Shown: positions 1 to 64,000 of the stretch, piece after piece
How the letters are laid out: each line of letters begins with the position of its first letter
Position numbering within the stretch: the stretch's first letter is position 1
Assembly (NCBI GenBank): GCA_012517325.1
Contig: JAAYVF010000041.1
Coordinates: forward strand, 1-64,000
Reading direction: 5' to 3'
Source of the DNA: Myxococcales bacterium
GTDB taxonomy: Bacteria > Lernaellota > Lernaellaia > Lernaellales > Lernaellaceae
DNA length: 64,000 nucleotides
The notes under the pieces: model-generated
Told to the model about the DNA's origin: nothing
The model's database searches: none
Seen by the model: the letters and a program-made list of their open reading frames with translations, nothing else
Translations under genes and position numbers: made by a program

Positions 1-86
1 AAAGCCCGATGCAAAACGGAAAATCGAAAGGGAACAACCAACTGGACGTGGGTCTATCAGGCCTCGGCTCCGAACTCTACGTAACC

Positions 87-121
87 AAGGGGACATTTTT
101 GCTGCACAGTTAAGGGGACAT
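87..121. repeat. Two direct copies of AAGGGGACAT in the leader region
   Basis: AAGGGGACAT occurs at 87-96 and again at 112-121, a 25-base period, inside the 217-base stretch before the first gene. No credible ORF is seen in 1-217. Paired motifs of this kind are often seen next to mobile-element remnants in deltaproteobacterial-type genomes, but no transposase is visible here, so that link is only inference. Confidence 0.5.
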
Positions 122-217
122 ATTGCCTAAGTATAAACAGGAAATCGCCGCCTGCTTGTTCGGTCGTCGGCCATGAAGTAAAGTGCTTGATCACCATGCT
201 TGGAGGGAGTCTTTTGA

Positions 218-1024
218 ATGAGCGATGACTGGAAAATCATCTATGCCGGCGTGGATATCGGCTCCTTGTCCACCGAAACCGTTTTACTGGACGGAGAGGG
301 TCGGGTCTTGGCACGAACCATCCAGTTGACGGGCGCCAGCAGCGCCAAGGCGGCCAAGGCCAGTTTCGACGGCGCGATCGCGCAAATCGGCGCTTCGGCG
401 GCGGACGTCGCGTTTTGCATTGCGACCGGTTACGGGCGTAACAAGGCGGAATTCGCCCACGCCAAGGTGACGGAAATCACCTGCCACGCCAAAGGCGCCG
501 CCGTTCTGGTGGCCGGCGCCCGCACGGTGATCGACATCGGCGGGCAGGATTCGAAGGTCATCCGGATCAACGACGAGGGTGTCGTGTCGGATTTCGTCAT
601 GAACGACAAATGCGCCGCCGGCACCGGCCGTTTTCTGGAAGTCATGGCGCGGACCCTGGAAGTCGATCTGGAGGATCTGGGGCCGCTGGCCCTGCGATCC
701 GACGCGGATCTGAAGGTCTCTTCCATGTGCACGGTCTTCGCGGAAAGCGAGGTCGTCAGCCTGATCGGCGAAGGCGTGGCGGCCGCGCGCATCGCCTGGG
801 GTGTCTGCCGGTCGGTGGCCGACCGCACCGCCAGTCTGGCCGAACGGGTCGGCGCGACCGAGCCGATCGTCATGACCGGCGGCGTCGCGAAGAACGTCGG
901 GGTGGTCAAGGCGTTGGAAACCCGGCTCAACCGCAAGCTGATCATTTCCGAGGAGCCGCAAATCGTCGGCGCGTTGGGCGCGGCCCATCTGGCGCTGGCG
1001 CGGGGGCGTCGCGGCGAGGCATGA
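218..1024 (+). CDS. 2-hydroxyacyl-CoA dehydratase activase (BadF/BadG/BcrA/HgdC ATPase family)
   Basis: A 268-residue ASKHA-fold ATPase. Proteins of this family form a homodimer around one [4Fe-4S] cluster and use ATP hydrolysis to inject a low-potential electron into a 2-hydroxyacyl-CoA dehydratase or benzoyl-CoA reductase type partner. The N-terminal phosphate-1 loop (GVDIGSLSTE), the second phosphate loop (DIGGQDSK), the cysteine in NDKCAAGTGRF and the second in SSMCTVFAESEV are all present; these two Cys are the usual cluster ligands. The C-terminal MTGGVAKN motif is typical. ATG is preceded by GGAGGG. Its stop overlaps the folC start (ATGA). The partner dehydratase subunits are not in the window and could lie upstream. 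Confidence 0.88.
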   Translation: MSDDWKIIYAGVDIGSLSTETVLLDGEGRVLARTIQLTGASSAKAAKASFDGAIAQIGASAADVAFCIATGYGRNKAEFAHAKVTEITCHAKGAAVLVAGARTVIDIGGQDSKVIRINDEGVVSDFVMNDKCAAGTGRFLEVMARTLEVDLEDLGPLALRSDADLKVSSMCTVFAESEVVSLIGEGVAAARIAWGVCRSVADRTASLAERVGATEPIVMTGGVAKNVGVVKALETRLNRKLIISEEPQIVGALGAAHLALARGRRGEA

Positions 1025-2298
1025 ATTCATCCTACGAACAGGCCGTGCAACGGCTGTTTGACCTGCAACGCTTCGGCATCAAGCTGGGGCTGGAAAACAT
1101 CGGCCGGCTCTTATCCCGCCTCGGCGACCCGCGCCCCGGGCGGCAGACGGTCATTATCGGCGGCACGAACGGCAAGGGATCGGTCAGCGCCATGCTGGCG
1201 TCGATCGGCCGGGCAGCCGGCCTTCGCACCGGTTTATTCACCAGCCCGCACCTCACCAGCTTTACCGAACGGATCCAGATCGACGGCCGGCGCATCACCC
1301 GGCAAGAAGTGACCGCGGCGGCGGCGCGGCTGTGGGAGGCGTTGGAACCCTTCCGGCGCTCCGGCGAGCCCGAGCCGATCACATTTTTCGAAATGCTCAC
1401 CGCGATGGCCGCCGACTATTTTCACCGCAATGGGGTCGAGTTGGCAGTGATGGAAGTTGGCCTGGGCGGCCGGCTGGATGCGACCAACGCCCTGCCGCGC
1501 GACCTGGTGATCCTGACCGATATTTCCATCGACCACGTGGAATACCTGGGCCATACCGTCGCACGAATCGTCGACGAGAAGGCCGCGCTATTTCGACCCG
1601 GAGTGCCGGCGATCGCCGCGGGTGGGCTGGAAAACGCGGGGGAGTTGATCGTCGCGCAGGCGGCGAAAGCCGGCTGTCCCCTGACTTTACTGGGGCGTGA
1701 TTTCACCTATCGCGTCGCAGACGGCCGTTTGTCGCTTCGCTGCGGCGGAGAGGAAATCGCCGATCTGGTCGTACCGTTGAAGGGCTCGCATCAATACCGC
1801 AACGCCGCGATCGCGGTGTGCGCCGCGCGACAACTCGGCATCACCGACCCGGCGACGATCCGCGCCGGTCTGGCGGCGACGGTCTGGCCGGGCCGTCTGG
1901 AAGCTTTTCCCGGGCGGCCGTCCTGGCTGTTGGATGCCGCGCACAATCCCGGCGGCGCGGCGGTGTTGGCGAGCGCCCTGGTGGGCGAACCGCGCCCCGA
2001 TGTCTGGCTGATGACCTGCCTGGGAGACAAGGACATCGCGGGAGTGGTCGAACGCATCGCGCCATTGGTCGGCAAAGTCATCTGCACGACCCTGCCGATG
2101 GATCGCGCTATCTCCCCCGAAAAACTGGCGGCGATCGTCCGGCCGTTCAATTCCGAGGTTCATCTGGCGGCGGATCCGGACGAAGGCATGGCTCTGGCGC
2201 AACGCCTGGCCGGTCCCGATGGCCGGATTCTGGTCGCCGGCAGCATTTATCTGCTCGGCCATGTGCGCGGTAAACTGACAGGCGAAACCGGCCCATGA
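1021..2298 (+). CDS. folC: Bifunctional folylpolyglutamate/dihydrofolate synthase
   Basis: A 425-residue Mur-ligase-fold enzyme that adds glutamate to dihydropteroate and/or extends the polyglutamate tail of folates in the cytosol. The P-loop GGTNGKGSVSAML near residue 45, the LFTSPHL segment and GLGGRLDATNAL are family hallmarks, and the C-terminal ligase domain has LDAAHNPGG. Length is normal. The start chosen is the ATG that overlaps the preceding stop as ATGA; a longer in-frame extension from 610 would run through the activase in another frame and is not credible. The stop in turn overlaps the lptD start (ATGA), so the three genes are probably translationally coupled. The usual accD neighbour is absent. 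Confidence 0.9.
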   Translation: MNSSYEQAVQRLFDLQRFGIKLGLENIGRLLSRLGDPRPGRQTVIIGGTNGKGSVSAMLASIGRAAGLRTGLFTSPHLTSFTERIQIDGRRITRQEVTAAAARLWEALEPFRRSGEPEPITFFEMLTAMAADYFHRNGVELAVMEVGLGGRLDATNALPRDLVILTDISIDHVEYLGHTVARIVDEKAALFRPGVPAIAAGGLENAGELIVAQAAKAGCPLTLLGRDFTYRVADGRLSLRCGGEEIADLVVPLKGSHQYRNAAIAVCAARQLGITDPATIRAGLAATVWPGRLEAFPGRPSWLLDAAHNPGGAAVLASALVGEPRPDVWLMTCLGDKDIAGVVERIAPLVGKVICTTLPMDRAISPEKLAAIVRPFNSEVHLAADPDEGMALAQRLAGPDGRILVAGSIYLLGHVRGKLTGETGP

Positions 2299-4574
2299 AG
2301 CATTGTCGGTGGTTGGTCATTTTGCTGCTTTTGCTCCCTTGCGTTGCCTGGGCGCAAGCGGGGGACGATCCTCGCGGCGGCTCCGACGAAACGAAAAAAC
2401 ACACCGACGACGAACCGGTCGCCGACGATCCGAACGCCCGCTCGATCACACCGTTTCTGCAAAACGTGCTCAAATCGGACGAGCCGATCACCCTGGAAGC
2501 CGATCGGGTCGAATACGACGCCTTCCAGTCGATTTATCGCGCTTCCGGCAACGCGGTTCTGAAACAGGGCGACAATACGCTGCAAGCCGCGAACGTGGTG
2601 CTCGACCTGACGGCGAAGCTCCTGCATGCCGACGGCGGCATCTCGCTGTCGGCGCCCGACGGCGGCTTCCAAGCCGACGCGCTCGATCTGGCGCTGGAAA
2701 GCGAAACGGCGGTGATCGCGCGCGCGTCCTTCGTCATCATTCGCAATGACGTCAACTACTATCTGCACGGCCGGCGTATCGAAAAGGTCGGCCCCGACCG
2801 CTACCTCATTTACGAAGGCAACTACACGACGTGCGACTGCGGGCCGGACGAGGCCGATTGGCTGGTGACCGCCGATTTCATCGACGTCACCTTCGACGGC
2901 TACGCGATCGTCGAGCGGGGCCGCGTTTACCTGCAAGGGCTGCCGGTGGCGTATCTGCCGTACGGCATCTTTCCCGCCAAGGTCCGCCGCTCGACCGGCT
3001 TTCTCTGGCCGGCGACGGGTTGGGCGAGCGACGACGGCTACCGCATCGGGCTGCCGTTCTATTGGAACATCGCCGATCACGCCGACGCGACCCTCAACAC
3101 CGACTGGTATGAGAATCGCGGCACCAAACTGGGACTCGATTACCGCTACCTGATGAACAAGCGCTGGTATGGCGAGGCGAACGTCGATTATATCCAGGAT
3201 CACCTGGAAAACGATGAAAGCCGCTGGTCCATCGGTTACGAGCAGCGGTTCAACCCGGCCAAACAACTCTACTTGCGCAATCAGATCAGCTTGATTTCCG
3301 ACAACGATTACGTCAACGATTTCCCGCACGACGTGTCGGCGCGCTACGACCGTTTCATCCGCAGCGACGTGATCGTGAACAACCTCTGGCAGAATTACGA
3401 CCTCAACGTCGCGGCGCAATACTGGAAAACTCTGACCAGTGAGGACAACAGCTACACCTGGCAGCATTATCCGCAGGCGAGTTTCGACGCGGTTTCCCAG
3501 CAGATCGGGCCGATCCCACTCTATTGGCGTTCGCAAGCCATCGCCACCAACTTCTATCGCCCGAAAATTTCCCCGACCGAGAAAGACCTCGACGAGTTGA
3601 CCGGCAATTCGCATTCCTACTATTTCCTGACCGACGGGCGGCGCTTCACCGTGCTGCCGGAACTGCATTCGCCACTGAATTTCAACCAGGTGCTCACGTT
3701 GACGCCCTATGCCCTGGGCGAGGGCACTTTTTACCAGTTGAACGATCGCCTTGCGGATCGCACGGTCAGCCGGGCGACCGGCGAGGTCGGGGCGCGGCTC
3801 TACACGCGGTTTGAACGGCCCTATACCGTCAGTTTGCCGGTCATGCGCGGCCTAAAACACCAGATCGAGCCGGCGGTCGAATACAAATACCGGGACGAAC
3901 CGGACCAGGACAAACTGCCCGTTTTCGACGGCGAGGACCGCCTGCCGCGCCTGTCCGCAATAGCCTACGGCTTGACCAATCGCCTGTGGATGCGATTGTT
4001 TTCCGCCCGCGACAAGAGCTTTCACACGTTCAAGCTCACCGATTTCCGCGTCTTGCACGGCTACGATTTCGCCGAAGCGGAACGGGCGCTCGATCCGACC
4101 GTCGAGAACGACGAGCGCCGCCCATGGCAGCCCTGGCGCCTGGAATTGGAAACTTTGGGATCGGCCGGCAGCTATCTCAGCCAGATTCTGGTGCGCGGCG
4201 ACCTGGAATACGACACCTACCAGGACGACGTGACCCGCTTCGATATCATGGGGCTGCTCGGCAACTCGCGCGACGACGCGATCGGGGCCGAATACCGCTA
4301 TCACGTCGACGAAGCGGGCGAGGTGGATATCCAGTATCTCTCCGGCCTGGCGCGTTACAATCTGCTGGACGTGTTGTCCTTCGACTATCTCACCCGGTAC
4401 AGTTTCATCGACAGCTACTTCATCGAGACCCGCTACGGCATCGAGGTGCACAGCCTGGAAAAATGCTGGTCGGTGCGCTTGAACATCGAACAACGGGAAA
4501 TCCCGGAAAAGGAAACGGTCTTCATCGTGATGACGGATTTGACGGGATTGGTCCAGGCGGGAACGGCGTTTTAA
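2295..4574 (+). CDS. lptD: LPS-assembly outer-membrane protein LptD
   Basis: A 759-residue secreted protein with a clear signal peptide (hydrophobic run ending CVAWAQA). Residues about 55-160 form an OstA/LptA-like beta-jellyroll (ITLEADRVEYD then GNAVLKQGDN), which carries lipopolysaccharide from the periplasmic bridge. The remainder is a beta-barrel with YLQGLPVAYLPYGIFP and the RSTGFLWP segment typical of LptD. LptD with LptE inserts LPS into the outer leaflet. Two Cys (TTCDC) lie near the domain junction and one near the C-terminus; the full four-Cys arrangement known from E. coli LptD is not seen. Being coupled to folC and a dehydratase activase rather than surA/pdxA is unusual. It converges with the next gene with a 10-base gap. 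Confidence 0.87.
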   Translation: MKHCRWLVILLLLLPCVAWAQAGDDPRGGSDETKKHTDDEPVADDPNARSITPFLQNVLKSDEPITLEADRVEYDAFQSIYRASGNAVLKQGDNTLQAANVVLDLTAKLLHADGGISLSAPDGGFQADALDLALESETAVIARASFVIIRNDVNYYLHGRRIEKVGPDRYLIYEGNYTTCDCGPDEADWLVTADFIDVTFDGYAIVERGRVYLQGLPVAYLPYGIFPAKVRRSTGFLWPATGWASDDGYRIGLPFYWNIADHADATLNTDWYENRGTKLGLDYRYLMNKRWYGEANVDYIQDHLENDESRWSIGYEQRFNPAKQLYLRNQISLISDNDYVNDFPHDVSARYDRFIRSDVIVNNLWQNYDLNVAAQYWKTLTSEDNSYTWQHYPQASFDAVSQQIGPIPLYWRSQAIATNFYRPKISPTEKDLDELTGNSHSYYFLTDGRRFTVLPELHSPLNFNQVLTLTPYALGEGTFYQLNDRLADRTVSRATGEVGARLYTRFERPYTVSLPVMRGLKHQIEPAVEYKYRDEPDQDKLPVFDGEDRLPRLSAIAYGLTNRLWMRLFSARDKSFHTFKLTDFRVLHGYDFAEAERALDPTVENDERRPWQPWRLELETLGSAGSYLSQILVRGDLEYDTYQDDVTRFDIMGLLGNSRDDAIGAEYRYHVDEAGEVDIQYLSGLARYNLLDVLSFDYLTRYSFIDSYFIETRYGIEVHSLEKCWSVRLNIEQREIPEKETVFIVMTDLTGLVQAGTAF

Positions 4575-4584
4575 TTCACCGCAG

Positions 4585-6330
4585 TTATTGCGCCGCGATG
4601 TCCAGGTTCATCAGGGTCGCGGAAGCCTCGCCGAAATTGACGAACTGCAGATAGTAGCGGTTGCCCGCCGTGAGACCCTCGGCCCGCCACGTGTTCTCGG
4701 TTTTCCGGTCCCGTTTTTCGGCCTCGGCGGCGACGGCCTGATCGTAAGTCACCTGGAAGGTCCCATCGGTCTGTTCGACGTAGCGGATCGGTTCGACCCG
4801 GCGCAGATAAAGCCGCAGATCCCAATCCGTTGGGTCCGGGTACATCGGCGCATCCGGCGCGGACAGTAGCGTCGCGGTGATGACCAGGGTGGAGGCGCCG
4901 GACGGTAAATCCACGATACCCTGAACGTATGCCGGCGCGGCGGCGAGAACCGCGTCCTCGATCCGCAGGTCCATCGAAACGTTCCACGGCGCGTCATAGG
5001 TGCCGCCGACAATGAGCAGCTGATGGTCGGCCTCCCGGTAATCGGTTATCTCCTTGGCGCGGACCGTTTCATAAAGACCGCGCGCGGTGAAGATCTCGCG
5101 AATCGCGGGCGCGGCCTCGCTCAACCCTTCGCTTTCCAGTATCGCCAGAAACGTGTCGGCATATTTGGCGAAGGAATCGGGTTCCTCGCTTTGCGGCAAT
5201 TCCAGCAAGGTTAGCAAAATGAGGCGGGTAAAAACTTCCGGCGACAATCCCGGTTCGGCGGCGAGTTGCTGATAAACCGCGAAATTCGCCCCGGCGATGA
5301 TGCCGCCATCCGTGGGATCGAAACCCCGCAGATCGCGCGGAAAGGCCAGATCGTTGTCGACGTCGCGGGAAAAGCCGGGGCCAGCCGTTTGTTCGAGGTA
5401 GGCGAACAGTGCGGTCGGGTTTCCGGAAACCAGCCAGGAAAATGTGTCCGCCAGCCCTTCGTTCAAGGCGTTGGTCAGGTTGCACAGGCCGTATTCATCC
5501 GCGTAAATATTGTATTCCAATCCAGCGGTCGCGTAATTGATCAAATGGCCGAATTCGTGGTAGATCGTCTCGCCGTCATAGGCAAAGTCCGCGTGCGATC
5601 CTTGCCCGAACACCAGGAAATCGCCCTCGTAACCGAGCAGGCCGTTCACTTCCGCCATGCCCTGTTGCATGTATTCGTGCGGCGAGTAGAACGCCGTGGA
5701 TATCGGCTCCAGGTTGCCCGTCGTCGTGGGCAGGCGGTAATTCGCCACCAGATTGATCGGCGTCGCCTCGCCATTGACCTTGTGGCGGCCGGGCAGATGC
5801 GTAAAGACGCCCACGTTTTCGCCGGTGATGAACCGGTAGATTTTTTGCGCGTGATAATAGAGTTCCACCTCGGCGTGAACGTCGTTCGGATCGTAAACCC
5901 CGGCCACGGCTGTCGGCCAATCCGGATAAACAAAATCGCCGTTTTCGTTCTTATTCGCCAATGGGCGAAGAGTGCAGATCCGTTGGGTTCCGAGGCCGGG
6001 GAGGTCGATGGTTTCCTCTTCGTCGGAACAGGTCAGGACGCGCAATTTGCGGATGCCCTCGTCATCGATCCGGCTGATCAACGCACCGCCGGCATCATCC
6101 GCGACATCCTCCAGGGTCGTCTTCATGATTTGATCGGTGAGCACCGGATTGATTTCGAAGACCTTGGCTTTGTCGGTGCCGGGGGCGTCGTCGTTGTCAT
6201 CGTCGTCATCGGCCGGAGTATAACTGTCGTCGTCGGTTGAATCCTCGCCGTCCCGGCCGTTGTCGGCTTCGTCGGCGCAGCCCGGACAAAACAAAAGACA
6301 AAGCAATAGCGACAGGAAGAAAAATTTCAT
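4585..6330 (-). CDS. Secreted HExxH metallopeptidase-like lipoprotein with Asp-rich linker
   Basis: 581 residues. The N-terminus is a lipoprotein-type signal (hydrophobic run then CPGC), followed by an acidic low-complexity linker (residues about 29-50, including DDDDDNDD). At residues 258-262 lies HEFGH, and NEGLADTF about 30 residues later supplies the likely third zinc ligand, the arrangement of gluzincin (thermolysin/fungalysin-like) peptidases. The C-terminal part after about residue 420 looks beta-rich and may be a binding or pre-peptidase-type domain. The protein is probably anchored at the cell surface, with the linker holding the peptidase away from the membrane. Substrate is unknown. 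It shares the linker style with three other genes in this window. Confidence 0.7.
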   Translation of the reverse strand: MKFFFLSLLLCLLFCPGCADEADNGRDGEDSTDDDSYTPADDDDDNDDAPGTDKAKVFEINPVLTDQIMKTTLEDVADDAGGALISRIDDEGIRKLRVLTCSDEEETIDLPGLGTQRICTLRPLANKNENGDFVYPDWPTAVAGVYDPNDVHAEVELYYHAQKIYRFITGENVGVFTHLPGRHKVNGEATPINLVANYRLPTTTGNLEPISTAFYSPHEYMQQGMAEVNGLLGYEGDFLVFGQGSHADFAYDGETIYHEFGHLINYATAGLEYNIYADEYGLCNLTNALNEGLADTFSWLVSGNPTALFAYLEQTAGPGFSRDVDNDLAFPRDLRGFDPTDGGIIAGANFAVYQQLAAEPGLSPEVFTRLILLTLLELPQSEEPDSFAKYADTFLAILESEGLSEAAPAIREIFTARGLYETVRAKEITDYREADHQLLIVGGTYDAPWNVSMDLRIEDAVLAAAPAYVQGIVDLPSGASTLVITATLLSAPDAPMYPDPTDWDLRLYLRRVEPIRYVEQTDGTFQVTYDQAVAAEAEKRDRKTENTWRAEGLTAGNRYYLQFVNFGEASATLMNLDIAAQ

Positions 6331-6446
6331 CGTAGTGACTCGCGTTCGGAAGCGGGAATCCGTCGGCGTTTCAAAATAGCATGATAAAGCAGGATTTCAA
6401 AGCGGCCGGCTCATTAAAGAAAGACGAGGGACGAGATTAAATGCAA

Positions 6447-6482
6447 ACGCCCCGGTGCGCCGTGCGGACACACCTGGGGCGT
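6447..6482 (-). terminator. Putative terminator downstream of rpmB
   Basis: On the minus strand, CGCCCC-A-GGTG (right arm, 6471-6481) can pair with CACCGGGGCG (left arm, 6448-6457), with a loop of about 13 bases and one bulged A. It is followed by a short TTTGCATTTA tract. The T-run is weak, so termination may be inefficient. Confidence 0.42.
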
Positions 6483-6523
6483 CGCCGAAAATCAGCACGG
6501 CTTGGCAGTCTGGCGCGGCATCA

Positions 6524-6718
6524 TCAAGACGGTTTGACGACTTTGCCGGCGCGGATGCACCGGGTGCAGACGTGCTTCCGTTTGGAATTGCCTTTTTCGT
6601 CCAGGGTGCGAATCAATTGCAAGTTGGGCTGCCAGACCTTGCGGGTCCGATTGTTCGCGTGGCTGACGTTGTGTCCCAGTTGGCGGCCTTTGCCGCAAAT
6701 TTCACATACTCTCGACAT
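6524..6718 (-). CDS. rpmB: Ribosomal protein bL28
   Basis: 64 residues, the usual size of bL28, a component of the large ribosomal subunit. It begins [20 protein letters not shown], contains [13 protein letters not shown] and ends with [14 protein letters not shown]. The four Cys in two CxxC pairs (CEIC and CTRC) mark the zinc-binding form of L28. GGGAGA lies about eight bases before the ATG. It stands alone between a FAD oxidoreductase and a secreted peptidase, without rpmG or other ribosomal genes. Confidence 0.95.
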
Positions 6719-6826
6719 TTATCGTATCTCCCTTGATGCCATTTCACCAAAAGTGGGCGCCAAATATGTCAAAAATGAAGAAGAAATGCAAGAGGCTATT
6801 TTCTTTTTTCGTTTCTGACCTTTTCG

Positions 6827-8299
6827 CTATTTGGCCAGCGCCTTGGCCAGCAGATTCGTCACCATGACCGCGCTGATTCCTTCGCCTTCCATGCCCATGC
6901 CGGGGAGGGTGGCTTTCCCGGCATAATAAACGTCCTTGTGCGGCGTGCGGTTCGGCAAACAGGCGATCCCGTATTTGTCTTCCAGGCTGATCGGCGGCGT
7001 GGCCGGAGTGCGGCGCGAGGCCTGGTAGAGCGCAAAGCTTTCTTCAAAAGCGACAAAATCGGTGAATTCATCGAGAAACGGAATGAGTTCGCGTAATTGG
7101 GCCACCATCCGGTCGGAGAGGGATCGCGTCTCGATGGCGTTCAGTTCGCCGCTTTCGGGCAAGACCAGAGTGGAAATCGCGATGAGCCGTTTTCCCGGCG
7201 GCGCGTAATCCGGCGAATCCAGCGGACTGAGGCTGGCGAAGGCCAGGTTGTCGGGCTCGGTCGCGGGCTTTTGCGTATCGGTCAGCAAAATGACGTTTTC
7301 GTTCATGCCAACCGGAATGACCTCGTCCTTTACGCCGACGTACAAAGTGAACAAGTGGCGCCGGTGCGGCGGTTCTTCGAATCGTTCTTTGTAGGAACCG
7401 CGCAACGTTTTCGGCGAATGACGGCTGAAAAACTCCTCGATGTTGTTGCAGACCAGGATTTTCTTGCAGCGGACCGGCTCCTTGATGCCCGCCAGTTTGA
7501 TTTCGTTGACGCGAGCGAAATCGATCTCCTCGATTTCGCCGGCGCGCTGCAACTGGCCGCGGTAGCTGCTGATCCGTTCCTTGCAGATATCTTCGAGAAT
7601 CCGGAGTCCGCCTTCGACGGAATAGATTCCTTTGTTCAGCGCCGAAAGCACGAGCGAGGCGAAGAACAGCGACGGATCGTCCGGATAGGTCGGGGCCAGG
7701 AAGTAGAACTGCGCCTCGATGAAAGCGCGCGCCTCGGCCGAAAGGCCGAAACTGTCCATGAATTCGTCGAAGGAGGTCCGGGATCGCTCCTTGAAGTCGG
7801 CCCCCATGTTGCCGCTGGTGCGGTTGAGGCGGTAGCGCTCCATGAAGGAATACGCGGGATAGACCACTTCCTTGGTCAGCAGGCTGCGGACCTGGCTGCT
7901 GTAGCGATCGGCCTCGTTGAGCAGATTGGTCAAGGCCCCGGCGTCGGCGCCGAAGGTCAGATTCAGCAGGTGGGTCCATTCCTCGCGGCCCTGTAAAATG
8001 TCGATGCGGGCCTCGGGCAGGGCGATTTGATACGCCGGTTGGGCCAGTTGAAAGCGCTTCTTTTCCAGGAAGGGGATGCCCAATTCGACGAAGATATCGT
8101 TGAATACCTGGTTCTGGCCGAAGCCGAAGAACAGGCCCGGGAACGGTTTGAGGGTATAGCCTTGCCGTTTGACCTGCTGGCGTTCGTTTTCCACGTCGAT
8201 CACCGCGACCTGGAATCCGCGTTTGACCAGCAGGGCGCCCGCGACCAAACCGGCAAGTTCGGTCCCGATTACGGCAACGTCGAAAAGTTTACCCAGCAT
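6827..8299 (-). CDS. FAD-dependent NAD(P)-binding oxidoreductase, phytoene-desaturase-like
   Basis: 490 residues with an N-terminal dinucleotide-binding fold (VAVIGTELAGLVAGALLVKRG followed by an acidic residue after the second strand) and a C-terminal FAD motif (GKATLPGMGMEGEGISAVM) of the CrtI/amine-oxidase type. Members of this fold oxidise or isomerise carotenoids, retinoids or other lipids, or act on unknown substrates; nothing here fixes the substrate. It starts four bases after purM ends, so the two are probably cotranscribed. A CruF-like carotenoid gene lies 17 kb away at 24951-26006, which makes a carotenoid role possible but unproved. Confidence 0.6.
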   Translation of the reverse strand: MLGKLFDVAVIGTELAGLVAGALLVKRGFQVAVIDVENERQQVKRQGYTLKPFPGLFFGFGQNQVFNDIFVELGIPFLEKKRFQLAQPAYQIALPEARIDILQGREEWTHLLNLTFGADAGALTNLLNEADRYSSQVRSLLTKEVVYPAYSFMERYRLNRTSGNMGADFKERSRTSFDEFMDSFGLSAEARAFIEAQFYFLAPTYPDDPSLFFASLVLSALNKGIYSVEGGLRILEDICKERISSYRGQLQRAGEIEEIDFARVNEIKLAGIKEPVRCKKILVCNNIEEFFSRHSPKTLRGSYKERFEEPPHRRHLFTLYVGVKDEVIPVGMNENVILLTDTQKPATEPDNLAFASLSPLDSPDYAPPGKRLIAISTLVLPESGELNAIETRSLSDRMVAQLRELIPFLDEFTDFVAFEESFALYQASRRTPATPPISLEDKYGIACLPNRTPHKDVYYAGKATLPGMGMEGEGISAVMVTNLLAKALAK

Positions 8300-8302
8300 G
8301 GA

Positions 8303-9358
8303 TTATTCGAATTCGATTTCGTGCGGGTCATCGCCCTTGCGTTCGGTGATTTCGCCGATAATCCAGGCGTTTTCACCCATGGCGTTGAGCCGGTGAACGA
8401 CGGTTTCGGCGTCGGCCGCCGCGCAAACCATCGTCAGGCCGATGCCGCAGTTGAACGTTCGCAACATTTCGTGCTGATCGATTTCGCCTTCCCGCTGCAG
8501 GAAATGGAAAATGGGTGGAATCGTCCAGGAGCCGGAGCGGATCAAGGCTTTACACCGATCGGGAAGAATTCGGGGAATGTTGTCGATGAAACCGCCGCCG
8601 GTGATGTGAGCCATTCCCTTGACGGTCAGATCGCGAATGACGGCATGGACCTGCCGTACGTAGATTTTCGTGGGGGTCAGCAAGACCTCGCCGATGGTCT
8701 TGTTGTCCAGCTCGGGAACGATGTCGTTGACCTTCAAACCAAGTTGGTCGAAGACGATTTTCCGTACCAGGGAAAAACCGTTGGAATGCACGCCGGAACT
8801 GCCGACGCCGATGATCAGGTCGCCCACGGTGATCGAGGAACCGTCGATCAGCTTGTCGTTTTCCACCGCCCCGACCGTGAACCCCGCCAGATCGTATTCG
8901 CCTTCCGAGTACATGTCGGGCATCTCGGCGGTTTCGCCGCCCACCAGGCTGCATTCCGCTTCCTTGCAGCCGGCCACGATTCCCTCGATGACCTTGACGG
9001 TGGTGTCCACCGACAGTTTGCCGGTGGCGAAATAGTCGAGGAAGAAAAGGGGCCGGGCGCCCATGACGGCGATATCGTTGACGCACATGGCGACCAGATC
9101 GATGCCGATCGTGTCGTGAATGCCGGTGGCAAAAGCGATTTTCAGCTTGGTCCCCACGCCGTCCGTGGAGCTGACCAACAGCATTTCCTTGTCTTTGAAG
9201 TAGGTGGAGCTGAGCGAAAACGCCGCGCCGAACCCGCCGATCTCAGTATGAACGCCGGGACGGAACGTGGATTGGACGAGCGGCTTGATCCGCCGGACGA
9301 ACTCGTTGCCGGCATCGATGTCCACACCGGCATCCCGATAGGTGCTGTATTTTTTCAA
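8303..9358 (-). CDS. purM: Phosphoribosylformylglycinamidine cyclo-ligase (AIR synthetase)
   Basis: 351 residues, normal for PurM, which closes the imidazole ring of FGAM with ATP to give AIR in purine synthesis. Family motifs are clear: YRDAGVDIDAGN at the N-terminus, SSTDGVGTKLKIA, GIDLVAMCVNDI, GGETAEMP and HITGGGFIDNIPR. Other pur genes are not in the window. It is the first gene of a minus-strand unit with the FAD oxidoreductase and is divergent from the J-domain gene, sharing a 173-base intergenic region. Confidence 0.96.
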   Translation of the reverse strand: MKKYSTYRDAGVDIDAGNEFVRRIKPLVQSTFRPGVHTEIGGFGAAFSLSSTYFKDKEMLLVSSTDGVGTKLKIAFATGIHDTIGIDLVAMCVNDIAVMGARPLFFLDYFATGKLSVDTTVKVIEGIVAGCKEAECSLVGGETAEMPDMYSEGEYDLAGFTVGAVENDKLIDGSSITVGDLIIGVGSSGVHSNGFSLVRKIVFDQLGLKVNDIVPELDNKTIGEVLLTPTKIYVRQVHAVIRDLTVKGMAHITGGGFIDNIPRILPDRCKALIRSGSWTIPPIFHFLQREGEIDQHEMLRTFNCGIGLTMVCAAADAETVVHRLNAMGENAWIIGEITERKGDDPHEIEFE

Positions 9359-9442
9359 GTCGTAGACTCCAAGGGAATGTTTTCAGAAAAGCCAGATTCA
9401 TTTAACGAACCCGCCAGGAAAAGTCAAAGGCCAAATTTTCCC

Positions 9443-9473
9443 TTTCCAATTTTCCATGGGTTTGCGATATAAT
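9443..9473 (+). promoter_or_regulatory. Candidate sigma-70-type promoter before the J-domain genes
   Basis: A perfect TATAAT lies at 9468-9473. The best upstream match to a -35 is TTTCCA at 9443-9448 with a long 19-base spacer, so recognition is uncertain. It would give a transcript starting about 50 bases before the gene at 9532. Confidence 0.35.
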
Positions 9474-9531
9474 GAAAATTCCATTATGGTTAGGCGTTTT
9501 GTGAAAACAGACAATATCCGGATGCGGCAAA

Positions 9532-11832
9532 ATGTACGATTACCGAATCAGTTACCTGGGTGATATCGCGCAGTTCCATGTTCGCGAGCTGCTTCTCTCG
9601 CTCGCCGCCCAGCGCGAAACCGGAGCCTTGCTGATCCGCCAGGAACGAATTGTAAAAAAGATTTTTTTCCGGCAGGGCCGAATCGCCGGAATCGAGTCCA
9701 ATCTGGCCCGCGATTCGTTCTGGCGCTTTCTCCATGACCGGAAGCTGGCCACGCTCGCGCAATTGCGGGCCGGCGTCGACCATCTGGACGACGACAAAGG
9801 GGCACGCAACCTGATCGAGCGAGCTGTGAATTGGTGCGGATTGAGCGGCGACGAAGCGGCTTCCTTTTTCCGGCAATGGATCACGACCTGCCTGACCGAC
9901 TTGGTTCGTTGGCAAGTCGGCTCTTACGTTTTCCTGTTCGACGAGGAAATGCCCGGCTATCTTCACGGCTGCGGCGAACTGCCGGATATCGGCCTGATCC
10001 TGGTGGAGATTTTACGCCAGGCGATGCCGCTCTCCTACCTGCGCAATCAATACCGCACGCGCCTGGAAGAAGTGCCGCGGGTCGGCAATCAGGCCGACAG
10101 TCTGGTCGCCGATCTTTCGTTCGACGCCACGGAAAAGGAAGTCCTGCAGGCGGTTGCGCAAGGCCGAACCGTTCGCCAGATTCTGCTGGGCAGTGGTAAG
10201 ACCACCGCGCGCGGGCTGAAGGCGTTGTTGGTCCTGGAAACGGTCGGGGCGATCTATTTCCCGCCGCACACCAATGCCAAACCAGGGCGCCAACCGGACC
10301 GGGCCGTCGAACTGGGCGTGGATGGCATGGCCTTGATTCAGCGACTGCGCGAGAAGGGCGCCACGGTCCTGAAACAACCGCCGTTCGAGATGCTGGGCAT
10401 CAGCCGCCTGTTCGACGAGGAAGAATTGCGAAGAGGTTATTACATCATCGCTCAAAACTTCCATAACAAAGCTTACGAAAATCTGTTGCCGCCCGAATTG
10501 CGGGAGTTGTCGCGGCAGATCTTCGACAAATCCAGCCAAATCTTCGAAGCGCTCGTTGTCTGGGAAAAACGGCGCCGCGCCGACGGTTTTGCGTCGTTCC
10601 GCCAACTGGAAACGGAATTCTTCCACTACGATCACGCCGCGGACATTAAGGCAGAGATCCTCTACCTGGAAGGACGCCGGACGCTCGCCGACGAACCGTC
10701 CACGGCCGCCAAGGAATTGCTGCAGGAAGCGGTTTCGTTGGCCAAGCACCAATCCGAATACCGTTTCTGGTTTGCCTGGCTGACGCAGCGGCAGAATCCG
10801 CAGCCGGATCAAGTGCGATTTCAGATGGCTGAAATGCGCAAAATTCTCGAGGACGACCCCACCAACCTCGAAGCGAAGCGGGAATACCTGGCGGTCCTCG
10901 AGGCGCAAGGCAAAACCGACGACGCCTTCACCCTGGTGGGTCAATTGCTGGCCTGGTTGCCGGACGATGTCGAATTGCGCTCTGCCAGGCGCCGGCTCTA
11001 TCCCTCGCTGACCGCCGACAAACTCGCGGCGGTCGAGACGGATAAACAGCAGGTTTTAGAGGAAGGCGACCGCCTCAAGAAAACCCTCGAGGAAATGGAG
11101 AAAAGCACCTACTTCGAGATGCTCGGCGTCTCCAAACAAGCGACTGGAGAAACGATCCGCCGGCGCTATTTTGAACTGGCCAAGCAATACCATCCGGATT
11201 TGTACAAAAACACCCACCTATTGGATACGGCCGAGAAAATCTTCGTACTGATCAACGAGGCGTACGAAACACTGTCTTCCGAGCAAAAACGCGCCAACTA
11301 CGAAAACAATCTCAAGCTCCTGGAAAACCAGAAGCAGCAGATCGAGTTGGAGCGCAAGGTCGCCGAAGAGCGGATGGTGCAAAAAGCCAAGTCCTTTTTG
11401 CAGGCCGGCAACTGGAATTCCGCCGGCGAGTTGCTCGAGGAAATGATCCGCGACGGAAAGGACAACAACCCGATCATCTTGCCCTACTACGCCTGGGCGC
11501 TTTTCAACCGCGATTACCGCGATAATCCCGGCATTCTGGCCAAGGTCGAGAAGTTGTTGCAAACCGCCGTCGAGCGCGATGCCCGGTTGGCGGAAAGCTA
11601 CCTCGTCTGGGGCCGGATCAATCGCCGGATGAATAAGCTGGCGCGCGCGAAGGCTTACTATGATAAGGCCCTGGAACTGGAACCGGATCACATCGAGGCA
11701 TTGCGTGAAATCCGCCTGCTGACACAGCGTTACAATGAGGATAGTTCGTCCAGCGGCGTCGGCGAGACATCAACCGGCGAAGAAAAGAGCAAAAAGGGGA
11801 TCCTCGGTTCGCTGTTTGGCCGGCGAAAATAG
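9532..11832 (+). CDS. DUF4388-like / DnaJ-domain / TPR protein
   Basis: 766 residues, no signal peptide. Residues 1 to about 140 resemble the PATAN/DUF4388 domain often attached to receivers in deltaproteobacteria (GALLIRQERIVKKIFFRQGRI). A helical middle section follows. Residues about 524-590 form a J domain with an intact HPD at 554-556 (in KQYHPDLYK), so it should stimulate an Hsp70 ATPase. A coiled-coil-like charged helix and TPR repeats (about 620-740) fill the C-terminus, and the tail ends in a basic GRRK. The ribosome-binding site is weak. Twenty-eight bases downstream a related protein with a receiver domain begins, so the pair likely works together. A regulatory co-chaperone role is inferred; the client is unknown. 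Confidence 0.65.
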   Translation: MYDYRISYLGDIAQFHVRELLLSLAAQRETGALLIRQERIVKKIFFRQGRIAGIESNLARDSFWRFLHDRKLATLAQLRAGVDHLDDDKGARNLIERAVNWCGLSGDEAASFFRQWITTCLTDLVRWQVGSYVFLFDEEMPGYLHGCGELPDIGLILVEILRQAMPLSYLRNQYRTRLEEVPRVGNQADSLVADLSFDATEKEVLQAVAQGRTVRQILLGSGKTTARGLKALLVLETVGAIYFPPHTNAKPGRQPDRAVELGVDGMALIQRLREKGATVLKQPPFEMLGISRLFDEEELRRGYYIIAQNFHNKAYENLLPPELRELSRQIFDKSSQIFEALVVWEKRRRADGFASFRQLETEFFHYDHAADIKAEILYLEGRRTLADEPSTAAKELLQEAVSLAKHQSEYRFWFAWLTQRQNPQPDQVRFQMAEMRKILEDDPTNLEAKREYLAVLEAQGKTDDAFTLVGQLLAWLPDDVELRSARRRLYPSLTADKLAAVETDKQQVLEEGDRLKKTLEEMEKSTYFEMLGVSKQATGETIRRRYFELAKQYHPDLYKNTHLLDTAEKIFVLINEAYETLSSEQKRANYENNLKLLENQKQQIELERKVAEERMVQKAKSFLQAGNWNSAGELLEEMIRDGKDNNPIILPYYAWALFNRDYRDNPGILAKVEKLLQTAVERDARLAESYLVWGRINRRMNKLARAKAYYDKALELEPDHIEALREIRLLTQRYNEDSSSSGVGETSTGEEKSKKGILGSLFGRRK

Positions 11833-11860
11833 TTAAGGACACAAGGGGATAAACCTAGTC

Positions 11861-14800
11861 ATGATGCCGAAACGTATCCTGGTGGTCGACCCGACCTCCG
11901 ACACCCGCAAGTCGATCGAGGAAATTTTTGACCTACACGGCGACCAAGTCATTTTCGCCAAGGACGAACCGGAAGCGTTGTCCATCGTTCAGAACATCCA
12001 GTTCGACCTGATCCTGATCGAAGTGCTGCTGCCGCGCGGCAATGGCTACAGCCTGTGCAATCAAATCCGGCAATTGGAGAGAACCACCGGGGCCCATACG
12101 CCGATTTTGATCATGGGCGGCGTCCTCCGGAATTTCAATCTGGCCCACGAGGCGCGCATCAAACACGGCGCCGACGACGTTTTGGTCAAGCCCTTCGACG
12201 GCAAGGATCTCCTGCGCAAACTCAGCATTTTCCTGGACGGCTTCGATCCGGAAATCGTCGGCGATCTGGACCCCGATGCCGAGGCGGGGTCGGAAGATGC
12301 GCCGTTTATCCGGCTGTACGTCGATCCGTTGCGTACCGCGGGCAGCTTGAGCCGCGTGCCGTTCGCCCGCGTGCTCGGCGGTTTCTGGCAAATCGGCGAA
12401 ACCGGCATTTTGCATGTCCAATCGGGCAAGGTGCGCAAGGATCTCTACTGGCAGAACGGCAATCTGGTTTTCGTCAACGGCGGCAATCGGCGGGAGTGTC
12501 TGGGCTGGATTCTGGAACGGGAAAAGCTGCTGACGCACGACGAATTGAAAAAATACTGGCAGGCGATGAACCAGACCGGGAAAAAGCTCGGCGAGGTGCT
12601 GCTCGAAGAACAACGGATCGGCCCGCACGATCTGTTTCAGATGATGCAGAAAGAGTTCGAGGAAAAGGTGTTTCATCTCTTCCGGTGGCAGGAAGGCAAT
12701 TATTGGTTCGACCCGCTGCCCACCGTGGTCACCCCGGAAATCGTTCCGTTGTCGATTGACGTCCGTTCGCTTTTGCGCCGCGGCGTCGAGGACATTCATT
12801 CGATCGCGACTCTGCAGCGCGAGTTTGAATATTGGCTGACCGCGGTCGTGCAAATCGCCGCCGAAGGCCCGAAACGTTTGTCGAAATTGGCCCCGACGCA
12901 CGGCGAACGGAAGCTATGGGAACTCATCGACGGTCAACTGACCCTGGCGGAAATCCTGGCGAAGACCGAACTGGAAAATACGGCGGCGATGCGGTTTATC
13001 TACCTGCTCCTCTGCGTCGACGCGATCTCCATGAATCTGGAACGGCGGACGGCGCTTTGTCCGCAAAGCCTTCTTCTGCCGTTGGGCGACGGGCAATACC
13101 GGAAGGAAATCGAAACGCGGTTCACCCGCACCTATTCGTATTCGCCCGCCGAATTGCTCGGCACTTCCCCGGCCGACCCGATCAGCGACCCGTCCCCGAT
13201 TTATCGCGAGGCGTGCCATCGGCTTTTGTCGCGGCGACTGTTTTTCCAAAGCGATCTCTTGACCCAGGTCAAAGCGGAAACGATTTTTGACCGCCTGACG
13301 GACGCGTACCGGATTTTCGTGGGGGTCGGCGACGAACGACCCGCGGCCGGCCAGGACGGCCGGGAAATCAGCCCGGCCGGCAAAGCGAAAATTCTGGAAG
13401 CCGAAATGCTGTTCCAGGAAGGCATGGCCGCGCTGGCCACCGAAAACTACCTGCAGGCGATTGATCGTTTCCAAGCCGCCGTGGATCTGGACGAAAACAC
13501 CGCCGACTACCATGCCTACCTGGGTTATGCCCATTACAAGCAACGGTCCGGGCACGATCAAACCGAACCGACGCAAGCGCTGCGGTACCTGAACAAAGCC
13601 CTGGAACTCGATTTTCATCTGCCCGACGCGTTTTTGTTCTTCGGTCAAATTTATTCCGATCTCGGTCAGGACAAGCGGGCCGAGACCTACTACGAAGGCG
13701 TGTTGGCCAACGATCCGAACAATCTGGAGGCGTTGAAACAACTCCGGATGATCTATGCCAACCGCAAAGCGCAAGTGCTGCAGGACGAAGAAGTGGAAGC
13801 GGGCGAGGCCGCGCCCGACGACGAACTGAAAGAGTACCAGAAACGCATCAAGACCTTCTTCCTGCAGATTCAGGGGCTCAACTATTATCAGGTATTGGGA
13901 GTGAAACCGGACATCGGCGCTAAGGAACTGCAAAAAGTGTATTTCGAGCTGGCCGCGCGTTTTCGCTCGGCACAGCATTATCAAAAGGCGAACCCGGTCG
14001 CCCGGGAGCAGGCGGACGAGATTTTCACCCGCCTGACGGTCGCCTACACGATTCTCTCCAGCGACGACAGCCGGCAATGTTACGACGAGGAGATGAAGCG
14101 CCATCAGAACGTCAATCCGCGGCAACCGGTCTCGCCCGGAATGCGCCAACAAGCCGCCGAGCATTTCCAACGCGGCATGCGCTATCTGAACAACCGTGAT
14201 TTTAAAAATGCGGTGGAGCAATTCGGCGAAGCGCAACAAGCGGTGCCGTCCCAGGTCTCGTACCTGGCCTGGTTGGGTTATGCGTTGTATTTGCAGGCAT
14301 CGCAATTAAGCGACGAGGAAAAAATCATGGGCGCCATTGCCCGCGAGTATTTGCGGTTGGCGCTGCTCCAGGATCCCGGCAACGCCGATGCCGCGTTTTT
14401 GCACGGCCAAATCTACCTGATGGAAGGCCGCCGGAATCTGGCCGAAGAGCAATACAACAATGCCCTGCTTTCGGATCCGGACCGGCTGGAAGCGCTCAAG
14501 GCTTATCGGCAGATTCATTACCAGGGCAAAGGCTATGCGCCCATCAAACTGAGCCAGAACATCGCCCTGGAACAGGATCATCGCTATCTGGAATTGCTGG
14601 AAACCCTGGATCTGCTCTATGCGACGGATTTCTTCGCGATTCTGGAAATCTCGCCGGACGCTTCGCCGGTCGACGTCAAAACGGCCTACGACCGCTATCT
14701 GGCCGGGTTGCTCGCCAATTTCGACCAGCACCATTCCCTGCCGGAAATTCGCTATCTGCTGGGCTTGATCCGCACCCGTCTGGATCGGGCGTATCGCATT

Positions 14801-14998
14801 CTGGCCGACAACCAAACGCGCGCGGCCTATCTGGCCGCCCTGGAGGATCGGGAAGAGGGCGCAACCGCGCCGGCGGCGAGCGCTTTTACGGCAGCGGCCG
14901 TCGCGGCGCCTCCTGCGGACGCGCCATCGCCCGCCGGTGACGAGCCCACGTCAGAACCTTTCTGGAAAGGCTTGAAAGGCAAGTTCCGGAAAAAATAA
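11861..14998 (+). CDS. Receiver (pseudo) / DUF4388-like / TPR protein with degenerate J-like domains
   Basis: 1045 residues. The N-terminal receiver (1 to about 120) has the final Lys (VKPF), but the phospho-acceptor Asp is replaced by Glu54 (LILIEVLLP), which could lock it in an active-like state. A DUF4388-like region (about 150-285) follows. Three J-like segments are recognisable at about 426-491, 674-745 and 922-996 by the helix pattern and the FxxLxxAYxIL ending, but none carries HPD. TPR-like repeats sit between them (about 520-640 and 765-880). No DNA-binding output domain is seen. AAGGGGAT precedes the ATG. It probably acts as a scaffold with the intact J protein upstream; function is otherwise unknown. 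Confidence 0.62.
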   Translation: MMPKRILVVDPTSDTRKSIEEIFDLHGDQVIFAKDEPEALSIVQNIQFDLILIEVLLPRGNGYSLCNQIRQLERTTGAHTPILIMGGVLRNFNLAHEARIKHGADDVLVKPFDGKDLLRKLSIFLDGFDPEIVGDLDPDAEAGSEDAPFIRLYVDPLRTAGSLSRVPFARVLGGFWQIGETGILHVQSGKVRKDLYWQNGNLVFVNGGNRRECLGWILEREKLLTHDELKKYWQAMNQTGKKLGEVLLEEQRIGPHDLFQMMQKEFEEKVFHLFRWQEGNYWFDPLPTVVTPEIVPLSIDVRSLLRRGVEDIHSIATLQREFEYWLTAVVQIAAEGPKRLSKLAPTHGERKLWELIDGQLTLAEILAKTELENTAAMRFIYLLLCVDAISMNLERRTALCPQSLLLPLGDGQYRKEIETRFTRTYSYSPAELLGTSPADPISDPSPIYREACHRLLSRRLFFQSDLLTQVKAETIFDRLTDAYRIFVGVGDERPAAGQDGREISPAGKAKILEAEMLFQEGMAALATENYLQAIDRFQAAVDLDENTADYHAYLGYAHYKQRSGHDQTEPTQALRYLNKALELDFHLPDAFLFFGQIYSDLGQDKRAETYYEGVLANDPNNLEALKQLRMIYANRKAQVLQDEEVEAGEAAPDDELKEYQKRIKTFFLQIQGLNYYQVLGVKPDIGAKELQKVYFELAARFRSAQHYQKANPVAREQADEIFTRLTVAYTILSSDDSRQCYDEEMKRHQNVNPRQPVSPGMRQQAAEHFQRGMRYLNNRDFKNAVEQFGEAQQAVPSQVSYLAWLGYALYLQASQLSDEEKIMGAIAREYLRLALLQDPGNADAAFLHGQIYLMEGRRNLAEEQYNNALLSDPDRLEALKAYRQIHYQGKGYAPIKLSQNIALEQDHRYLELLETLDLLYATDFFAILEISPDASPVDVKTAYDRYLAGLLANFDQHHSLPEIRYLLGLIRTRLDRAYRILADNQTRAAYLAALEDREEGATAPAASAFTAAAVAAPPADAPSPAGDEPTSEPFWKGLKGKFRKK

Positions 14999-15007
14999 GG
15001 CCGGGGA

Positions 15008-15532
15008 TTACTGTTGATGCCGATCGGCGAAACTTTTCGCCCGCCGGATGCGTACCCAGATAAATACCACCACGAAACACAAGCCGAGGGGAAACATCAT
15101 CCGCAGCATCGCAACCAAAATCGGCGAAGCGATGCCGAAGTTGTCGCTGAAGAACGCGGCAGCACCGCCCAGCATGCCGATCGTCGCCAAAAAGAGAATC
15201 AGCGCCTCCAGGGACCCGAGCTTGGTTTCGATTTTTTCTTCCTTCGGCGCCAGGAATAAAATGCGCAGAATGTTCTGCTGGTATTTGCGGGCGACGCGCC
15301 GCTGTTCGATGGAGTAACGGTCCTTGGCGTCGATCACCGAGCCGTAACGCCGGGAAGCCTGAAGCAGAAGATTGTTTTTCAACGCCAGTCCGAGGTATTC
15401 CTTGTGCGGTTCTTCCTTGCCGAGGTCGGCGGTGACTTTCGCCCACAATTCCTCTTCGCGCTCCAGTAAGGCGGGGTCGGGCGCGGGCGGCGCCGGAGGC
15501 GCCAGTTTTTTTCGCAGTTGCTCCTCGTCCAT
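15008..15532 (-). CDS. Small membrane protein with charged N-terminal region
   Basis: 174 residues. Residues 1-30 are Pro-rich (APPAPPAPD), then a long charged, mainly helical cytosolic segment, then two hydrophobic helices (about 107-127 and 135-160) separated by a short loop, and a basic tail. I do not recognise the family. Its start lies three bases after the end of the gene at 15536, so both are almost certainly one transcript and may act together. It converges with the large receiver/TPR gene, with only nine bases between the stops. Confidence 0.55.
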   Translation of the reverse strand: MDEEQLRKKLAPPAPPAPDPALLEREEELWAKVTADLGKEEPHKEYLGLALKNNLLLQASRRYGSVIDAKDRYSIEQRRVARKYQQNILRILFLAPKEEKIETKLGSLEALILFLATIGMLGGAAAFFSDNFGIASPILVAMLRMMFPLGLCFVVVFIWVRIRRAKSFADRHQQ

Positions 15533-15535
15533 CGC

Positions 15536-16783
15536 TCAGCGGGCTCTTTCTTTTTCCAGGGCCAGTTTTCGGGCTTGAATTGCCAAAATGCCCGGCACCT
15601 GTTTGCTTTTCGCAATCGACTGCAGATCGCGCATGTTCAGGCGCTGCAGGTACTTCATCGAAGTGATCAACGGGGTTTTCGGATTCCAACAAAGCTGATG
15701 AACGACGGTGTAACTTTTCGTCCATTCCTTGTTGAGGGTGATGACCCGGATCAAATCCTCGCGCATGGTCTTGTCCTTGGCCATCTTGATGACTTCTTCG
15801 ATGGTAATGCCCGGATTGCGCAATACGCACTCCTGAACCATCTTGTTCGCGCTCTTGATCAGGATCTGCCGCGCCTCGATGTTGCCTTTCATGCCCAGTT
15901 TCATTTTTTCGAGCACGGTCATCTTGCGGATGCGGTTGGTCATCGTCTGCCGCTGTTCGGCCGACAATTCCTGCTCGGGCTCGACTAAAAAGTCCGCCGC
16001 GAAATCCTCGCTCGAGGCGAATACTTCTTTTTCCAACTGGTCGAGATCGAAATCCGGCGGCAGCTCGTCTTCGACCATGTCGCCCAGGTCGGGGCTGTCG
16101 ATATCGGTCTTTTCGCCACCGGCCTCCGGCGCCGCGGGTACTTCCGACGTCGTTTCGGTCGTCTCTTCGTCGAACAAGGCCGCGGCATTCGCGGCGGCTT
16201 CTTCCGTGACCGCGCTCTCGGCGGCCGCCTCCGGTTCCGTTTCGCGCAGGAGTTCCTCGATCGGCTGGCCGGTGGTCATCTCCACGAAGCTGCGGACACG
16301 TTCGGAGATGTCGACGGGCGTGGCATCGTTATTCAAGAGGGCGCGCAGGATGTCCGGCGAGCGCAGCAAGCGCGCTTGGTTGTTCGAAATGATGTTGAGC
16401 AAGGATTCTTCGGAGCGGGTGGCCGCCAGATAGGCGATGGTTTCATCGGCGGTTTCCCGGTTCAGGGTGATCGTTTCGTACAATTTAGCGTCGGGCAGGG
16501 AACGCAGGGCGAACCAGTGCAGGATTTTCGGCGACAATTTTTCGGCCAGCACCGGCGCGAGCAGTTCGCGCGGCAAATCCACCAGGCTTTTACGCGCGGC
16601 GGCCCGGATGCGTTTGTCCTCATCGGCCGAAAGAAAATACAGCGCGCCGACCAGATCGCGCGTCACCATGGGCATCAACGACCGGGCGACCATCAGCTTG
16701 ACGGTGGGCGACGCATCCTGCGGCAGGTTCCGCTTGGCGAGATCCGAAAGCTCGTCCCAGCTTAACGGCTCAAAAGGGCGCAT
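15536..16783 (-). CDS. Uncharacterised helical (HEAT-like) protein with acidic linker
   Basis: 415 residues without signal or membrane segments. The N-terminal 180 residues are helical repeats (LMVARSLMPMVTRDLVGALYFL, then KRIRAAARKSLVDLP), resembling the HEAT-like/DUF2336-type proteins common in deltaproteobacteria. An acidic, Ala/Glu-rich linker covers about 185-260. The C-terminal 150 residues are again helical, with MTNRIRKMTVLEKMKLGMKG and NKEWTKSYTVVHQLCWNPKTPL. The assignment to a named family is not certain. It is followed after three bases by the small membrane protein. Confidence 0.55.
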   Translation of the reverse strand: MRPFEPLSWDELSDLAKRNLPQDASPTVKLMVARSLMPMVTRDLVGALYFLSADEDKRIRAAARKSLVDLPRELLAPVLAEKLSPKILHWFALRSLPDAKLYETITLNRETADETIAYLAATRSEESLLNIISNNQARLLRSPDILRALLNNDATPVDISERVRSFVEMTTGQPIEELLRETEPEAAAESAVTEEAAANAAALFDEETTETTSEVPAAPEAGGEKTDIDSPDLGDMVEDELPPDFDLDQLEKEVFASSEDFAADFLVEPEQELSAEQRQTMTNRIRKMTVLEKMKLGMKGNIEARQILIKSANKMVQECVLRNPGITIEEVIKMAKDKTMREDLIRVITLNKEWTKSYTVVHQLCWNPKTPLITSMKYLQRLNMRDLQSIAKSKQVPGILAIQARKLALEKERAR

Positions 16784-16822
16784 GATTCAACCTCATTTAT
16801 TTGGGAACCCGAGCAGTGTAAT

Positions 16823-16858
16823 AAAAAGCCGGCACGGGATCAATCACCCATGCCGGCT
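16823..16858 (-). terminator. Rho-independent terminator of the EF-G-like gene
   Basis: On the minus strand GCCGGCA (16851-16857) pairs perfectly with TGCCGGC (16828-16834) across a 16-base loop and is followed at once by TTTTTAT. It lies about 25 bases after the stop of the gene ending at 16882. Confidence 0.8.
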
Positions 16859-16881
16859 CCGGGATCGCGGGAAATTGGGAT

Positions 16882-18978
16882 TTATTCTTCTTCCTCGGTT
16901 TCCTTCTGCGCGCTGTCGATCACCTTCTGGGCGATGTCGCCGGGGACTTCCTCGTAATGTGAGAATTCGATGGTGAAGCTACCCTGGCCGCTGGTCATGG
17001 AGCGCAAATCCGGCTCGTAACGCAGCACTTCGGCCAATGGCACCTGCGCCTTGATGATGGTGTTTTTTCCCTTCGAACTCATGCCGGAAGGACGGCCCCG
17101 CCGGCTGGAGAGGTCGCCCATGATGTCGCCGGTGTTGGTTTCGGGCGCGATGACTTCCAGGTTCATGATCGGCTCGAGCAGGATCGGTTTGGCCGCGGCG
17201 ATCGCCGCCTTCATGCACATCCGCCCCGCCATTTTGAAGGCTTGTTCCGAACTATCCACCGGGTGGAATTTGCCGTCGACCACCGCGACCTCGACGTCGA
17301 CGATCGGGTTACCGGCCAGGACGCCGCGCGGCAGCCGTTCCTGGATGCCTTTGTCGACCGCCGGGATGAATTGGCGCGGAATCACGCCGCCGACGATCTT
17401 GTCGACAAACTGATAACCCGAACCGCGGGGCAGGGGTTTAACGACCAATTCGCATTCGCCGAACTGACCGCGGCCGCCGGTTTGCTTCTTGTGGCGATAA
17501 CGCGCGCGGGCCTCGATTTTGATCGTTTCCTTGTAAGGAACCTTCGGCGTCGCCATGGTCACTTCCACGCCGTATTTCCGCTTCAGTTTTTCGACGGTGA
17601 TTTCCAATTGCCCCTGGCCGACGCCCGCGAGGATGAATTCCTGCGTCTGCTCGTCGCGGCGGATGCGCACGGTGGGGTCTTCCTCGCAGAGGCGCGCGAA
17701 ACCGTTTTGGATTTTATCCTCGTCACCCTTGTTTTTCGGCTGAATCGCAAAATTGATCGACGGCTCCGGGAAGTGCAGCAGGTCGAGCACGACGCCGACT
17801 TTTTCGTCGCAGAGCGTGTCACCCGTCGCCGTATCCTTCAGCTTGGCCACCGCGACGATGTCGCCGCAGACCGCCTGATCGATGGTGTCGCGATCCTTGC
17901 CCATGACCTTAAAGACCTGCCCCCACCGTTCCTTGCCCTTGCGGGAGGAATTGTTGGCGGTGGAGTCGGAAGCGGTCGCGCCGGAGATAACCCGGAAAAT
18001 CGACAACTTGCCGGCGTGGCGGTCGATGATCGATTTGAGCACGATCGCGGCAAACGGTTCATCCTCGTGGCCTTTGCGCTCGATGATTTCATCTTTTTTG
18101 TCGGGATTGTGGCCGACCCAAGGCTTCACCCGATCCAGCGGGCTGGGGCCCGCGTCGGCGATCAGGTCCATCAACGGTTGAACGCCGATGTTTTTCGTCG
18201 CGCTGCCGCAGAGCAGAGGAACCAGGGATCCGTTTTTCAATCCGGCCCGGAGCGCGTTGGCGATGGCTTCGGGGGCGAGAGTTTCGCCTTCGAGATAAGC
18301 CATCATCAGGGTTTCGTCGTTTTCGGCGATGGCTTCGATGGCCTTGGTGCGGTATTCCTCGACTTCGGCTTTCAGGTCGGCGGGGATTTCCGCTTCTTTC
18401 ATCGCGCCGGAGCCGTCGCGTTCCCAGACGAAAGCCTTGTTATTGAGCAAATCGACGACGCCCTGGAAGGATTCTTCCTGGCCGATCGGGATCTGCAGCG
18501 GGGTCAGGGTGACTTTGAACGAATCCTGAATGTCCTTGACGGTTTCCTTGAAATTGGCGCGTTCACGATCCATCCGGTTGATGAAGATCAGTTTGGATAC
18601 ACCGAGCTCGGTCGCCAGTTCCCAGAACTTGGTCGTCTGGACCTGCACACCGCTCGCGGCGCAGACCGTAATGACCGCCAGGTCGGAAATCGCCAGCATG
18701 TTGCGGCTTTCGGAGGTGAAATTCGCGCCACCCGGCGTATCGAGAATATTGAGGCGCACTTTATCCCAATCGACACTGGCCAGACCGGTGCTGATGGACG
18801 CGGTTTTCGCGATTTCCTCCGGCTCCCAGTCCATGATCGTGTTGCCGTCCTCGACCTTGCCCAGGCGGGTCGTGGCCTTGCCGTCGAACAACATCGCTTC
18901 GGCCAGGCTGGTTTTCCCGCTGCCGCCATGACCGAATAATCCCACATTACGGATTTTGCCGGATTCGATAACCTTCAT
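16882..18978 (-). CDS. fusA: Elongation factor G-like translational GTPase
   Basis: 698 residues, the length of EF-G, with all five domains. G1 is GHGGSGKTS, G4 is NRMD (canonical NKMD) and the G5 region is GSATKNIG. Switch II reads DTPGGANF, so the position of the catalytic His in canonical EF-G (DTPGH) is Gly. Domain IV (GGRGQFGECELVVKPLP) and domain V (LEPIMNLEVIAPE) are well kept. No rpsL, rpsG or tuf is near, so this is probably the second, FusA2-type paralogue, whose role (slow translocation, recycling or stress) varies among bacteria. It has its own terminator and a possible -10 upstream. Confidence 0.82.
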   Translation of the reverse strand: MKVIESGKIRNVGLFGHGGSGKTSLAEAMLFDGKATTRLGKVEDGNTIMDWEPEEIAKTASISTGLASVDWDKVRLNILDTPGGANFTSESRNMLAISDLAVITVCAASGVQVQTTKFWELATELGVSKLIFINRMDRERANFKETVKDIQDSFKVTLTPLQIPIGQEESFQGVVDLLNNKAFVWERDGSGAMKEAEIPADLKAEVEEYRTKAIEAIAENDETLMMAYLEGETLAPEAIANALRAGLKNGSLVPLLCGSATKNIGVQPLMDLIADAGPSPLDRVKPWVGHNPDKKDEIIERKGHEDEPFAAIVLKSIIDRHAGKLSIFRVISGATASDSTANNSSRKGKERWGQVFKVMGKDRDTIDQAVCGDIVAVAKLKDTATGDTLCDEKVGVVLDLLHFPEPSINFAIQPKNKGDEDKIQNGFARLCEEDPTVRIRRDEQTQEFILAGVGQGQLEITVEKLKRKYGVEVTMATPKVPYKETIKIEARARYRHKKQTGGRGQFGECELVVKPLPRGSGYQFVDKIVGGVIPRQFIPAVDKGIQERLPRGVLAGNPIVDVEVAVVDGKFHPVDSSEQAFKMAGRMCMKAAIAAAKPILLEPIMNLEVIAPETNTGDIMGDLSSRRGRPSGMSSKGKNTIIKAQVPLAEVLRYEPDLRSMTSGQGSFTIEFSHYEEVPGDIAQKVIDSAQKETEEEE

Positions 18979-19017
18979 GAACGACTCCTGATGGATCCAG
19001 AATTTGACAACATATTG

Positions 19018-19023
19018 ATTATA
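19018..19023 (-). promoter_or_regulatory. Possible -10 element for the EF-G-like gene
   Basis: TATAAT is present on the minus strand about 40 bases before the start at 18978, in a 132-base gap after coaX. No good -35 is seen at the right distance, so this is a weak call. Confidence 0.3.
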
Positions 19024-19110
19024 TGGCTTTTTTCCGCATCTCGCCCGAATTGCCGAGGGAAACGGAAGAGGAAAAGTAGTCTAGGTAAATGGAAAAATCA
19101 AGTCCCACCG

Positions 19111-19881
19111 CTACGCCGGACGATTCAATCGATACAACAGGCGCAAGCCTTCCAGCGTCAGGTCCGGATCGACCTTTTCGATCGTCGTGGAATAGGGGGA
19201 AATCAGTTCCGCCAGGCCGCCGGTCGCCATGGTGTAAACCTTGCCGCCCAGTTCGTCCCAAATGCGATGCACCATGCCGTCGACCAGGCCGACGTACCCG
19301 TAAACGATGCCGCTTTGCATCGATTCGATGGTGTTTTTGCCGATCACTTGCCGAGGCGCGGCCAACTCGATGCGCGGCAGTTTGCTGGCGCGGAAAAACA
19401 AGGCGTCCATGCTGATAACCATGCCCGGAGAAATCACGCCGCCCAGGTATTCTCCCTTGGCGCTGACGACGTCGAAGGTCGTCGCCGTGCCGAAATCGAT
19501 GACGATCAGGGCGCCTTTCACTTGATGGTAGGCGGCCACCGCGTTGACGATGCGGTCCGCGCCGACTTCTTTCGGGTTGTCGTAGAGGATGGGCATCGCG
19601 GTTTTGATCCCGGGGCTGACGACGACCGCCTTGCAATTGAAGAGCTTTTGCATCACCAGTTCGAAACAGCGCGAGAGCGGCGGCACGACGCAGGAGATGA
19701 TCGCGCCGTTGATTTGCTGAGGATTGAGCTTTTCCGCCGCCAACAGGCTGCGGATCAAAATCGCGTATTCGTCCGCGGTTTTTTGTTTCTTGGTTTCGAC
19801 GCGCCAGCAAGCGCGAACCGTTTCGTCGGCGAAAATGCCGAAAACGATATTGGTGTTGCCGATATCCACCGCGAAAAGCAT
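19111..19881 (-). CDS. coaX: Type III pantothenate kinase
   Basis: 256 residues, ASKHA fold. The enzyme phosphorylates pantothenate with ATP, the first step of coenzyme A synthesis, and needs a monovalent cation. Motifs present: the N-terminal DIGNTNIVFG phosphate loop, GADRIVNAVAAY (pantothenate site), IDFGTATTFDVV and GGVISPG. It follows birA with three bases between stop and start, the common birA-coaX order, and is the last gene of a nadC-birA-coaX cofactor set. Confidence 0.94.
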   Translation of the reverse strand: MLFAVDIGNTNIVFGIFADETVRACWRVETKKQKTADEYAILIRSLLAAEKLNPQQINGAIISCVVPPLSRCFELVMQKLFNCKAVVVSPGIKTAMPILYDNPKEVGADRIVNAVAAYHQVKGALIVIDFGTATTFDVVSAKGEYLGGVISPGMVISMDALFFRASKLPRIELAAPRQVIGKNTIESMQSGIVYGYVGLVDGMVHRIWDELGGKVYTMATGGLAELISPYSTTIEKVDPDLTLEGLRLLYRLNRPA

Positions 19882-19884
19882 GGT

Positions 19885-20673
19885 TCAATCTCCCTGCAAA
19901 AAAACGTCCCCGCAAGTGACCAATCGCCGCTGTCCGCCGGTTTCGACGATCAGGTTGCCGAAATCGTCGAGGGCGATCGCGACGGCGGTGAAGGTTTGCT
20001 CATCATCCTTAACCGTAATCGTTTGGCCTTTCAAGTTGGCTTGCCGCTCCCAATCGGCGAATAACCGACGACGGTCCGTCCGCCATTGGGCATAGCGCTT
20101 TTCGCACGCCGGCAGGAAGTGCCGCAGAACGTCAGGGCGCGGAATCGCGGCATTCGCGAAGTCCGCCAGGGAAATCGCCAGCGATCGCAACTCGGCCGGT
20201 CGCTCGTCCGCCCGGGAATTGACGTTGATGCCGACTCCGACCACGACGAAAGGATTTTCAGCCAAACTGCTCTGGCAAAGAATGCCGCAAATTTTCCGGC
20301 CGGCCACCAGCACGTCGTTCGGCCATTTCAACCGTACCGCCGACCCGACGAATTGACGAATGGCGTCGGCCGCCGTCAGGCCGATCGCCAGACTGAGGCT
20401 CGGAATGATTTCGCGATCGACATCCGGACGAAGAAGAAAGGAAAACAGCAGATCGCGCCCCGGCAAACCGAACCAACGCCGTTCCCGGCGGCCGCGGCCG
20501 GCAGTCTGGTGATCGGCGATCAGCAAGGCGCCATGCGGCAGGTCAGCGCCGTTTTGCAACAGATCGGCATTGGTGCTGCCCGTTTCGTCGACGATCGACA
20601 GCCATTCTTTTCCCAGCCATTCGACGTTCGGCAGGCGGTGGATGGAATCGGGGGTTATCTCGATCGGTGTCAT
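19885..20673 (-). CDS. birA: Biotin-[acetyl-CoA-carboxylase] ligase
   Basis: 262 residues. It makes biotinyl-AMP and attaches biotin to carboxylase carrier proteins. The family motifs are GSTNADLL, the biotinyl-AMP loop QTAGRGRRERRWF, LKWPNDVLV and KICGILCQ with VVGVGINVN. The N-terminal DNA-binding helix-turn-helix of the E. coli protein is absent, so this is a group I (enzyme-only) ligase with no repressor role. The start chosen overlaps the nadC stop (ATGA); the much longer open frame upstream to 21711 runs antisense-like through nadC in another frame and is not part of the gene. Confidence 0.92.
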   Translation of the reverse strand: MTPIEITPDSIHRLPNVEWLGKEWLSIVDETGSTNADLLQNGADLPHGALLIADHQTAGRGRRERRWFGLPGRDLLFSFLLRPDVDREIIPSLSLAIGLTAADAIRQFVGSAVRLKWPNDVLVAGRKICGILCQSSLAENPFVVVGVGINVNSRADERPAELRSLAISLADFANAAIPRPDVLRHFLPACEKRYAQWRTDRRRLFADWERQANLKGQTITVKDDEQTFTAVAIALDDFGNLIVETGGQRRLVTCGDVFLQGD

Positions 20674-21521
20674 GCGCGGTTCGGCGTCAATTTCATATGG
20701 AGATCGGCGGCCGGAACGCTGTGGGTCAGCGCGCCGACGCTGATGCGGTCGATGCCGGTCGCCGCCAAGGCCGCGATCCGGTCCAACGTCACGCCGCCGG
20801 AAACCTCCAACTCGGCGCGTCCGGCGGCGATTTCCACGCAGCGGCGGATACGGTCGAGGTCCATGTTGTCCAGCAGGATGACAGGCGCCTGTTCGGCCAG
20901 GGCCTCCCGCAATTCCTCTTCGTTGCGGACCTCGATCTCCAGCGGCGCCTGAGGGAACTCCAGCCGCGCTTTGCGGATCGCGGCGGTGACGCCGCCGCAG
21001 GCGTCGACGTGGTTGTCCTTGATCAGGATTTGATCGTACAGGCCGAACCGGTGATTGTGTCCCCCGCCGGCCCGCACGGCGGCTTTTTCCAGCCGCCGCA
21101 TCCCCGGATTGGTCTTGCGGGTATCCAGAATTCTCGCCCGGTGCGGGCCGACCTGTTCGACGTAAGCGGCGGTCAGCGTGGCGACGCCGCACAGATGGCA
21201 AAGCAGGTTCAGACAGATCCGTTCGCCGGCCAGCAGGGAACGGACGCGGCCGCGCACGATCGCCAACCGATCGCCGACGACAAGCCGCTGCCCGTCGGTC
21301 GCGGGCGTTTCGATTTTGACTTCCGGATCGATCAAATCCCAGAATGGCGCGAGAATTTCCAGACCGGCGGCGACCAGGGGTTGCTTGGCGCGGATTTCCG
21401 CCTCTCCGAGCCATTGCGGATCGATCGTGGCGATTCCGGTGATGTCGCCCGAGCCGAGATCCTCTTCGATCGCCAGCAGCAGCAGGCGCTGCAAACCGGT
21501 CGGGTCCAACCCGGCGTCCAT
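20670..21521 (-). CDS. nadC: Nicotinate-nucleotide pyrophosphorylase (carboxylating), QAPRTase
   Basis: 283 residues. It converts quinolinate and PRPP to nicotinate mononucleotide in de novo NAD synthesis. Motifs include EDLGSGDIT, the substrate-binding LDTRKTNPGMRRLEKAAVRAGGG region (Arg, Lys and His residues), ILIKDNH and LEVSGGVTLDRI near the C-terminus. nadA and nadB are not in the window. The preceding pseudo-receiver gene ends at the base before the nadC start codon, so the two are probably cotranscribed. Confidence 0.95.
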   Translation of the reverse strand: MDAGLDPTGLQRLLLLAIEEDLGSGDITGIATIDPQWLGEAEIRAKQPLVAAGLEILAPFWDLIDPEVKIETPATDGQRLVVGDRLAIVRGRVRSLLAGERICLNLLCHLCGVATLTAAYVEQVGPHRARILDTRKTNPGMRRLEKAAVRAGGGHNHRFGLYDQILIKDNHVDACGGVTAAIRKARLEFPQAPLEIEVRNEEELREALAEQAPVILLDNMDLDRIRRCVEIAAGRAELEVSGGVTLDRIAALAATGIDRISVGALTHSVPAADLHMKLTPNRA

Positions 21522-22373
21522 TTACTCCTCCATGAGCTTGCGAATGGTGTTCTGGATGATGGTTTGGATGTGTTGCTTGAGCACGCGGGATACTTCCTGC
21601 CGCATGTTCTCGTCCACCCGCTGGCCGTAGTGGAATTCGATCCATTGTTCGATGTGGCGGGAGATTTCCGCACTGGATGCCTCGCTGACTTTTTCGGAAC
21701 GTTTGATCCAAAGGTCAGACGTCACGGCATCGAGTGCCGGTTGAGTCGTCGCGTTCGACGCGGCGTCGGACCGGGCTGCGCCGGCCGGCGGCTCCTCGTC
21801 ATCGAAAAAGGCGCGTAACGGATCGCTGGTTTTGGGCATCATCCGCGCGGTGGTTTTACTGCGCTCCGGAGCGGGTTTGCTCGGCGGCGGCGGTGGGGCC
21901 GGCTTGGCCGGTTCGGGCGGGGGCGTCGGAATTTCCGAAATGACTTTTTTCGCCACGGAAGTCGGCCGGCTGGCGATCGGCACCGCCTGCTCCATTTTTT
22001 CGGCCACTTCGAGGATCGCCTCCGCCAGCGGCTCTTCCTCCATTTGCATTTCAATGAATCGATCGATGCCGGAAAGAATGCCGAGGGCATGGTCGTAGGA
22101 AGCGCTGTTCTCCACGATCATGATCACCCCGACATGGGAAAGTTTATTGATTTCCTTGATCTGTCGGCACAAATCGTAGCCGTTGCCGTCGGGCAGGTTG
22201 GCATTGGTGGCCACGATCGAGGGCTCGGTCTGCCGGACCATTTCCAAGGCGTCGCGCAGGGTAGGCAAGACATGAAAGGCATTGCCACGCAAACCGAGCG
22301 CGTCGCGCACTCGTTTCCGGAAATCCTCCGGAAGGCCGACCAGGATCAGACGGCGCGAGGTGGTTTCTTTCAT
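21522..22373 (-). CDS. Pseudo-receiver protein with Pro-rich linker and helical C-terminus
   Basis: 283 residues. Residues 5 to about 125 have a CheY-like receiver fold, but the acceptor Asp is Asn57 (IVATNANLPDGNGYDLC), the N-terminal acidic pair is lost (LVGLPED) and the usual Lys is missing, so phosphorylation is unlikely. A disordered Pro-rich linker (PTPPPEPAKPAPPPPPSKPA) leads to a C-terminal helical region (about 235-283, QWIEFHYGQRVDENM then a long helix) that resembles the amphipathic C-terminal segments found in gliding or polarity proteins of deltaproteobacteria. The family is not named with certainty. It is placed first in the nadC-birA-coaX transcript. Confidence 0.6.
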   Translation of the reverse strand: MKETTSRRLILVGLPEDFRKRVRDALGLRGNAFHVLPTLRDALEMVRQTEPSIVATNANLPDGNGYDLCRQIKEINKLSHVGVIMIVENSASYDHALGILSGIDRFIEMQMEEEPLAEAILEVAEKMEQAVPIASRPTSVAKKVISEIPTPPPEPAKPAPPPPPSKPAPERSKTTARMMPKTSDPLRAFFDDEEPPAGAARSDAASNATTQPALDAVTSDLWIKRSEKVSEASSAEISRHIEQWIEFHYGQRVDENMRQEVSRVLKQHIQTIIQNTIRKLMEE

Positions 22374-22388
22374 GGCGGTCCCTCTCTC

Positions 22389-23498
22389 TCAGCCGATCGG
22401 CACGAGCGCGTAGGCGCGAGTCCCGATGCCGATTTTTTCCGCATGTTCCAACTGACACAAATACGGCACCTTGGGATAAATATCCCGAATTTTGTCATCG
22501 CCCGCGGCGAAGGCATTTGTCAACCGCGTCTGCCGGTTGCCGGGCGCCTGTTGAATCGCGTCCAGACACGCCTGATCGAGCGCGACCGGGTCGGTAGAGG
22601 CGAAAATGCCCTGATCGGGCACGATCGGCGCGTCGTTCATGCCGTAACAATCGCAGGCCGGGCTGACCTGGGTGACGAAATTGACGAAAAAGCAACGGCC
22701 GTCCTTGCCGGCCATGGCGCCGGCGGCGTATTCGGCCATCAGTTCTCCGAGGCGATTGAGCCCCTGATTCCATTCGATTTCAATGGCGTCGGCCGGGCAA
22801 ACGCCGAGACATTCCGCGCAGCCGGTGCATTTTTCCTCGTCGATTGCCGCTTTTTTTTCAACCAACGAAATCGCCCCGAAGGTGCAGGCGCGCACACAAA
22901 TGCCGTCGCCCAGGCAAGCATCCCGATTGACGTGAGGCGATACCGAACTGTGCATTTGCAGCTTGCCGTCACGGCTGGCCGCCCCCATGCCGATGTTTTT
23001 GATCGCGCCGCCGAATCCCGTCGCTTCGTGCAGTTTAAAGTGCGAAACCGCGACCAGCGCGTCGGCGCGGGCGATCGCCTCGGCAATCGACACCGAACGG
23101 CGGTGAATCCCCTCGATCGGCACCGTTTCGCCCGCCTGGGCGCGCAAGCCGTCGGCGATGATGACCGGCGCGCCGAGCGTAATGGCGGTGAAGCCGTGCG
23201 CCGTGGCGGTCTCCAGGTGTTTGATCGCATTGGATCGCGAGCCCCGATAAAGCGTGTTGGCATCGGTGACGAAGGGGCGGGCGCCGGTTTTCAAAATCGA
23301 CTGCACCACTTCGCGGACGAAAACCGGCGGCACGAACGAGGTGTTGCCGTGTTCGCCGAAATGGACCTTCACCGCGACCAGTTGTTCGGGCGAGAGGCGG
23401 GCGGCCAATTCCATTTTATCCAGCAATTGCCCGACCTTCTGCAGCAGATTGCGGCGCAGTGAAGCCCGCAGCGAGGCGAAATAAACGGGTGACGGCAT
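22389..23498 (-). CDS. DUF362-domain protein with ferredoxin-type [4Fe-4S] clusters
   Basis: 369 residues from the chosen ATG, which has GGGGAGG just upstream; an in-frame start 12 codons earlier lacks such a site. The N- and C-terminal parts form the DUF362 domain (VKVHFGEHGNTSFVPP, TDANTLYRGSRSNA, HFKLHEATGFGGAIKNIGMG). Inserted near residues 200-250 are two ferredoxin motifs, CLGDGICVRAC and CTGCAECLGVCP, for two [4Fe-4S] clusters. Such proteins are soluble and presumed electron carriers or regulators; the exact reaction is unknown. Its neighbours give no hint of a partner. Confidence 0.8.
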   Translation of the reverse strand: MPSPVYFASLRASLRRNLLQKVGQLLDKMELAARLSPEQLVAVKVHFGEHGNTSFVPPVFVREVVQSILKTGARPFVTDANTLYRGSRSNAIKHLETATAHGFTAITLGAPVIIADGLRAQAGETVPIEGIHRRSVSIAEAIARADALVAVSHFKLHEATGFGGAIKNIGMGAASRDGKLQMHSSVSPHVNRDACLGDGICVRACTFGAISLVEKKAAIDEEKCTGCAECLGVCPADAIEIEWNQGLNRLGELMAEYAAGAMAGKDGRCFFVNFVTQVSPACDCYGMNDAPIVPDQGIFASTDPVALDQACLDAIQQAPGNRQTRLTNAFAAGDDKIRDIYPKVPYLCQLEHAEKIGIGTRAYALVPIG

Positions 23499-23636
23499 TG
23501 GCGGATCCTCCCCTCGATCAAACGGTGATTCCACCCCATGCGGTGGAAAATATAATCATGGTTGTTTACCGGCGTCCGCAGCTTTGTTAAGCTGCCCCCA
23601 ATTCGACACTGCGGAAACAAGTTAAGGATTATCGAC

Positions 23637-24941
23637 ATGCGCCGTCATTTTGCAATCGCCGGTATCTGCCTGCTGCTCACCCTGGGCCTGACCGTAACCG
23701 CCGCCTTCGCGGAAGGGAAAACGATGACCCGCACCGAGGACTCGGTGATCGTGCGCGGCGATCGGCTGTCGGGTGCCCAGGGGTGGCCGATCGCCCTGAC
23801 CAGGCTTTACCGGCTCGACGGCGAGAAGGCGACGCCGGTCCCGTTTCAGATCGACGAGCGGTTGCCGAACAACGAATACGCCTTGCCTTTCGGTCGGAAT
23901 AAAAGCGCCGACGACGGCAAGATCGACGGCAATGACGAATTGGTGTTCATGATCAAGGACGCCGGTGATCGCGGCGCGCGCGCTTTGCTGCCGGACGGCG
24001 CCGACCAGGTCGTGGAAATCACGCTGACCGATCCGGTGAACGGCGGCAAGGCCTGGCTGTATCTGCTGCGCTTTCCGAACAATCCGCCGCCGGTAAGCCC
24101 GATCGATTACGTGCAGTACGACAACACCAGGACCGTCATCGATACGGTTCGTTTCCGTATGGGGTTCCATCCGAAAGCCCCGCTCTCCATTGGCGAACTG
24201 GTCTTAAAACCGGAAGGCGGCGGCCGCGGTCAGGATTTGGTGGATCGCCTGAAAATCCGCTTTACCGCCAAGGTGATGGGCGTCGATTTGATTCGCAACG
24301 AGGAGGATTTCGTCTCCGACACCATCGGCTGGATCGACGGACCGGTGCGGATCGTCCGCCGGACGATCAACCAGGTCAAAATATGGAAATTGAAATCGCC
24401 CAAGGCCTACACCGACAACGTGTATTTTCTCAACTCCTTTGAATTCCCGACCTTTATCGAAATGCCGTTCCGCACGGATCTGCTGATTTCCGAACCTCGC
24501 TTCCGGGTATCCACCGACGGGTTGTGCGTTGCCGCCGGCCGCGTCTTCTCCAACAGCAACAACCCGGCCGGCGTCAAGGTCGACGGCGTGATGAGCGAGG
24601 CCGAGAACAAGTTGAATCCCGCCCCTTATACCTGGTCGCTGGTGACCGATCCGTCGGGCAAGGGCGCCTGGATGAATCGCCTGCTTTACGACGCCGCCAG
24701 CACGAAGGTGCGCCCAATGCTGTATTACCGCGACGACATGAAGCATCCCGACGGTCCGGAGGACGAGGCCGGCGAATGCGGCGATCTGGGTTATACGCTG
24801 GAAAACATGGGGACGATCAAGAGCGAAAAGCTCTATTTGAAGTCGATCCTCTACAACATTCCCGATTACCAGCCGGCGCGCATCCAGGAATTCATGAACA
24901 TTCTGGATCGGCCGATCAAGGTTGCCGCGCAGCCGCTGTGA
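23637..24941 (+). CDS. Secreted protein of unknown function
   Basis: 434 residues from the chosen ATG (AAGGATT upstream), beginning with a good signal peptide (LLLTLGLTVTAAFAEG). A longer frame from 23562 adds 25 residues and has no comparable site. The mature part is predicted periplasmic or surface-exposed and beta-rich. Distinctive segments are PVPFQIDERLPNNEYALPFG, DDGKIDGNDELVFMIKDAGDRG and YLLRFPNNPPPVSP; the FQIDE and DELVFM motifs recur in uncharacterised secreted proteins. No catalytic pattern is recognised. It converges with the CruF-like gene. Confidence 0.6.
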   Translation: MRRHFAIAGICLLLTLGLTVTAAFAEGKTMTRTEDSVIVRGDRLSGAQGWPIALTRLYRLDGEKATPVPFQIDERLPNNEYALPFGRNKSADDGKIDGNDELVFMIKDAGDRGARALLPDGADQVVEITLTDPVNGGKAWLYLLRFPNNPPPVSPIDYVQYDNTRTVIDTVRFRMGFHPKAPLSIGELVLKPEGGGRGQDLVDRLKIRFTAKVMGVDLIRNEEDFVSDTIGWIDGPVRIVRRTINQVKIWKLKSPKAYTDNVYFLNSFEFPTFIEMPFRTDLLISEPRFRVSTDGLCVAAGRVFSNSNNPAGVKVDGVMSEAENKLNPAPYTWSLVTDPSGKGAWMNRLLYDAASTKVRPMLYYRDDMKHPDGPEDEAGECGDLGYTLENMGTIKSEKLYLKSILYNIPDYQPARIQEFMNILDRPIKVAAQPL

Positions 24942-24950
24942 ACAAGCGGA

Positions 24951-26006
24951 TCAGTACGGGTAGATCTTGTTGAAAAAGGCGTCGAGAATCTGCAGGGACG
25001 GATAGCCCGTTCCCGCGGCGCCGAACAGGGTCTCGTAGACCACCATCAGGCCGAGCCAGATCGATCCGGCGAAAATGGCGATGCTCGGGGCCAGTAGCAA
25101 CAACCGCGCGTTGCGCTGCCAGACGGTCAGATCGGCCCGATCGGCATAGGTGAAATAGACGAGCGAAAAAGAGAAAAAGGCGCCGAACCAGGCGGCGTAA
25201 TTGCAGAAGGGCACGCCGAACCACCAGGCCGGCAGCGACTCGTGCCAGCGCCACCACATATCCGGAAAACTGGCCAAGGGATCGAGCTGGGCATCGGCGG
25301 ATATCGCCAGGACGGTCGTCACCAGCGCGGTCAGGGCCGGCGAAGCCTTCAAGCGCGCCGAGCGTTCGCGGAAAAATTCGATCATCGTGATGCAGCAGGT
25401 GAACACGATGCACCAGCCCACCATCGTCGCCAGCGGGGCGGGCAGCTTATAAACGTAAACCTTGAAGTGCGGCTCGAAGAAATAGCCGAGATAGATGCCC
25501 GCATTCTCCAGGGCCATGCCGTAGACAAAAGCCACGCCGAAGAAGGTCACGAAGCGCGCCCAACCCCGGTGGTACAGGGTATGGGTCATGATCATGATCG
25601 CCCAGAACAAATTGGACAATTCGAACATCCGGCGAAACGCGGGGCCGGAAATCTCGTGGCGGAAAAACGGGAAGATCGCGTAGAACAGCCAGATGAACAG
25701 GGGCACGCCGAAAGCCAGAAGGAGAATCCGGCGGTGCACCTTTTCCTTGTCGAATTGCTGTTTGGTCTCGCGCAGCCGGATCCGGTAGTAGCCGTAGAAC
25801 CAAAGCGACAACGGCAAAACGAGCAAGGCGAACCAATGACGCGAGATGCCGACATCCACGAACCATTTTTCCGGGGCGTTGGACATCAGGATGTTATGAA
25901 TGCCCAATCCTTCCAGAAAAAGGAACCAGATGGGGAGTTTGTCCCAGATTTCATTCACGATCGCGCGGCGGGTTAATAAATTTTGGGTGATGTCGCGTTG
26001 TTCCAC
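24951..26006 (-). CDS. CruF-like carotenoid hydratase family membrane protein
   Basis: 351 residues with about eight or nine hydrophobic helices. The segments MALENAGIYLGYFFEPHFKVY, PLATMVGWCIVF, LDPLASFPDMWWRW and WWFGVPFCNYAAWFGAFF match in order the polar motifs of the DUF422/CruF carotenoid 1,2-hydratase family (Glu in the ExxG motif, Asp-Pro, and the FGVPxxNY box), which adds water to the psi end of acyclic carotenoids. The N-terminal 130 residues are less typical. No crtB, crtI or cruG lies beside it, so the substrate and even the carotenoid role rest on motif likeness. Confidence 0.55.
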   Translation of the reverse strand: MEQRDITQNLLTRRAIVNEIWDKLPIWFLFLEGLGIHNILMSNAPEKWFVDVGISRHWFALLVLPLSLWFYGYYRIRLRETKQQFDKEKVHRRILLLAFGVPLFIWLFYAIFPFFRHEISGPAFRRMFELSNLFWAIMIMTHTLYHRGWARFVTFFGVAFVYGMALENAGIYLGYFFEPHFKVYVYKLPAPLATMVGWCIVFTCCITMIEFFRERSARLKASPALTALVTTVLAISADAQLDPLASFPDMWWRWHESLPAWWFGVPFCNYAAWFGAFFSFSLVYFTYADRADLTVWQRNARLLLLAPSIAIFAGSIWLGLMVVYETLFGAAGTGYPSLQILDAFFNKIYPY

Positions 26007-26137
26007 GGGCCCCTCGTGGTAAAGTGAATAGTCGGGGTAATTTATCGGCCGCCGATTTAACGGTCAAGTGGAGGCGATGCCCCTAACAGGCCGGCGGGAG
26101 GCATGGCCCGCTCTGGACGAATCGAGCCATCCGCGTA

Positions 26138-26146
26138 TGCTATAAC
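26138..26146 (+). promoter_or_regulatory. Candidate extended -10 promoter before the sensor kinase
   Basis: TGC directly followed by TATAAC (26141-26146) is an extended -10 match about 75 bases before the kinase start. A clear -35 is not seen, which extended -10 promoters do not strictly need. Confidence 0.3.
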
Positions 26147-26220
26147 GTTGTTCGGGGAAAGTAGATGAGCGATTAAAAATTATCGCGATTCCCGGTGACT
26201 ATTCCAAACAGGATGACCAG

Positions 26221-28224
26221 GTGAAACCGGAAGTATCAGCCGCTTTATTCATGCCTCTAGTCGAGCAATGCAAAGAAAGCGACGTGTCCTTGGAGCGCTG
26301 GAATTCCTCGGCCTCGAAGGAAGAAAGCCTGCCACTGGAAAAGCGCTGGTGGATCGACGAAGTCACGTTCCGCGAGTTGATCGCCGTCCTGGGCAATCTG
26401 AACATCGAAAAATTGAAAGCGGTCGGAGCGCGATTCCTCAAGGACGAGTCGAACGGCTTGGGCGATCTGTTGTTTCCGTTCGTCGATGATCCGCACCACC
26501 TGCTCGACGCCCTGGCCGAACAGATCAACTACAACGCCCGCACGTTGCGCCTGACCTTGCATCCCGGCGAAAAAAACTCCTTCACCGCCACCCTGGTTTC
26601 CACGCTCAAGCGCCCGGCGCCGCCGGTGCTGGGCTGGTGGCTGGAAGGGATTCTGCGCGCCGCGCAGGAGCTGATTCAGCCCTTCGACTTCAAACGGCAG
26701 GACGTGACCAACGGCCATGCCGACGAACTGATCGCCTCGATGAAAAAGGCGGAAGCCGAGACCAACGCCTGCGCCTATCAGATTTCGTGGAAGAAAACGT
26801 TTTTCTCTCGAACGCCGAAATCGACCGACCGTCTGGAGCACGCCCGCGAAAGCATGAATCGCGCGCGCAAGGCGATCGTCTATCACCGGCAACAACTGGC
26901 GCAGACCCAGTTGCGCCTGGCGAGCGAAGAGGCCTTGTTGCACGGCATCGTCTCGCTGTCGGAGGCGACCAAGACGGTCAAGACCTATCGCGAACTGATC
27001 CACCTCACAGCCAACCGCATCTGCACCGACCTGGGGTTTGACCGCTGCCAGATCTATCTGGCGCGCGAAGGGCAGTTGGAAATCGTCTCGGTGATCGACC
27101 CGCTGGACATGAACTGGGCGCAGACGATCTTCGCGACCGTGCAGGCCAATCCGATTCCGCTCGACGACCGCACCGAGGAAAGCCGCTCGTTCCAAAGCGG
27201 CAAGTACGTGATCGTCAACAACCCGTGGAACAACATTTTCGTGCCGCAGGTGCAGCAGGAGGCCTGGAAATCGAAGGGTTACCTGATCGTGCCCATCCGC
27301 GGCGCCGACCGGATCATCGGCCTGGTGCTGGCCGACCATTACTACAAGCGGCTGCCGATCGAACCCGACGATGTCGATAAACTCCAGGCGGTCGCCAACA
27401 TCAGCGGTATGGCGATCGAAAAGCTGCGCCTGATCGACAAACTGGAAACCAAGGTCACCGAGCGCACCGGCGAATTGGAGCGGGCGAACAAGAAACTGAT
27501 GGTGCTTTACGAAAAAGCGCGCGAAACCGACCGCATCAAGAGTGATTTTCTGGCCAACATGAGCCACGAACTGCGGACGCCGCTCAATTCGATCATCGGT
27601 TTTTCAAAGATCATCCTGCGCGGCATCGACGGCCCGTTGACCGACCGGCAGCAGACCGACATCTCGGCGATTCTCAACAGCGGCACGCACCTGCTGAGTC
27701 TGATCAACGACATTCTCGATCTGTCCAAGATCGAATCGGGCCGCATGGAACTGCAAATGGCCGATTTCTCCCTGCAGGGCATGCTGCACGAGGTGGAGAC
27801 CAGCGCGCGCATCCTGCTCAAGGACAAGCCGATCGAGTTGGTCATCAACATCGATCCCGCGCTCGATGTCGTGTTCGGCGACCGGATGCGGTTGCATCAG
27901 GTCATGCTCAACCTGGTCAGCAATGCCTCCAAGTTCACCGAAAAAGGCCAGATCACCATCACCTCCAAACGCGGCAGCGACAGCTTCTACATCGCCGTTT
28001 CCGACACCGGGATGGGCATCCCGGCCGATAAGATCAACCTGGTTTTCGAACGCTTTCGCCAACTCGATTCGAGTTCCAGTCGCGTCAAGGGCGGCAGCGG
28101 TCTTGGATTGACGATCAGCAAGAAGTTTGTTGAGATGCACGGCGGTAGGATTTGGGTGACGAGCACCGAAGGCGTGGGATCGACGTTCCACATCTCGATT
28201 CCGTACAAGGTTCCTACGGTGTAA
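26221..28224 (+). CDS. Sensor histidine kinase with GAF domain
   Basis: 667 residues, cytosolic. A unique N-terminal helical region (1 to about 235) precedes a GAF domain (about 245-410), a short coiled coil (LETKVTERTGELERANKKL), the HisKA dimerisation domain with the phospho-acceptor His449 in NMSHELRTPLNSIIGF, and a HATPase domain (N box near 560, DTGMGIPADKI, GGSGLGLTISKKFVEMHGG). It starts with GTG at 26221, with AGGA eight bases before. Fifty-two bases downstream is a receiver/HD-GYP protein, its most likely phosphotransfer partner. The ligand sensed by the GAF domain is unknown. Confidence 0.88.
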   Translation: MKPEVSAALFMPLVEQCKESDVSLERWNSSASKEESLPLEKRWWIDEVTFRELIAVLGNLNIEKLKAVGARFLKDESNGLGDLLFPFVDDPHHLLDALAEQINYNARTLRLTLHPGEKNSFTATLVSTLKRPAPPVLGWWLEGILRAAQELIQPFDFKRQDVTNGHADELIASMKKAEAETNACAYQISWKKTFFSRTPKSTDRLEHARESMNRARKAIVYHRQQLAQTQLRLASEEALLHGIVSLSEATKTVKTYRELIHLTANRICTDLGFDRCQIYLAREGQLEIVSVIDPLDMNWAQTIFATVQANPIPLDDRTEESRSFQSGKYVIVNNPWNNIFVPQVQQEAWKSKGYLIVPIRGADRIIGLVLADHYYKRLPIEPDDVDKLQAVANISGMAIEKLRLIDKLETKVTERTGELERANKKLMVLYEKARETDRIKSDFLANMSHELRTPLNSIIGFSKIILRGIDGPLTDRQQTDISAILNSGTHLLSLINDILDLSKIESGRMELQMADFSLQGMLHEVETSARILLKDKPIELVINIDPALDVVFGDRMRLHQVMLNLVSNASKFTEKGQITITSKRGSDSFYIAVSDTGMGIPADKINLVFERFRQLDSSSSRVKGGSGLGLTISKKFVEMHGGRIWVTSTEGVGSTFHISIPYKVPTV

Positions 28225-28276
28225 TCCTCCCGTGGCCGCACGGCATGCCGGGAGAGGCAAGGAAGCGGATCGGTAA

Positions 28277-29374
28277 ATGAAAAGCATCCTCTACATTGAA
28301 GACAACCTGGAAAACAAGCTGCTTATCCGCCGCCTGTTGCGCGCGGCCGGCTATCAGGTTTACGAAGCCGACGATGGTCTCGAAGGCATCGAGATGGCGA
28401 CGCGCCACAAGCCCGATCTGATCATCATGGACATTAACCTGCCCGGGATGGACGGCTACGAAGCCACGACCAAAATCAAGGCGATTCCCGGTGTGTCGCA
28501 AGTGCCGATCGTGGCCCTGACCGCCTATGCGATGAAGGGCGACCGGGAAAAAAGCCTGGCGGCCGGCTGCGACGGCTACCTGCAAAAACCGATCGACCCC
28601 GACACCTTCGTCGCAACCATCGAGCAATACCTCTACGGCCATCGCGAGACGATCCTCCCCGACCAGCAACTTCATTATTTGAAGGAATACAGCCAACACC
28701 TGGTTTCGCGGCTGGAAGAGAAAATCCGCGAATTGCAAAAGAAAAACGAGGAGCTGGAATCCAAAACCCGCCAGATGGAAGAAACCTACATCGGCATCAT
28801 CGCTTCCCTGACGCGGGCCATCGAACAGAAGCACCCGTCGACCGCCGGCCATTCCGAACGAGTCACTCGTTACGCGCTGGCCATCGGCGACGCGATCGGC
28901 TTGTCCAAGCGCGATTTGAAAGTGCTGCGCCGAGCGGCGATTCTGCACGACGTCGGCAAAATCGTGATCGAACTTTCCGCCATCGATAAACCCGGCGAAC
29001 TGGCCGAGGAAGAATGGCTGATGGTCCGGCGCCACCCGGAAATCGGCGCCAAAATTCTGGAACCGCTAAGTTTTTTGTATCGTGAAATCGAAATCATTCG
29101 CAATCACCACGAGCGCCCGGACGGCAAGGGTTACCCGCGCGGATTGACCGGCGAGGAATTGGACGTGCTGACCGGCATTCTGACGGTTGCCGATGCGTTC
29201 GACGCCATGACCAGCACCCGCGCTTACAAAACGGCGATGAGCATCGAGGAATCCATCACCCACCTGGAAGAAAGCCGCAACACGCAGTTCATCCCGGAAG
29301 TGGTGGACACCTTCGTGAAATTGCTTCGTTCAGGCGAATTGGACGTCATCTTGCAGACCAAGCGTCAAATGTAA
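28277..29374 (+). CDS. Response regulator with HD-GYP c-di-GMP phosphodiesterase domain
   Basis: 365 residues. Receiver at 1-120 with acidic pair (IEDN), phospho-acceptor Asp52 (LIIMDINLPGMDG) and Lys (LQKP). A coiled coil (about 145-175) links it to an HD-GYP domain (about 180-350): SERVTRYA, ILHDVGK, HHERPDGKGYPRGL and VADAFDAMTSTRAY, with the HD and GYP residues intact. HD-GYP proteins hydrolyse cyclic di-GMP to pGpG or GMP. With the kinase just upstream it forms a two-component route for lowering c-di-GMP in response to an unknown signal. No diguanylate cyclase is in the window. Confidence 0.9.
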   Translation: MKSILYIEDNLENKLLIRRLLRAAGYQVYEADDGLEGIEMATRHKPDLIIMDINLPGMDGYEATTKIKAIPGVSQVPIVALTAYAMKGDREKSLAAGCDGYLQKPIDPDTFVATIEQYLYGHRETILPDQQLHYLKEYSQHLVSRLEEKIRELQKKNEELESKTRQMEETYIGIIASLTRAIEQKHPSTAGHSERVTRYALAIGDAIGLSKRDLKVLRRAAILHDVGKIVIELSAIDKPGELAEEEWLMVRRHPEIGAKILEPLSFLYREIEIIRNHHERPDGKGYPRGLTGEELDVLTGILTVADAFDAMTSTRAYKTAMSIEESITHLEESRNTQFIPEVVDTFVKLLRSGELDVILQTKRQM

Positions 29375-29414
29375 ATAAAGTGAATTAATCAACATCTTGA
29401 TCGTTCGTCCATGA

Positions 29415-29444
29415 TTGACACCATCGGTGGCGCAATGGTAGATT
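29415..29444 (+). promoter_or_regulatory. Candidate promoter of the pyrimidine gene run
   Basis: A consensus TTGACA at 29415-29420 is followed after 18 bases by TAGATT (29439-29444), four of six matches to TATAAT. The transcript would begin about 45 bases before pyrR. I see no PyrR-type attenuator hairpin in the short leader. Confidence 0.4.
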
Positions 29445-29496
29445 TGCGCCGCTCGAAAACGGATCGCTCTTCACCAAAAACCCAGGATAGAAGCGC

Positions 29497-30063
29497 ATGA
29501 CTATCGTTCATCGACGCCGAATCATGAATGCCGAACGGGTCGACCGGACCATCCGCCGCATCGCGGCCGAGGTGATCGAGGATTGCCCCGATTTGAAACA
29601 GTTGGCCTTGATCGGTATTCGGACAGGCGGGGTCAACCTGACCTTGCGCCTGGCCGATTTTCTGAAAGCCACCGAGAACATCGACGTCCCCATCGGGATG
29701 CTGGATATCACCTTGTACCGCGACGATCTGGACGGCCGGACACCGCTCTTGAAAAAGACGGAAATCGAATTCGACATCGACGACAAATGGATCGTGCTGG
29801 TCGACGACGTGCTGTTCACCGGCCGCACGTTCCGCGCCGCGCTGGACGCCCTGATGGATTACGGGCGCCCGTCCTGCATCCGCGCGGCGGTGCTGATCGA
29901 CCGGCGCGCCCACCGCGAGTTGCCGATCCAACCGGACTACTACGGGCAAATTCTAGATACGGCCCGCGAGGAAAAAGTCGAGGTGAGCATCGCCGCCGGG
30001 CGCGGCCGCACCGACAAGGTCGCCGTACTGACCGAAGTCGATTCCGAGGAGGGCCAGGAATGA
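29497..30063 (+). CDS. pyrR: PyrR bifunctional regulator / uracil phosphoribosyltransferase
   Basis: 188 residues with the type I phosphoribosyltransferase fold. The PRPP loop is [13 protein letters not shown], and [14 protein letters not shown] and [10 protein letters not shown] are PyrR hallmarks. In many bacteria PyrR binds pyr mRNA leaders in response to UMP and also has uracil phosphoribosyltransferase activity. It is first in the pyr genes and its stop overlaps the pyrB start (ATGA). No leader attenuator was recognised, so either control works differently or the enzyme function dominates. Confidence 0.92.
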
Positions 30064-30983
30064 AGCTCAACCGCAAGGACATCCTGGGGTTGAAGGATTT
30101 GTCGGTTGCGGAAATCAACTTGATCCTCAACACCGCCGATTCCTTCCGCGAGTTCGTCGCTCGCCGGGTGAAAAAGGCGCCGGCCCTGCAAGGGCGCACG
30201 GTCGTCAACCTGTTTTACGAAAAATCCACCCGCACCCGCACGAGCTTCGAAATCGCCGCCAAACGGCTCTCGGCCGACGTGGTGAATTTCACCGCTTCCG
30301 AAAGTTCGGTGGGCAAGGGCGAGACCTTTCTCGATACGGTCCGCAACATCGACGCGATGCATCCCGACGTGATCGTCATCCGGCACGGTTGCGCGGGCGC
30401 GCCGCACATGCTGGCCAAGATGATCGAGCCGGGGGTGATCAACGCGGGCGACGGCGCGCACGAGCATCCCAGCCAGGCGCTGTTGGACATGCTGATGATC
30501 CGCGACGAGAAAAAGGGCTTCGACGGCCTGCGCGTGGCGATCATCGGCGACATTTCCCACAGCCGGGTGGCGCGCTCCAACATTTACGGGCTGACGCGGA
30601 TGGGCGCCGAGGTGCGCATCGCCGGCCCGGCCACGATGATGCCGGTCGGCATCGAGAAGCTGGGCGTGCAGGTGTTTTCCAATCCCGACGAGGCGATCCG
30701 CGGGGTCGACGTCATCATGATGCTGCGCATTCAGCTCGAACGACAGAACCGGCCGTTGTTTTCCAGCACCCGCGAATACAGCCGGTATTTCGGCCTCAAC
30801 GAAAAGCGGCTCAAACTGGCCAAGAAGGACGCGATCATCATGCATCCCGGCCCAATGAACCGCGGCGTGGAAATCGACTCCGAAACCGCCGACGGCGCTC
30901 GGTCGCGCATTCTCAACCAGGTGACCAACGGGGTCGCGGTGCGCATGGCCCTCTTGTATCTCGTGACCGGAGGTGGCAATTGA
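30060..30983 (+). CDS. pyrB: Aspartate carbamoyltransferase, catalytic subunit
   Basis: 307 residues. It joins carbamoyl phosphate and aspartate to carbamoyl-aspartate. The carbamoyl-phosphate loop [13 protein letters not shown], the HPSQALLDM motif and the [10 protein letters not shown] segment are all present. No pyrI regulatory subunit is nearby; with pyrC directly downstream, it may form the noncatalytic-DHOase or DHOase-bound type of complex seen in other bacteria. It overlaps both neighbours by four bases (ATGA in front, TTGA behind). Confidence 0.95.
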
Positions 30984-32251
30984 AAACGCTCATCCACGGC
31001 GGACGGGTCATCGATCCGTCGCAGAACATCGATGCGCCGTTCGACGTCCTGATCCAGGCCGGTAAGATCGTCGAGCTGACGGCGCCGGGTAAATTCAAAG
31101 GCCAGGCCAAAAAGCTCGACGCGGCCGGTTGCGTGGTGGCGCCGGGGTTCGTCGACCTGCACACGCACCTGCGCGAACCGGGCTTCGAAGGCCGCGAGAC
31201 CATCTTCACCGGGTCGCGGGCCGCGGTGGCCGGCGGCTTCACCAGCATCTGCTGCATGGCCAACACCGATCCGGTCAACGACAATTACACGATCACCGGC
31301 TTCATTCTCGGCCAGGCGCGGCAGGCGCTGTGCAAGGTCTACCCGGTCGGCGCGTCCACGATCGGCCTGAAGGGCGAGGCCATCGCCAGCCTGCTCCAGA
31401 TGAAGGAATCCGGCGTCATCGCCTACAGCAACGACGGCGTGCCGATCCGCAACAGCGAATTGCAGCGCCGCATCTTCGAACTGGCGCGCCAGGCGGGCAT
31501 GGTCGTGCTCAGCCATGCCGAGGACCCCGACATGATCGCCGACGGCCTGATGCACGAAGGCCCGACCAGCACCGAGAACGGCTTGCCGGGCATTCCCGAC
31601 GCCGCCGAGGAAATCGCGGTAGCGCGCGACATCCTGCTGGCCAAATTGACCCGCTGCCGCCTGCACATCTGCCACCTGTCCACCGCCGGCGCCCTCGATC
31701 TGGTGCGCTGGGCGAAACAGAAGAAGATCCCCGTGACCTGCGAGGTGACGCCGCACCACTTCACCCTGATCGACGAGGACGTCCGCGAATACGACACCAA
31801 CTGCAAGATGTCGCCGCCGCTGCGTTCGCGCGCCGACCGGGCGGCCTTGATCAAAGGCCTGGCCGACGGCGCGGTCGACGCGATCGCCACCGACCACGCG
31901 CCGCACGGCCGCATCCATAAGCAGATCGAATTCGACAAGGCGGCCAACGGCATCATCGGCCTGGAAACGGCGCTGGGCCTGACCCTGCGGCTCGTCCACC
32001 AGAAAAAACTGACGCTGCGCCGCGCGATTGAACTGTTGTCGACCTCGCCGGCCGCGATCGTCGGCCTGCCGGCCGGCTCGCTGGCGCCCGGGCGCCCCGC
32101 GGACGTCACCGTGTTCAATCCGGACGAGGAATTCGATTACACGGCGGCCCGGGTGCAGTCGAAATCGCGGAACACGCCCTTTCTCGGCTGGCGACTGCCG
32201 GGCGTCATTCGTTACACCATTGTCGATGGCAAGATCGCCTATCAGGGATAA
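30980..32251 (+). CDS. pyrC: Dihydroorotase
   Basis: 423 residues, amidohydrolase fold, type I/III dihydroorotase that cyclises carbamoyl-aspartate. Metal-binding HTHLREPG near residue 60, the later His residues in HICHLS and the DHAPH motif near residue 310 are all present, so it looks catalytically competent rather than a PyrX pseudoenzyme. The start chosen is TTG at 30980, which overlaps the pyrB stop and sits six bases after GGAGGTG; the upstream open frame lies inside pyrB in another frame. Confidence 0.94.
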
Positions 32252-32254
32252 CCC

Positions 32255-32875
32255 ATGTCCGTGGAACTGTATTTGGATGAATTGCAACGCTACGCCGACG
32301 AAAACTTCCACGTCGATCTGCTGGCCGCCCGCGTCGAATATTTCGCCGGCATGGGCAGCATCAACGAGGACGACGAGCTTTTCGAGGCGCATCTGGACCG
32401 TTTTCTCGACTGGTTTTTGTTCGAACGGGTTTTGCCGCACGGCCGGCAGACCCCGCTCGCGGCTTTCATCCAGGCGCAACAAGACCGGCTACCGGCGGAA
32501 AACCTGCGCCTGTACGAAGGATTTTTAAAGAACGTGCACAGCCTGTTCAGCGTGCAAAAAATCGACAAAACCGGCGTGCATTTGCGCGACCTGGCCGATA
32601 AAATAAAATACTTCGTCGTCGAGGAAGTGCCCAACGCCTTTACCAAGGGGCAGGTTTTCGAAGCGCGCTTGCTGCCGCTCGGCGACGAATGGTACTTCAG
32701 TAAGGGTTACATCTTTCACCCGTTGTCGGCCGCCAAGGCGATTGAAAAAAAGGTCAAGCACCTGGATCCGCGCGATCGGGACGCTTATCGCACCTTCATT
32801 CGCGAACTGGCCTTGCGCCGCCTGAAGGCCGATCGCTACAAGCACATCGAGCCCGCGCAGTTCTATCGGTTCTAA
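32255..32875 (+). CDS. Uncharacterised cytosolic protein
   Basis: 206 residues, no signal or membrane segment. The N-terminal half is helical with aromatic-rich FLDWFLFERVLPHGRQTPL; the middle has LYEGFLKNVHSLFSVQKI then VHLRDLADKIKYFV; the C-terminal part contains FEARLLPLGDEWYFSKGYIFHP. This pattern (helical head, small beta domain, FHP) recurs in uncharacterised deltaproteobacterial proteins, but I cannot name a function. It sits between pyrC (3-base gap) and the radical SAM gene (1-base TAATG overlap), so it is translated with both. Confidence 0.7.
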   Translation: MSVELYLDELQRYADENFHVDLLAARVEYFAGMGSINEDDELFEAHLDRFLDWFLFERVLPHGRQTPLAAFIQAQQDRLPAENLRLYEGFLKNVHSLFSVQKIDKTGVHLRDLADKIKYFVVEEVPNAFTKGQVFEARLLPLGDEWYFSKGYIFHPLSAAKAIEKKVKHLDPRDRDAYRTFIRELALRRLKADRYKHIEPAQFYRF

Positions 32876-33777
32876 TGGAAACCTTGCTGCCGGCGGCCCA
32901 ACATCTGGCGGCGGTGCGGGAACTGCACCGTCTCTTGTCTCCCTGCCGGATTTGCCCGCGCCGATGCGGCGCTGACCGCCTCGCCGGCAAGCGCGGCGCC
33001 TGCGGCGCCGAATCGATCGTCGAGCTGGCCTCGGCGACGGTCCATCGCGGCGAGGAGCCGCCGATCAGCGGTGCCGACGGGTCGGGCACGCTGTTCTTCT
33101 CACATTGCGTCTTGCGCTGCCTTTATTGCCAGAACTGGCCGATCAGCCAGCAAGGCGTCGGCCGGCGGTTGAGCATCGAGGAAGTCGCTGAGCGCATGCT
33201 CGCCCTGCAAAAAAGCGGCGTGCACAACATCAACCTGGTCAATCCCACGCACTATTGGCCGCAAATCGCCGCCGCGGCGTATCTGGCGCGCCGGCGCGGC
33301 CTGACCATCCCGCTGCTCGCCAATACGAGCGGCTACGAAAACATCGAGATCCTGGCTTTGCTCGATGGAATCGTGCAAATCTGGCTGCCGGATTTCAAAT
33401 ATATGGACCGCCGGTTGGCCCGGCGCCTGTCCGGCCGCGACGATCTGCCCGCCACGAATTTTCGCGCGGTGCGGTATCTGTGCCGGAAATACGGACCGCT
33501 ACGGATCGCCGACAACGGCCTGGCCGACGGCGGGGTGTTGATCCGCCACCTCGTCTTGCCGGGCCAGGTCGCGCAGAGCCGGCGGGTGCTGCGCGTGCTG
33601 ACGCGTCGCCTCGGCCGGCGAATCCCGGTCAGCTTGATGACCCAATACTTTCCGGCGTATAAAGCGCATGATGATTCCGCGTTATGCCGGCCGTTGAACC
33701 GAACCGAAAAACGGCGCGTCTGGCGGGCCGCCCGGCGGTTCGGTATCCGGCAAGGCTGGAGGCAACAAGATGGATGA
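32875..33777 (+). CDS. PflX-like radical SAM protein (COG1313 type)
   Basis: 300 residues. The radical SAM cluster motif is CVLRCLYCQN (Cys78, Cys82, Cys85). An N-terminal cysteine set, CRICPRRCG with a later GACG (Cys24, 27, 31, 43), is typical of this PflA-related family and could bind metal or a second cluster. VNPTHYWPQI, LLANTSGYE and LPDFKYMD are further family segments. The family is thought to act like a glycyl-radical activator, but its target is unknown and no glycyl-radical enzyme is in the window. The last eight bases overlap the next gene. Confidence 0.8.
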   Translation: METLLPAAQHLAAVRELHRLLSPCRICPRRCGADRLAGKRGACGAESIVELASATVHRGEEPPISGADGSGTLFFSHCVLRCLYCQNWPISQQGVGRRLSIEEVAERMLALQKSGVHNINLVNPTHYWPQIAAAAYLARRRGLTIPLLANTSGYENIEILALLDGIVQIWLPDFKYMDRRLARRLSGRDDLPATNFRAVRYLCRKYGPLRIADNGLADGGVLIRHLVLPGQVAQSRRVLRVLTRRLGRRIPVSLMTQYFPAYKAHDDSALCRPLNRTEKRRVWRAARRFGIRQGWRQQDG

Positions 33778-34507
33778 GATCAGGCAGACAGTGGAGCAGC
33801 TCCGCGCCACGGTGACCTCGCACCTGGAAAACAAGAACGGCGATGCCCGCTTTTCCGACGTCGGCGCCTTCGTGCGCGAACAGGTGGTCCGCCTGTTGAA
33901 ACGCAAGGATTTGCGCATCGGCTTCGAAGTGATTTTGAACGACTTGCGCAACGTCTTCACCGGCTTTGAAACGTTCGATCACGAGTATCAACGGCAATTC
34001 CTGGAAGACGCGATGCGCCTGATCGAACAAGTGGAAGTGATGATCGCGGCCGACAAGGTGCTCAACAGCGAGCGCCTGACGCTGCCCAGCCCGCCGCCGA
34101 CGACGATCGATCTGGTGAAAAACAAAATCGACAAATACGTGCAAATCGCGCGCGAACAGAAAGAACGGTTGCACAAAGACCAGCAAATGCGGCGGATTTC
34201 GCGCCGCCATCCACGTCCGGTGACCAAGCCGGTCATTTCCGACACCGACGACGTGGTCGACGAGGCCCGCATGGATCTGGTGTTCGCCGACTCCAAACTC
34301 GTCGAACCGCCGCGCCGCCAGGATCAGCGCAACCGCGGCTACCGCCGGCCGCACGAACAACAACCGCAACCAAACGCCAATCCACCCAAAGCCGCCGGCG
34401 GCAACCCCGGTAGCGGCGGTGGCAGCGGCAGCGGCAGCGGTGGCGGCGAGCCCCGACCGGCCGGCGATAAACCGCGACGCCGCAACCGTCGGCCGCGCCG
34501 GAAGTAA
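33770..34507 (+). CDS. Uncharacterised protein with long basic disordered tail
   Basis: 245 residues. Residues 1 to about 145 are mostly helical (FVREQVVRLLKRKDLRIGFEVI, LEDAMRLIEQVEVMIAADKVL). After about 145 the chain is disordered: Arg/His-rich, Gln/Asn/Pro-rich, a Gly/Ser run (GGGSGSGSGGGE) and a final RRRNRRPRRK. Such a tail suggests nucleic acid or ribosome binding, but no family was recognised. It overlaps the radical SAM gene in front and lies 31 bases before recG. Confidence 0.6.
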   Translation: MDEIRQTVEQLRATVTSHLENKNGDARFSDVGAFVREQVVRLLKRKDLRIGFEVILNDLRNVFTGFETFDHEYQRQFLEDAMRLIEQVEVMIAADKVLNSERLTLPSPPPTTIDLVKNKIDKYVQIAREQKERLHKDQQMRRISRRHPRPVTKPVISDTDDVVDEARMDLVFADSKLVEPPRRQDQRNRGYRRPHEQQPQPNANPPKAAGGNPGSGGGSGSGSGGGEPRPAGDKPRRRNRRPRRK

Positions 34508-34538
34508 TCATTCGCCGCCGCCAGCGACGGATGAGTCC

Positions 34539-36644
34539 ATGACCGTGACCGTCCCTTATCATTGCCGCTATCTCGAACCGATCGGCGTCTTGCCGGGCGT
34601 CGGCCCGAAAATCGCCTCGCTTTTCGAACGCAAGGGCATCCGCACCGTCGCGGATCTGCTCTATACCCTGCCGGCCCGCTACGACGACCGGCGGCTCGTT
34701 TCGCCCATTGCGGCGCTTGAGCCCGGCCGGCCGGCCACGGTACGCGGGACGCTGATCCAGGTTCGGTCGACGGGTGGACGCGGACGGTTGCGCCGCACCG
34801 TCGCGGAACTGGCCGATGACAGCGGGACCATCGCCGTCGTCTGGTTCGGCTTCGCCGGGCAGCGTTTCGCGAAGGGCGATCGCGTTCAGCTCAGCGGCCC
34901 GGTGGACAGCTATCAGGACAAGCTGCAACTGCAAAATCCTGACGGCGATATCTATGCCGACGACTTGCCGCCGCCGGCGACCATCGTGCCGCTTTACAGC
35001 GAACTGGAGGGAATCGGCCAGCGGACCTGGCGGAAATTGCAGCGCGTGGCCGGCGAACGGTTCGCCGGCGACTGGATCGGCGGCGTGCCGGCGCCGCTGC
35101 GCGAACGGTCCGGGCTGCTGACCGTCGGCGCGGCGCTGGGCTTTCTGCATCAACCGCCGGCCGATCTGCCGGGCGACGTCGAAAAGTTGTTGACCCCGGA
35201 TTCGCCGCCATTGCGCAGCCTAATCTGGGAGGAATGGTTCGTCTTTCAACTGGCGATGCAGTTGCGGCGCCGCCTGTTCGCCCGCGCGACGGGCATCGCG
35301 TTCCATTGCGAGTCGTCGCGGCTGGACGCGTTGCTCGCGTCTCTGCCGTTTTCGTTGACCGCCGATCAGGCGAATACCTGGCGGGAAATTCTGGCCGATT
35401 TGCAAAGCGACCGGCCGATGCATCGCCTGCTGCATGGTGAAGTCGGCTCGGGAAAAACGATCCTGGCGGTCCTGGCCGCGTTCGTGGCCGCGCAAAGCGG
35501 TTATCAGACCGCGATCCTGGCGCCCACCGAAATCCTCGCCGAGCAGCATTGGGAGCGGTTTTCGCGGATTCTGGAGCCGCTCGGCGTCTCCTGCGTGCTC
35601 TTGATCGGCACCGAGGCGCCGCCGAAAAAGCGCCGCCTCAAGGATCTGGTGCGGTTAGGCAGCGCGCAAGTGGTAATCGGCACGCATGCGTTGCTGAGCG
35701 GTGACGTCGAATTTCCCCGGCTCGGACTGGCGGTGATCGACGAGCAGCACAAATTCGGGGTCGAACAACGCGCCAAACTGGTGAGCAAGGGCGTCCGGCC
35801 GGATGTGCTGGTCCTCAGCGCCACGCCGATCCCGCGTTCGCTGGCGCTGACGATGTGCGGCGATCTGGATATTTCCGTCTTGCGCGAAAAGCCGGGCGGC
35901 GAGGGAAAGGTGACCACCCACCTGATGACGCGCGCGGACCGTGTGTCGATGTATCGGGAGGTCGCCGACCGGCTGCGGCAAGGTCGGCGCGGGTATATCG
36001 TCGCGCCGCGTTTGGCCGCCGCGACGGAAGGGCAGAGCGACGCGGTGCAGTTGCACGCCGAATTGAAAAACGGCCCGCTGGCCGAATTCCGATTGGAAGT
36101 GCTGCACGGCAAGGTTATGCCCGAGGCGCGCCGCCGGATCATCGCGGCCTTGGCGGCGGGCGAACTGGACGCGATCGTCGCCACGACCGTCGTCGAGGTC
36201 GGCTTGGATATCCCGAACGCCGGGTTGCTGGTGGTGGAGAACGCCGAACGGTTCGGGTTGAGTCAATTGCATCAGATGCGCGGCCGGATCGGTCGGGACG
36301 GCGCCGAAGCCCTCTGCCTGCTCTCGTACGACGAAGCAAGCGGCGAAAAATCACTGGAGCGCCTGCGCCTGCTGGCCTCCTGTCACGATGGTTTTGCGAT
36401 CGCCGAAGCCGACTTGAAATTGCGCGGTCCCGGCGAAATGATGGGCGCCCGGCAGAGCGGTCTGCCGCCGCTCCGCTTCGGTAAATGGATCCAGCGTGAG
36501 CTGTCGCTGCTGGAAGATATCCACCGGGCCGCCGCCGAGGTTCTGGCCGCCGATCCGGCTCTCGCGGATCCGGCGCATCACTGGGCGAAAATGGTCGCCT
36601 TGCAGCGCTGGGGAGCCTGGCTGGGTGAAGGAGGATACGGATGA
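34539..36644 (+). CDS. recG: ATP-dependent DNA helicase RecG
   Basis: 701 residues, close to the 690-residue norm. RecG reverses stalled replication forks and migrates Holliday junctions. The N-terminal wedge domain has the helix-hairpin-helix-like GVLPGVGPKIASLFERKGI. Helicase motifs follow: I HGEVGSGKT, Ia APTEILAEQHW, II IDEQHKFGVEQR, III LSATPIPRSLALT, V VVEVGLDIPNA and VI HQMRGRIGRDG. The C-terminal TRG-type region is present. The start chosen is the first ATG after the previous stop; the frame upstream overlaps the poly-Gly coding region of the preceding gene. Its stop overlaps lipA (ATGA). Confidence 0.95.
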   Translation: MTVTVPYHCRYLEPIGVLPGVGPKIASLFERKGIRTVADLLYTLPARYDDRRLVSPIAALEPGRPATVRGTLIQVRSTGGRGRLRRTVAELADDSGTIAVVWFGFAGQRFAKGDRVQLSGPVDSYQDKLQLQNPDGDIYADDLPPPATIVPLYSELEGIGQRTWRKLQRVAGERFAGDWIGGVPAPLRERSGLLTVGAALGFLHQPPADLPGDVEKLLTPDSPPLRSLIWEEWFVFQLAMQLRRRLFARATGIAFHCESSRLDALLASLPFSLTADQANTWREILADLQSDRPMHRLLHGEVGSGKTILAVLAAFVAAQSGYQTAILAPTEILAEQHWERFSRILEPLGVSCVLLIGTEAPPKKRRLKDLVRLGSAQVVIGTHALLSGDVEFPRLGLAVIDEQHKFGVEQRAKLVSKGVRPDVLVLSATPIPRSLALTMCGDLDISVLREKPGGEGKVTTHLMTRADRVSMYREVADRLRQGRRGYIVAPRLAAATEGQSDAVQLHAELKNGPLAEFRLEVLHGKVMPEARRRIIAALAAGELDAIVATTVVEVGLDIPNAGLLVVENAERFGLSQLHQMRGRIGRDGAEALCLLSYDEASGEKSLERLRLLASCHDGFAIAEADLKLRGPGEMMGARQSGLPPLRFGKWIQRELSLLEDIHRAAAEVLAADPALADPAHHWAKMVALQRWGAWLGEGGYG

Positions 36645-37540
36645 GTTCGCGCCTGCCGCCCTGGCTGCGCCGCACCAAACAGGATTTGGCCCGTCTGCAC
36701 GAAATGAAACGCAAGCTGCGCGGGCAGGGGCTCCACACCGTCTGCGAGGAGGCGCGCTGCCCTAATATCGGCGAGTGCTTCGGTCGCACCACCGCGACGT
36801 TTCTGATCATGGGGCCGGTCTGTTCGCGACACTGCGGCTTCTGCAATGTCGCCGCCGGCCATCCGGCGCCCCTCGATCCCGAGGAGCCCTACCATGTCGC
36901 GCAAGCCGCCAAGGATCTCGGGTTGCGCCACGTGGTGATCACCAGCGTCACCCGTGACGATCTGCCGCTGGGCGGCGCCGGGCATTTCGTCGAAACGATC
37001 CTGGCGGTCCGGGAGACGTTGCCGGCGGCGACCATCGAAGTGCTGACCCCCGACTTCCAGGCCGACGAGACGGCGCTCGTGGCCATCGCCCAGGCGCCGA
37101 TCCAGGTTTTCAACCACAACGTGGAGACGGTGGCGCGCCTGTACCCGACGGCGCGGCCGCAAGCCGATTACCGGCGCAGCCTCTTTGTTCTCAAATGCCT
37201 GGCGGCCCTGCGGCCGGACATCCTGGTGAAAAGCGGCTTCATGCTGGGCCTCGGCGAAACCGACGCGGAAGTGGTGGAACTGCTGGCCGATCTGCGGGCG
37301 CACCGCGTGAATGCGCTGACGATCGGTCAATATCTGCGGCCTCGGCTGGCGAATTTGCCGGTCGAACGCTACGTTCCGCCGGAGGAATTCGCCGCCTGGG
37401 AAGACCGTGCGAAAAACGCCGGTTTTGCGCACGTCGCCGCCGGTCCGCTGGTGCGCTCGTCCTATCAGGCGGATCGTTTTCTCGCCGACGAAACCCGACC
37501 GCTTGCTTTGCGTTCCGAATCCGATATACAAAATGATTGA
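36641..37540 (+). CDS. lipA: Lipoyl synthase
   Basis: 299 residues. A radical SAM enzyme that inserts two sulfurs into the octanoyl chain on lipoyl domains. The auxiliary cluster motif is CEEARCPNIGEC (Cys35, 40, 46) and the radical SAM motif is CSRHCGFC (Cys61, 65, 68); the C-terminal VRSSYQAD supplies the Ser ligand of the auxiliary cluster. All ligands needed for activity are present. lipB is not in the window. It begins within the recG stop codon. Confidence 0.96.
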   Translation: MSSRLPPWLRRTKQDLARLHEMKRKLRGQGLHTVCEEARCPNIGECFGRTTATFLIMGPVCSRHCGFCNVAAGHPAPLDPEEPYHVAQAAKDLGLRHVVITSVTRDDLPLGGAGHFVETILAVRETLPAATIEVLTPDFQADETALVAIAQAPIQVFNHNVETVARLYPTARPQADYRRSLFVLKCLAALRPDILVKSGFMLGLGETDAEVVELLADLRAHRVNALTIGQYLRPRLANLPVERYVPPEEFAAWEDRAKNAGFAHVAAGPLVRSSYQADRFLADETRPLALRSESDIQND

Positions 37541-37563
37541 AACCCAAGCGAGGAGGGGTTCTG

Positions 37564-37776
37564 ATGGGTTTTTATAATCTCGAAGAGATCATCGCCGCCC
37601 ACAAAAAAGGTCAATTGGAAGCGAAATTGGTCGATTACGACTTGAACGATCTCGCCTTTCTGATTCACGAGATGATCGGCTTCGCGAAAAAGCAGAATCG
37701 GCAAAAGGATCTGGTTTCGTTGATCAACACCCTTGAGAATATTATGGACGAACGGCAAAGAACCCAAAAAGATTAA
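37564..37776 (+). CDS. Small helical protein of unknown function
   Basis: 70 residues, all predicted helical, beginning MGFYNLEEIIAAHKKGQLEA. The start at 37564 has GAGGAGG at ideal distance; the frame can be read from 37537 but without a site. It is squeezed between lipA (23 bases) and ldcA, whose start immediately follows its stop, so it is a real translated gene. No family was recognised. Confidence 0.72.
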   Translation: MGFYNLEEIIAAHKKGQLEAKLVDYDLNDLAFLIHEMIGFAKKQNRQKDLVSLINTLENIMDERQRTQKD

Positions 37777-38712
37777 GTGCCTTCGCTTCAGCCACCAGTT
37801 TTTTCAACCATCCGACCGCCGCGTTTGCGCCCCGGCGACCGCATCGGTGTTTTTGCGCCGGCCGGTCCGTTCGCCGACGAGCAACTGCGGCGCGGCGTTT
37901 CGTTCTGGCAAAAGCGCGGTTATCGCGTGCACGGCCTGGAAAATTTGCAGGAACCGACGGCCTATCTGGCCGCCCCGGACGCGCAGCGCGCCGGCACTTT
38001 CAATCGCTTACTCGCCGACCGTGAGATCCGCGCCCTCGTCGCCGCGCGCGGCGGTTACGGCACCTTGCGGATCCTGGACGAGCTCGATCTGGAACCGCTG
38101 GCCGCCGAACCTAGAATCATCATCGGTTTTTCCGACCTGACCATCTTGCATCTCGAGTTGTGGCGCCGCTTCCATTTGGTTTCCTTCAGCGGCCCGATGA
38201 TCGCCGGTTCGCAAATCGATCGGTTGACCGCGGACGAACAGGAGCATTTCTGGCAAACCCTGGAAAGCGATGTGCCGCCGCCCCCGGTCGCGGGAGAGGC
38301 GACACGGGTTGTCTTGGCCGGCGAGGCCGAGGGACCGCTGCTCGGCGGCAATCTGACGATTCTGGCGCATGCCGCGCTGGCCGGACGATTGCCCTCGCTA
38401 GCCGGCGCCGTTCTATTGCTGGAAGACGTCAACGAGCCGCCCTATCGCATCGACCGGTATCTGACCGCGTTACGGCTGGGCGGCCATTTGAGCGGCATCC
38501 TTGGCGTCGCCGGCGGCGATTTCGGCCCGGCCGTCGATCCGACGCTGCTCGATACGATTCTGCTCGACCGGCTCGGCGATCTGGGCGTGCCGATCATCGC
38601 CGGCCTGCCGATCGGCCATGGTGAAAAGAATCGCCTGGTGCCGATCGGCGCCCGCGTTCGCCTGAACACCTCGCCGCCGGAAGTGCATTTTCTTGAAGGC
38701 GGCGTATGCTGA
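37777..38712 (+). CDS. ldcA: LD-carboxypeptidase (murein tetrapeptide carboxypeptidase)
   Basis: 311 residues, S66 peptidase family. It removes the terminal D-Ala from recycled murein tetrapeptides in the cytosol. The catalytic triad is in place: Ser119 in IIGFSDLT, Glu216 in LLLEDVNEPPYRIDR, and His281 in LPIGHGEKN. The N-terminal PGDRIGVFAPAGP is typical. It starts with GTG directly after the previous stop. The product tripeptide is the substrate of Mpl, encoded two genes downstream, so these genes make a peptidoglycan-recycling set. Confidence 0.93.
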   Translation: MPSLQPPVFSTIRPPRLRPGDRIGVFAPAGPFADEQLRRGVSFWQKRGYRVHGLENLQEPTAYLAAPDAQRAGTFNRLLADREIRALVAARGGYGTLRILDELDLEPLAAEPRIIIGFSDLTILHLELWRRFHLVSFSGPMIAGSQIDRLTADEQEHFWQTLESDVPPPPVAGEATRVVLAGEAEGPLLGGNLTILAHAALAGRLPSLAGAVLLLEDVNEPPYRIDRYLTALRLGGHLSGILGVAGGDFGPAVDPTLLDTILLDRLGDLGVPIIAGLPIGHGEKNRLVPIGARVRLNTSPPEVHFLEGGVC

Positions 38713-39791
38713 CTCACGCCGCGGCCATGCTGGAAGAGGCGACTCGGGAACGTCGCGTTCCCGGTGCGGTGTTGCGGGTCGAATGGCAGGGTGAACTGCG
38801 GCACGAATCGGCCCATGGCGTCACCCGGTACGACCAGCCCGCTCCGGTTGTGCCGTCGACCTGGTTCGATCTGGCCAGCTTGACGAAAATTCTGGCGACG
38901 GTTCCCGCGGTCATGCTGGCCGTTCAGTCGGGATTGATCGAACTCGACGCGCCGCTCGGCGAATACCTGCCGGAAGTTCACGCCGCGTTTGCCGCGCAGC
39001 CGTTCCGGCGCTTCCTGAACCATTCGAGCGGCGCCGCCGCCTGGAAGCCGTTCTTTCGCCGGGTCCCTCCCGCGATGCTCAATTCACCGGAAGGAAAACG
39101 GCTGATTCTCCGTGAAATTCTGGTCGAACAACCGGAGTCTGTTCCCGGAACGCGACAGGTTTACAGCGATATCGGCATGGCGATGGTGGGAGAGGCGTTG
39201 GCCCGCACGCTGGCGAAGCCGCTCGATGAATGGGTCGAAAGGGAAATATTTCGTCCGCTGGGGGCGGACGAACTCGCCTATTTGCAACGCCGGCCGCGCG
39301 CGGTGCCTTCGCTGGCCGCCACGGAAGATTGCCCCTGGCGTGGTCGCGTTTTAGCCGGCGAGGTGCACGATGAAAACACCTGGGCGGCCGGCGGCGCGCT
39401 CGGGCAATCGGGTCTGTTCGGCACGGCGCGCGGCGCCGGCGTCGTGCTCCAGGAGATTCAAGCGGCTTTGGCGGGGCAGGGAAGATTGTTCAAACCGGAG
39501 GTCGTCGCCCGGTTCATGCAAAAGCCGGCGGACCGGGAGGAAGATTCGTTCCGCCTGGGATTCGACTCGCCCAGCCGGCGCGGATCGAGTACCGGCCGGC
39601 ATTTCGGCCCGCGGACCTTCGGCCACCTGGGCTTCACCGGCGTCAGCGCCTGGGCCGATCCCGATCGCCGGCTGCTCGTGGTATTATTGACCAATCGCGT
39701 TCACCCGACCCGGCAAAACGAAACGATCAAACAACTGCGTCCATTGGTGCACGACGCGGTGATCGAGGAACTGGAAAATGATCCCCGTTGA
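38706..39791 (+). CDS. Serine beta-lactamase-fold hydrolase
   Basis: 361 residues, no signal peptide. The class C beta-lactamase/esterase fold is shown by Ser58-Leu-Thr-Lys61 (SxxK), Tyr153 in VYSDIG (the YxN-type motif) and the C-terminal HLGFTG in place of KTG. VHDENTWAAGG is typical of this family. It could act on a murein peptide or an ester; being cytosolic and placed between ldcA (7-base overlap) and mpl (14-base overlap) favours a peptidoglycan-recycling role, but this is inference. Confidence 0.82.
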   Translation: MLTHAAAMLEEATRERRVPGAVLRVEWQGELRHESAHGVTRYDQPAPVVPSTWFDLASLTKILATVPAVMLAVQSGLIELDAPLGEYLPEVHAAFAAQPFRRFLNHSSGAAAWKPFFRRVPPAMLNSPEGKRLILREILVEQPESVPGTRQVYSDIGMAMVGEALARTLAKPLDEWVEREIFRPLGADELAYLQRRPRAVPSLAATEDCPWRGRVLAGEVHDENTWAAGGALGQSGLFGTARGAGVVLQEIQAALAGQGRLFKPEVVARFMQKPADREEDSFRLGFDSPSRRGSSTGRHFGPRTFGHLGFTGVSAWADPDRRLLVVLLTNRVHPTRQNETIKQLRPLVHDAVIEELENDPR

Positions 39792-41211
39792 AATTTCCAC
39801 GGTCAGGCATATTCACCTGGTTGCCGTTTGCGGCGTCGGCATGGGCACCCTGGCCGGAATGCTGAAAGAAAAGGGCTACCGGGTGACGGGCAGCGACCAG
39901 GCGATCTATCCGCCGATGAGCGAAAAACTGGCCGCCTGGGGCATCCCGGTCTTGGAGGGTTACAAACCGGAACACCTCGAACCGCGTCCCGATCTGGTGG
40001 TGATCGGCAATGCGATCAGCAAAGGAAATCCGGAAGGCGACGCGGTGTTGGAACGTGGCATTCCTTACGTCTCGATGGCCGAGGCACTGCGGCTTTTCTT
40101 CTTCGACGGAAAAATCCTGTCGGCCGTTTGCGGGACGCACGGCAAAACGACCTCGACGGCGCTTTTATCCTGGGTGCTGGAAAACGCCGGTTTTGATCCC
40201 ACTTATCTGGTTGGCGGCGTCCTGGAAAACACCGGGCGCGGCTATCGCGTCGGCGGCGGTTCGCTGGCCGTCGTGGAGGGCGACGAATACGACACGGCCT
40301 GGTTCGACAAGGTGCCCAAGTTCGTCCGCTACCGGCCCGATCTGGCGGTGCTGGGCAACATCGAATTCGATCACGCCGACATTTACGCCGATCTGGCGGC
40401 CGTCATCGACGCCTTCCGCCAATTGGTCGTCAATCTTCCTCCGGATGGTTTGCTGGTCGCCGGCATCGACAACCCGCGGGTGCGCGACTTGTTGCCGTTG
40501 GCGCCTTGCGCCGCGCGCACGTTCGGTTTGTGCGACGACGCCGATCTCACCGGGCGAATTCTTGACCTGCGACCCGCCGGCATGTCTTTCGAGGTGTTTG
40601 CGGACGGAAAAAGCCGCGGGGTTTATCGATCGACGATCGTCGGCGAGTACAACCTCCTCAATATCCTTGGCGTGATCGGACTGGCCGATCGGCTGGGCAT
40701 CGGCGATGAAGCCTTGCGCGCCGGGCTGGCCTCGTTTACCGGCGTCAAACGCCGCCAACAGGTGTTGGGCGAGGCGGCCGGCGTATTGGTGATCGACGAT
40801 TTCGCCCACCATCCGACCGCCGTGCGCGTCACCCTGGAAAGCTTGCGCGCGATCCGGCCGAATCGACGATTGGTGACGATTTTCGAGCCGCGCACCAATA
40901 CCTCGCGGCGGGCGTTTTTCCAACAGGAATACGCCGCCTCTTTCGGCGCGGCCGACGTGGTGATTCTCTGCGAGGTCCAAGCCCTCACCAAAGGAATTCC
41001 GGGCGACAAGCTCGACGTGGAACGGTTGGTCGCCGATTTACGAATCCAAGGCAAAGAGGCCTGGCGAGCTTCCGATTACCCGGCGGTGTTGGATTTGTTG
41101 CAAAAATGCCTGTCGCCGGGCGATCAAGCGGTTTTTCTTTCCAATGGCGGTTTTGGCGATCTCCCTCGTAAAACCTTGGCGTTTTTGCAAGAAAAGGATG
41201 CGCCGGCGTGA
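39778..41211 (+). CDS. mpl: UDP-N-acetylmuramate:L-alanyl-gamma-D-glutamyl-meso-DAP ligase
   Basis: 477 residues, Mur-ligase family. It attaches recycled tripeptide L-Ala-D-Glu-mDAP directly to UDP-MurNAc, bypassing MurC, MurD and MurE. The N-terminal Rossmann motif CGVGMGTLAGML with GSDQAIYPPMS, the ATP loop GTHGKTTSTALLSW near residue 120, EGDEYDTAWFDKVPKF (diagnostic of Mpl rather than MurC), and DDFAHHPTAV are all present. Its pairing with ldcA supports meso-DAP peptidoglycan. Confidence 0.95.
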   Translation: MIPVEISTVRHIHLVAVCGVGMGTLAGMLKEKGYRVTGSDQAIYPPMSEKLAAWGIPVLEGYKPEHLEPRPDLVVIGNAISKGNPEGDAVLERGIPYVSMAEALRLFFFDGKILSAVCGTHGKTTSTALLSWVLENAGFDPTYLVGGVLENTGRGYRVGGGSLAVVEGDEYDTAWFDKVPKFVRYRPDLAVLGNIEFDHADIYADLAAVIDAFRQLVVNLPPDGLLVAGIDNPRVRDLLPLAPCAARTFGLCDDADLTGRILDLRPAGMSFEVFADGKSRGVYRSTIVGEYNLLNILGVIGLADRLGIGDEALRAGLASFTGVKRRQQVLGEAAGVLVIDDFAHHPTAVRVTLESLRAIRPNRRLVTIFEPRTNTSRRAFFQQEYAASFGAADVVILCEVQALTKGIPGDKLDVERLVADLRIQGKEAWRASDYPAVLDLLQKCLSPGDQAVFLSNGGFGDLPRKTLAFLQEKDAPA

Positions 41212-42188
41212 CCCAGGTCCTGGCGAATATTTACAACCCCGAACCGGTGCTGGTGGCCTCCGCCACGCTCGACGGCATCGCCGGCGCGGCGATCTGGGCC
41301 TCGCGGCTCCCGGGACTGCAATCCTGGCTCTTCGCACCGGAAGGCTTAGGGCGCCTCGTTTTTTCCTCGCCGGCGTTGATGACGAACCTGCGTTTCAACG
41401 CGCTGCACGTGTTCAATCTGCCCTTGGTGGACGAGGACTTGCCGGTGGTGGAAACCGTTCTGAAGCGCTCCGGCCTGACCGAAAAGGTCTGGCTCGACCA
41501 CCATTACCAAAGCCGCGAACAGCAAGCTTTGCTGTTGCGCAACGGCGTCCGGTTGGTCAACGAACCGCGACACCATTTGTCGTCGCGGCTGCTCCTCGAA
41601 TACCTGGACAAACCCGAACCCTGGATGCGGGAGCTGGTCGAGGCGGTGGAGCAGGGGCCGGCGACGGCCGGCGAACCTTGGTTGAGCTGGCTGCTGGTTT
41701 TTTTAGCCGTCGCCGGTGAACCGTTCGGCATCCGCCAGGCCATCTCGCCCTTGGCCGAGCGGCGTTTCGAGGCGTTCGATCCGGCTTTAAAAAAAATCGG
41801 CCTGGACCAATGGCGGCAAATCCGGGAAATGGCCGGCGGCGCGCTGCATGAAGTCCCGCTCACGGGTCATCGACTGGTGGTGGTCGGCCTGCCGCATTCG
41901 CGGCAACAGGATTACCAATTGCTGGTGCGGACGATTTTCCGCGAAAAGGAGGCGCAACTGGCCCTGGTCTTTTTCGATCAGGCGCCGCGCATGATTCTCG
42001 CGGTCAACCCGCCGAATCGGGACGAATTCGATTTGCTGGCGTGCGGCGAGGCTTTGGAGCAGGGGGGCTTTCACACCTGGCATTACGACCGGCTGACCTT
42101 GTTTGCGCAGCACGATGAATTGAAGACTTTGGCGGCCATCGAAAAAACCCTGACTGTTCTGCAAGCCTGGGCTTCGTTCAACAATTAA
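41208..42188 (+). CDS. Degenerate DHH-family phosphoesterase-like protein
   Basis: 326 residues. WLDHHYQSREQQALL resembles the DHH motif of DHH phosphoesterases (RecJ, Orn-like, NrnA), and SATLDGIAGAAIW aligns with their first metal-binding block, in which a His or Asp is normally found just before DGI. Most other metal ligands cannot be recognised. It may therefore bind nucleotide without cleaving it, or act on an unusual substrate. It starts with GTG overlapping the mpl stop and is the last gene of the long plus-strand run. Confidence 0.5.
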   Translation: MTQVLANIYNPEPVLVASATLDGIAGAAIWASRLPGLQSWLFAPEGLGRLVFSSPALMTNLRFNALHVFNLPLVDEDLPVVETVLKRSGLTEKVWLDHHYQSREQQALLLRNGVRLVNEPRHHLSSRLLLEYLDKPEPWMRELVEAVEQGPATAGEPWLSWLLVFLAVAGEPFGIRQAISPLAERRFEAFDPALKKIGLDQWRQIREMAGGALHEVPLTGHRLVVVGLPHSRQQDYQLLVRTIFREKEAQLALVFFDQAPRMILAVNPPNRDEFDLLACGEALEQGGFHTWHYDRLTLFAQHDELKTLAAIEKTLTVLQAWASFNN

Positions 42189-42200
42189 TCCGGGCGTTGC

Positions 42201-43679
42201 TCACCAGATCGCCAGGTCCACGATCCCGCACCCGTCGCACTCGTAGGTGTCCTTCAATGCGTAGGAATCGAGGCCGTAGAGGAAGATGGTCCCTTCATCA
42301 TTGGCTACCCAGACTTCGCGGCGCGAAACATTCATTTCCATGGTGGTGACAGCGGAGCCGCTCGGTAGAATCAACGGATTGCCGAGCCCGCGAATCCAAT
42401 CCGATTCTTCGGTCCCGTACACGTACAAACGCGGCTGATCGGCATCGCCAAGCCAAACTGCACGGTGATTGCCGCTGGCCATGGCATTGACCGCCGTGGC
42501 CAAAGTCGCGCTTTGCAAATTCCCGCCAATCTCGTCCCAAAAATCGAGCGTGGTCGGACCGGAGGAATTATCCGAGCCGCCGAGCGTAACCAGGATCTCG
42601 TTGTTTTGATCGTCGAATGCCCGGTCGATCTTTTTGGGATTGGTTATACTCACCGGGACCATCAGTTGCAGGGCATTGGTATTGTTGTCGAAAAAGTAAA
42701 GGGCAGCCGAATCGGCCAACCGCGAACGGTCGGCGCCGTTATCTGTCAGCACCACCAGATATTGATGTTTCAACTCAATCAGCGATACGGGATGGGCATT
42801 ATCGCGCAGCAGAATGACCCCGACTAGATCGCTGAAGTAGGGTGTATTGGTGTTTTGCTGGAAAAGAGTCAAATCGCTGGTTTCCGGTTCCGCGAGATAG
42901 ACGATTTGATTGTAGGAATTGCAGATCGCTTGGAGGCCGCGATGATTGTCATACAACTCGAGTGAATCAATGAAATAGGGGTTCTCAATATCAAGTGATA
43001 CGTACTCGATGGCTCCGGTCGGTTGATTGTCGACCGCCACTGCGGCGAAAGTATAGTTTTCGATGACCATACCCAGCGTCGAACCGGCGGTCAGGCCGAT
43101 GATGTATTCTGGACGGATTTTCTTTTTGGCAATATCAATTTGAACGAGATTCCCGTTGGCTTGATCCAAAGCAAACACGTCCCCGGTCACCCATAGATCG
43201 GCGGTAGCGGTCAACTCCATGTCGTTTGAGTTGACCCATTGGGCCTTGATGGTTGCTTTGCCGTTGGCGATGGTTGTCGCCAAGCCGGATTCATCAATCG
43301 TCGCGACCGTCTCGTTCAGACTTTTCCAATTCGGATAGACGCCTTGCACTTCATCTCCATTCGGATTCCATCCGCGAGCGCCGAATTGCACACCATAGCC
43401 GGCGGGCTCGGCGCAAAATCCTGGGTTGACTTCCAGTCGCGACAAATCGCCTTCATACGGCGGATACGTGGAGTCGTCATCGTTGTCGTCGTTGTCGTCG
43501 TTATCGTCATTATCATCGTCATCATCGTCGAGAGGCGCGTTATCGTTGTCGTCATCATCTTCCGTCGTGCCGTTGGAGTCGCCGCCGCGGTTGTCTAACG
43601 TCGAGTCGCTGCCGGTGCCGCAGGACAGCAGAAGACAACCGACGCAAATGAGTAAAAGGATGAAAAAATACTTTCTCAT
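42201..43679 (-). CDS. Surface lipoprotein with Asp-rich linker, BIG2-like and beta-propeller-like regions
   Basis: 492 residues. A signal peptide ends in LLLSC (lipidated Cys20). The linker, residues about 38-75, is almost only Asp and Asn. Residues about 105-150 look like a bacterial Ig-like (BIG2) domain (ETVATIDESGLATTIANGKAT). The rest is a repeating beta pattern with pairs such as YVSLDIENPYFIDSLELYD and AVWLGDADQPRLYVYG, compatible with a beta-propeller. No enzyme motif is seen. An outer-surface binding or scaffold role is inferred. GGAGG precedes the ATG. It is divergent from apbE. Confidence 0.65.
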   Translation of the reverse strand: MRKYFFILLLICVGCLLLSCGTGSDSTLDNRGGDSNGTTEDDDDNDNAPLDDDDDDNDDNDDNDDNDDDSTYPPYEGDLSRLEVNPGFCAEPAGYGVQFGARGWNPNGDEVQGVYPNWKSLNETVATIDESGLATTIANGKATIKAQWVNSNDMELTATADLWVTGDVFALDQANGNLVQIDIAKKKIRPEYIIGLTAGSTLGMVIENYTFAAVAVDNQPTGAIEYVSLDIENPYFIDSLELYDNHRGLQAICNSYNQIVYLAEPETSDLTLFQQNTNTPYFSDLVGVILLRDNAHPVSLIELKHQYLVVLTDNGADRSRLADSAALYFFDNNTNALQLMVPVSITNPKKIDRAFDDQNNEILVTLGGSDNSSGPTTLDFWDEIGGNLQSATLATAVNAMASGNHRAVWLGDADQPRLYVYGTEESDWIRGLGNPLILPSGSAVTTMEMNVSRREVWVANDEGTIFLYGLDSYALKDTYECDGCGIVDLAIW

Positions 43680-43733
43680 GGTAGGAGCCTCCCTCGTTGA
43701 ATTATAAACGGATGAGGAATCATTGGTAAAGCC

Positions 43734-43762
43734 TTGACGATTGCCCCGACTCCCCGTTTACT
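43734..43762 (+). promoter_or_regulatory. Candidate promoter of apbE
   Basis: TTGACG at 43734-43739 and TTTACT at 43757-43762 are separated by 17 bases and lie about 30 bases before the apbE start. The -10 is weak. Confidence 0.35.
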
Positions 43763-43792
43763 AGTCGGCACAATTCGTGGAAAAGGAAAGCC

Positions 43793-44857
43793 ATGGTTCG
43801 CCGCGATCGGTGGCAAAAATTACTGCTCGTGCTCCTCGTGACGGGCGGACTATTGTCTTGTTCGCCGCCAACCGCGCCGTCAGCCACAGTCACGCCAAAC
43901 GAAACCATCTCTGAACAGCGCGAACTCCTGGGAACCTACGTGCAAATCCAAGTCGCCGGCTTGCCGGAAACATCGGCCCGCGAAGCGATCGCCGCCGGTT
44001 TTCAGGCGATCGAACAGTTGCAGGCGGACGCCCATCCGGAATTGCCGAGCAGCGATATCTTTCGGCTCAACCAAAATGCCGGCCAAGCTCCGGTAAAAAT
44101 CCATGAGGATATTTTCGACATCATCTCCCTCGCCAGGGAGATCTCCGAACATTCGCAGGGCGCTTTCGACGTTACCTTCGTCGGGATCGGACGTCTTTAC
44201 AATCTGCGCCATCCGGAAAACTTTCGCATTCCAAATGACGAGGAACTGCGGCAGGCCTTGCAAAGAGTCGACTACCGGCAACTGCAACTCGACCCGGCGA
44301 ATCACACCGCCTATTTGACGCGGACTGACATGGCGGTGGATTTGGGCGGCATTGCCAAAGGCTGGTCCACCGACAGCGCCATGGCCGCGTTGAAGGCGAG
44401 GGGCGTTAAAAACGCCATTGTGAACGCCGGCGGCGATATGATGGTCAGCGGCTCGAAAAACGGCGAACCCTGGCGGATCGGGATTCAACATCCCCGGCGC
44501 GGCCGTGACGATTATTTTGCCGTGATCAAAGCAAGCGGCGACCTGGCGATCGTGACCTCCGGGGATTACGAACGGTATGTGATGCACGACGGCGTTCGCT
44601 ATCATCACATCATGGATCCGCACACGGGACGACCGGCGTCCTTATCACAGAGCGTGACGATTATTGCCCCGAACGGGGTTTTGGCCGATGGCCTGGCGAC
44701 GGCGGTTTTCGTCCTCGGGCCGGAAGCCGGTTTGGCCATGTTGGCGCAATATTATCCGCAATGCGACGCGCTGATCATCGACCGCGATGGAAAACGGCAC
44801 GATTCGCCGAATCTGACCAAGAGGCACACCGTAATCAATGTTGCAGAAAAACACTAA
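43793..44857 (+). CDS. apbE: FAD:protein FMN transferase lipoprotein
   Basis: 354 residues. The signal ends GGLLSC, a good lipobox, so it is an inner- or outer-membrane-anchored periplasmic enzyme. ApbE proteins attach FMN covalently to Thr in flavoproteins such as NqrB/C or RnfD/G. Motifs VDLGGIAKGWSTD, VNAGGDMMVSG, TSGDYERY and HHIMDPHTGRPA are all conserved. No rnf or nqr genes are in the window, so its target is elsewhere. Its end overlaps the next gene by 20 bases. Confidence 0.92.
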   Translation: MVRRDRWQKLLLVLLVTGGLLSCSPPTAPSATVTPNETISEQRELLGTYVQIQVAGLPETSAREAIAAGFQAIEQLQADAHPELPSSDIFRLNQNAGQAPVKIHEDIFDIISLAREISEHSQGAFDVTFVGIGRLYNLRHPENFRIPNDEELRQALQRVDYRQLQLDPANHTAYLTRTDMAVDLGGIAKGWSTDSAMAALKARGVKNAIVNAGGDMMVSGSKNGEPWRIGIQHPRRGRDDYFAVIKASGDLAIVTSGDYERYVMHDGVRYHHIMDPHTGRPASLSQSVTIIAPNGVLADGLATAVFVLGPEAGLAMLAQYYPQCDALIIDRDGKRHDSPNLTKRHTVINVAEKH

Positions 44858-45698
44858 AAACGTTCTATATTTCATTGCCGCGGCAATTATTGCGCTTATT
44901 ATTTTGAGCATACTGAACGTTCGGCGCCCGATGAGCTTGTCGCGCCTGCAAACCGCGGTTTCGCAAATCAACGAATTCGATCGGGCCTTGCAAGCGCAAC
45001 CGCCGGATTGGACCGCGATGAAGAAAATGTATCGCGGGCCGCTCGAATCGCTGGTCAAGGAAACCAAGCGTTTCGTTCAAAAAGCGGACTTGCATGGGAA
45101 AATCGCCGATTCCATCGCGGAAGGGAAAAAAGGCTACGTGGACGATGTCCAATCGATCATTCTGCGCCGCACGTTGCTTCGGGTTTGCCTGTATCACATC
45201 GAAGCGCTGCTGACGCCGAAAGATCCACAGGAAACGGCGCTGACCATGTCGGAACGAATTGCGCATATCGAGGCACTGCTGGGGCCGGTCGAGGCGTTTG
45301 CGCGTGAACTGGGTCAGGAAACCGGTGTGGCTTACCAAACGATTCTGCAGGCGCGTTGGGCGGCCTGGAAGGCGAATCCATCGGCAACCGCGACGCAGGA
45401 TTTCATCGCTGCCGTTGACGGCCTGATGGCTGACGTGGTTCTTCATCGACTGGCGCAATGGCGGACCTTGCAGACTACCGACAAGGAACAACGGCGACGG
45501 GCAGTGGTGATACAAGCGGAGATGAGACAGTTGTTCCATGTTTTTTATACGCGGCTATATGACCGGATACACCAGCAAGCCTGGGAAGCATTGACGGAAC
45601 TGACCAACGAACCGAATAAAATGAATGCCGATCAGATCGAAAAGGTGATTCGTGATAATCTCGCCGAACAATTGAAAATCGCTCGCGGCGAGAAATAA
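44838..45698 (+). CDS. Membrane-anchored helical protein of unknown function
   Basis: 286 residues. One N-terminal hydrophobic helix (about 9-27, NVLYFIAAAIIALIILSIL) followed by a long, almost wholly helical domain, presumably periplasmic. Segments such as KGYVDDVQSIILRRTLLRVCLYHIEALLT and MRQLFHVFYTRLYDRI are rich in helical heptads. No family was recognised. The 20-base overlap with apbE means they are translated from one message, so a role in the flavinylation pathway or its electron chain is a reasonable guess but not shown. Confidence 0.65.
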   Translation: MLQKNTKNVLYFIAAAIIALIILSILNVRRPMSLSRLQTAVSQINEFDRALQAQPPDWTAMKKMYRGPLESLVKETKRFVQKADLHGKIADSIAEGKKGYVDDVQSIILRRTLLRVCLYHIEALLTPKDPQETALTMSERIAHIEALLGPVEAFARELGQETGVAYQTILQARWAAWKANPSATATQDFIAAVDGLMADVVLHRLAQWRTLQTTDKEQRRRAVVIQAEMRQLFHVFYTRLYDRIHQQAWEALTELTNEPNKMNADQIEKVIRDNLAEQLKIARGEK

Positions 45699-45720
45699 AG
45701 CGCCCATCCTACTCAAATAG

Positions 45721-45770
45721 ACAATGCGCATAAGATATATTATGTAATATTGCCATTGTAAATCCTTTTT
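45721..45770 (+). terminator. Putative terminator in AT-rich convergent gap
   Basis: ACAATG (45721-45726) and CATTGT (45754-45759) form the outer part of an imperfect stem with an AT-rich loop, followed by CCTTTTT. It lies in the 106-base gap between converging genes, which is clearly more AT-rich than its surroundings. Confidence 0.38.
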
Positions 45771-45804
45771 CTATTCTTCACTCTCTTCCGCTGCGGAAAT
45801 CTGG

Positions 45805-47016
45805 CTAGTTTTTGTCGTTAAACCGGTAGTTTGGCTTCAAACAATAAAGATTGCCGAAGTTGGTATGGATGAAGATGGAATTGCCGTGTGTGACGATTTC
45901 TGTTGTGACGCCGAAGCCGGGCCAATATTCCCATTTTTCCTGACCCACCGCTTGATCCAAGGCGTAAATATAACCGGACGAACTGGCAACCAGAATCAGA
46001 CCGTTGAACGGCACCGGATTGGTCGGCGCCTTCAACCGTCGCCGTGGGCTTTTGGCGATGGATCGTTTCTGATCGTTCTCACGGAGGTCGTAACTCCAGT
46101 ACAATTCTCCCGTCCGTTTATTCAGCGCATGCACGAAACCTTGATCGTCGCCCAGGAAAACCCGCTCGCCGGCGACCGCCGCGCTCTGGACGCTCCCCTG
46201 CCGGAAGGTCCACTGAATGGAAGCATTCTCCCGCGACAGGCAGTAGAAGGTTCCGCTGTAACTGGCGACGTACAGGTTGGCGCCGTCGAGGATCGGTGTG
46301 GCGTCGATATCCAGAAAACGCTCGCCTTTCTCCAGCAGCGTTTTGAAAACCTCGGTGCCGTCAGCCTTGTTATAACCAATGAAATAACCGTCGGCATAGC
46401 CGACCAGCAGGCGATCGCCGTCCAGCACCGGGCTGGCGACGCCACGGATAGTGAAATTGACCGGCACTTCGCGCGACTGCATCCATTTCCATTTGCCGTC
46501 GGCGGCGCGCAAGGCATAAACGCGCTCATGGGTGGTGCGGACGAAGACCAGATCACCGTCGGTGACAATTCGCCCCATGACCTGCCCCTGGACACGATAC
46601 ACCCATTTGACGAAACCGGTTTGGCGATTCAGACAATAGACGTAGCCGTCCCCGTCGCCGATCACGACCGCGTCGGCGCCCAACAGTGTCGCTCCGGATT
46701 CCACCGGTCCATTGGTGTTGAATTTCCAAAGCGTGTCGCCGGTGGACGCGTCGAAGGCGTAAAAGACGTTTTCGGTGTTGCCGAGATAAACGACATTGTC
46801 CGCGATGGTTGGCGGCGCGTATTGCATCGGGCGCCAGATGTCCTCGCGGCCCTGTTCCATCAACGTGCGCACCCAGGAGACGCGGAGCGGCAAGCCTTCA
46901 TCGCCGGGATTATCGGAAAGCGGGATCACACCCCTCGCCTGGCCGGCGCAACCGGCGACCAGGAGAGTCGCGAGCAGAAGCAGAGAAATAAAAACGAAAA
47001 TACCGGCGCGGCGCAT
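45805..47016 (-). CDS. bamB: BamB-like PQQ-repeat lipoprotein
   Basis: 403 residues, lipobox LLVAGC. The mature protein is an eight-bladed-type propeller with PQQ-like repeats (TGDTLWKFNTNG, TGFVKWVYRVQG, TGELYWSYDLRE, VGQEKWEYWPG). BamB binds BamA and helps outer-membrane protein folding. The YfgM-like gene directly upstream (3-base gap) reproduces the yfgM-bamB order known in enterobacteria, which supports BamB over the many other PQQ-repeat proteins. der, the usual third gene, is not here. Confidence 0.78.
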   Translation of the reverse strand: MRRAGIFVFISLLLLATLLVAGCAGQARGVIPLSDNPGDEGLPLRVSWVRTLMEQGREDIWRPMQYAPPTIADNVVYLGNTENVFYAFDASTGDTLWKFNTNGPVESGATLLGADAVVIGDGDGYVYCLNRQTGFVKWVYRVQGQVMGRIVTDGDLVFVRTTHERVYALRAADGKWKWMQSREVPVNFTIRGVASPVLDGDRLLVGYADGYFIGYNKADGTEVFKTLLEKGERFLDIDATPILDGANLYVASYSGTFYCLSRENASIQWTFRQGSVQSAAVAGERVFLGDDQGFVHALNKRTGELYWSYDLRENDQKRSIAKSPRRRLKAPTNPVPFNGLILVASSSGYIYALDQAVGQEKWEYWPGFGVTTEIVTHGNSIFIHTNFGNLYCLKPNYRFNDKN

Positions 47017-47019
47017 TAC

Positions 47020-47826
47020 TTATGTCGTCCCGGGGTGTTGGGCCGCGAGCAGTTGCAATTTCCCTTCGGCTTCTTGTTTGAATTGGAGAAAGCCGGGGTT
47101 CTTGGTCAGTTCGGATTGCGTGACCTTTTTCAAGGTTTCAACCGCTTTGGCCCACTGTTGTTTCTTTTCATAGATGCGGGCCAGGTCGAACAAGCTGACC
47201 ATCGCGGTCGTATCGCCGGCTTCGGCCGAAAGAGCCGTGAAGACTTTTTCGGCTTCATCGAGCTTGTTCAAATTTTCATAGCAATAGCCGATATTCTGCC
47301 GGGCCAACGGCGCGAACGGCGCGTCCTTGCCCGCCTTGTCGACGTATTGCTGGTACTTGGCGGCGGCGTTTTCGTAGTCGTTCAATTCGTAATAGGCGTT
47401 TCCGGAGTACAGGAGCGCCAGGATGCCGTAATTGGACCGCGGGTAAGCGTCGCTGATGGCGTTGAACGCTTCGACCGTTTCGGTCCATTTTTTCTTGGCG
47501 TCGGTGTAGGCGCCCAGAGAGGCCAGCCGCGGATCGTTTTTCAATTGCTCGGGCGTGACGATGTCGGCCTGAAGGATCGCATCGGCCTTGGCCATCATTT
47601 TTTCCGCCGCGCCGGTCTGGACTTTCGCCACGATGGCGTAAACGGCGATCGCGACGACCAAAACGGCAACGCCGATCACGGCCCCGAGAATCGCCCGGCG
47701 ATTTTTTTCATAGAAAGAGATGTCCGTCGCCGAGGTAACGACTTTCCGCGTGACTTCTTTCATCGTCGCGAGAAAACGGTCGTCCTGCTTAATCTGTTTC
47801 CGCGTAATTTTGACTTTTCTTGCCAC
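47020..47826 (-). CDS. YfgM-like membrane-anchored TPR protein
   Basis: 268 residues. A basic cytosolic N-terminus with FYEKNRRAILGAVIG, one transmembrane helix (about 47-65), then a periplasmic domain of TPR repeats (YGILALLYSGNAYYELNDYENAAAKYQQY, FAPLARQNIGYCYENLNKLDEAEKVF). This is the layout of YfgM, a periplasmic chaperone partner of SecYEG and BamB. The helix-loop spacing is as in YfgM/TPR_21 proteins. It lies immediately upstream of the BamB-like gene. Confidence 0.72.
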   Translation of the reverse strand: MARKVKITRKQIKQDDRFLATMKEVTRKVVTSATDISFYEKNRRAILGAVIGVAVLVVAIAVYAIVAKVQTGAAEKMMAKADAILQADIVTPEQLKNDPRLASLGAYTDAKKKWTETVEAFNAISDAYPRSNYGILALLYSGNAYYELNDYENAAAKYQQYVDKAGKDAPFAPLARQNIGYCYENLNKLDEAEKVFTALSAEAGDTTAMVSLFDLARIYEKKQQWAKAVETLKKVTQSELTKNPGFLQFKQEAEGKLQLLAAQHPGTT

Positions 47827-47921
47827 GAACCTTCTCCCGTTGTCCGAAAAGTTCGCCGTATGCTATTGAGGTCGTCCCATCCTGTCAATCGGTATTACCC
47901 GAACAACCGGATGGCTGCCGG

Positions 47922-48422
47922 TTACATGCGGTATTTGCCCAGGTCGTCCGGATCGATGTTGTCGAGCAGTTCCTTCCACTTGTCTTCCATGCTTTTCTTG
48001 ACGTTTTCCATGATCCGCTTGTCGATTTCCTGGGCTTTTTCGAGAACGTTATCCTCGACCAGAATCGCGGCATCGAACCGCAAGGCCATGGCGATCGAAT
48101 CCGAGGGCCGCGCGTCCATTTCGAATTCGCGGCCGGTCTGGTCGGTAAAAAATATCCGCGCGAAATAAGTGTTGTTTTGCAGGTCGCTCACGACGATCCG
48201 GCTCACCTTGACGCCCAGCTCGCGCAGCACGGCGCTGAACAGATCGTGCGTCATCGGCCGCGCCAATTCAACCTTTTCCAGTTGAGTGGCGATGGAACTG
48301 GCTTCGAGGATGCCGATCCAGATCGGCAGCGTTTTTTCGCCGCTGGCGTCGCGAAGCACCACGATCGGCGAATTGCTGTTCGGATCCACGGTGATGCCGA
48401 TCACGTTCATTTTAATGGTCAT
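47922..48422 (-). CDS. DUF151 bifunctional nuclease family protein
   Basis: 166 residues, cytosolic. MNVIGITVDPNSNSPIVVLRDASGEKTLPIWIG followed by RPMTHDLFSAVLRELG and DARPSDSIAMALRF are hallmarks of the BFN/DUF151 family, for which combined RNase and DNase activity has been reported in plants and some bacterial members. The C-terminal 40 residues form a charged helical extension. It begins ten bases after the miaB stop, and a 95-base gap separates it from the YfgM-like gene. Confidence 0.88.
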   Translation of the reverse strand: MTIKMNVIGITVDPNSNSPIVVLRDASGEKTLPIWIGILEASSIATQLEKVELARPMTHDLFSAVLRELGVKVSRIVVSDLQNNTYFARIFFTDQTGREFEMDARPSDSIAMALRFDAAILVEDNVLEKAQEIDKRIMENVKKSMEDKWKELLDNIDPDDLGKYRM

Positions 48423-48431
48423 CGCTTCCTC

Positions 48432-49799
48432 CTAGCGACCGGGAGCCAGACGTCCGACGGATTCGCCGAGCAGGTGATTCGTGAACGCCTGAGTACACTT
48501 TACCCGCATCATGTCACCCGGTGCAACGCCGTCACCGCGGAAATGAATTTCCCGGTAACAGCCGGATTTCCCGCTCCATGGATAACGATGACCATCTTGC
48601 TGGCATTTTTCCACCAGCACGACAACTTCCTTCCCGACCAACTCCCGGTGCCCGGCCAGCGTGATCTCCCGCTGCAGCGCCTGCAGCTCCTCCAACCGCG
48701 CGATTTTGACCTTGTCCGGTACGTCGTCGGCCAGGCGTGACGCCGCGGTTCCGGGCCGCACCGAATAACGGAAGCTGAAAATGTTGGAATAACGGATTTG
48801 CTCCACCAGTGCCATCGTTTGCCGAAAATCGGCGTCGGTCTCGCCTGGAAAGCCGACGAGCAGATCGGAGGTGAGCGCGATATCCGGCCGTGCCTGCCGC
48901 AGAGCGGCGATACGGCGCAAGTAAGCCGCGGAATCGTAACCCCGGCGCATTGCGGCCAGGATGCGGTCGGAACCGGACTGGACCGGTAAATGCAGATGAT
49001 TCGCCAGCTTGGGCAGATCAGCGAAACATTGGATCAGCCGATCGGACAGGTCTTTCGGATGGCTGGTGGTAAACCGGAGCCGCGCCAGCCCGTCGATTTC
49101 GTGGATGCGCCGCAGCAGCCCGCTGAAATCCTCGGTTTGCCCGAGGTCGAGGCCGTATGAGTTGACGTTCTGGCCGAGCAAGGTGATTTCGCGGACGCCG
49201 CGGCCGACGAGCTGTTCGATTTCCCGTCGGATCTCACCTTCCGGCCGGCTGCGTTCCCGGCCGCGCACGTAAGGCACGACGCAATAGGCGCAAAAATTGT
49301 TGCAGCCGCGCATGATCGTGACGAACGCCGCGACCGGGGAGCCCTTCCCCGGGAAAATATCGCCGAAATCCGCGACGTCCTCTTCGTAGGTCGCCGCGAA
49401 CTCCACGTCGATGATCGGCCCCCGGCCCTTTTCCAGCGCGCGCAAATGCGCCGGCAGGCGACTGATGGCGTCGGTCCCCAAAACCAGATGGATGAACGGG
49501 TATTTCTCCCACAGCTTCCGCGCGGCGCGCTGGGCGAAGCAACCGGCCAGGACGAATTTGACGGCGGGATTTTCCTCGCGCAAAAACTTGTGCCGGCCGA
49601 GGCTCGATAACGCTTTTTGCTCGGCTTTGTCGCGCACCGCACAGGTGTTGAGAATGACGACGTCCGCTGCGGCTGGATCGGTCGTCGGCGCGTAGCCGTC
49701 GAGTTGCAACAGGCGCAGCATGCGCGCCGAGTCGTAGTCGTTCATCTGGCAGCCGAACGTTTCGATGAAAACGCGGCGCGGTGCGGCGGCAGTGCTCAT
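48432..49799 (-). CDS. miaB: tRNA-2-methylthio-N6-dimethylallyladenosine synthase
   Basis: 455 residues. It methylthiolates i6A37 in tRNAs that read UNN codons. N-terminal methylthiotransferase domain with three cluster Cys (ETFGCQMND, LNTCAVRDKAEQ, AGCFAQ), radical SAM domain with RGCNNFCAYCVVPYVRGRE, and C-terminal TRAM domain. The assignment to MiaB rather than RimO rests on QMNDYDS and LGQNVNSYG. The start overlaps the MEMO1-AMMECR1 stop (ATGA); the longer open frame to 50144 lies inside that gene. Confidence 0.93.
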   Translation of the reverse strand: MSTAAAPRRVFIETFGCQMNDYDSARMLRLLQLDGYAPTTDPAAADVVILNTCAVRDKAEQKALSSLGRHKFLREENPAVKFVLAGCFAQRAARKLWEKYPFIHLVLGTDAISRLPAHLRALEKGRGPIIDVEFAATYEEDVADFGDIFPGKGSPVAAFVTIMRGCNNFCAYCVVPYVRGRERSRPEGEIRREIEQLVGRGVREITLLGQNVNSYGLDLGQTEDFSGLLRRIHEIDGLARLRFTTSHPKDLSDRLIQCFADLPKLANHLHLPVQSGSDRILAAMRRGYDSAAYLRRIAALRQARPDIALTSDLLVGFPGETDADFRQTMALVEQIRYSNIFSFRYSVRPGTAASRLADDVPDKVKIARLEELQALQREITLAGHRELVGKEVVVLVEKCQQDGHRYPWSGKSGCYREIHFRGDGVAPGDMMRVKCTQAFTNHLLGESVGRLAPGR

Positions 49800-51364
49800 T
49801 CGGTTTCGGAAAAGACGATCGCGGCGAAGCGTTCGATTTTGGTGTCGGGATCGCGCCAGCAACCGGCGTTCATTCCCGCCTTGCGGCAGGTCTGATCCAG
49901 GAACGTGTTTCGATCCCAGCCGTACTCGGTCGGGACTTGGGGCAGCAGCAGGCCGCGATTCCAGCCCTTGGACATGATCAAGCCGTGCACACCGACCTGG
50001 ATTTCGGAAATGTCCTTGATCCGCACCGGCGGCGTCAACACGGAGATTTCGATTCGCAGGCCCTGGATTTCCCGCTCGCGCACGGCGGAAAACCGCGGGT
50101 CTTGCGTCGCGGCCGCGATGGCCATGTCGCGCACGCATTCCCACAGCGGGATCGTGGCGATGATCTGCCCGATGCAGCCGCGCAACTGATGATCAGCCTT
50201 TTTCGTCAAGGTGACGAAAGCCGCGCCGTTTTTTTTCAATGCGTCGCTGGTCGGCTGGAATTCGACCGTTTTCCCGTTTTTGACGTAGGCTTCGATCGTC
50301 CGGCGGGCGAGTTGCAACAGTTCTTTTTTATCGTCGGCCGACAGGTAGTCTTCCGCGCCGCCCGCGTCCGCCGCGGGTTTGGTTTCCTCGGTTTTCACCA
50401 TGGTTTTCATTCCTTGCGCGAGCAATGCCAGCGAGCCGTAACCGACGACGCGCGATTTGTCGCCGGACGTATCGCCGGAATTGAGGTATTTCAGCAGGCG
50501 CGCTTCCTTGCCACCGCGCCGTTTGAACAGTTCGAACAGGACCGTCACCGGCCCCAGCCCGCACATGCGTTCGCGCAATTCCGGCGCCTTGTAGAGGCCT
50601 TCCAGGTCGTGCCGCGCCAGAAAATCCAGGCTTTGCGTGTCGATTTTCACGGCCTGATCGTAGGTGCGGAAATGCGAGAGATCGGTGCTGGCGACGTACA
50701 GCACGTGGCGGTCGGCGAAAGTTTTGTCCAACGCCGCGGCCAGTTGCCGCAAAGTATCCTGTCGCGCCGAGCCGATGGCGATCAGCACCACCGGCGTTTG
50801 CGGCAGGGCGCGCTGGATGAACGGCAGTTGCACCTCGAGCGAGTGCTCGTAGCGGAACATTTCATCGCTCCGGTCGATGAACGGCGCCGCCTTCGCCAGT
50901 TGTTCGGTCGCCGCGCGGTCGATCGTCACCGCGCCCAGCGGCGTCAGGTAGGAGTCGTAATGCAGCAGCGCCACTTCGCCCGGCACGCGGTGGCTGAGGC
51001 CCAGCACGACGACGAAATCGTACTTCTTCCCCTGCACCGCTCGATAGCTGTGGCCGGCGACCGGCCCGGAATACACATACCCCGCGTGCGGCGCGACGAT
51101 GCCGAAAATGTCGCCTAGGTCGGCGGGCACCACGGCGTTTTGCAGATAGGAATCGACGTCCTGCCGCAATTGTTCCTGTCCGCCGGGATAGAATTGCCCG
51201 GCAACGACCGGCCGAAATTGCATTTTGGCCTCCCCGTTTTCGTAGGTTTTGCCCGGCAACGGCGTCGGCATGGGTGTATCGTTCGCCTGCGGCCGCGGAT
51301 CGCACCCGACCCATAAGGTCCAGGTCAGCAGAATCGGCAGCAAACACGTCAGCAGGCGTTTCAT
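49796..51364 (-). CDS. AmmeMemoRadiSam B-A fusion: MEMO1 plus AMMECR1 domains, lipoprotein
   Basis: 522 residues. Residues 1-21 are a lipoprotein signal (WTLWVGC). Residues about 48-320 are the MEMO1/AmrB domain with PHAGYVYSGP, LSHRVPGE, EHSLEVQLPFIQ, STDLSHF and the RMCGLGP Cys, matching the copper/iron-binding His and Cys of human MEMO1. Residues about 343-522 are the AMMECR1/AmrA domain with its signature LRGCIGQI. The two proteins are often encoded side by side with a radical SAM gene; here they are one chain and carry an export signal, which is unusual. The function of the system is unknown. It is translationally coupled to miaB. Confidence 0.85.
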   Translation of the reverse strand: MKRLLTCLLPILLTWTLWVGCDPRPQANDTPMPTPLPGKTYENGEAKMQFRPVVAGQFYPGGQEQLRQDVDSYLQNAVVPADLGDIFGIVAPHAGYVYSGPVAGHSYRAVQGKKYDFVVVLGLSHRVPGEVALLHYDSYLTPLGAVTIDRAATEQLAKAAPFIDRSDEMFRYEHSLEVQLPFIQRALPQTPVVLIAIGSARQDTLRQLAAALDKTFADRHVLYVASTDLSHFRTYDQAVKIDTQSLDFLARHDLEGLYKAPELRERMCGLGPVTVLFELFKRRGGKEARLLKYLNSGDTSGDKSRVVGYGSLALLAQGMKTMVKTEETKPAADAGGAEDYLSADDKKELLQLARRTIEAYVKNGKTVEFQPTSDALKKNGAAFVTLTKKADHQLRGCIGQIIATIPLWECVRDMAIAAATQDPRFSAVREREIQGLRIEISVLTPPVRIKDISEIQVGVHGLIMSKGWNRGLLLPQVPTEYGWDRNTFLDQTCRKAGMNAGCWRDPDTKIERFAAIVFSETE

Positions 51365-51423
51365 TCGCGCCTCTAATAGGCTTCGGAAGTTGCCGGAAAT
51401 GGCGATCCATCCATGATTCGCAC

Positions 51424-51446
51424 GCCGGGTGTTTTCAACACCCGGC
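51424..51446 (-). terminator. Perfect 10-bp hairpin after the HEAT-repeat gene
   Basis: GCCGGGTGTT (51424-51433) and AACACCCGGC (51437-51446) are perfectly complementary with a three-base loop; the right arm reaches the TAG stop at 51446-51448. There is no T-run on the minus strand, so it may be a pause, an mRNA-stabilising hairpin or a weak terminator rather than a classic one. Confidence 0.45.
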
Positions 51447-52438
51447 TAATAGTTGGGCGGCAGATTATAACGCTGATAGATCTTCCCGAGCGCCATGCGG
51501 CAGGCCGCCGCCAGGCTCTTGTCCTCGTCCTTGTCGCTTTTCTGCGCCGCGCCCAGGGTTTGAATCAGCGTGCCGATGCCGTCCTTCGCCTCGAGTTCAC
51601 CGAGCGAATAAGCCGCCACCTGGCGTACGTCGACGGCTTCGCTGTTTTTCTCCAGCACCCAGATCTGCATCTGCGCCGCCCGCTGTTTGGCCTTGTCGCC
51701 CGCGGTCAGGCCGACGTTGGTCAACGCCGTCAGAATTCGCTGGCGGGCGAAGGCCGGCTTGTCGGGGTAATCGGCGATCAGCGGTTCCACGACGGGCTCG
51801 CCCAATTCGACGAGCGCCTGGGTGGAAGCCCGCGCCACCTCGGGCGACATGTCGCACAGGCCGTACTCGATCAGGTGCTTGGCGGCGCGCGGGTCGCCGA
51901 CCGCTCCCAGCGAATGCGCGGCCTCCTCGCGGACCTTGGCCGACCGGTCGCGGATCAGTTCGAACAGCGGCAGCAGGGCGCGTTTGTCTTTCATGATGCC
52001 CAGCGCGGCCGCCGCCTGTTCGCGGACGAGTGCGTCTTCGTCCGTCGCCGCCTTGGCCACCGCCGCGTAGGCGTCGTCGCCGCCGATCTTGCCCAGCGCG
52101 TACGCGGCGTACTTGCGCACCGCCGCGTTTTTGCTTTGCGTGGCTTTGACCAGATCCAGAACGGCCGGCGTGCCGATCTTGATCAGCGCGTTGAGCGCGG
52201 CCGTGCTCATGTATTGGTCCTTGCTTTCCAGCTTTTTAATGAGCAATGGGATGGCCGGTTTGGACTGCAGCGCGCCCAGGCGTATGGCGGCGCGCATGGC
52301 GACGGCGTCGTCGCCCTTGAGTTTTTCGAGCCAACAGACGGCATCGTCGTCGGCACAGGGGGATTCTTGCGCCCAAACCAGAGCCGTGGCGGCGCCGATC
52401 AAACCCAGTGCGAGAATCAAGGCGATGAGGTGTTTCAT
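51446..52438 (-). CDS. Exported HEAT-repeat protein
   Basis: 330 residues from the ATG at 52438; a GTG eight codons earlier is less likely because it would add charged residues before the signal peptide (HLIALILALGLIGAATALVWAQ). The mature protein is a row of HEAT repeats (AVRKYAAYALGKIGGDDAYAAVAKAATDED, LVREQAAAALGIMKDKRALLPLFELI) forming a periplasmic solenoid, a protein-binding scaffold with no catalytic motif. A hairpin follows its stop. The HIT gene upstream overlaps its leader. Confidence 0.78.
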   Translation of the reverse strand: MKHLIALILALGLIGAATALVWAQESPCADDDAVCWLEKLKGDDAVAMRAAIRLGALQSKPAIPLLIKKLESKDQYMSTAALNALIKIGTPAVLDLVKATQSKNAAVRKYAAYALGKIGGDDAYAAVAKAATDEDALVREQAAAALGIMKDKRALLPLFELIRDRSAKVREEAAHSLGAVGDPRAAKHLIEYGLCDMSPEVARASTQALVELGEPVVEPLIADYPDKPAFARQRILTALTNVGLTAGDKAKQRAAQMQIWVLEKNSEAVDVRQVAAYSLGELEAKDGIGTLIQTLGAAQKSDKDEDKSLAAACRMALGKIYQRYNLPPNY

Positions 52439-52439
52439 T

Positions 52440-52784
52440 TCAGAAGCTGAACTCCTTGCCACCCAGCAGGTGAAAATGCAGATGGAAAACCCGTTGGCCG
52501 CCCCACTCGTTGACGTTGTGCATGATCTTGAAACCGTTGTCCGCGATGCCCTTTTCCCGCGCCAGTTTGGCGGCCAGCCGGAAAACCTTGCCGACCAGAT
52601 CGAACCGGTCGTCCGGCAGATCCAGCAGCGTCGGCACGTGATCGTGCGGGATGATCAAAATATGCACGGGCGCGGCGGGGTGAATGTCGTTGATCGCCAA
52701 CAACTCGCCGTCGTCATAAATTTTCGGCGCGGGAATCTCTCCCTTGGCGATCTTGCAGAATACGCAATCCGGATCGTGCGGCAT
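52440..52784 (-). CDS. HIT-family protein (histidine triad nucleotide-binding)
   Basis: 114 residues from the ATG at 52784, which has GAGGAG upstream; the open frame to 52886 lacks a site and adds non-HIT sequence. CVFCKIAKGEI with two Cys supports the Hint branch, and the histidine triad is HLHFHLLGG. These enzymes hydrolyse adenosine phosphoramidates such as lysyl-AMP. It is the first gene of the minus-strand unit ending with the BamB-like gene. Confidence 0.93.
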   Translation of the reverse strand: MPHDPDCVFCKIAKGEIPAPKIYDDGELLAINDIHPAAPVHILIIPHDHVPTLLDLPDDRFDLVGKVFRLAAKLAREKGIADNGFKIMHNVNEWGGQRVFHLHFHLLGGKEFSF

Positions 52785-53208
52785 TCTCTTCTCCTCGTCG
52801 TAGCTTTCGGTTGTTAAATCGCACCCTGCCGGGTGGAGGTCAAGGGGTCGGGGGGCGAATAAAAAAATGGGGCCGGCGCCCATCACGCCCGCCCCGCCCT
52901 AAAAGGAAAAAACTTAAGATTCCCTCACTTAGGTAACCCTATCCTGGTGCGCATCATAATCACGAAAACTTTACTTTGACAAGCAAAAAATGTCGAAAAA
53001 AGACGCAACCATCCATTTGGCCCGGTGGTTTAAATCGGACGTCAACGTCTCCATTTCCTGGAATGGCGGACTTTTCAAAACTTCCTTGATTTTAGAGATT
53101 CGGTTCGGTATTCTCGAAACATTCAAAGAAAAAAACAAGAAAAAGCCCCGCGCTGCTCACGGCGCCAGGACTGAAAGACTAAAGGCAACCAGAAGAAAGG
53201 ACAAACAG
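52785..53208 (+). other. 424-base intergenic region with possible long leader for the thiolase pair
   Basis: Between divergent genes. It is AT-richer after about 52900 and holds TTGACA at 52976-52981, a possible -35 with no convincing -10. The frame that leads into the thiolase-like gene stays open from 52990, giving a 73-residue basic extension, but this has no thiolase likeness and the ATG at 53209 has AGAAAGGA upstream. A short GC-rich inverted element and GAAAG/GGCAACC words occur near 53145-53195, but their order does not fit a known riboswitch. Confidence 0.4.
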
Positions 53209-54315
53209 ATGGGTGTAGCAGTGCTCGGTATCGGCATGTGCGGCTTCACGCCCACCTCGACGGGACTATCGTACCGCGAGTTGATCGCCAAAGCCGCGAA
53301 AATGGCCTACACCGACGCCGGCGTTACCATCGACCAGATCGATGGCGCGGTCTCGGTGGAGGAGGATTTCAATTCCGGCTATTCCATTTGCGATGAGTAC
53401 GTACCGGATCAGCTTGGCATGGTCCGCAAGCCGGTTTACTCGATCCCGGGCGACTTCCTGCACGGCATCGGGTCGGCCGTCATGCAGATCAAGACGGGCC
53501 GGTACGGCATTCTCGTGGTGGAATCCTACAGCAAGGCCTCCAACATCCTGACCAAGGACGAGTTGCTGCGCTTTGCCTTCGATCCGATCTTCAACCGGTT
53601 CGGCGTCTCGCCCCATTACCTGGCGGGCATCGAGATGCGGTCCTTCCTCAACGAATCGGACTACCGGATGGAGGACGTGGCCGAGGTCGTGGTGAAGAAC
53701 CGCGCCAACGCCCTGTTCAACAGCAACGCGCCCTACGGCGGCCGCTACACCGTCGGCGACGTGCTGGAAGCGCGGCCGGTCGCCGCGCCGATCACCGAAC
53801 TGATGTTCCCGCGCCATGCCGACGGCGCCGTCGTCGTCGTGCTGGGCACCGACGAACTGGCCCGCGAATACGCCCGCAAGCCGGTCTTCATCGCGGGCAC
53901 CGGCTGGGGCTCGGGCACCTCGATCCTCGAACGGCGCGACCACGCCTATTCCGTGGGTACCGAAATCGCCGGCACCCTCGCCTACCAGGAAGCCGGCATC
54001 GAGAATCCGGCCGAGGAAATCGACGCCTTCTTCGTTTCCGACCTGTACGCGCACCGCGAATTGATGCACCTGGAAGCGCTGCAGATCGGCGGCTGCGACG
54101 CCGCGATCGTCAACCCGAACGGCGGTTCGCTGGGCAACGGCGACCTGCTCGAGCTCAACGGCGGCGCGCGCTTCTACGAAGCGGTCGCGCAACTGCGCGG
54201 CGAAGCGGCGGCCTGCCAGGTCGAGGCCGAGCGCGTGCTGGTGCACGGCTGGCGCGGCCTGCCCACCGACTCCTGCGCGGTGGCCATTTTGGAAACGGAA
54301 AGGAGGGCGTCATGA
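53209..54315 (+). CDS. Thiolase-fold protein lacking canonical catalytic residues
   Basis: 368 residues, thiolase/SCP-x fold (GVAVLGIGMCGFTPTSTGLSYRELI; NRANALFN; RHADGAVVVVLGTDE). Two features differ from true thiolases: no Cys is found in the segment SIPGDFLHGIGSA where the nucleophile belongs, and the GHP His block is GGSLGNGDLLELNGG, with Asp at the His position. Similar proteins in steroid and other pathways (Ltp2-type) act as retro-aldolases or non-condensing partners with DUF35 proteins. The downstream gene overlaps by four bases (ATGA) and supplies a second thiolase fold with DUF35 modules, so the two likely form one complex. Confidence 0.7.
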   Translation: MGVAVLGIGMCGFTPTSTGLSYRELIAKAAKMAYTDAGVTIDQIDGAVSVEEDFNSGYSICDEYVPDQLGMVRKPVYSIPGDFLHGIGSAVMQIKTGRYGILVVESYSKASNILTKDELLRFAFDPIFNRFGVSPHYLAGIEMRSFLNESDYRMEDVAEVVVKNRANALFNSNAPYGGRYTVGDVLEARPVAAPITELMFPRHADGAVVVVLGTDELAREYARKPVFIAGTGWGSGTSILERRDHAYSVGTEIAGTLAYQEAGIENPAEEIDAFFVSDLYAHRELMHLEALQIGGCDAAIVNPNGGSLGNGDLLELNGGARFYEAVAQLRGEAAACQVEAERVLVHGWRGLPTDSCAVAILETERRAS

Positions 54316-56513
54316 GCCAGAGAGTAGCCGTCGTCGGCGTCGGCATGACGAAATTCATGCGCCGGGCCAAGGAATCCCCCGGCGAGTTGGCGGCCAGCGC
54401 GGTCCGCATGGCCCTGGACGATGCCGGAATGGAAATCGACGAGATCGACGCCGTGTGCCTCGGTACGGCCCCGGATGCCTTCGACGGCATTCACATGAAG
54501 GGCGAACACCTGATCGCGGGCGCCGGCGCCTCCAACAAGCCGTACCTGCGGCATTACGTGGGCGGCGCGACAGGCGTGATGAGCCCGATCCACGGGTGGA
54601 TGCACGTCGCTTCCGGCAAATTCAACTCGTGTCTGGTGATCTGCGAAGAAAAGATGTCGCCGTGCAGCCCGCACCCCGCCGGCGCCTTCCTCACCATCTT
54701 CGACCGCGTGACCGAGCAGCCGCTGCAACTCACGCTGATCCACATCTTCGCGCTCGAGATGGCGCGCTTCATGCACGCCTACGGGTACACCGAGGAAGAC
54801 ATCGCGCGGGTGTCGGTGAACAACAAGCGCAACGCGCTGGATCACCCGGCCGCGCAGATCGCCGAGAACCTGACCGTGGCCGACGTTATGAATTCGACGC
54901 TGCTGTCCTGGCCGGTGAAACGCCTCGACATCAGCCCGACTTCCGATGCGGCGGTGGCGATCATCCTCACCAACGAACGCGTGGCGCGGGCCAAGAAGCC
55001 GGCGCCGGTGTTCATCGACGGCGTCGGCTTCCGGCTCGACACCGCCTATTGGTGCACGCGCGACCTGGCCTATCCGAATTACGTCGCCATGGCCGCGCAG
55101 GACGCCTACAAAATGGCCGGCGTCGTCAACCCCGTGAAGGACATCGACATCTTCGAGCCGTACGATCCGTTCGATTACAAGGCGCTGCATCACATGAACG
55201 GCCTGCTGCTCGACAAGACCGGCAAGACCGTCAAGGACCTGCTGTTCTCCGGCGCCTTCGACCGCGCCAGCGGCACGCATCCGCTATGCCCGTCGGGCGG
55301 CGCGCTCGGCGTCGGCAACCCGATCGCCGCGACCGGCCTGATGAAAATCGCCGAGTTGTACTTCCAACTTAGCGGGCAGGCCGGCAAACGGCAGATTCAA
55401 CGGCCCATCCGGCGCGGCGTCGCGCAAGCTTGGGGCGATCTGATGCAGGTCGGCACCGTCGTGGTGATGAGTTCCGAAGGCGCGCCGCCGCACGCCGTCG
55501 GCCACTGGAACAAAATGGAAAAAGCGGACCTGCCGGGCACGCCGCTGAAGAAGATCACCGACGTGCCGTACATCGCCGAGACGCCCGACCTGCGTTACGC
55601 GTGGGACAACGGCTTCGCCATGACGACCTACCTGGACGGTCTGAAGCAGGGCAAGATTCGCGGCAGCTACTGCCGGGGCACCGACCGGATGATGATTCCG
55701 CCGCGGGCCTTCAGCGAAATCGACAACCTCAACCCGGTGTTCGACTACTTCAACCTGCCCGACACCGGCACCGTGCAGACCTATACGATCAGCCACGTCA
55801 ATTGGGATTCCTCGCCGTTGCCCGACGGCCAGGTCAACATCTTCGCCGTGATCGCCATCGACAACGCCGGCGAGCACATGGGCCTGGTGCACCTGCTGCG
55901 CGACGTCGATCCCAAGGACGTGCACATCGGCATGAAGGTCAAGGCGGTCTGGAAGAAAGCCGAGGAACGCGTCGGCTCGATCATGGACATCCTGTATTTC
56001 ACGCCGCTGGGCAAACGCGCCAAGATCGACGGATCGATCGAAGCGATCAAACCGGTCGAACTCGACGCCACGACCGCCGGCTATTGGCCCGGTAAGATCC
56101 CGCTCAATTACTTGTACACCGCCGGTCTGGCCGGGGTGAAGTTCTACAAGGATCTGGCCGCCGGCAAAATCACCGGCACCTGGAACGAGGAACTGGAAGC
56201 GACGGTGATTCCGCCCATGGCGTTCGACGAGAATTCGATGGACCTGCTCAATCCCGAGAGCGAGGCGCGGGCCGTCGATCCGGCTTCGGGCTACATCGAA
56301 TCGTTCAGCATCGTGTACGAGGACCGCAAGGGACACCTGCTCGCGGAACCGGTGGTGATCGTGCAAGTGGCCTTCGCCGACGTCGTCGGTTCGATCTTCG
56401 GCCGCCTGGACGTGAAGGAAGGCGACGAGTTCGGCATCGGCGATCCGGTCGTGTTGGTCAAGAGCAAGAAGATTAACGGTCCGGACGACGTGAAGTTCCG
56501 CCTGCGGAAATAA
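54312..56513 (+). CDS. Thiolase-fold / tandem DUF35 fusion protein
   Basis: 733 residues. Residues 1 to about 400 are a thiolase fold (RVAVVGVGMTKFMRR, EEDIARVSVNNKRNALDHP) in which the nucleophile Cys position is Gly (YVGGATG) and the His block is GGALGVGNP with Asn336 in place of His. Residues about 425-575 form a DUF35 module: a rubredoxin-like ribbon with only one Cys left (Cys454, KIRGSYCRGTDRMMIPPRAF) and an OB fold (about 480-560). Residues about 600-725 are a second DUF35-like module with no ribbon Cys (IPPMAFDENSMD). In known systems DUF35 proteins carry or channel acyl-CoA for thiolases and aldolases. The fusion with two modules is unusual. Confidence 0.72.
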   Translation: MSQRVAVVGVGMTKFMRRAKESPGELAASAVRMALDDAGMEIDEIDAVCLGTAPDAFDGIHMKGEHLIAGAGASNKPYLRHYVGGATGVMSPIHGWMHVASGKFNSCLVICEEKMSPCSPHPAGAFLTIFDRVTEQPLQLTLIHIFALEMARFMHAYGYTEEDIARVSVNNKRNALDHPAAQIAENLTVADVMNSTLLSWPVKRLDISPTSDAAVAIILTNERVARAKKPAPVFIDGVGFRLDTAYWCTRDLAYPNYVAMAAQDAYKMAGVVNPVKDIDIFEPYDPFDYKALHHMNGLLLDKTGKTVKDLLFSGAFDRASGTHPLCPSGGALGVGNPIAATGLMKIAELYFQLSGQAGKRQIQRPIRRGVAQAWGDLMQVGTVVVMSSEGAPPHAVGHWNKMEKADLPGTPLKKITDVPYIAETPDLRYAWDNGFAMTTYLDGLKQGKIRGSYCRGTDRMMIPPRAFSEIDNLNPVFDYFNLPDTGTVQTYTISHVNWDSSPLPDGQVNIFAVIAIDNAGEHMGLVHLLRDVDPKDVHIGMKVKAVWKKAEERVGSIMDILYFTPLGKRAKIDGSIEAIKPVELDATTAGYWPGKIPLNYLYTAGLAGVKFYKDLAAGKITGTWNEELEATVIPPMAFDENSMDLLNPESEARAVDPASGYIESFSIVYEDRKGHLLAEPVVIVQVAFADVVGSIFGRLDVKEGDEFGIGDPVVLVKSKKINGPDDVKFRLRK

Positions 56514-56528
56514 ACGCCATTAAATTGA

Positions 56529-56564
56529 AACGGCCCGGGGCGCAGGCTCCGGGCCGTTCTTTTT
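56529..56564. terminator. Strong bidirectional terminator between converging acyl-CoA genes
   Basis: AACGGCCCGG (56529-56538) pairs perfectly with CCGGGCCGTT (56549-56558) and is followed by CTTTTT on the plus strand; on the minus strand the stem is followed by TCAATTTA. It separates the thiolase-fold pair from the mutase operon. Confidence 0.85.
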
Positions 56565-56573
56565 ACGGATGGA

Positions 56574-56981
56574 TTACTCGACCTGCCGTGGCTCGACGAC
56601 CGTCTTGACGAAATCGACGATCTCCTGGATCGGGGTGCCGGGGGTAAACAACGCGGCCACACCCTTCTCTTTCAGCCCCGCGATGTCGACCTCGGGAATG
56701 ATCCCGCCGCCGAACACGATGATGTCGCCGGCCCCTTTTTCTTGCAGCAGGCGGATCACCTCGGGAAACAGATAATTGTGGGCGCCGGAAAGAATGGAAA
56801 GCCCGACGGCGTCGACGTCTTCCTGGATGGCGGTATTGACGATCATTTCCGGCGTCTGATGCAGGCCGGTATAAATGACTTCGTAGCCGGCATCGCGCAA
56901 AGCGCGCGCGACGATCTTGGCGCCGCGGTCGTGTCCGTCCAGGCCCGGCTTGCCGATTAATATGCGGATTTTGCGATTCAT
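56574..56981 (-). CDS. Cobalamin-binding small subunit of acyl-CoA mutase
   Basis: 135 residues, a stand-alone B12-binding Rossmann domain. [18 protein letters not shown] holds the DxHxxG signature whose His ligates cobalt, with GLSILSGAH and VFGGGIIP forming the nucleotide-tail groove. The length equals that of IcmB and HcmB. GGGGAGGG precedes the ATG, 85 bases after the large-subunit stop. With the large subunit it should make a two-chain mutase of the isobutyryl-CoA mutase type. Confidence 0.93.
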
Positions 56982-57066
56982 CGCACCCTCCCCTGAATCC
57001 TGTATTGCGACTGCACTACGATCGCACCACTGATCAACGAGCCGAAACGGCCGGTTGCAAATCCGG

Positions 57067-58701
57067 CTAGAGATAGGCCGGATCGGAATATTCGCCGAAA
57101 ACTTCGCGCAGCCGGTTGATGATTTCGCCCAGGCTGGCGTAACTCCGGACGCAATCCAGAATCGCCGGCATCAGGTTGCCGCCGTTGACGGCGGTTTCTT
57201 TCAAGGCGCGCAGGTTTTTCGCCACGGCCTCGTTGTCGCGGTTTTCCCGGACGCGCTGCAGATTCTCCACCTGGCGTTTTTCGATCGCTTCGTCGATGTA
57301 AAGCGTGTCGATGTTGATCGCTTCCTCGGTGGCGAATTTATTGACCGCGACGATGGTCTTTTCGTTCTTGTCGACCTGCTGCTGATAGTGATAGGCGGCG
57401 TTGCTGATTTCCCGTTGCGGGTAACCGCGCTCGATGGCGCGGATCATGCCGCCCATTTCGTCGATCTTGCGGATGTACTCCAGGGCGTCGGCTTCCAGGC
57501 GATTGGTCAGCGACTCGACGAAGTACGAGCCGCCGAGCGGGTCGATCACGTTCGCCACGCCGCTTTCCTCCGCCAGGATTTGCTGGGTGCGCAGCGCGAC
57601 GGTCACCGCCTGTTCGGTCGGCAGCGCCAGGGTTTCGTCCAGGCTGTTGGTGTGCAGGCTTTGGGTGCCGCCGATGACCGCGGCCAGCGCCTGGATCGTG
57701 GTGCGGACGATGTTGATGAGCGGTTGTTGCGCGGTCAGGCTGCAACCGGCGGTCTGTGTGTGAAAACGCAGCAGCCACGAACGGGGATTCTTGGCGCCGA
57801 TTTCTTCTTTCATGAAGCGCGACCAGATGCGCCGCGCCGCCCGGTACTTGGCGATTTCCTCGAAGAAGTCGCTGTGGGCGTTGAAGAAGAACGACAGCCG
57901 GGGCGCGAAAACGTCGGGGTCCATGCCGGCGGCGATCGCGGCCTTGACGTAGGTCATGCCGTCGCACAGCGTAAACGCCAGCTCCTGCACGGCGGTGCTG
58001 CCCGCCTCGCGGATGTGGTAGCCGCTGATGCTGATCGTGTTCCAGTTGGGAACTTTCTCGGCCGTGAATTTCATCACGTCGACGATGATCTTCAGGCTCG
58101 GTTCCGGCGGATAGATCCAGGTTTTCTGCGCGATGTATTCCTTGAGCATGTCGTTCTGGATTGTGCCGCCGACCTTGTCCCAGCTCACGCCCTGTTTTTC
58201 GGCGACGGCCAGGTACATCGCCAATAAAATCGGCGCCGGCGGATTGATCGTCATGCTCGTGGTGATCTGATCGAGCGGAATGCCGCTGAAGAGCTGTTCC
58301 ATGTCGGCGAGCGTATCGATGGCCACGCCGCACTTGCCGACTTCGCCGCGGCTGCGCGGATCGTCGGAGTCGCGGCCGTACAGCGTCGGAAAATCGAAAG
58401 CCACCGACAGGCCGGTCGTGCCGTTGGCCAGCAGGTACTTGTAACGCTCGTTGGTTTCCTTGGCGGTGCCGAAGCCGGAAAACTGCCGCATGGTCCAGGT
58501 GCGGCCGCGATACATGGTGTTGTGAATGCCCCGCGTGTAGGGGTAATCGCCGGGTTGTCCCAAATCACGGTGATAATCGAAGTCGGGCAAATCCTCCGGA
58601 GTGTAAAGCGGGTCGACCGGCAGATCCGACAAGGTCGTGAAGCTGCGCTCGAGCTTCGGGCTGGCCGCGAATTTTTCCAGCCATTCCTTCTTGCTTACCA
58701 T
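57067..58701 (-). CDS. Acyl-CoA mutase large subunit, isobutyryl-CoA-mutase-like
   Basis: 544 residues, the TIM-barrel substrate domain of B12 mutases without its own cobalamin domain. [19 protein letters not shown] and [21 protein letters not shown] are the two substrate-binding blocks. In methylmalonyl-CoA mutase the first block has Tyr (RQY) and the second has Arg (VRN/AR); here they are Phe and Gln, exactly the pair that defines isobutyryl-CoA mutase. The start of the substrate loop reads IHNTMY, so the usual Tyr of YPTMY is His. The His of [12 protein letters not shown] is kept. It overlaps the FadL-like gene by seven bases. Confidence 0.85.
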
Positions 58702-60011
58702 GGCCTCTTTCCGTTGTAGGCTTGATACATCCGTTCGAAGTTGAACGTGACCGCGCCGACGAACATGTCGTAGCTCGTTTTATAACGTCCGCGGCCGTCG
58801 TCGAGGCCGCTTTCGAAACTGCCGTCCGGCGGCGGAGTTTGAATGTCGTACTGATAGATGTGCGCGTAGCCCATGTCGATGTCCATGCCGAAATAGCGCA
58901 TCGTCAGGCCGGTGCCGAAAAAGTGCCGATCGGTTTCCGTGCCGCTGATTTTCGGCGGGTTCGCGGAATCCTCGTATTGGTAACCGCCGTGGAACCACCA
59001 GTGATCGTTCAGCCGGTAGGTGCCGCCGAGCCGGTAATTCCAGGTGTCCTGCCATTGCAGCGGGTATTTGAAGTCGGCCAGGATTTCCTCGCCTTCCAGA
59101 TCGACGTCGTAGTACGGCAGCATGGTCCAGGGAATGAAGCTGACATCGAATTCGACGTCGAATTTTTCGGGATACATGAACCGCACGCCGCCGCGGTAGA
59201 TCGGCGGATAGTTGAGCGGCAGGCGGATTTTGTCGGTGAAGGTCTTCATGCCCAGAATCGTCGCGTACAGATCGGGCATCTCCGCCTTGACCCGGCCGAC
59301 GATCGTCACGTCGAACGACGGCAGGTAGGAAAAGCCGACTTCGAACCAGTTGGGAATCGGCGCGAAAACGACGCCCGCGCCCCAACTGGGAACGTATTCC
59401 GTCCAGGCGGAAAACTCGCCGGTGACGTCAAAGGACGGATTGCGGTCTTTCAACACCGAGAAGCCGTAGTAGTTGATCAACTTGAAGTTGACCACGCTGG
59501 CTTTGGCGCCGACGCGCACCCAATCGGTCGGGTTCCAGGCCACGGCCAGCGATTGATAGACCTGGATCGCGTTGCTCTCGATGATGTTGTAGCGCTGCGG
59601 GCCGCGTTCCGGCCAGCGGTTGGTGGTGCCGTAGGGACCGTAGGCGCCGTAGGCGAACGTCCAATGCTTCAAGCCGAAATCGCTGGAAATCGCCGCGGTC
59701 TGGATCGGATCGAACGGGTTGAGATTGCGCACGGCGGATTGATACGGTTCGCGCCGGTAATAGGTGTGCTGAATATCATAATTGACGCAGAAATAGACGT
59801 TGGTGCCGTCGACATTGGCGATATTGGCCATGTTGACGTAGAGCGCCGACAAATCGTTGCCGCCCAGCACGTTGGCGCCGCCGCGCATCAACGAACGGGC
59901 GCCCAGTTCCGGATGGAAAAATCCGCTGGCGAAAACGAGTTGAGGAACGAAAAGAAAAACGGCGAGCAACAAGTAGATCCTGAAGCGAGTGGCAAGAGCA
60001 AGTGTGATCAT
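58695..60011 (-). CDS. FadL/TodX-family outer-membrane hydrophobic-compound channel
   Basis: 438 residues. A signal peptide ([17 protein letters not shown]) is followed by the N-terminal [24 protein letters not shown] plug segment typical of OMPP1/FadL/TodX, then an amphipathic beta-barrel ending in an aromatic ([16 protein letters not shown]). FadL-type barrels take up long-chain fatty acids or hydrocarbons by lateral diffusion. It is first in the operon and overlaps the mutase large subunit, which links uptake of a hydrophobic substrate to acyl-CoA rearrangement. Confidence 0.82.
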
Positions 60012-60244
60012 CCGATCCTCTGTTGTTGGCTCGAGTTAAGAACAGATGAAAGCATGCCTACGCTCATCAAAAATCACCGAGTTAAATGTGCGGGTTGGCG
60101 CCGCGAAGCGCCTCGGCCAGAAAAATCGACCTTACTTATCATCCATCGCTTGGAATGTCAAATGTTTGGAATTTCCGGGCTTCTCGCCGGTCGCGCGGCG
60201 AAAAAACTGGACAGAATCGGACCTTTTCCGTATATTGCCGGACC

Positions 60245-61486
60245 ATGAATTTTCTAAACGAACACGCTCGCGCCGTGCACACAGCGCCGATCCTGCTGGC
60301 GATGATCGAATCGCCCGCCAAGTTCAGTGAACTTTTCGAACAATACCGGGCTCAGGACGGGTTGATCGACGGCAAATTCCTCGACCAATTGCCGCTCGCC
60401 CGGCAGGTCTGGCAACGGCTGGCGGAATCCGAGACCGTTGCCGCGATCTTGGCATTGCCCCTCGCGTTCCGCGAAGCGATCTTTTTCGGCTTGCGCCGCG
60501 ACGGCCGCGCTGATCTGCTGGCGGCCTGCCTGGAAAACACCGCGGATAAAGCGCTCATCAAGCAGTTGAAACGGGTGCTCTACGAAATGAAACAAGAGGG
60601 GCATGAAATCGCCGAACGGCGTAAGAAAGCGCCCTTGTTTCGCAAAAACGCCGAGACTCCCCCCAACGAGGAAATTCCCTGCTACGTTTCCGTGGTGGAC
60701 GGGCGCAACGAGCGGATTCTCGTTCTGAACGAAACGGTTCGCGCTGGCGTGCGGACGCTGCAGGTTTACGACCGCGAGGGCCGGGCGATCGTCCATTTCT
60801 TCTCGGAAGAAACCAGCCGAAAAAAAGTGCGGGCTTTCATCAACGATTTGCAACAACTGCGCCAGGTGCCGCTGTTCGAGATCCCCCTCGCCTACGCACA
60901 GTACCTATTGCAAAAGTTGAATCGTCGCGCCGAACGCGCCGGCACCGCTTTTCCCGCCGGATACGTCTCCGCGATTTCGCGCCTGAAACTGCCGGAGGTT
61001 GCCGAACGTCACCCCTACCGTGAACTGGTGGACGGCCAGGCCGTGATGGAAAAGTTGACCGCCCTGCAAAGCAGCGGCGAACTTCATCGCGAACCGGAGT
61101 TCGCCTATTGGGTCTGCGACCGCGAAGCGCTGCTGGCCTTCCAGACGGCGCTTCAGGATTTGGAGACGGGACTGCTGACACTTTCGGAAGAGCAAAAAAT
61201 GGAGCAGATCGAAATCCGCCTCAGGCGGACGATCGATCAATTTTTCACGCCGGATCGACGGGAAATCTACGCGGATCGGTTGCGCGACGCTGCCTATCAA
61301 TTGGCCCGGCGTGACGCCCCGGGACAAGCCGTGACCGCCGCGGCGCTGGCGCTCCACCTTGAGGCGCCGGACAACCCTCCCGGCGAGGTGCCCTTCTTTC
61401 GGTTCATGCTGCTGAAATTGCTTCCCTTGAATCCAAGCGGCGCGAAACCGCCGGAGCCGGAAAACAAAAGCGGCTTGATTCTCTAA
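60245..61486 (+). CDS. Uncharacterised cytosolic protein
   Basis: 413 residues from the ATG at 60245; the frame is open to 60086, but that stretch lies in the divergent intergenic region. Mostly helical with charged segments; a small beta domain near residues 145-200 (PCYVSVVDGRNERILVLNETV, RTLQVYDREGRAIVHFFSEETSRKKVRAF). The C-terminal half has LEEQ-type helices and DQFFTPDRREIYADRLRDAAYQLA, and a Pro-rich tail. No family was recognised. It converges with the aminotransferase, 23 bases apart. Confidence 0.65.
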   Translation: MNFLNEHARAVHTAPILLAMIESPAKFSELFEQYRAQDGLIDGKFLDQLPLARQVWQRLAESETVAAILALPLAFREAIFFGLRRDGRADLLAACLENTADKALIKQLKRVLYEMKQEGHEIAERRKKAPLFRKNAETPPNEEIPCYVSVVDGRNERILVLNETVRAGVRTLQVYDREGRAIVHFFSEETSRKKVRAFINDLQQLRQVPLFEIPLAYAQYLLQKLNRRAERAGTAFPAGYVSAISRLKLPEVAERHPYRELVDGQAVMEKLTALQSSGELHREPEFAYWVCDREALLAFQTALQDLETGLLTLSEEQKMEQIEIRLRRTIDQFFTPDRREIYADRLRDAAYQLARRDAPGQAVTAAALALHLEAPDNPPGEVPFFRFMLLKLLPLNPSGAKPPEPENKSGLIL

Positions 61487-61509
61487 CCCTTCGCGGAACC
61501 GGCCTCGAT

Positions 61510-62364
61510 TTAATAGCCGTTTTGTCGGATCCACGCACGGAAGATGCCCAGCAGTTTGCGGCTGATCGGTCCCGGCTGCCCGTCGGCGATCGGGCGGCCG
61601 TTGATACGGATCACCGGCAACACCTCGGCCGTGGTGCCCGAGAGAAACACTTCGTCGGCGGTCATCATTTCCTGTTCGGTCGCCGCGCGCTCTTCGACCG
61701 TCCAGCCGGCCCCGCGAATCAAGTCGATCAAGCAATTGCGGGTCACGCCGGACAGGATGTGTTCGTTCGCCGGATGGGTAAGGAAAACGCCGTGGCGGAT
61801 GACGAAAACGTTGGCCGCCGTCGCTTCGCGCACCAGACCGTCGGCAGCGATGAAAATCGCATCGTGGCAACCGGCGTCGAGCGCGGCCTGCTTCGCCAGG
61901 CAATTCGGCAATAGATTAATGGTTTTGATGTCCACTCGTCCCCAACGAAGATCCGGCTGCGTGAGACAGACGATTCCGGCGTCGAACAACGCCGGATCCA
62001 TTTCCGGAAAAGCGCGGACCGTGATGATGAGGTTCGGCTTGATCTGCGGCACGGGAAACGCGTGATTGCGCGGAGCCTCGCCGCGTGTGATTTGCAGGTA
62101 GACCTTGGCGCGCGGCATGGCGGCCGCCTGAAAAACCTGCCGGATCAGCCGGACGACTTCATCGACATCGACGTAGGACATCCGCACGTACGCCAGGCTG
62201 CGCCGCAGTCGTGCGATGTGTTCGTCGAACAAAAATAGCTTGTCGTGATAGCTGACGATGACTTCGTAAACGCCGTCGCCAAGCACCAGGCCGCGATCGT
62301 GAATCGAAACGCAAGCCTGATCGATCGGGGTGATTTTACCGTTGACGGATGCCAATTCAGGCAT
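61510..62364 (-). CDS. Class IV aminotransferase, D-amino acid aminotransferase-like
   Basis: 284 residues from the ATG at 62364 (GAAAGGA upstream; ten extra codons in frame lack a site). Fold-type IV PLP enzyme: the Schiff-base Lys lies in RVDIKTINLLPN, and GLVREATAANVFVI and LSGVTRNCLIDL bind the cofactor phosphate. The sequence is closest in style to D-alanine aminotransferase (Dat), which makes D-Glu and D-Ala for peptidoglycan, but branched-chain aminotransferase or aminodeoxychorismate lyase cannot be excluded without alignment. No pathway neighbours. Confidence 0.82.
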   Translation of the reverse strand: MPELASVNGKITPIDQACVSIHDRGLVLGDGVYEVIVSYHDKLFLFDEHIARLRRSLAYVRMSYVDVDEVVRLIRQVFQAAAMPRAKVYLQITRGEAPRNHAFPVPQIKPNLIITVRAFPEMDPALFDAGIVCLTQPDLRWGRVDIKTINLLPNCLAKQAALDAGCHDAIFIAADGLVREATAANVFVIRHGVFLTHPANEHILSGVTRNCLIDLIRGAGWTVEERAATEQEMMTADEVFLSGTTAEVLPVIRINGRPIADGQPGPISRKLLGIFRAWIRQNGY

Positions 62365-62701
62365 TGTTTTTCCTTTCAAGTGCTTATTAATCAAACAGTT
62401 GCGAATATATTATTAATAATCAGCATTAATATTTACGCCAAATAGGATGAAATTGCAAATAAATCTTAATTAAATGATTATACAATCTTCGTCCCGGCGG
62501 TTTATGGGTTGCATCGATACGACAACCGCATCGGGTTGCAAGTTCCCGAGTATTTTACCGTTACGACCGGAAACGATCGGCGCTTCTTTATACAATTCTC
62601 GGGAGAAAATGCAATGACGATTGACAGGTCTTCTTTTCTTCAGTGAAGATACGCCCTCTGATTTCAACCGCCGTATTTCACGGCTTTAAGAGGGAGTTCA
62701 C
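62365..62701. other. AT-rich intergenic region of 337 bases
   Basis: Between divergent genes. The first 120 bases are very AT-rich (ATATTATTAATAATCAGC at about 62406), plausible promoter DNA for both sides. A small hairpin GCCGT/ACGGC lies at 62670-62684, just before the AGAGGGAG ribosome-binding site of the next gene. No gene or known RNA element is recognised. Confidence 0.4.
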
Positions 62702-63481
62702 ATGCACCAACGCACATCGCTGTTCCTCCTGTTTACCTTGCTTTTATCGGCGACCTTCGGCATGGCCGCGCTTTGTTCGTCCGATGACGATGATGATAAC
62801 GATGACAGTGGCGACGACGACACTGCGGATGACGACCTCGTCGACGACGACAACGGCGACGACGACACTGCGGATGACGATGCGGCTGATGATGACGCGG
62901 CGGATGACGACGCCGCCGACGATGATGCAGCTGACGACGATGCCGCCGACGACGACAGCGGCGATGATGACGATGACGACGACGACAACGATGATGATAA
63001 CGACGATAACGACACCACGCCCCAGATGGGCTACGACGTCGGCGATAAAATGCCGGATTTTACACTGCTCGATCAGAAGGGCGACGAAGTTTCGCTGTAC
63101 GATTACGCCGGCAAGGTCATTCTTCTGGATACCTCGGCCATGTGGTGCGGCCCCTGTCAGCAGGACACTCCCAAGCTGGAAACCGATTACTACCAGGTCT
63201 ACAAGGATCAGGGTGACGGTTTCATGGTGCTGCAATTGATTCTGGCCAATTACAACGACAATCCGCCGACCCAGGCCGAATTGCTTGCCTGGGCGACCCT
63301 GTACGGCCTGACTTTCCCGGTGCTGGATGACAGCAGTTGGGACGTGACCTACCCATTGCACGGCGGATCGATTTCGATTCCGGCTTATGCCCTGCTCGAT
63401 CAGGAGGGCGTCATTCGGAAAAAGGAGGGATATCTGGTCTCCTATGACTCATTGATCGAAAGTTTGCTCGGTATCGACTGA
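62702..63481 (+). CDS. Secreted thioredoxin-fold protein with long Asp-rich linker
   Basis: 259 residues. A hydrophobic signal ends GMAALC, which only loosely fits a lipobox, so lipidation is uncertain. Residues about 28-103 are nearly all Asp with a DDDAA repeat. The C-terminal domain (about 110-259) is TlpA/AhpC-type thioredoxin: MPDFTLLDQKGDEVSLYDYAGKVILL, active-site WCGPC, and the cis-Pro region ISIPAYALLDQEG. It is likely a surface or periplasmic disulfide oxidoreductase on an acidic stalk. AGAGGGAG precedes the ATG. Confidence 0.8.
   Translation: MHQRTSLFLLFTLLLSATFGMAALCSSDDDDDNDDSGDDDTADDDLVDDDNGDDDTADDDAADDDAADDDAADDDAADDDAADDDSGDDDDDDDDNDDDNDDNDTTPQMGYDVGDKMPDFTLLDQKGDEVSLYDYAGKVILLDTSAMWCGPCQQDTPKLETDYYQVYKDQGDGFMVLQLILANYNDNPPTQAELLAWATLYGLTFPVLDDSSWDVTYPLHGGSISIPAYALLDQEGVIRKKEGYLVSYDSLIESLLGID
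62783..63013 (+). repeat. GAY-rich coding tract encoding Asp-rich linker
   Basis: About 230 bases of Asp codons with a 15-base unit (GAY GAY GAY GCN GCN) repeated in tandem in the middle. The third codon positions differ between units, so the pattern is kept at protein level and is not a fresh slippage product. Confidence 0.7.
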
Positions 63482-63513
63482 CAGAGCGGTGACCCCCATC
63501 AGATGAACAAGCA

Positions 63514-63537
63514 TGGGGTCGGCCTACGCCGGCCCCA
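63514..63537 (+). terminator. Putative terminator after the thioredoxin-fold gene
   Basis: TGGGGTCGGC (63514-63523) pairs with GCCGGCCCCA (63528-63537), with one G-U pair and a short loop. A T-rich stretch (ATTTCTTTTT) follows about 12 bases on, rather than at once, so efficiency is uncertain. Confidence 0.45.
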
Positions 63538-63726
63538 GACTGCTGACATTTCTTTTTCATCACCGTTTCGACAACGGGAGCTGCCTTCCGGGCGGATGCC
63601 ATTGACTTTCTCCCATCTGCGCCGAAAATAATTATCGATTTGCCGGTTCGGAAAAAAATGAGGCCGAGCAATGCAACCTTTCTCGGGAAGAAAATCAACT
63701 ACCCCTTTACCGCAAAAGGAGCGCCC

Positions 63727-64000
63727 ATGAAGCAGCGAGGGAGATGGTTAATCTACCTGTTGCTCGTCTTTTTCGTGGGTGTCGGATTGGTCGCCGCCTG
63801 CACTTCCGATGATGACGACGACGACAACGACACCTCCGCGGACGACGACAACGACGACTCTACCCCACCCGTCGACGACGATTCCGGGGATGACGACTCC
63901 GGCGACGACGACGACGATTCCGGCGATGACGACTCCGGCGACGATGACGACGATTCCGGAGACGACGATTCCGGCGATGATGACGATGACAACGACGACA
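63727..64000 (+). CDS. Lipoprotein with Asp-rich linker, cut by the window edge
   Basis: The first 91 codons are open to the window end. Signal peptide LLLVFFVGVGLVAAC has a good lipobox (LVAAC), then an Asp-rich linker with Ser-Gly interruptions begins at once (residues about 28 on). The functional domain lies beyond the window. The protein follows the thioredoxin-fold gene by 245 bases and has the same architecture, so it may be part of the same surface set. AAAAGGAGC precedes the ATG. Confidence 0.85.
   Translation, partial: MKQRGRWLIYLLLVFFVGVGLVAACTSDDDDDDNDTSADDDNDDSTPPVDDDSGDDDSGDDDDDSGDDDSGDDDDDSGDDDSGDDDDDNDD
63889..63960 (+). repeat. 36-base tandem duplication in the Asp/Ser/Gly linker
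   Basis: Two adjacent 36-base units (63889-63924 and 63925-63960) encode the same 12 residues and differ at only two silent positions. This nearly identical copy suggests recent expansion of the linker. Confidence 0.75.

Follow-up and report, generated by a model that had tools for sequence, protein, structure and literature searches.

An isobutyryl-type B12 mutase paired with a candidate thiolase-fold C-C lyase in Lernaellaia and distant bacteria

What is accomplished by a locus that encodes a FadL-like channel, a two-subunit B12-dependent mutase and two thiolase-fold proteins, one of them with tandem DUF35 domains? The locus lies in the window, by which is meant the whole stretch of 64,000 nucleotides analysed here, part of contig C41 of a 5.25-Mb, 97%-complete genome whose class comprises seven sampled genomes. 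The reading developed below, to which a probability of roughly 0.5 is assigned, is that of a catabolic module for branched-chain acyl-CoA compounds, comprising FadL uptake, a C-C lyase and the B12 mutase. All five open reading frames are intact and open, and together with Pfam/NCBIfam matches they agree with the gene families named in the initial annotation. On the forward strand, thl1 (53209..54315) and thl2 (54312..56513) overlap by ATGA and are both matched by Thiolase_C_1; thl2 encodes a 733-aa fusion, recognised by Pfam/NCBIfam and alignment, of a thiolase-fold domain (about residues 1-390) and two DUF35 OB-fold domains (about 425-570 and 595-733). The reverse strand carries mutB (56574..56981; TIGR00640, 176.5 bits), encoding the small B12-binding subunit of an acyl-CoA mutase, mutA (57067..58701; MM_CoA_mutase), encoding its large subunit, and a gene for a FadL/TodX-family outer-membrane channel (58695..60011; PF03349, Toluene_X/FadL, 91 bits), which overlaps mutA by 7 nt. 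The shared terminator proposed between the convergent halves is real: an intrinsic terminator at 56529..56558 has a stem of 13 pairs followed by CTTTTT, with fold z-scores of -4.75 on the forward and -3.88 on the reverse strand and a T tail that is strong on the former and weak on the latter. Rfam returned no riboswitch or other match within 52500-61000. Further along the window, positions 62702-63481 encode a lipoprotein-like protein with a long Asp-rich (DDD) stretch after the signal peptide and then a thioredoxin-like domain; lipoprotein-like proteins with such stretches are common in this genome.

The gene set is real, conserved and functionally coupled, and conservation of the five-gene neighbourhood, which had been proposed as a check, is evident both in relatives within the class and in distant phyla. 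The thl2-DUF35-DUF35 fusion adjoins mutase genes in six of the seven genomes of the class, three with the genes in one direction and three convergent. The convergent order of the window is retained in G001 and G002, but it is one of two arrangements, most relatives having the genes in one direction, as in the fadL-mutA-mutB-thl1-thl2 order of G004, G005 and G006. The seventh genome, G003, is without the thl1, thl2 and DUF35 genes (hereafter the lyase genes, after the reaction proposed below) and retains fadL-mutA-mutB; fadL adjoins mutA in G001, G003, G004, G005 and G006. Linkage of FadL to the mutase is restricted to this small class of seven genomes, where it holds even without the thiolase-fold pair. 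On contig C16 of G001 (locus L047, 9464-12374) there is a second, divergent thl1-thl2-DUF35 copy; it has no mutase, and the genes after it encode an acyl-CoA dehydrogenase-like protein and an SDR.

A scan of 84,980 species genomes yielded 448 further loci encoding relatives of the lyase, the best 80 of which were read. Among these 80, thl1 precedes thl2 in 78, the other two being cut by a contig end, and two DUF35 domains, fused or separate, follow thl2 wherever the contig reaches. A two-subunit mutase is encoded in the same locus in 17 of the 80, directly upstream and on the same strand in 15 of the 17, the usual linked order being mutA-mutB-thl1-thl2-DUF35-DUF35. The mutase also lies beside the lyase in the window, G001, G004, G005 and G136, a distant genome in which thl1-thl2-DUF35-DUF35 converges on mutB-mutA plus an acyl-CoA dehydrogenase (ACAD) gene. 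On a mutase tree (79 sequences) the 'linked' label requires six changes, of which well-supported branches force at least four; the pairing has therefore arisen or been retained independently in several lineages. Recurrence of the mutase with the lyase in related genomes and distant phyla is far from chance.

The residues of the mutase bear directly on the chemistry. At two specificity positions mutA has Phe74 and Gln192, where methylmalonyl-CoA mutase (MCM) has Tyr89 and Arg207; the Tyr/Arg pair of the carboxylate-binding positions is therefore absent. We take Phe/Gln to be the signature of isobutyryl-CoA mutase. Wherever the sequence of a linked mutase extends over both sites, it has Phe/Gln, and five MCMs from the same clusters have Tyr/Arg; among the plasmid matches listed there was no annotated IcmF to serve as an external control for this rule. 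The subunits are separate, one large (about 550 aa) and one small and B12-binding (about 135 aa), as in the IcmAB type. Assignment to the isobutyryl-CoA type, and not the methylmalonyl type, is accordingly well supported by these residues, in agreement with the initial annotation, whose pathway and substrate remain at the level of inference. MutA is the only MCM-family large subunit found in its genome assembly, which also has one clear MeaB. The same genome contains 60 matches to B12-binding domains, most of them in large open frames and probably of radical-SAM type.

Two alternatives turn on these same residues. The mutase might belong to a 2-hydroxyisobutyryl-CoA pathway for tert-butanol or acetone, and the solved structure nearest to mutA is indeed HcmA (4r3u). 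The active site of HcmA, however, has Ile and Asp (Ile90 and Asp117) where Phe74 and Ala101 stand in the alignment of mutA to 4r3u, which speaks against that identity for the enzyme; nor was a 2-hydroxyacyl-CoA lyase gene seen nearby, and the pathway is very improbable. Anaerobic alkane degradation by fumarate addition, with FadL importing alkanes and the mutase converting alkylsuccinyl-CoA to alkylmalonyl-CoA, would account for the neighbouring channel and for the presence of about six glycyl-radical enzymes in the genome. Rearrangement of a dicarboxylic CoA ester, however, needs Tyr/Arg, and mutA has Phe/Gln. The five glycyl-radical enzymes scanned matched only formate acetyltransferase/dehydratase-type models, the one in locus L156 alone passing a curated glycyl-radical-enzyme model, and none matched the alkyl- or benzylsuccinate synthase models. 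Near the linked loci whose genes were listed there was no glycyl-radical gene. The residues and the scan together largely refute fumarate addition, which is hardly credible here. As to the glycyl-radical genes themselves (L223-L227), one (L227:4808-8182) is fused to its activating enzyme, and in L156 (G000:C6:28000-43000) a glycyl-radical enzyme gene precedes genes for a CoA-transferase subunit, MmgE/PrpD, an acyl-CoA dehydrogenase and an aldehyde ferredoxin oxidoreductase, apparently another cluster for anaerobic catabolism.

The lyase genes present a different picture, in that the fold of a thiolase is present and its catalytic residues are missing. AlphaFold2 models gave thiolase folds for both thl1 (mean pLDDT 87) and thl2 (82). 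Alignment of thl2 with true thiolases and with two stretches of TcLtp2 database sequence showed that the nucleophilic Cys is replaced by Gly85, the His of the HD motif by Tyr284 and the GHP His by Asn336, a Gly/Tyr/Asn pattern found in every thl2 member aligned and also in the second copy at L047. In thl1 neither Cys nor His is conserved, and the protein is presumed to be a non-catalytic or substrate-shaping partner subunit. The SCP2-type thiolase triad is consequently absent from both proteins, and a plain thiolase is ruled out. The two thiolase-fold proteins described at the outset are therefore such by fold and not by function. Among curated models, the fusion scores 552 bits against NF004721 (PRK06065; cut-off 455), whose name, thiolase domain-containing protein, states no specific function, and the nearest model to thl1, NF004722/PRK06066, gives 334 bits, below its cut-off of 516. 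Neither protein matched an HMG-CoA synthase model in the model scan. The fusion has two PF01796 (DUF35, OB_ChsH2_C) stretches, with the zinc-ribbon PF12172 found only below cut-off, and most zinc-ribbon Cys of its DUF35 domains are lost; such loss is seen in fused domains of the window lineage and the Desulfobulbaceae, the residues being kept in others.

TcLtp2 has Gly, Tyr294 and Tyr344 at the same three positions, and the likeness of thl2 to the steroid aldolases of the Ltp2-ChsH2(DUF35) (6ok1) and Sal-Shy(DUF35) (9myr) complexes extends to the joining of a thiolase fold with DUF35, here two domains fused in cis, to Gly where a thiolase has its nucleophilic Cys and Tyr where it has the catalytic His, and to linkage with ACAD genes, with MaoC hydratases in a Rhodococcus relative. 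The Tyr of Ltp2 and Sal is the catalytic base of retro-aldol cleavage (PMC12329534). Part of their signature is present in thl2 (Gly85, Tyr284) and part is absent, namely the His or Cys as third residue of the YD(H/C)(F/Y) motif, which in the YDPF of thl2 is Pro286, and the Tyr344 of Ltp2 or Gln352 of Sal. Identity is about 22%, and the locus adds a second thiolase-fold subunit, two DUF35 domains and coupling to a B12 mutase. With YDPF in place of YDHF or YDCY, and Asn at the Tyr344 position, thl2 is assigned to neither Ltp2 nor Sal. The Rhodococcus relative, a distant lyase homologue on plasmid pLP1 of R. qingshengii (L137), has the order ACADx2-MaoCx2-thl1-thl2-DUF35, which recalls the steroid side-chain (igr) operon. 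This igr-like module encodes a short thl1-like protein and a thl2-like protein with a YAPF motif, and its operon also includes a CoA-transferase and a ligase. The benzoylsuccinyl-CoA thiolase BbsAB (7pxp) likewise joins a thiolase fold to DUF35 in anaerobic catabolism, but thl1 and thl2 lack thiolase catalytic residues, score 69 and 82 bits against the BbsB model (cut-off 750), and are accompanied by no benzylsuccinate synthase that could be found.

The replacement of the thiolase residues and the presence of the aldolase Tyr favour retro-aldol chemistry, and the best reading of thl1, thl2 and the DUF35 domains, resting on sequence and analogy, is that of a heteromeric retro-aldolase-like C-C lyase. 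Of the retro-aldol or thiolytic step originally envisaged, the first alternative thus gains from the aldolase Tyr and the second is left unsupported by the substitution of Gly for the nucleophilic Cys. Counting against retro-aldol cleavage, Pro286 and Asn336 leave no evident proton donor for the enolate, and the chemistry may differ. The proteins could instead act in the condensing direction, as a heteromeric acyltransferase or synthase for which the mutase would supply isobutyryl- or butyryl-CoA as starting material of a branched product. Two thiolase-fold subunits with DUF35 make up the PhlABC layout (PMC2954200), and the best Foldseek matches were an archaeal thiolase/HMG-CoA synthase complex, which was the best match of thl1, and a Pyrococcus thiolase, with Sal and Ltp2 matched as well. 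Known complexes of two thiolase-superfamily subunits with DUF35 nevertheless keep a catalytic Cys; here both the Cys that would accept the acyl group and the GHP His are gone from each subunit, which makes acyl-enzyme transfer unlikely, and the partners of the lyase (ACAD, ETF, HdrA, PCC, ACAT) are catabolic. A condensing enzyme is on these grounds improbable.

The catabolic company of these genes is clearest in relatives, whose neighbouring genes were compared after groups of antisense shadow ORFs had been set aside. One locus reads ACAT-HBD-crotonase-ACAD-mutA-mutB-thl1-thl2-DUF35-DUF35 (L119); two others, with gene names assigned by eye from sequence, read MeaB-mutA-mutB-ACAT-HBD (L232) and, without the lyase, ACAT-HBD-crotonase-ACAD-mutA-mutB-ACAD (L230). 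Phe/Gln mutases in such C4 beta-oxidation operons fit conversion of isobutyryl- to butyryl-CoA, and MutAB probably interconverts the two. Further likenesses to IcmAB and IcmF are the class of enzyme (AdoCbl acyl-CoA mutase), the Phe/Gln signature and two subunits as in IcmAB, neighbouring MeaB and adenosyltransferase genes in relatives and the C4 beta-oxidation context; what differs is the operon, which joins the mutase to a thiolase-fold/DUF35 pair and, within this class, to a FadL channel. Phe/Gln mutases also occur in many genomes without the lyase, so that the mutase is independent of it. Conversely, of the 48 genomes that carry the lyase with no mutase beside it, 44 gave a mutase-family match; among the 30 best matches that were typed, 29 are Phe/Gln and unlinked. 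Desulfobulbaceae with the fusion showed no close mutase homologue, their matches being MCM-like at about 50% identity or none. In Krumholzibacteriota and WOR-3, many loci consist of thl1-thl2-DUF35-DUF35 alone, without catabolic neighbours, suggesting that the role of the lyase may be broader.

Several of these contexts would also suit a more ordinary explanation, in which the breakdown of valine or isobutyrate employs a plain isobutyryl-CoA mutase, and the two thiolase-fold proteins act on short branched hydroxy- or oxoacyl-CoA from leucine or isoleucine, with HMG-CoA, 3-hydroxyisovaleryl-CoA and 2-methyl-3-hydroxybutyryl-CoA as candidates. The syntrophic isobutyrate degrader TGB-C1 encodes its mutase subunits with an adenosyltransferase and MeaB (PMC5017805), the layout of an adenosyltransferase-MeaB-mutA-mutB locus found here (L231). 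Desulfobulbaceae loci combine the lyase with ACAD, an XRE-cupin regulator and an acetoacetate-CoA ligase (TIGR01217, 908 bits against a cut-off of 521), the last being expected if acetoacetate is a product. A Desulfofustis MAG has, by eye, genes for a corrinoid protein and a methylcobamide methyltransferase-like protein adjoining its lyase genes (L065, 6702-8454). The linked ACAD is of short-chain type, with a 69% orthologue outside the locus in the window's own genome. Loci of the Syntrophaceae type read ACAD-HdrA-HdrA-CobA-mutA-mutB-thl1-thl2-DUF35-DUF35-ACAD-MeaB-PCC beta-MCM-epimerase; PCC, MCM and epimerase so close by suit the breakdown of these acids and indicate that propionyl-CoA is probably formed as well. 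In the window's own genome, however, there is just one PF01039 carboxyltransferase, and its scores place it with the methylmalonyl-CoA decarboxylase/PCC type, so that a separate methylcrotonyl-CoA carboxylase and hence the HMG-CoA route are not evident there; an HMG-CoA lyase-like role is hence unsupported in this genome and survives only within the wider explanation. Coupling of FadL with mutA would moreover be unexpected for such small acids. Amino-acid or short fatty-acid breakdown is possible, if doubtful.

Under the preferred reading of a module for branched-chain acyl-CoA compounds, FadL would admit a hydrophobic substrate in this class only, so that the uptake first proposed suits this version of the locus and not the pathway generally. 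As the neighbours in relatives suggest, acyl-CoA dehydrogenase and a hydratase would make a 3-hydroxyacyl-CoA; within the window no hydratase is fused or adjacent to the lyase. Thl1, thl2 and the DUF35 domains would assemble as a heteromeric thiolase-fold C-C lyase, in which, by resemblance to Ltp2 and Sal, Tyr284 of thl2 would take the proton of the 3-hydroxyl, and retro-aldol cleavage would give a ketone or aldehyde and an acyl-CoA. An alpha-methyl substrate or an alpha,alpha-dimethyl one would yield propionyl-CoA or isobutyryl-CoA. The mutase would then rearrange isobutyryl-CoA, or a homologue, to a straight chain to be oxidised, and propionyl-CoA, where formed, would leave by PCC and MCM. 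IcmF is active on both isobutyryl- and pivalyl-CoA (PMC10481361). A bolder and rather unlikely version is that of a widespread undescribed route that needs no oxygen: the thiolase-fold heteromer, its Tyr-Pro-Asn catalytic site being of a third kind, would split off isobutyryl- or propionyl-CoA from isoprenoids, sterols, hopanoids or other substrates with an alpha-methyl or gem-dimethyl group, and the B12 mutase would straighten the branched product for beta-oxidation.

The kinds of enzyme are already known, but their combination and the lyase active site appear to be undescribed in the open literature: in that on DUF35, thiolases, isobutyryl-CoA mutase and syntrophy no description of the set was found. 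The lyase is labelled 'thiolase' in hundreds of uncultured genomes despite its lost thiolase residues, a misleading annotation behind which an enzyme function is missing. Its repeated pairing with an isobutyryl-type B12 mutase suggests, in a form open to experiment, what its substrate and product may be. Mutase and lyase are retained side by side in unrelated bacteria and so probably mark an undescribed route for the breakdown of branched carbon compounds; their pairing could point to how terpenoids, sterols and branched acids, with their methyl branches and quaternary carbons, are handled by anaerobes.

Follow-up and report, generated by a model that had tools for sequence, protein, structure and literature searches.

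The window, a stretch of 64,000 nucleotides, carries two adjacent genes for thiolase-fold proteins, here called subunits A and B, both of which are named thiolases by automatic annotation. Their reading frames overlap by ATGA. The open reading frame of A extends upstream to 52990, and its relatives begin at the homologue of position 53209. In B, the thiolase fold is followed by two fused DUF35 regions, each an OB_ChsH2_C domain. The features of the locus are as follows.

53209..54315, + strand: subunit A gene (368 aa), thiolase-fold protein; nearest named family NCBIfam PRK06066
53446..53448, + strand: Pro80 codon of A, nucleophile site; variable among A homologs
54142..54144, + strand: Asp312 codon of A, GHP His site; variable among A homologs
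54312..56513, + strand: subunit B gene (733 aa), thiolase fold (aa 1-390) and two DUF35/OB domains; nearest family NCBIfam PRK06065
54564..54566, + strand: Gly85 codon of B, thiolase nucleophilic Cys position; Gly in 81/81 homologs
55161..55169, + strand: Tyr284-Asp285-Pro286 of B (YDPF), thiolase HD(C/A)F position; Tyr is the proposed base
55317..55319, + strand: Asn336 codon of B, GHP His position; Asn in 81/81 homologs
55599..56009, + strand: first fused DUF35 (C) domain of B; 1/4 zinc-ribbon Cys kept
56079..56501, + strand: second fused DUF35 (D) domain of B; 0/4 zinc-ribbon Cys kept; match to 3irb
56574..56981, − strand: B12-binding small subunit of the linked acyl-CoA mutase
57067..58701, − strand: acyl-CoA mutase large subunit, with isobutyryl-CoA-mutase-type residues Phe74/Gln192
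58695..60011, − strand: FadL/TodX outer-membrane transporter; its gene overlaps that of the mutase and belongs to the operon in relatives

Catalytic columns of the two subunits

A and B were aligned with the solved thiolases 6hsj, 7pxp, 7yvy, and 6esq. In B, the position of the nucleophilic cysteine is occupied by Gly85 (YVGGATG versus xxACASG) and that of the GHP histidine by Asn336 (GVGNP). The corresponding residues in A are Pro80, which follows a three-residue deletion, and Asp312 (GNGD). The alignment thus bears out the initial annotation, which had reported the catalytic cysteine and the GHP histidine missing from both proteins. A third change, absent from that annotation, is found at the HDxF histidine, which is Tyr284 in B (EPYDPF); the residue in A is Ser277 (VSDLY). 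None of the canonical CoA thiolase residues (nucleophilic Cys, GHP His, and the HDxF/NEAF oxyanion His/Asn) is present in either subunit. With all three catalytic columns altered in both chains, the sequences support the earlier proposal that the pair is not a thiolase.

The substitutions in B do not resemble those of a decayed thiolase, because Gly85, Tyr284, Pro286, and Asn336 are identical in all 81 B homologs, drawn from Bacteria and Archaea. Conservation of these four positions is far beyond chance, and they are also invariant in a wider set (n = 44) that reaches down to 28% identity. No conserved cysteine was found at the catalytic position among the 81 homologs. The near-conserved cysteines of B are limited to Cys107 (76/81) and Cys326 (69/81), both outside the catalytic positions; the latter is Ser or Asn in the remaining B homologs and Asn or another residue across the wider clade. 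A conserved tyrosine, Tyr284, occupies the HDxF histidine column. In A, the three catalytic columns are variable among 73 homologs (Pro/Ser/Cys/Thr/Gly; Asp/Ser/Asn/Cys; Asp/His/Asn/Tyr), and the invariant residues are Glu52, Asp53, Asp67, Lys109, and Trp348.

The catalytic columns switch together. Among 67 non-A thiolase-fold proteins, 29 carry Cys/His/His and 26 carry Gly/Tyr/Asn. The tyrosine is present in 29 of the 37 proteins that lack the cysteine and in none of those that bear it (Fisher p = 5e-12, a value not corrected for phylogeny).

Fold, phylogeny, and genomic context

AlphaFold models, with each subunit folded as a single chain, were compared by Foldseek and have the thiolase fold in both cases. 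The model of A (pLDDT 88) matches the archaeal thiolase 6et9 with a TM-score of 0.90. For B (pLDDT 83), the TM-scores to target are 0.90 (7yvy), 0.81 (Sal, 9myr), and 0.79 (Ltp2, 6ok1), and in sequence, archaeal thiolases (141 bits for 7yvy) are nearer to it than Sal (68 bits) or Ltp2 (62 bits). B scores 552 bits against NCBIfam PRK06065, above the curated cut-off of 455. A scores 333 bits against PRK06066, below the curated cut-off of 516, as does A from Syntrophaceae (472 bits). Scores against the Ltp3/Ltp4-type families (PRK08313 and PRK07937) stay far below their cut-offs (B, 216 of 514 bits; A, 81 of 419 bits).

In a tree that left out the Ltp2 and Sal sequences, A and B form one clade apart from thiolases, with a support of 100, which falls to 99 when the active-site columns are left out. 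Without these columns, B by itself is no longer firmly monophyletic, so only the joint clade is claimed; the order of the A/B split is likewise not firmly settled. A and B are nearly always encoded by adjacent genes and accompanied by two DUF35 domains, which in the window are fused to B; locus L075 instead has an operon of unfused A, B, C, and D genes. The family spans Bacteria and Archaea, with members in Asgard, Bathyarchaeia, Syntrophales, Chloroflexota, and Planctomycetota.

In three relatives, which provide the closest loci, fadL, the B12 mutase, the B12 subunit, A, and B form one operon. The linked mutase has Phe74 and Gln192 at the positions of Tyr89 and Arg207 of methylmalonyl-CoA mutase (MCM), as checked against the Y89F mutant 5req; MCM itself carries Tyr/Arg there. 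The possibility that the linked enzyme is a housekeeping MCM was rejected on account of these residues, and it is the only such mutase in the genome. A Phe/Gln mutase also adjoins the pair in Syntrophaceae and Bathyarchaeota, and wherever a mutase adjoins the cassette and is readable, it is always of this kind. Across 80 loci, an acyl-CoA dehydrogenase is found near the pair in 30 and an acyl-CoA mutase in 16. The operon with fadL and a mutase bearing the isobutyryl-type Phe/Gln suggests a putative role for the pair in branched acyl-CoA breakdown.

Other neighbors are more restricted. In Dehalococcoidia, the cassette adjoins an acetoacetate-CoA ligase and a dehydrogenase, with the ligase next to the pair in three, and aldehyde oxidoreductase neighbors occur only in two Lokiarchaeota loci. 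In this genome, no HMG-CoA lyase scored above the cut-off. A role of the pair in place of this lyase was weighed, and the ligase link in three Dehalococcoidia was too thin to prefer it.

A candidate aldolase and its alternatives

Ltp2 (YDHF, Tyr294) and Sal (YDCY, Tyr302) are proven retro-aldolases with DUF35 partners, in which this tyrosine is the catalytic base and the catalytic acid is Tyr344 (Ltp2) or Cys304 (Sal) (PMC12329534). The initial annotation had offered an Ltp2-type retro-aldolase as one alternative for the pair. It is now favored, because the invariant tyrosine of B lies exactly at the position of the catalytic base in Ltp2 and Sal, and Gly85 stands at the old nucleophile site as in Sal. 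Judged from the residues, their conservation, the fold, the pairing, the clade, and the synteny, the pair and the two DUF35 domains probably make up a heteromeric thiolase-fold aldolase (C-C lyase) acting on a β-hydroxyacyl-CoA, a reading to which we assign a probability of about 0.62. B would carry the active site, in which Tyr284 would deprotonate the β-hydroxyl of the substrate. Gly85 would free space at the former cysteine, and its backbone may bind the β-hydroxyl, while Asn336 and backbone amides would hold the thioester enolate. Retro-aldol cleavage would then yield a ketone or aldehyde and a shorter acyl-CoA. A non-catalytic or helper role is the best reading for A, which, with its own site lost, may be an obligate dimer partner that probably shapes the pocket of B. 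In the window lineage, the enzyme may work with the FadL importer and the isobutyryl-type B12 mutase, and its probable substrates are branched acyl-CoAs with a β-carbon that is unable to become a ketone.

Several observations count against an aldolase. Enoyl-CoA hydratase, which would be needed to make the substrate, is near the pair in only 6 of the 80 loci, and the Phe/Gln mutase is also found without A and B. B is closer in sequence to archaeal thiolases than to Sal or Ltp2, and the acid positions of the latter enzymes (Tyr344 and Cys304) hold Asn336 and Pro286 in B.

The same fold and pocket could instead serve a biosynthetic condensation, in which an acyl-CoA enolate is added to an aldehyde or ketone. 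Aldol reactions are reversible, the ligase and dehydrogenase lie beside the cassette in Dehalococcoidia, and the related DUF35 complex PhlABC is biosynthetic (PMC2954200). However, the neighbors of the pair are mostly catabolic (acyl-CoA dehydrogenases, ETF, FadL, the mutase, and carboxyltransferase with MCM), which makes this an unlikely physiological direction.

Less probable still is a non-catalytic acyl-CoA carrier or scaffold, also raised by the initial annotation. The thiolase catalytic residues are all gone in both halves, the pocket residues of A are not conserved, and DUF35 was once proposed to bind acyl-CoA (PMC2954200). For B, a carrier is disfavored: an alternative set of residues is completely conserved in the catalytic columns across Bacteria and Archaea, and a fixed Tyr, Pro, and Asn would be needless in a pure carrier; the non-catalytic part of the proposal stands for A. 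A different cysteine-free reaction, such as hydrolytic retro-Claisen cleavage of 3-ketoacyl-CoA or decarboxylation, appears similarly doubtful. Asn336 could stabilize the enolate in any of these, and TbSLP, with a YDCF motif, slowly decarboxylates malonyl-CoA, but CtSal, with similar residues, does not (PMC12329534), and genetically studied relatives in the clade are described as aldol-lyases. A residual or unusual thiolase that recruits a cysteine from the DUF35 ribbon or from Cys326 of B, which lies beside the GG loop in 69/81 homologs, is highly improbable, given that Cys326 is replaced in the other homologs and the DUF35 cysteines are lost in the window lineage.

If the aldolase reading is extended to a pathway, it is possible, although somewhat unlikely, that a widespread undescribed branched acyl-CoA route in Syntrophales, Bathyarchaeia, the FEN-1099 group (Ca. 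Lernaellota), and others ends in an A/B/DUF35 retro-aldol split. An isobutyryl- or pivalyl-type B12 mutase would move the thioester to give a β-branched chain, from which a dehydrogenase and a hydratase would produce a tertiary β-hydroxyacyl-CoA. The A/B/DUF35 complex would split the latter into acetyl- or propionyl-CoA and a ketone, a step that would take the place of the dehydrogenase and thiolase at the end of β-oxidation. Annotation labels members of the family thiolase or acetyl-CoA acetyltransferase, so genome reconstructions take them for the last step of β-oxidation; their residues speak against that annotation. The fixed Gly/Tyr/Pro/Asn signature is a simple sequence test that separates these proteins from thiolases, and it offers a candidate active site for Ltp3/Ltp4-like pairs. 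The findings point to an unassigned pathway linked to the isobutyryl-type B12 mutase.

Comparison with known thiolase-fold systems

Literature searches returned no description of the exact A/B system. The direct families of B and A, PRK06065 and PRK06066 (uncharacterized "thiolase domain-containing protein"), are named and have no assigned function; compared with them, the B-DUF35-DUF35 fusion and the zinc-ribbon loss are special to the window lineage. The BbsAB benzoylsuccinyl-CoA thiolase (PDB 7PXP) resembles the pair in its thiolase fold and DUF35 partner. Unlike the pair, BbsB is a real thiolase, as it keeps Cys, HDAF, and GHP. The Friedel-Crafts acylase PhlABC also combines two thiolase-fold chains (PhlC and PhlA) and a DUF35 protein (PhlB) in one complex, but PhlC is a catalytically active member of the thiolase superfamily, whereas neither chain in the window has the cysteine. 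The structure of a C88S mutant has been solved for a related ATase.

Sal (CtSal-Shy DUF35, PDB 9MYR) and Ltp2-ChsH2 (PDB 6OK1) are steroid side-chain aldolases. They share with B the thiolase fold, a DUF35 partner, the change of the HDxF histidine to tyrosine, and the replacement of the GHP histidine; the glycine at the old nucleophile is common to B and Sal, for which it has been shown. Both known enzymes are built around a central thiolase-fold homodimer with two DUF35 proteins, in contrast to the two different chains in the window. The third motif position, which in Ltp2 and Sal holds a catalytic acid or oxyanion residue (His or Cys), is Pro286 in B (81/81). Asn336 probably corresponds to Tyr344 of Ltp2 and Gln352 of Sal, a placement that rests on spacing rather than on direct alignment to Ltp2 and Sal: these residues are 50 residues from the motif tyrosine, and HDCF and GHP are 50 residues apart in 6hsj. 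L096 was considered as an Ltp2 homolog and rejected, being an SCP2 thiolase with the cysteine.

Actinobacterial PRK07937 and PRK08313 pairs with a double DUF35 (L105, L106) carry Gly/Tyr/Pro/Asn and belong to the same clade as A and B. Matched by gene order, we infer these PRK08313 and PRK07937 pairs to be Ltp3/Ltp4-like. Ltp3 and Ltp4 are described, by genetic assignment, as aldol-lyases of C24-branched sterols (PMC6593523, PMC4761994). Common to the window and the Ltp3/Ltp4-like pairs are two different adjacent thiolase-fold genes, two DUF35 domains, and Gly/Tyr/Pro/Asn in the B-type subunit. The setting differs: Ltp3 and Ltp4 occur in a sterol side-chain context, whereas the context of the present pair is FadL, the B12 mutase, and acyl-CoA dehydrogenase; in the window, the DUF35 domains are fused to B.

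The active site of the thiolase-fold pair

The two adjoining thiolase-fold genes, A and B, overlap by ATGA, and B is fused to two DUF35 domains.

53209-54315, + strand: gene A, 368 amino acids
54312-56513, + strand: gene B, 733 amino acids
55599-56501: DUF35 pair fused to B, zinc ligands kept 1/4 and 0/4 (stand-alone DUF35 proteins in relatives differ in this)

Pfam matches Thiolase_C_1 in A, and Thiolase_N, Thiolase_C_1 and two copies of OB_ChsH2_C (the DUF35 OB domain) in B. The families of both proteins are already present in NCBIfam, without function: PRK06066 is best for A (333 bits, under the cut-off of 516), while B scores highest with PRK06065 (552 bits, over the cut-off of 455), each family being titled just 'thiolase domain-containing protein'. 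AlphaFold predicts the thiolase fold for both, in models built from 40-row alignments that reach a pLDDT of 83 (B) and 88 (A). Their best structural matches are the archaeal thiolases 7yvy and 6et9, with the proven retro-aldolases Sal (9myr) and Ltp2 (6ok1) also in the top matches.

The catalytic columns were placed by aligning A and B with solved thiolases. As the initial annotation had claimed, the nucleophilic cysteine is absent from both (Gly85 in B, Pro80 in A), and the histidine of GHP is replaced in both (Asn336 in B, Asp312 in A). The third catalytic position, the histidine of HDxF, is also changed: B carries Tyr284 there (EPYDPF), and A carries Ser277. Tyr284 and Asp285 are 100% conserved in 81 B homologs, as are Gly84, Gly85, Pro286, Tyr289, Lys290, His293, Asn336, Asp376 and Gln379. 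These homologs were taken from genome contigs of Bacteria (Deltaproteobacteria, Planctomycetota, Chloroflexota, Spirochaetota, WOR-3) and Archaea (Bathyarchaeota, Lokiarchaeota, Hermodarchaeota). Gly85, Tyr284, Pro286 and Asn336 are still invariant when the set is widened to distant paralogs (28-43% identity). Among A homologs, the three catalytic positions vary freely, and Glu52, Asp53, Asp67, Lys109 and Trp348 are invariant. The absence of the thiolase residues is real, but "loss" understates it: in B the active site has been replaced coherently and with conservation, and the case is stronger than first stated.

Ancestry of the pair and its DUF35 domains

The three columns (nucleophile/HDxF/GHP) were surveyed in 93 thiolase-fold proteins from the window's own genome, related and unrelated genomes, solved thiolases and plasmid-borne relatives. 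Outside the A group, Cys/His/His occurs in 29 and Gly/Tyr/Asn in 26, with intermediates Gly/His/His (4), Pro/His/His (2), Ser/His/His (2), Gly/Tyr/His (2), Ala/Tyr/Tyr (1) and Cys/Asn/His (1). Cys together with Tyr was found in no non-A protein of the survey (Fisher p 5e-12, phylogeny not corrected for). A separate Cys-less group with Gly/His/His (L123, L125, L127 and L144, loci from other contigs), in which HDAF and GHA/GHP are kept, is a sister-like intermediate.

A-type and B-type proteins form a single clade (support 100, still 99 after removal of columns around the active site). Pure A and B subclades have supports of 97 and 82 in the full alignment and are not clear without these columns. 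Loss of the nucleophile thus probably predates the divergence of A from B. Every B-type gene with visible flanks has an A-type gene beside it, and A and B inter-locus distances correlate (r = 0.90, 72 loci; shared species history contributes).

Most relatives have an unfused B in the order A-B-C-D, C and D being single DUF35 proteins whose CxxC...CxxC zinc ribbons are intact. Fusion of both to B, with loss of the zinc ligands in each, is seen in the window and its nearest relatives. A second, divergent A/B/DUF35/DUF35 set lies elsewhere in the same genome (L099, 1675-10140 of G000:C48), accompanied by two acyl-CoA dehydrogenases, a CoA ligase resembling FadD11 and a GMC enzyme resembling cholesterol oxidase (589 bits, under the cut-off of 850); the set is possibly a steroid-type side-chain module. 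The window also holds, at 62702-63481, a protein with a long acidic DDDxAADDDAADDD repeat followed by an apparent thioredoxin/TlpA-like domain.

Genes linked to the cassette

Within about 10 kb of the cassette (A and B with two DUF35 domains), acyl-CoA dehydrogenase genes occur at 30/80 loci and a B12 acyl-CoA mutase at 16/80.

57067-58701, - strand: acyl-CoA mutase, Phe74/Gln192; annotation would read methylmalonyl-CoA mutase

This is the only acyl-CoA mutase of the 97%-complete genome. All readable mutases directly beside the cassette have Phe and Gln at the methylmalonyl-CoA mutase Tyr89/Arg207 positions (the Tyr89 column was located via the Y89F mutant structure 5req); second mutases farther along Syntrophaceae-type operons, near an epimerase, have Tyr and Arg. 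We take Phe/Gln to be the mark of isobutyryl-type mutases, and these residues predict that specificity for the window's enzyme. Three same-class relatives carry fadL-mutase-B12 subunit-A-B as a single operon with all genes in the same direction; within the window's own family, A-B runs opposite to the adjoining fadL/mutase/B12 subunit genes. Full Syntrophaceae operons also hold ETF, FeS-flavoprotein oxidoreductases, carboxyltransferase, methylmalonyl-CoA mutase and epimerase, as well as genes recognised from their sequences as cobalamin adenosyltransferase and MeaB. The mutase-pair link is strong yet not obligate, as a Phe/Gln mutase is also found without the pair, for example in the genomes G003 (same class as the window), G026 and G027.

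The linked genes suggest branched acyl-CoAs as putative substrates, and one locus, L028 (hydratase-dehydrogenase-mutase-B12 subunit-A-B-C-D), is a chemically complete example of such a scheme. In Dehalococcoidia (L054, L057, L069), A-B-C-D is followed by acetoacetate-CoA ligase and acyl-CoA dehydrogenase. At a Lokiarchaeote locus (L063, 12357-17343; neighbours assigned by eye and similarity), the cassette precedes two aldehyde:ferredoxin oxidoreductase-like genes with a CoA ligase gene between them; the oxidoreductases would fit an aldehyde product.

Proposed reaction and known aldolases

We consider B a putative retro-aldolase, with a probability of about 0.6. Tyr284 would accept the beta-hydroxyl proton as base, the C-C bond would then be cleaved, and Asn336 with backbone amides would hold the thioester enolate. 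The proton may be donated by water or by one of the invariant polar residues in either subunit, and A would be a partner without an active site of its own.

On a Tsukamurella plasmid (L105), consecutive genes encode a double DUF35 protein (309 amino acids), an A-type protein scoring 593 bits with PRK07937 and a B-type protein scoring 734 bits with PRK08313, the latter two both inside the A+B clade; the B-type motifs AG, YVPF and SNP give the Gly/Tyr/Pro/Asn pattern of B. The gene sizes match those we assume for Rv3521-Rv3522-Rv3523 of Mycobacterium tuberculosis. The order is also that of Rv3521-Rv3522 (ltp4)-Rv3523 (ltp3) (names from PMC6429209), a putative counterpart. Passages in PMC6593523 and PMC4761994, citing Wilbrink 2012, describe Ltp3 and Ltp4 as aldol-lyases required for C24-branched sterol side chains.

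According to the JBC 2025 study of Sal (PMC12329534), Ltp2 has a YDHF motif in which Tyr294 is the base, and its acid is Tyr344. The motif of Sal is YDCY; its Tyr302 and Cys304 are essential, and Gly occupies the former nucleophile position. The study reports DUF35 binding for both enzymes. The motif Tyr is 50 residues from Ltp2 Tyr344 or Sal Gln352, and in 6hsj the same number, by count, separates HDCF from GHP; from this equal spacing we infer that Tyr344 and Gln352 should occupy the GHP column, corresponding to Asn336 of B. As a tertiary beta-alcohol is not oxidisable to a 3-keto acid, a lyase must replace 3-hydroxyacyl-CoA dehydrogenase and thiolase, as is known for Ltp2. The known acids of Ltp2 and Sal are not found in B, but the Tyr base and the emptied nucleophile site are common to all three, and A/B would be a variant of the known DUF35-aldolase kind.
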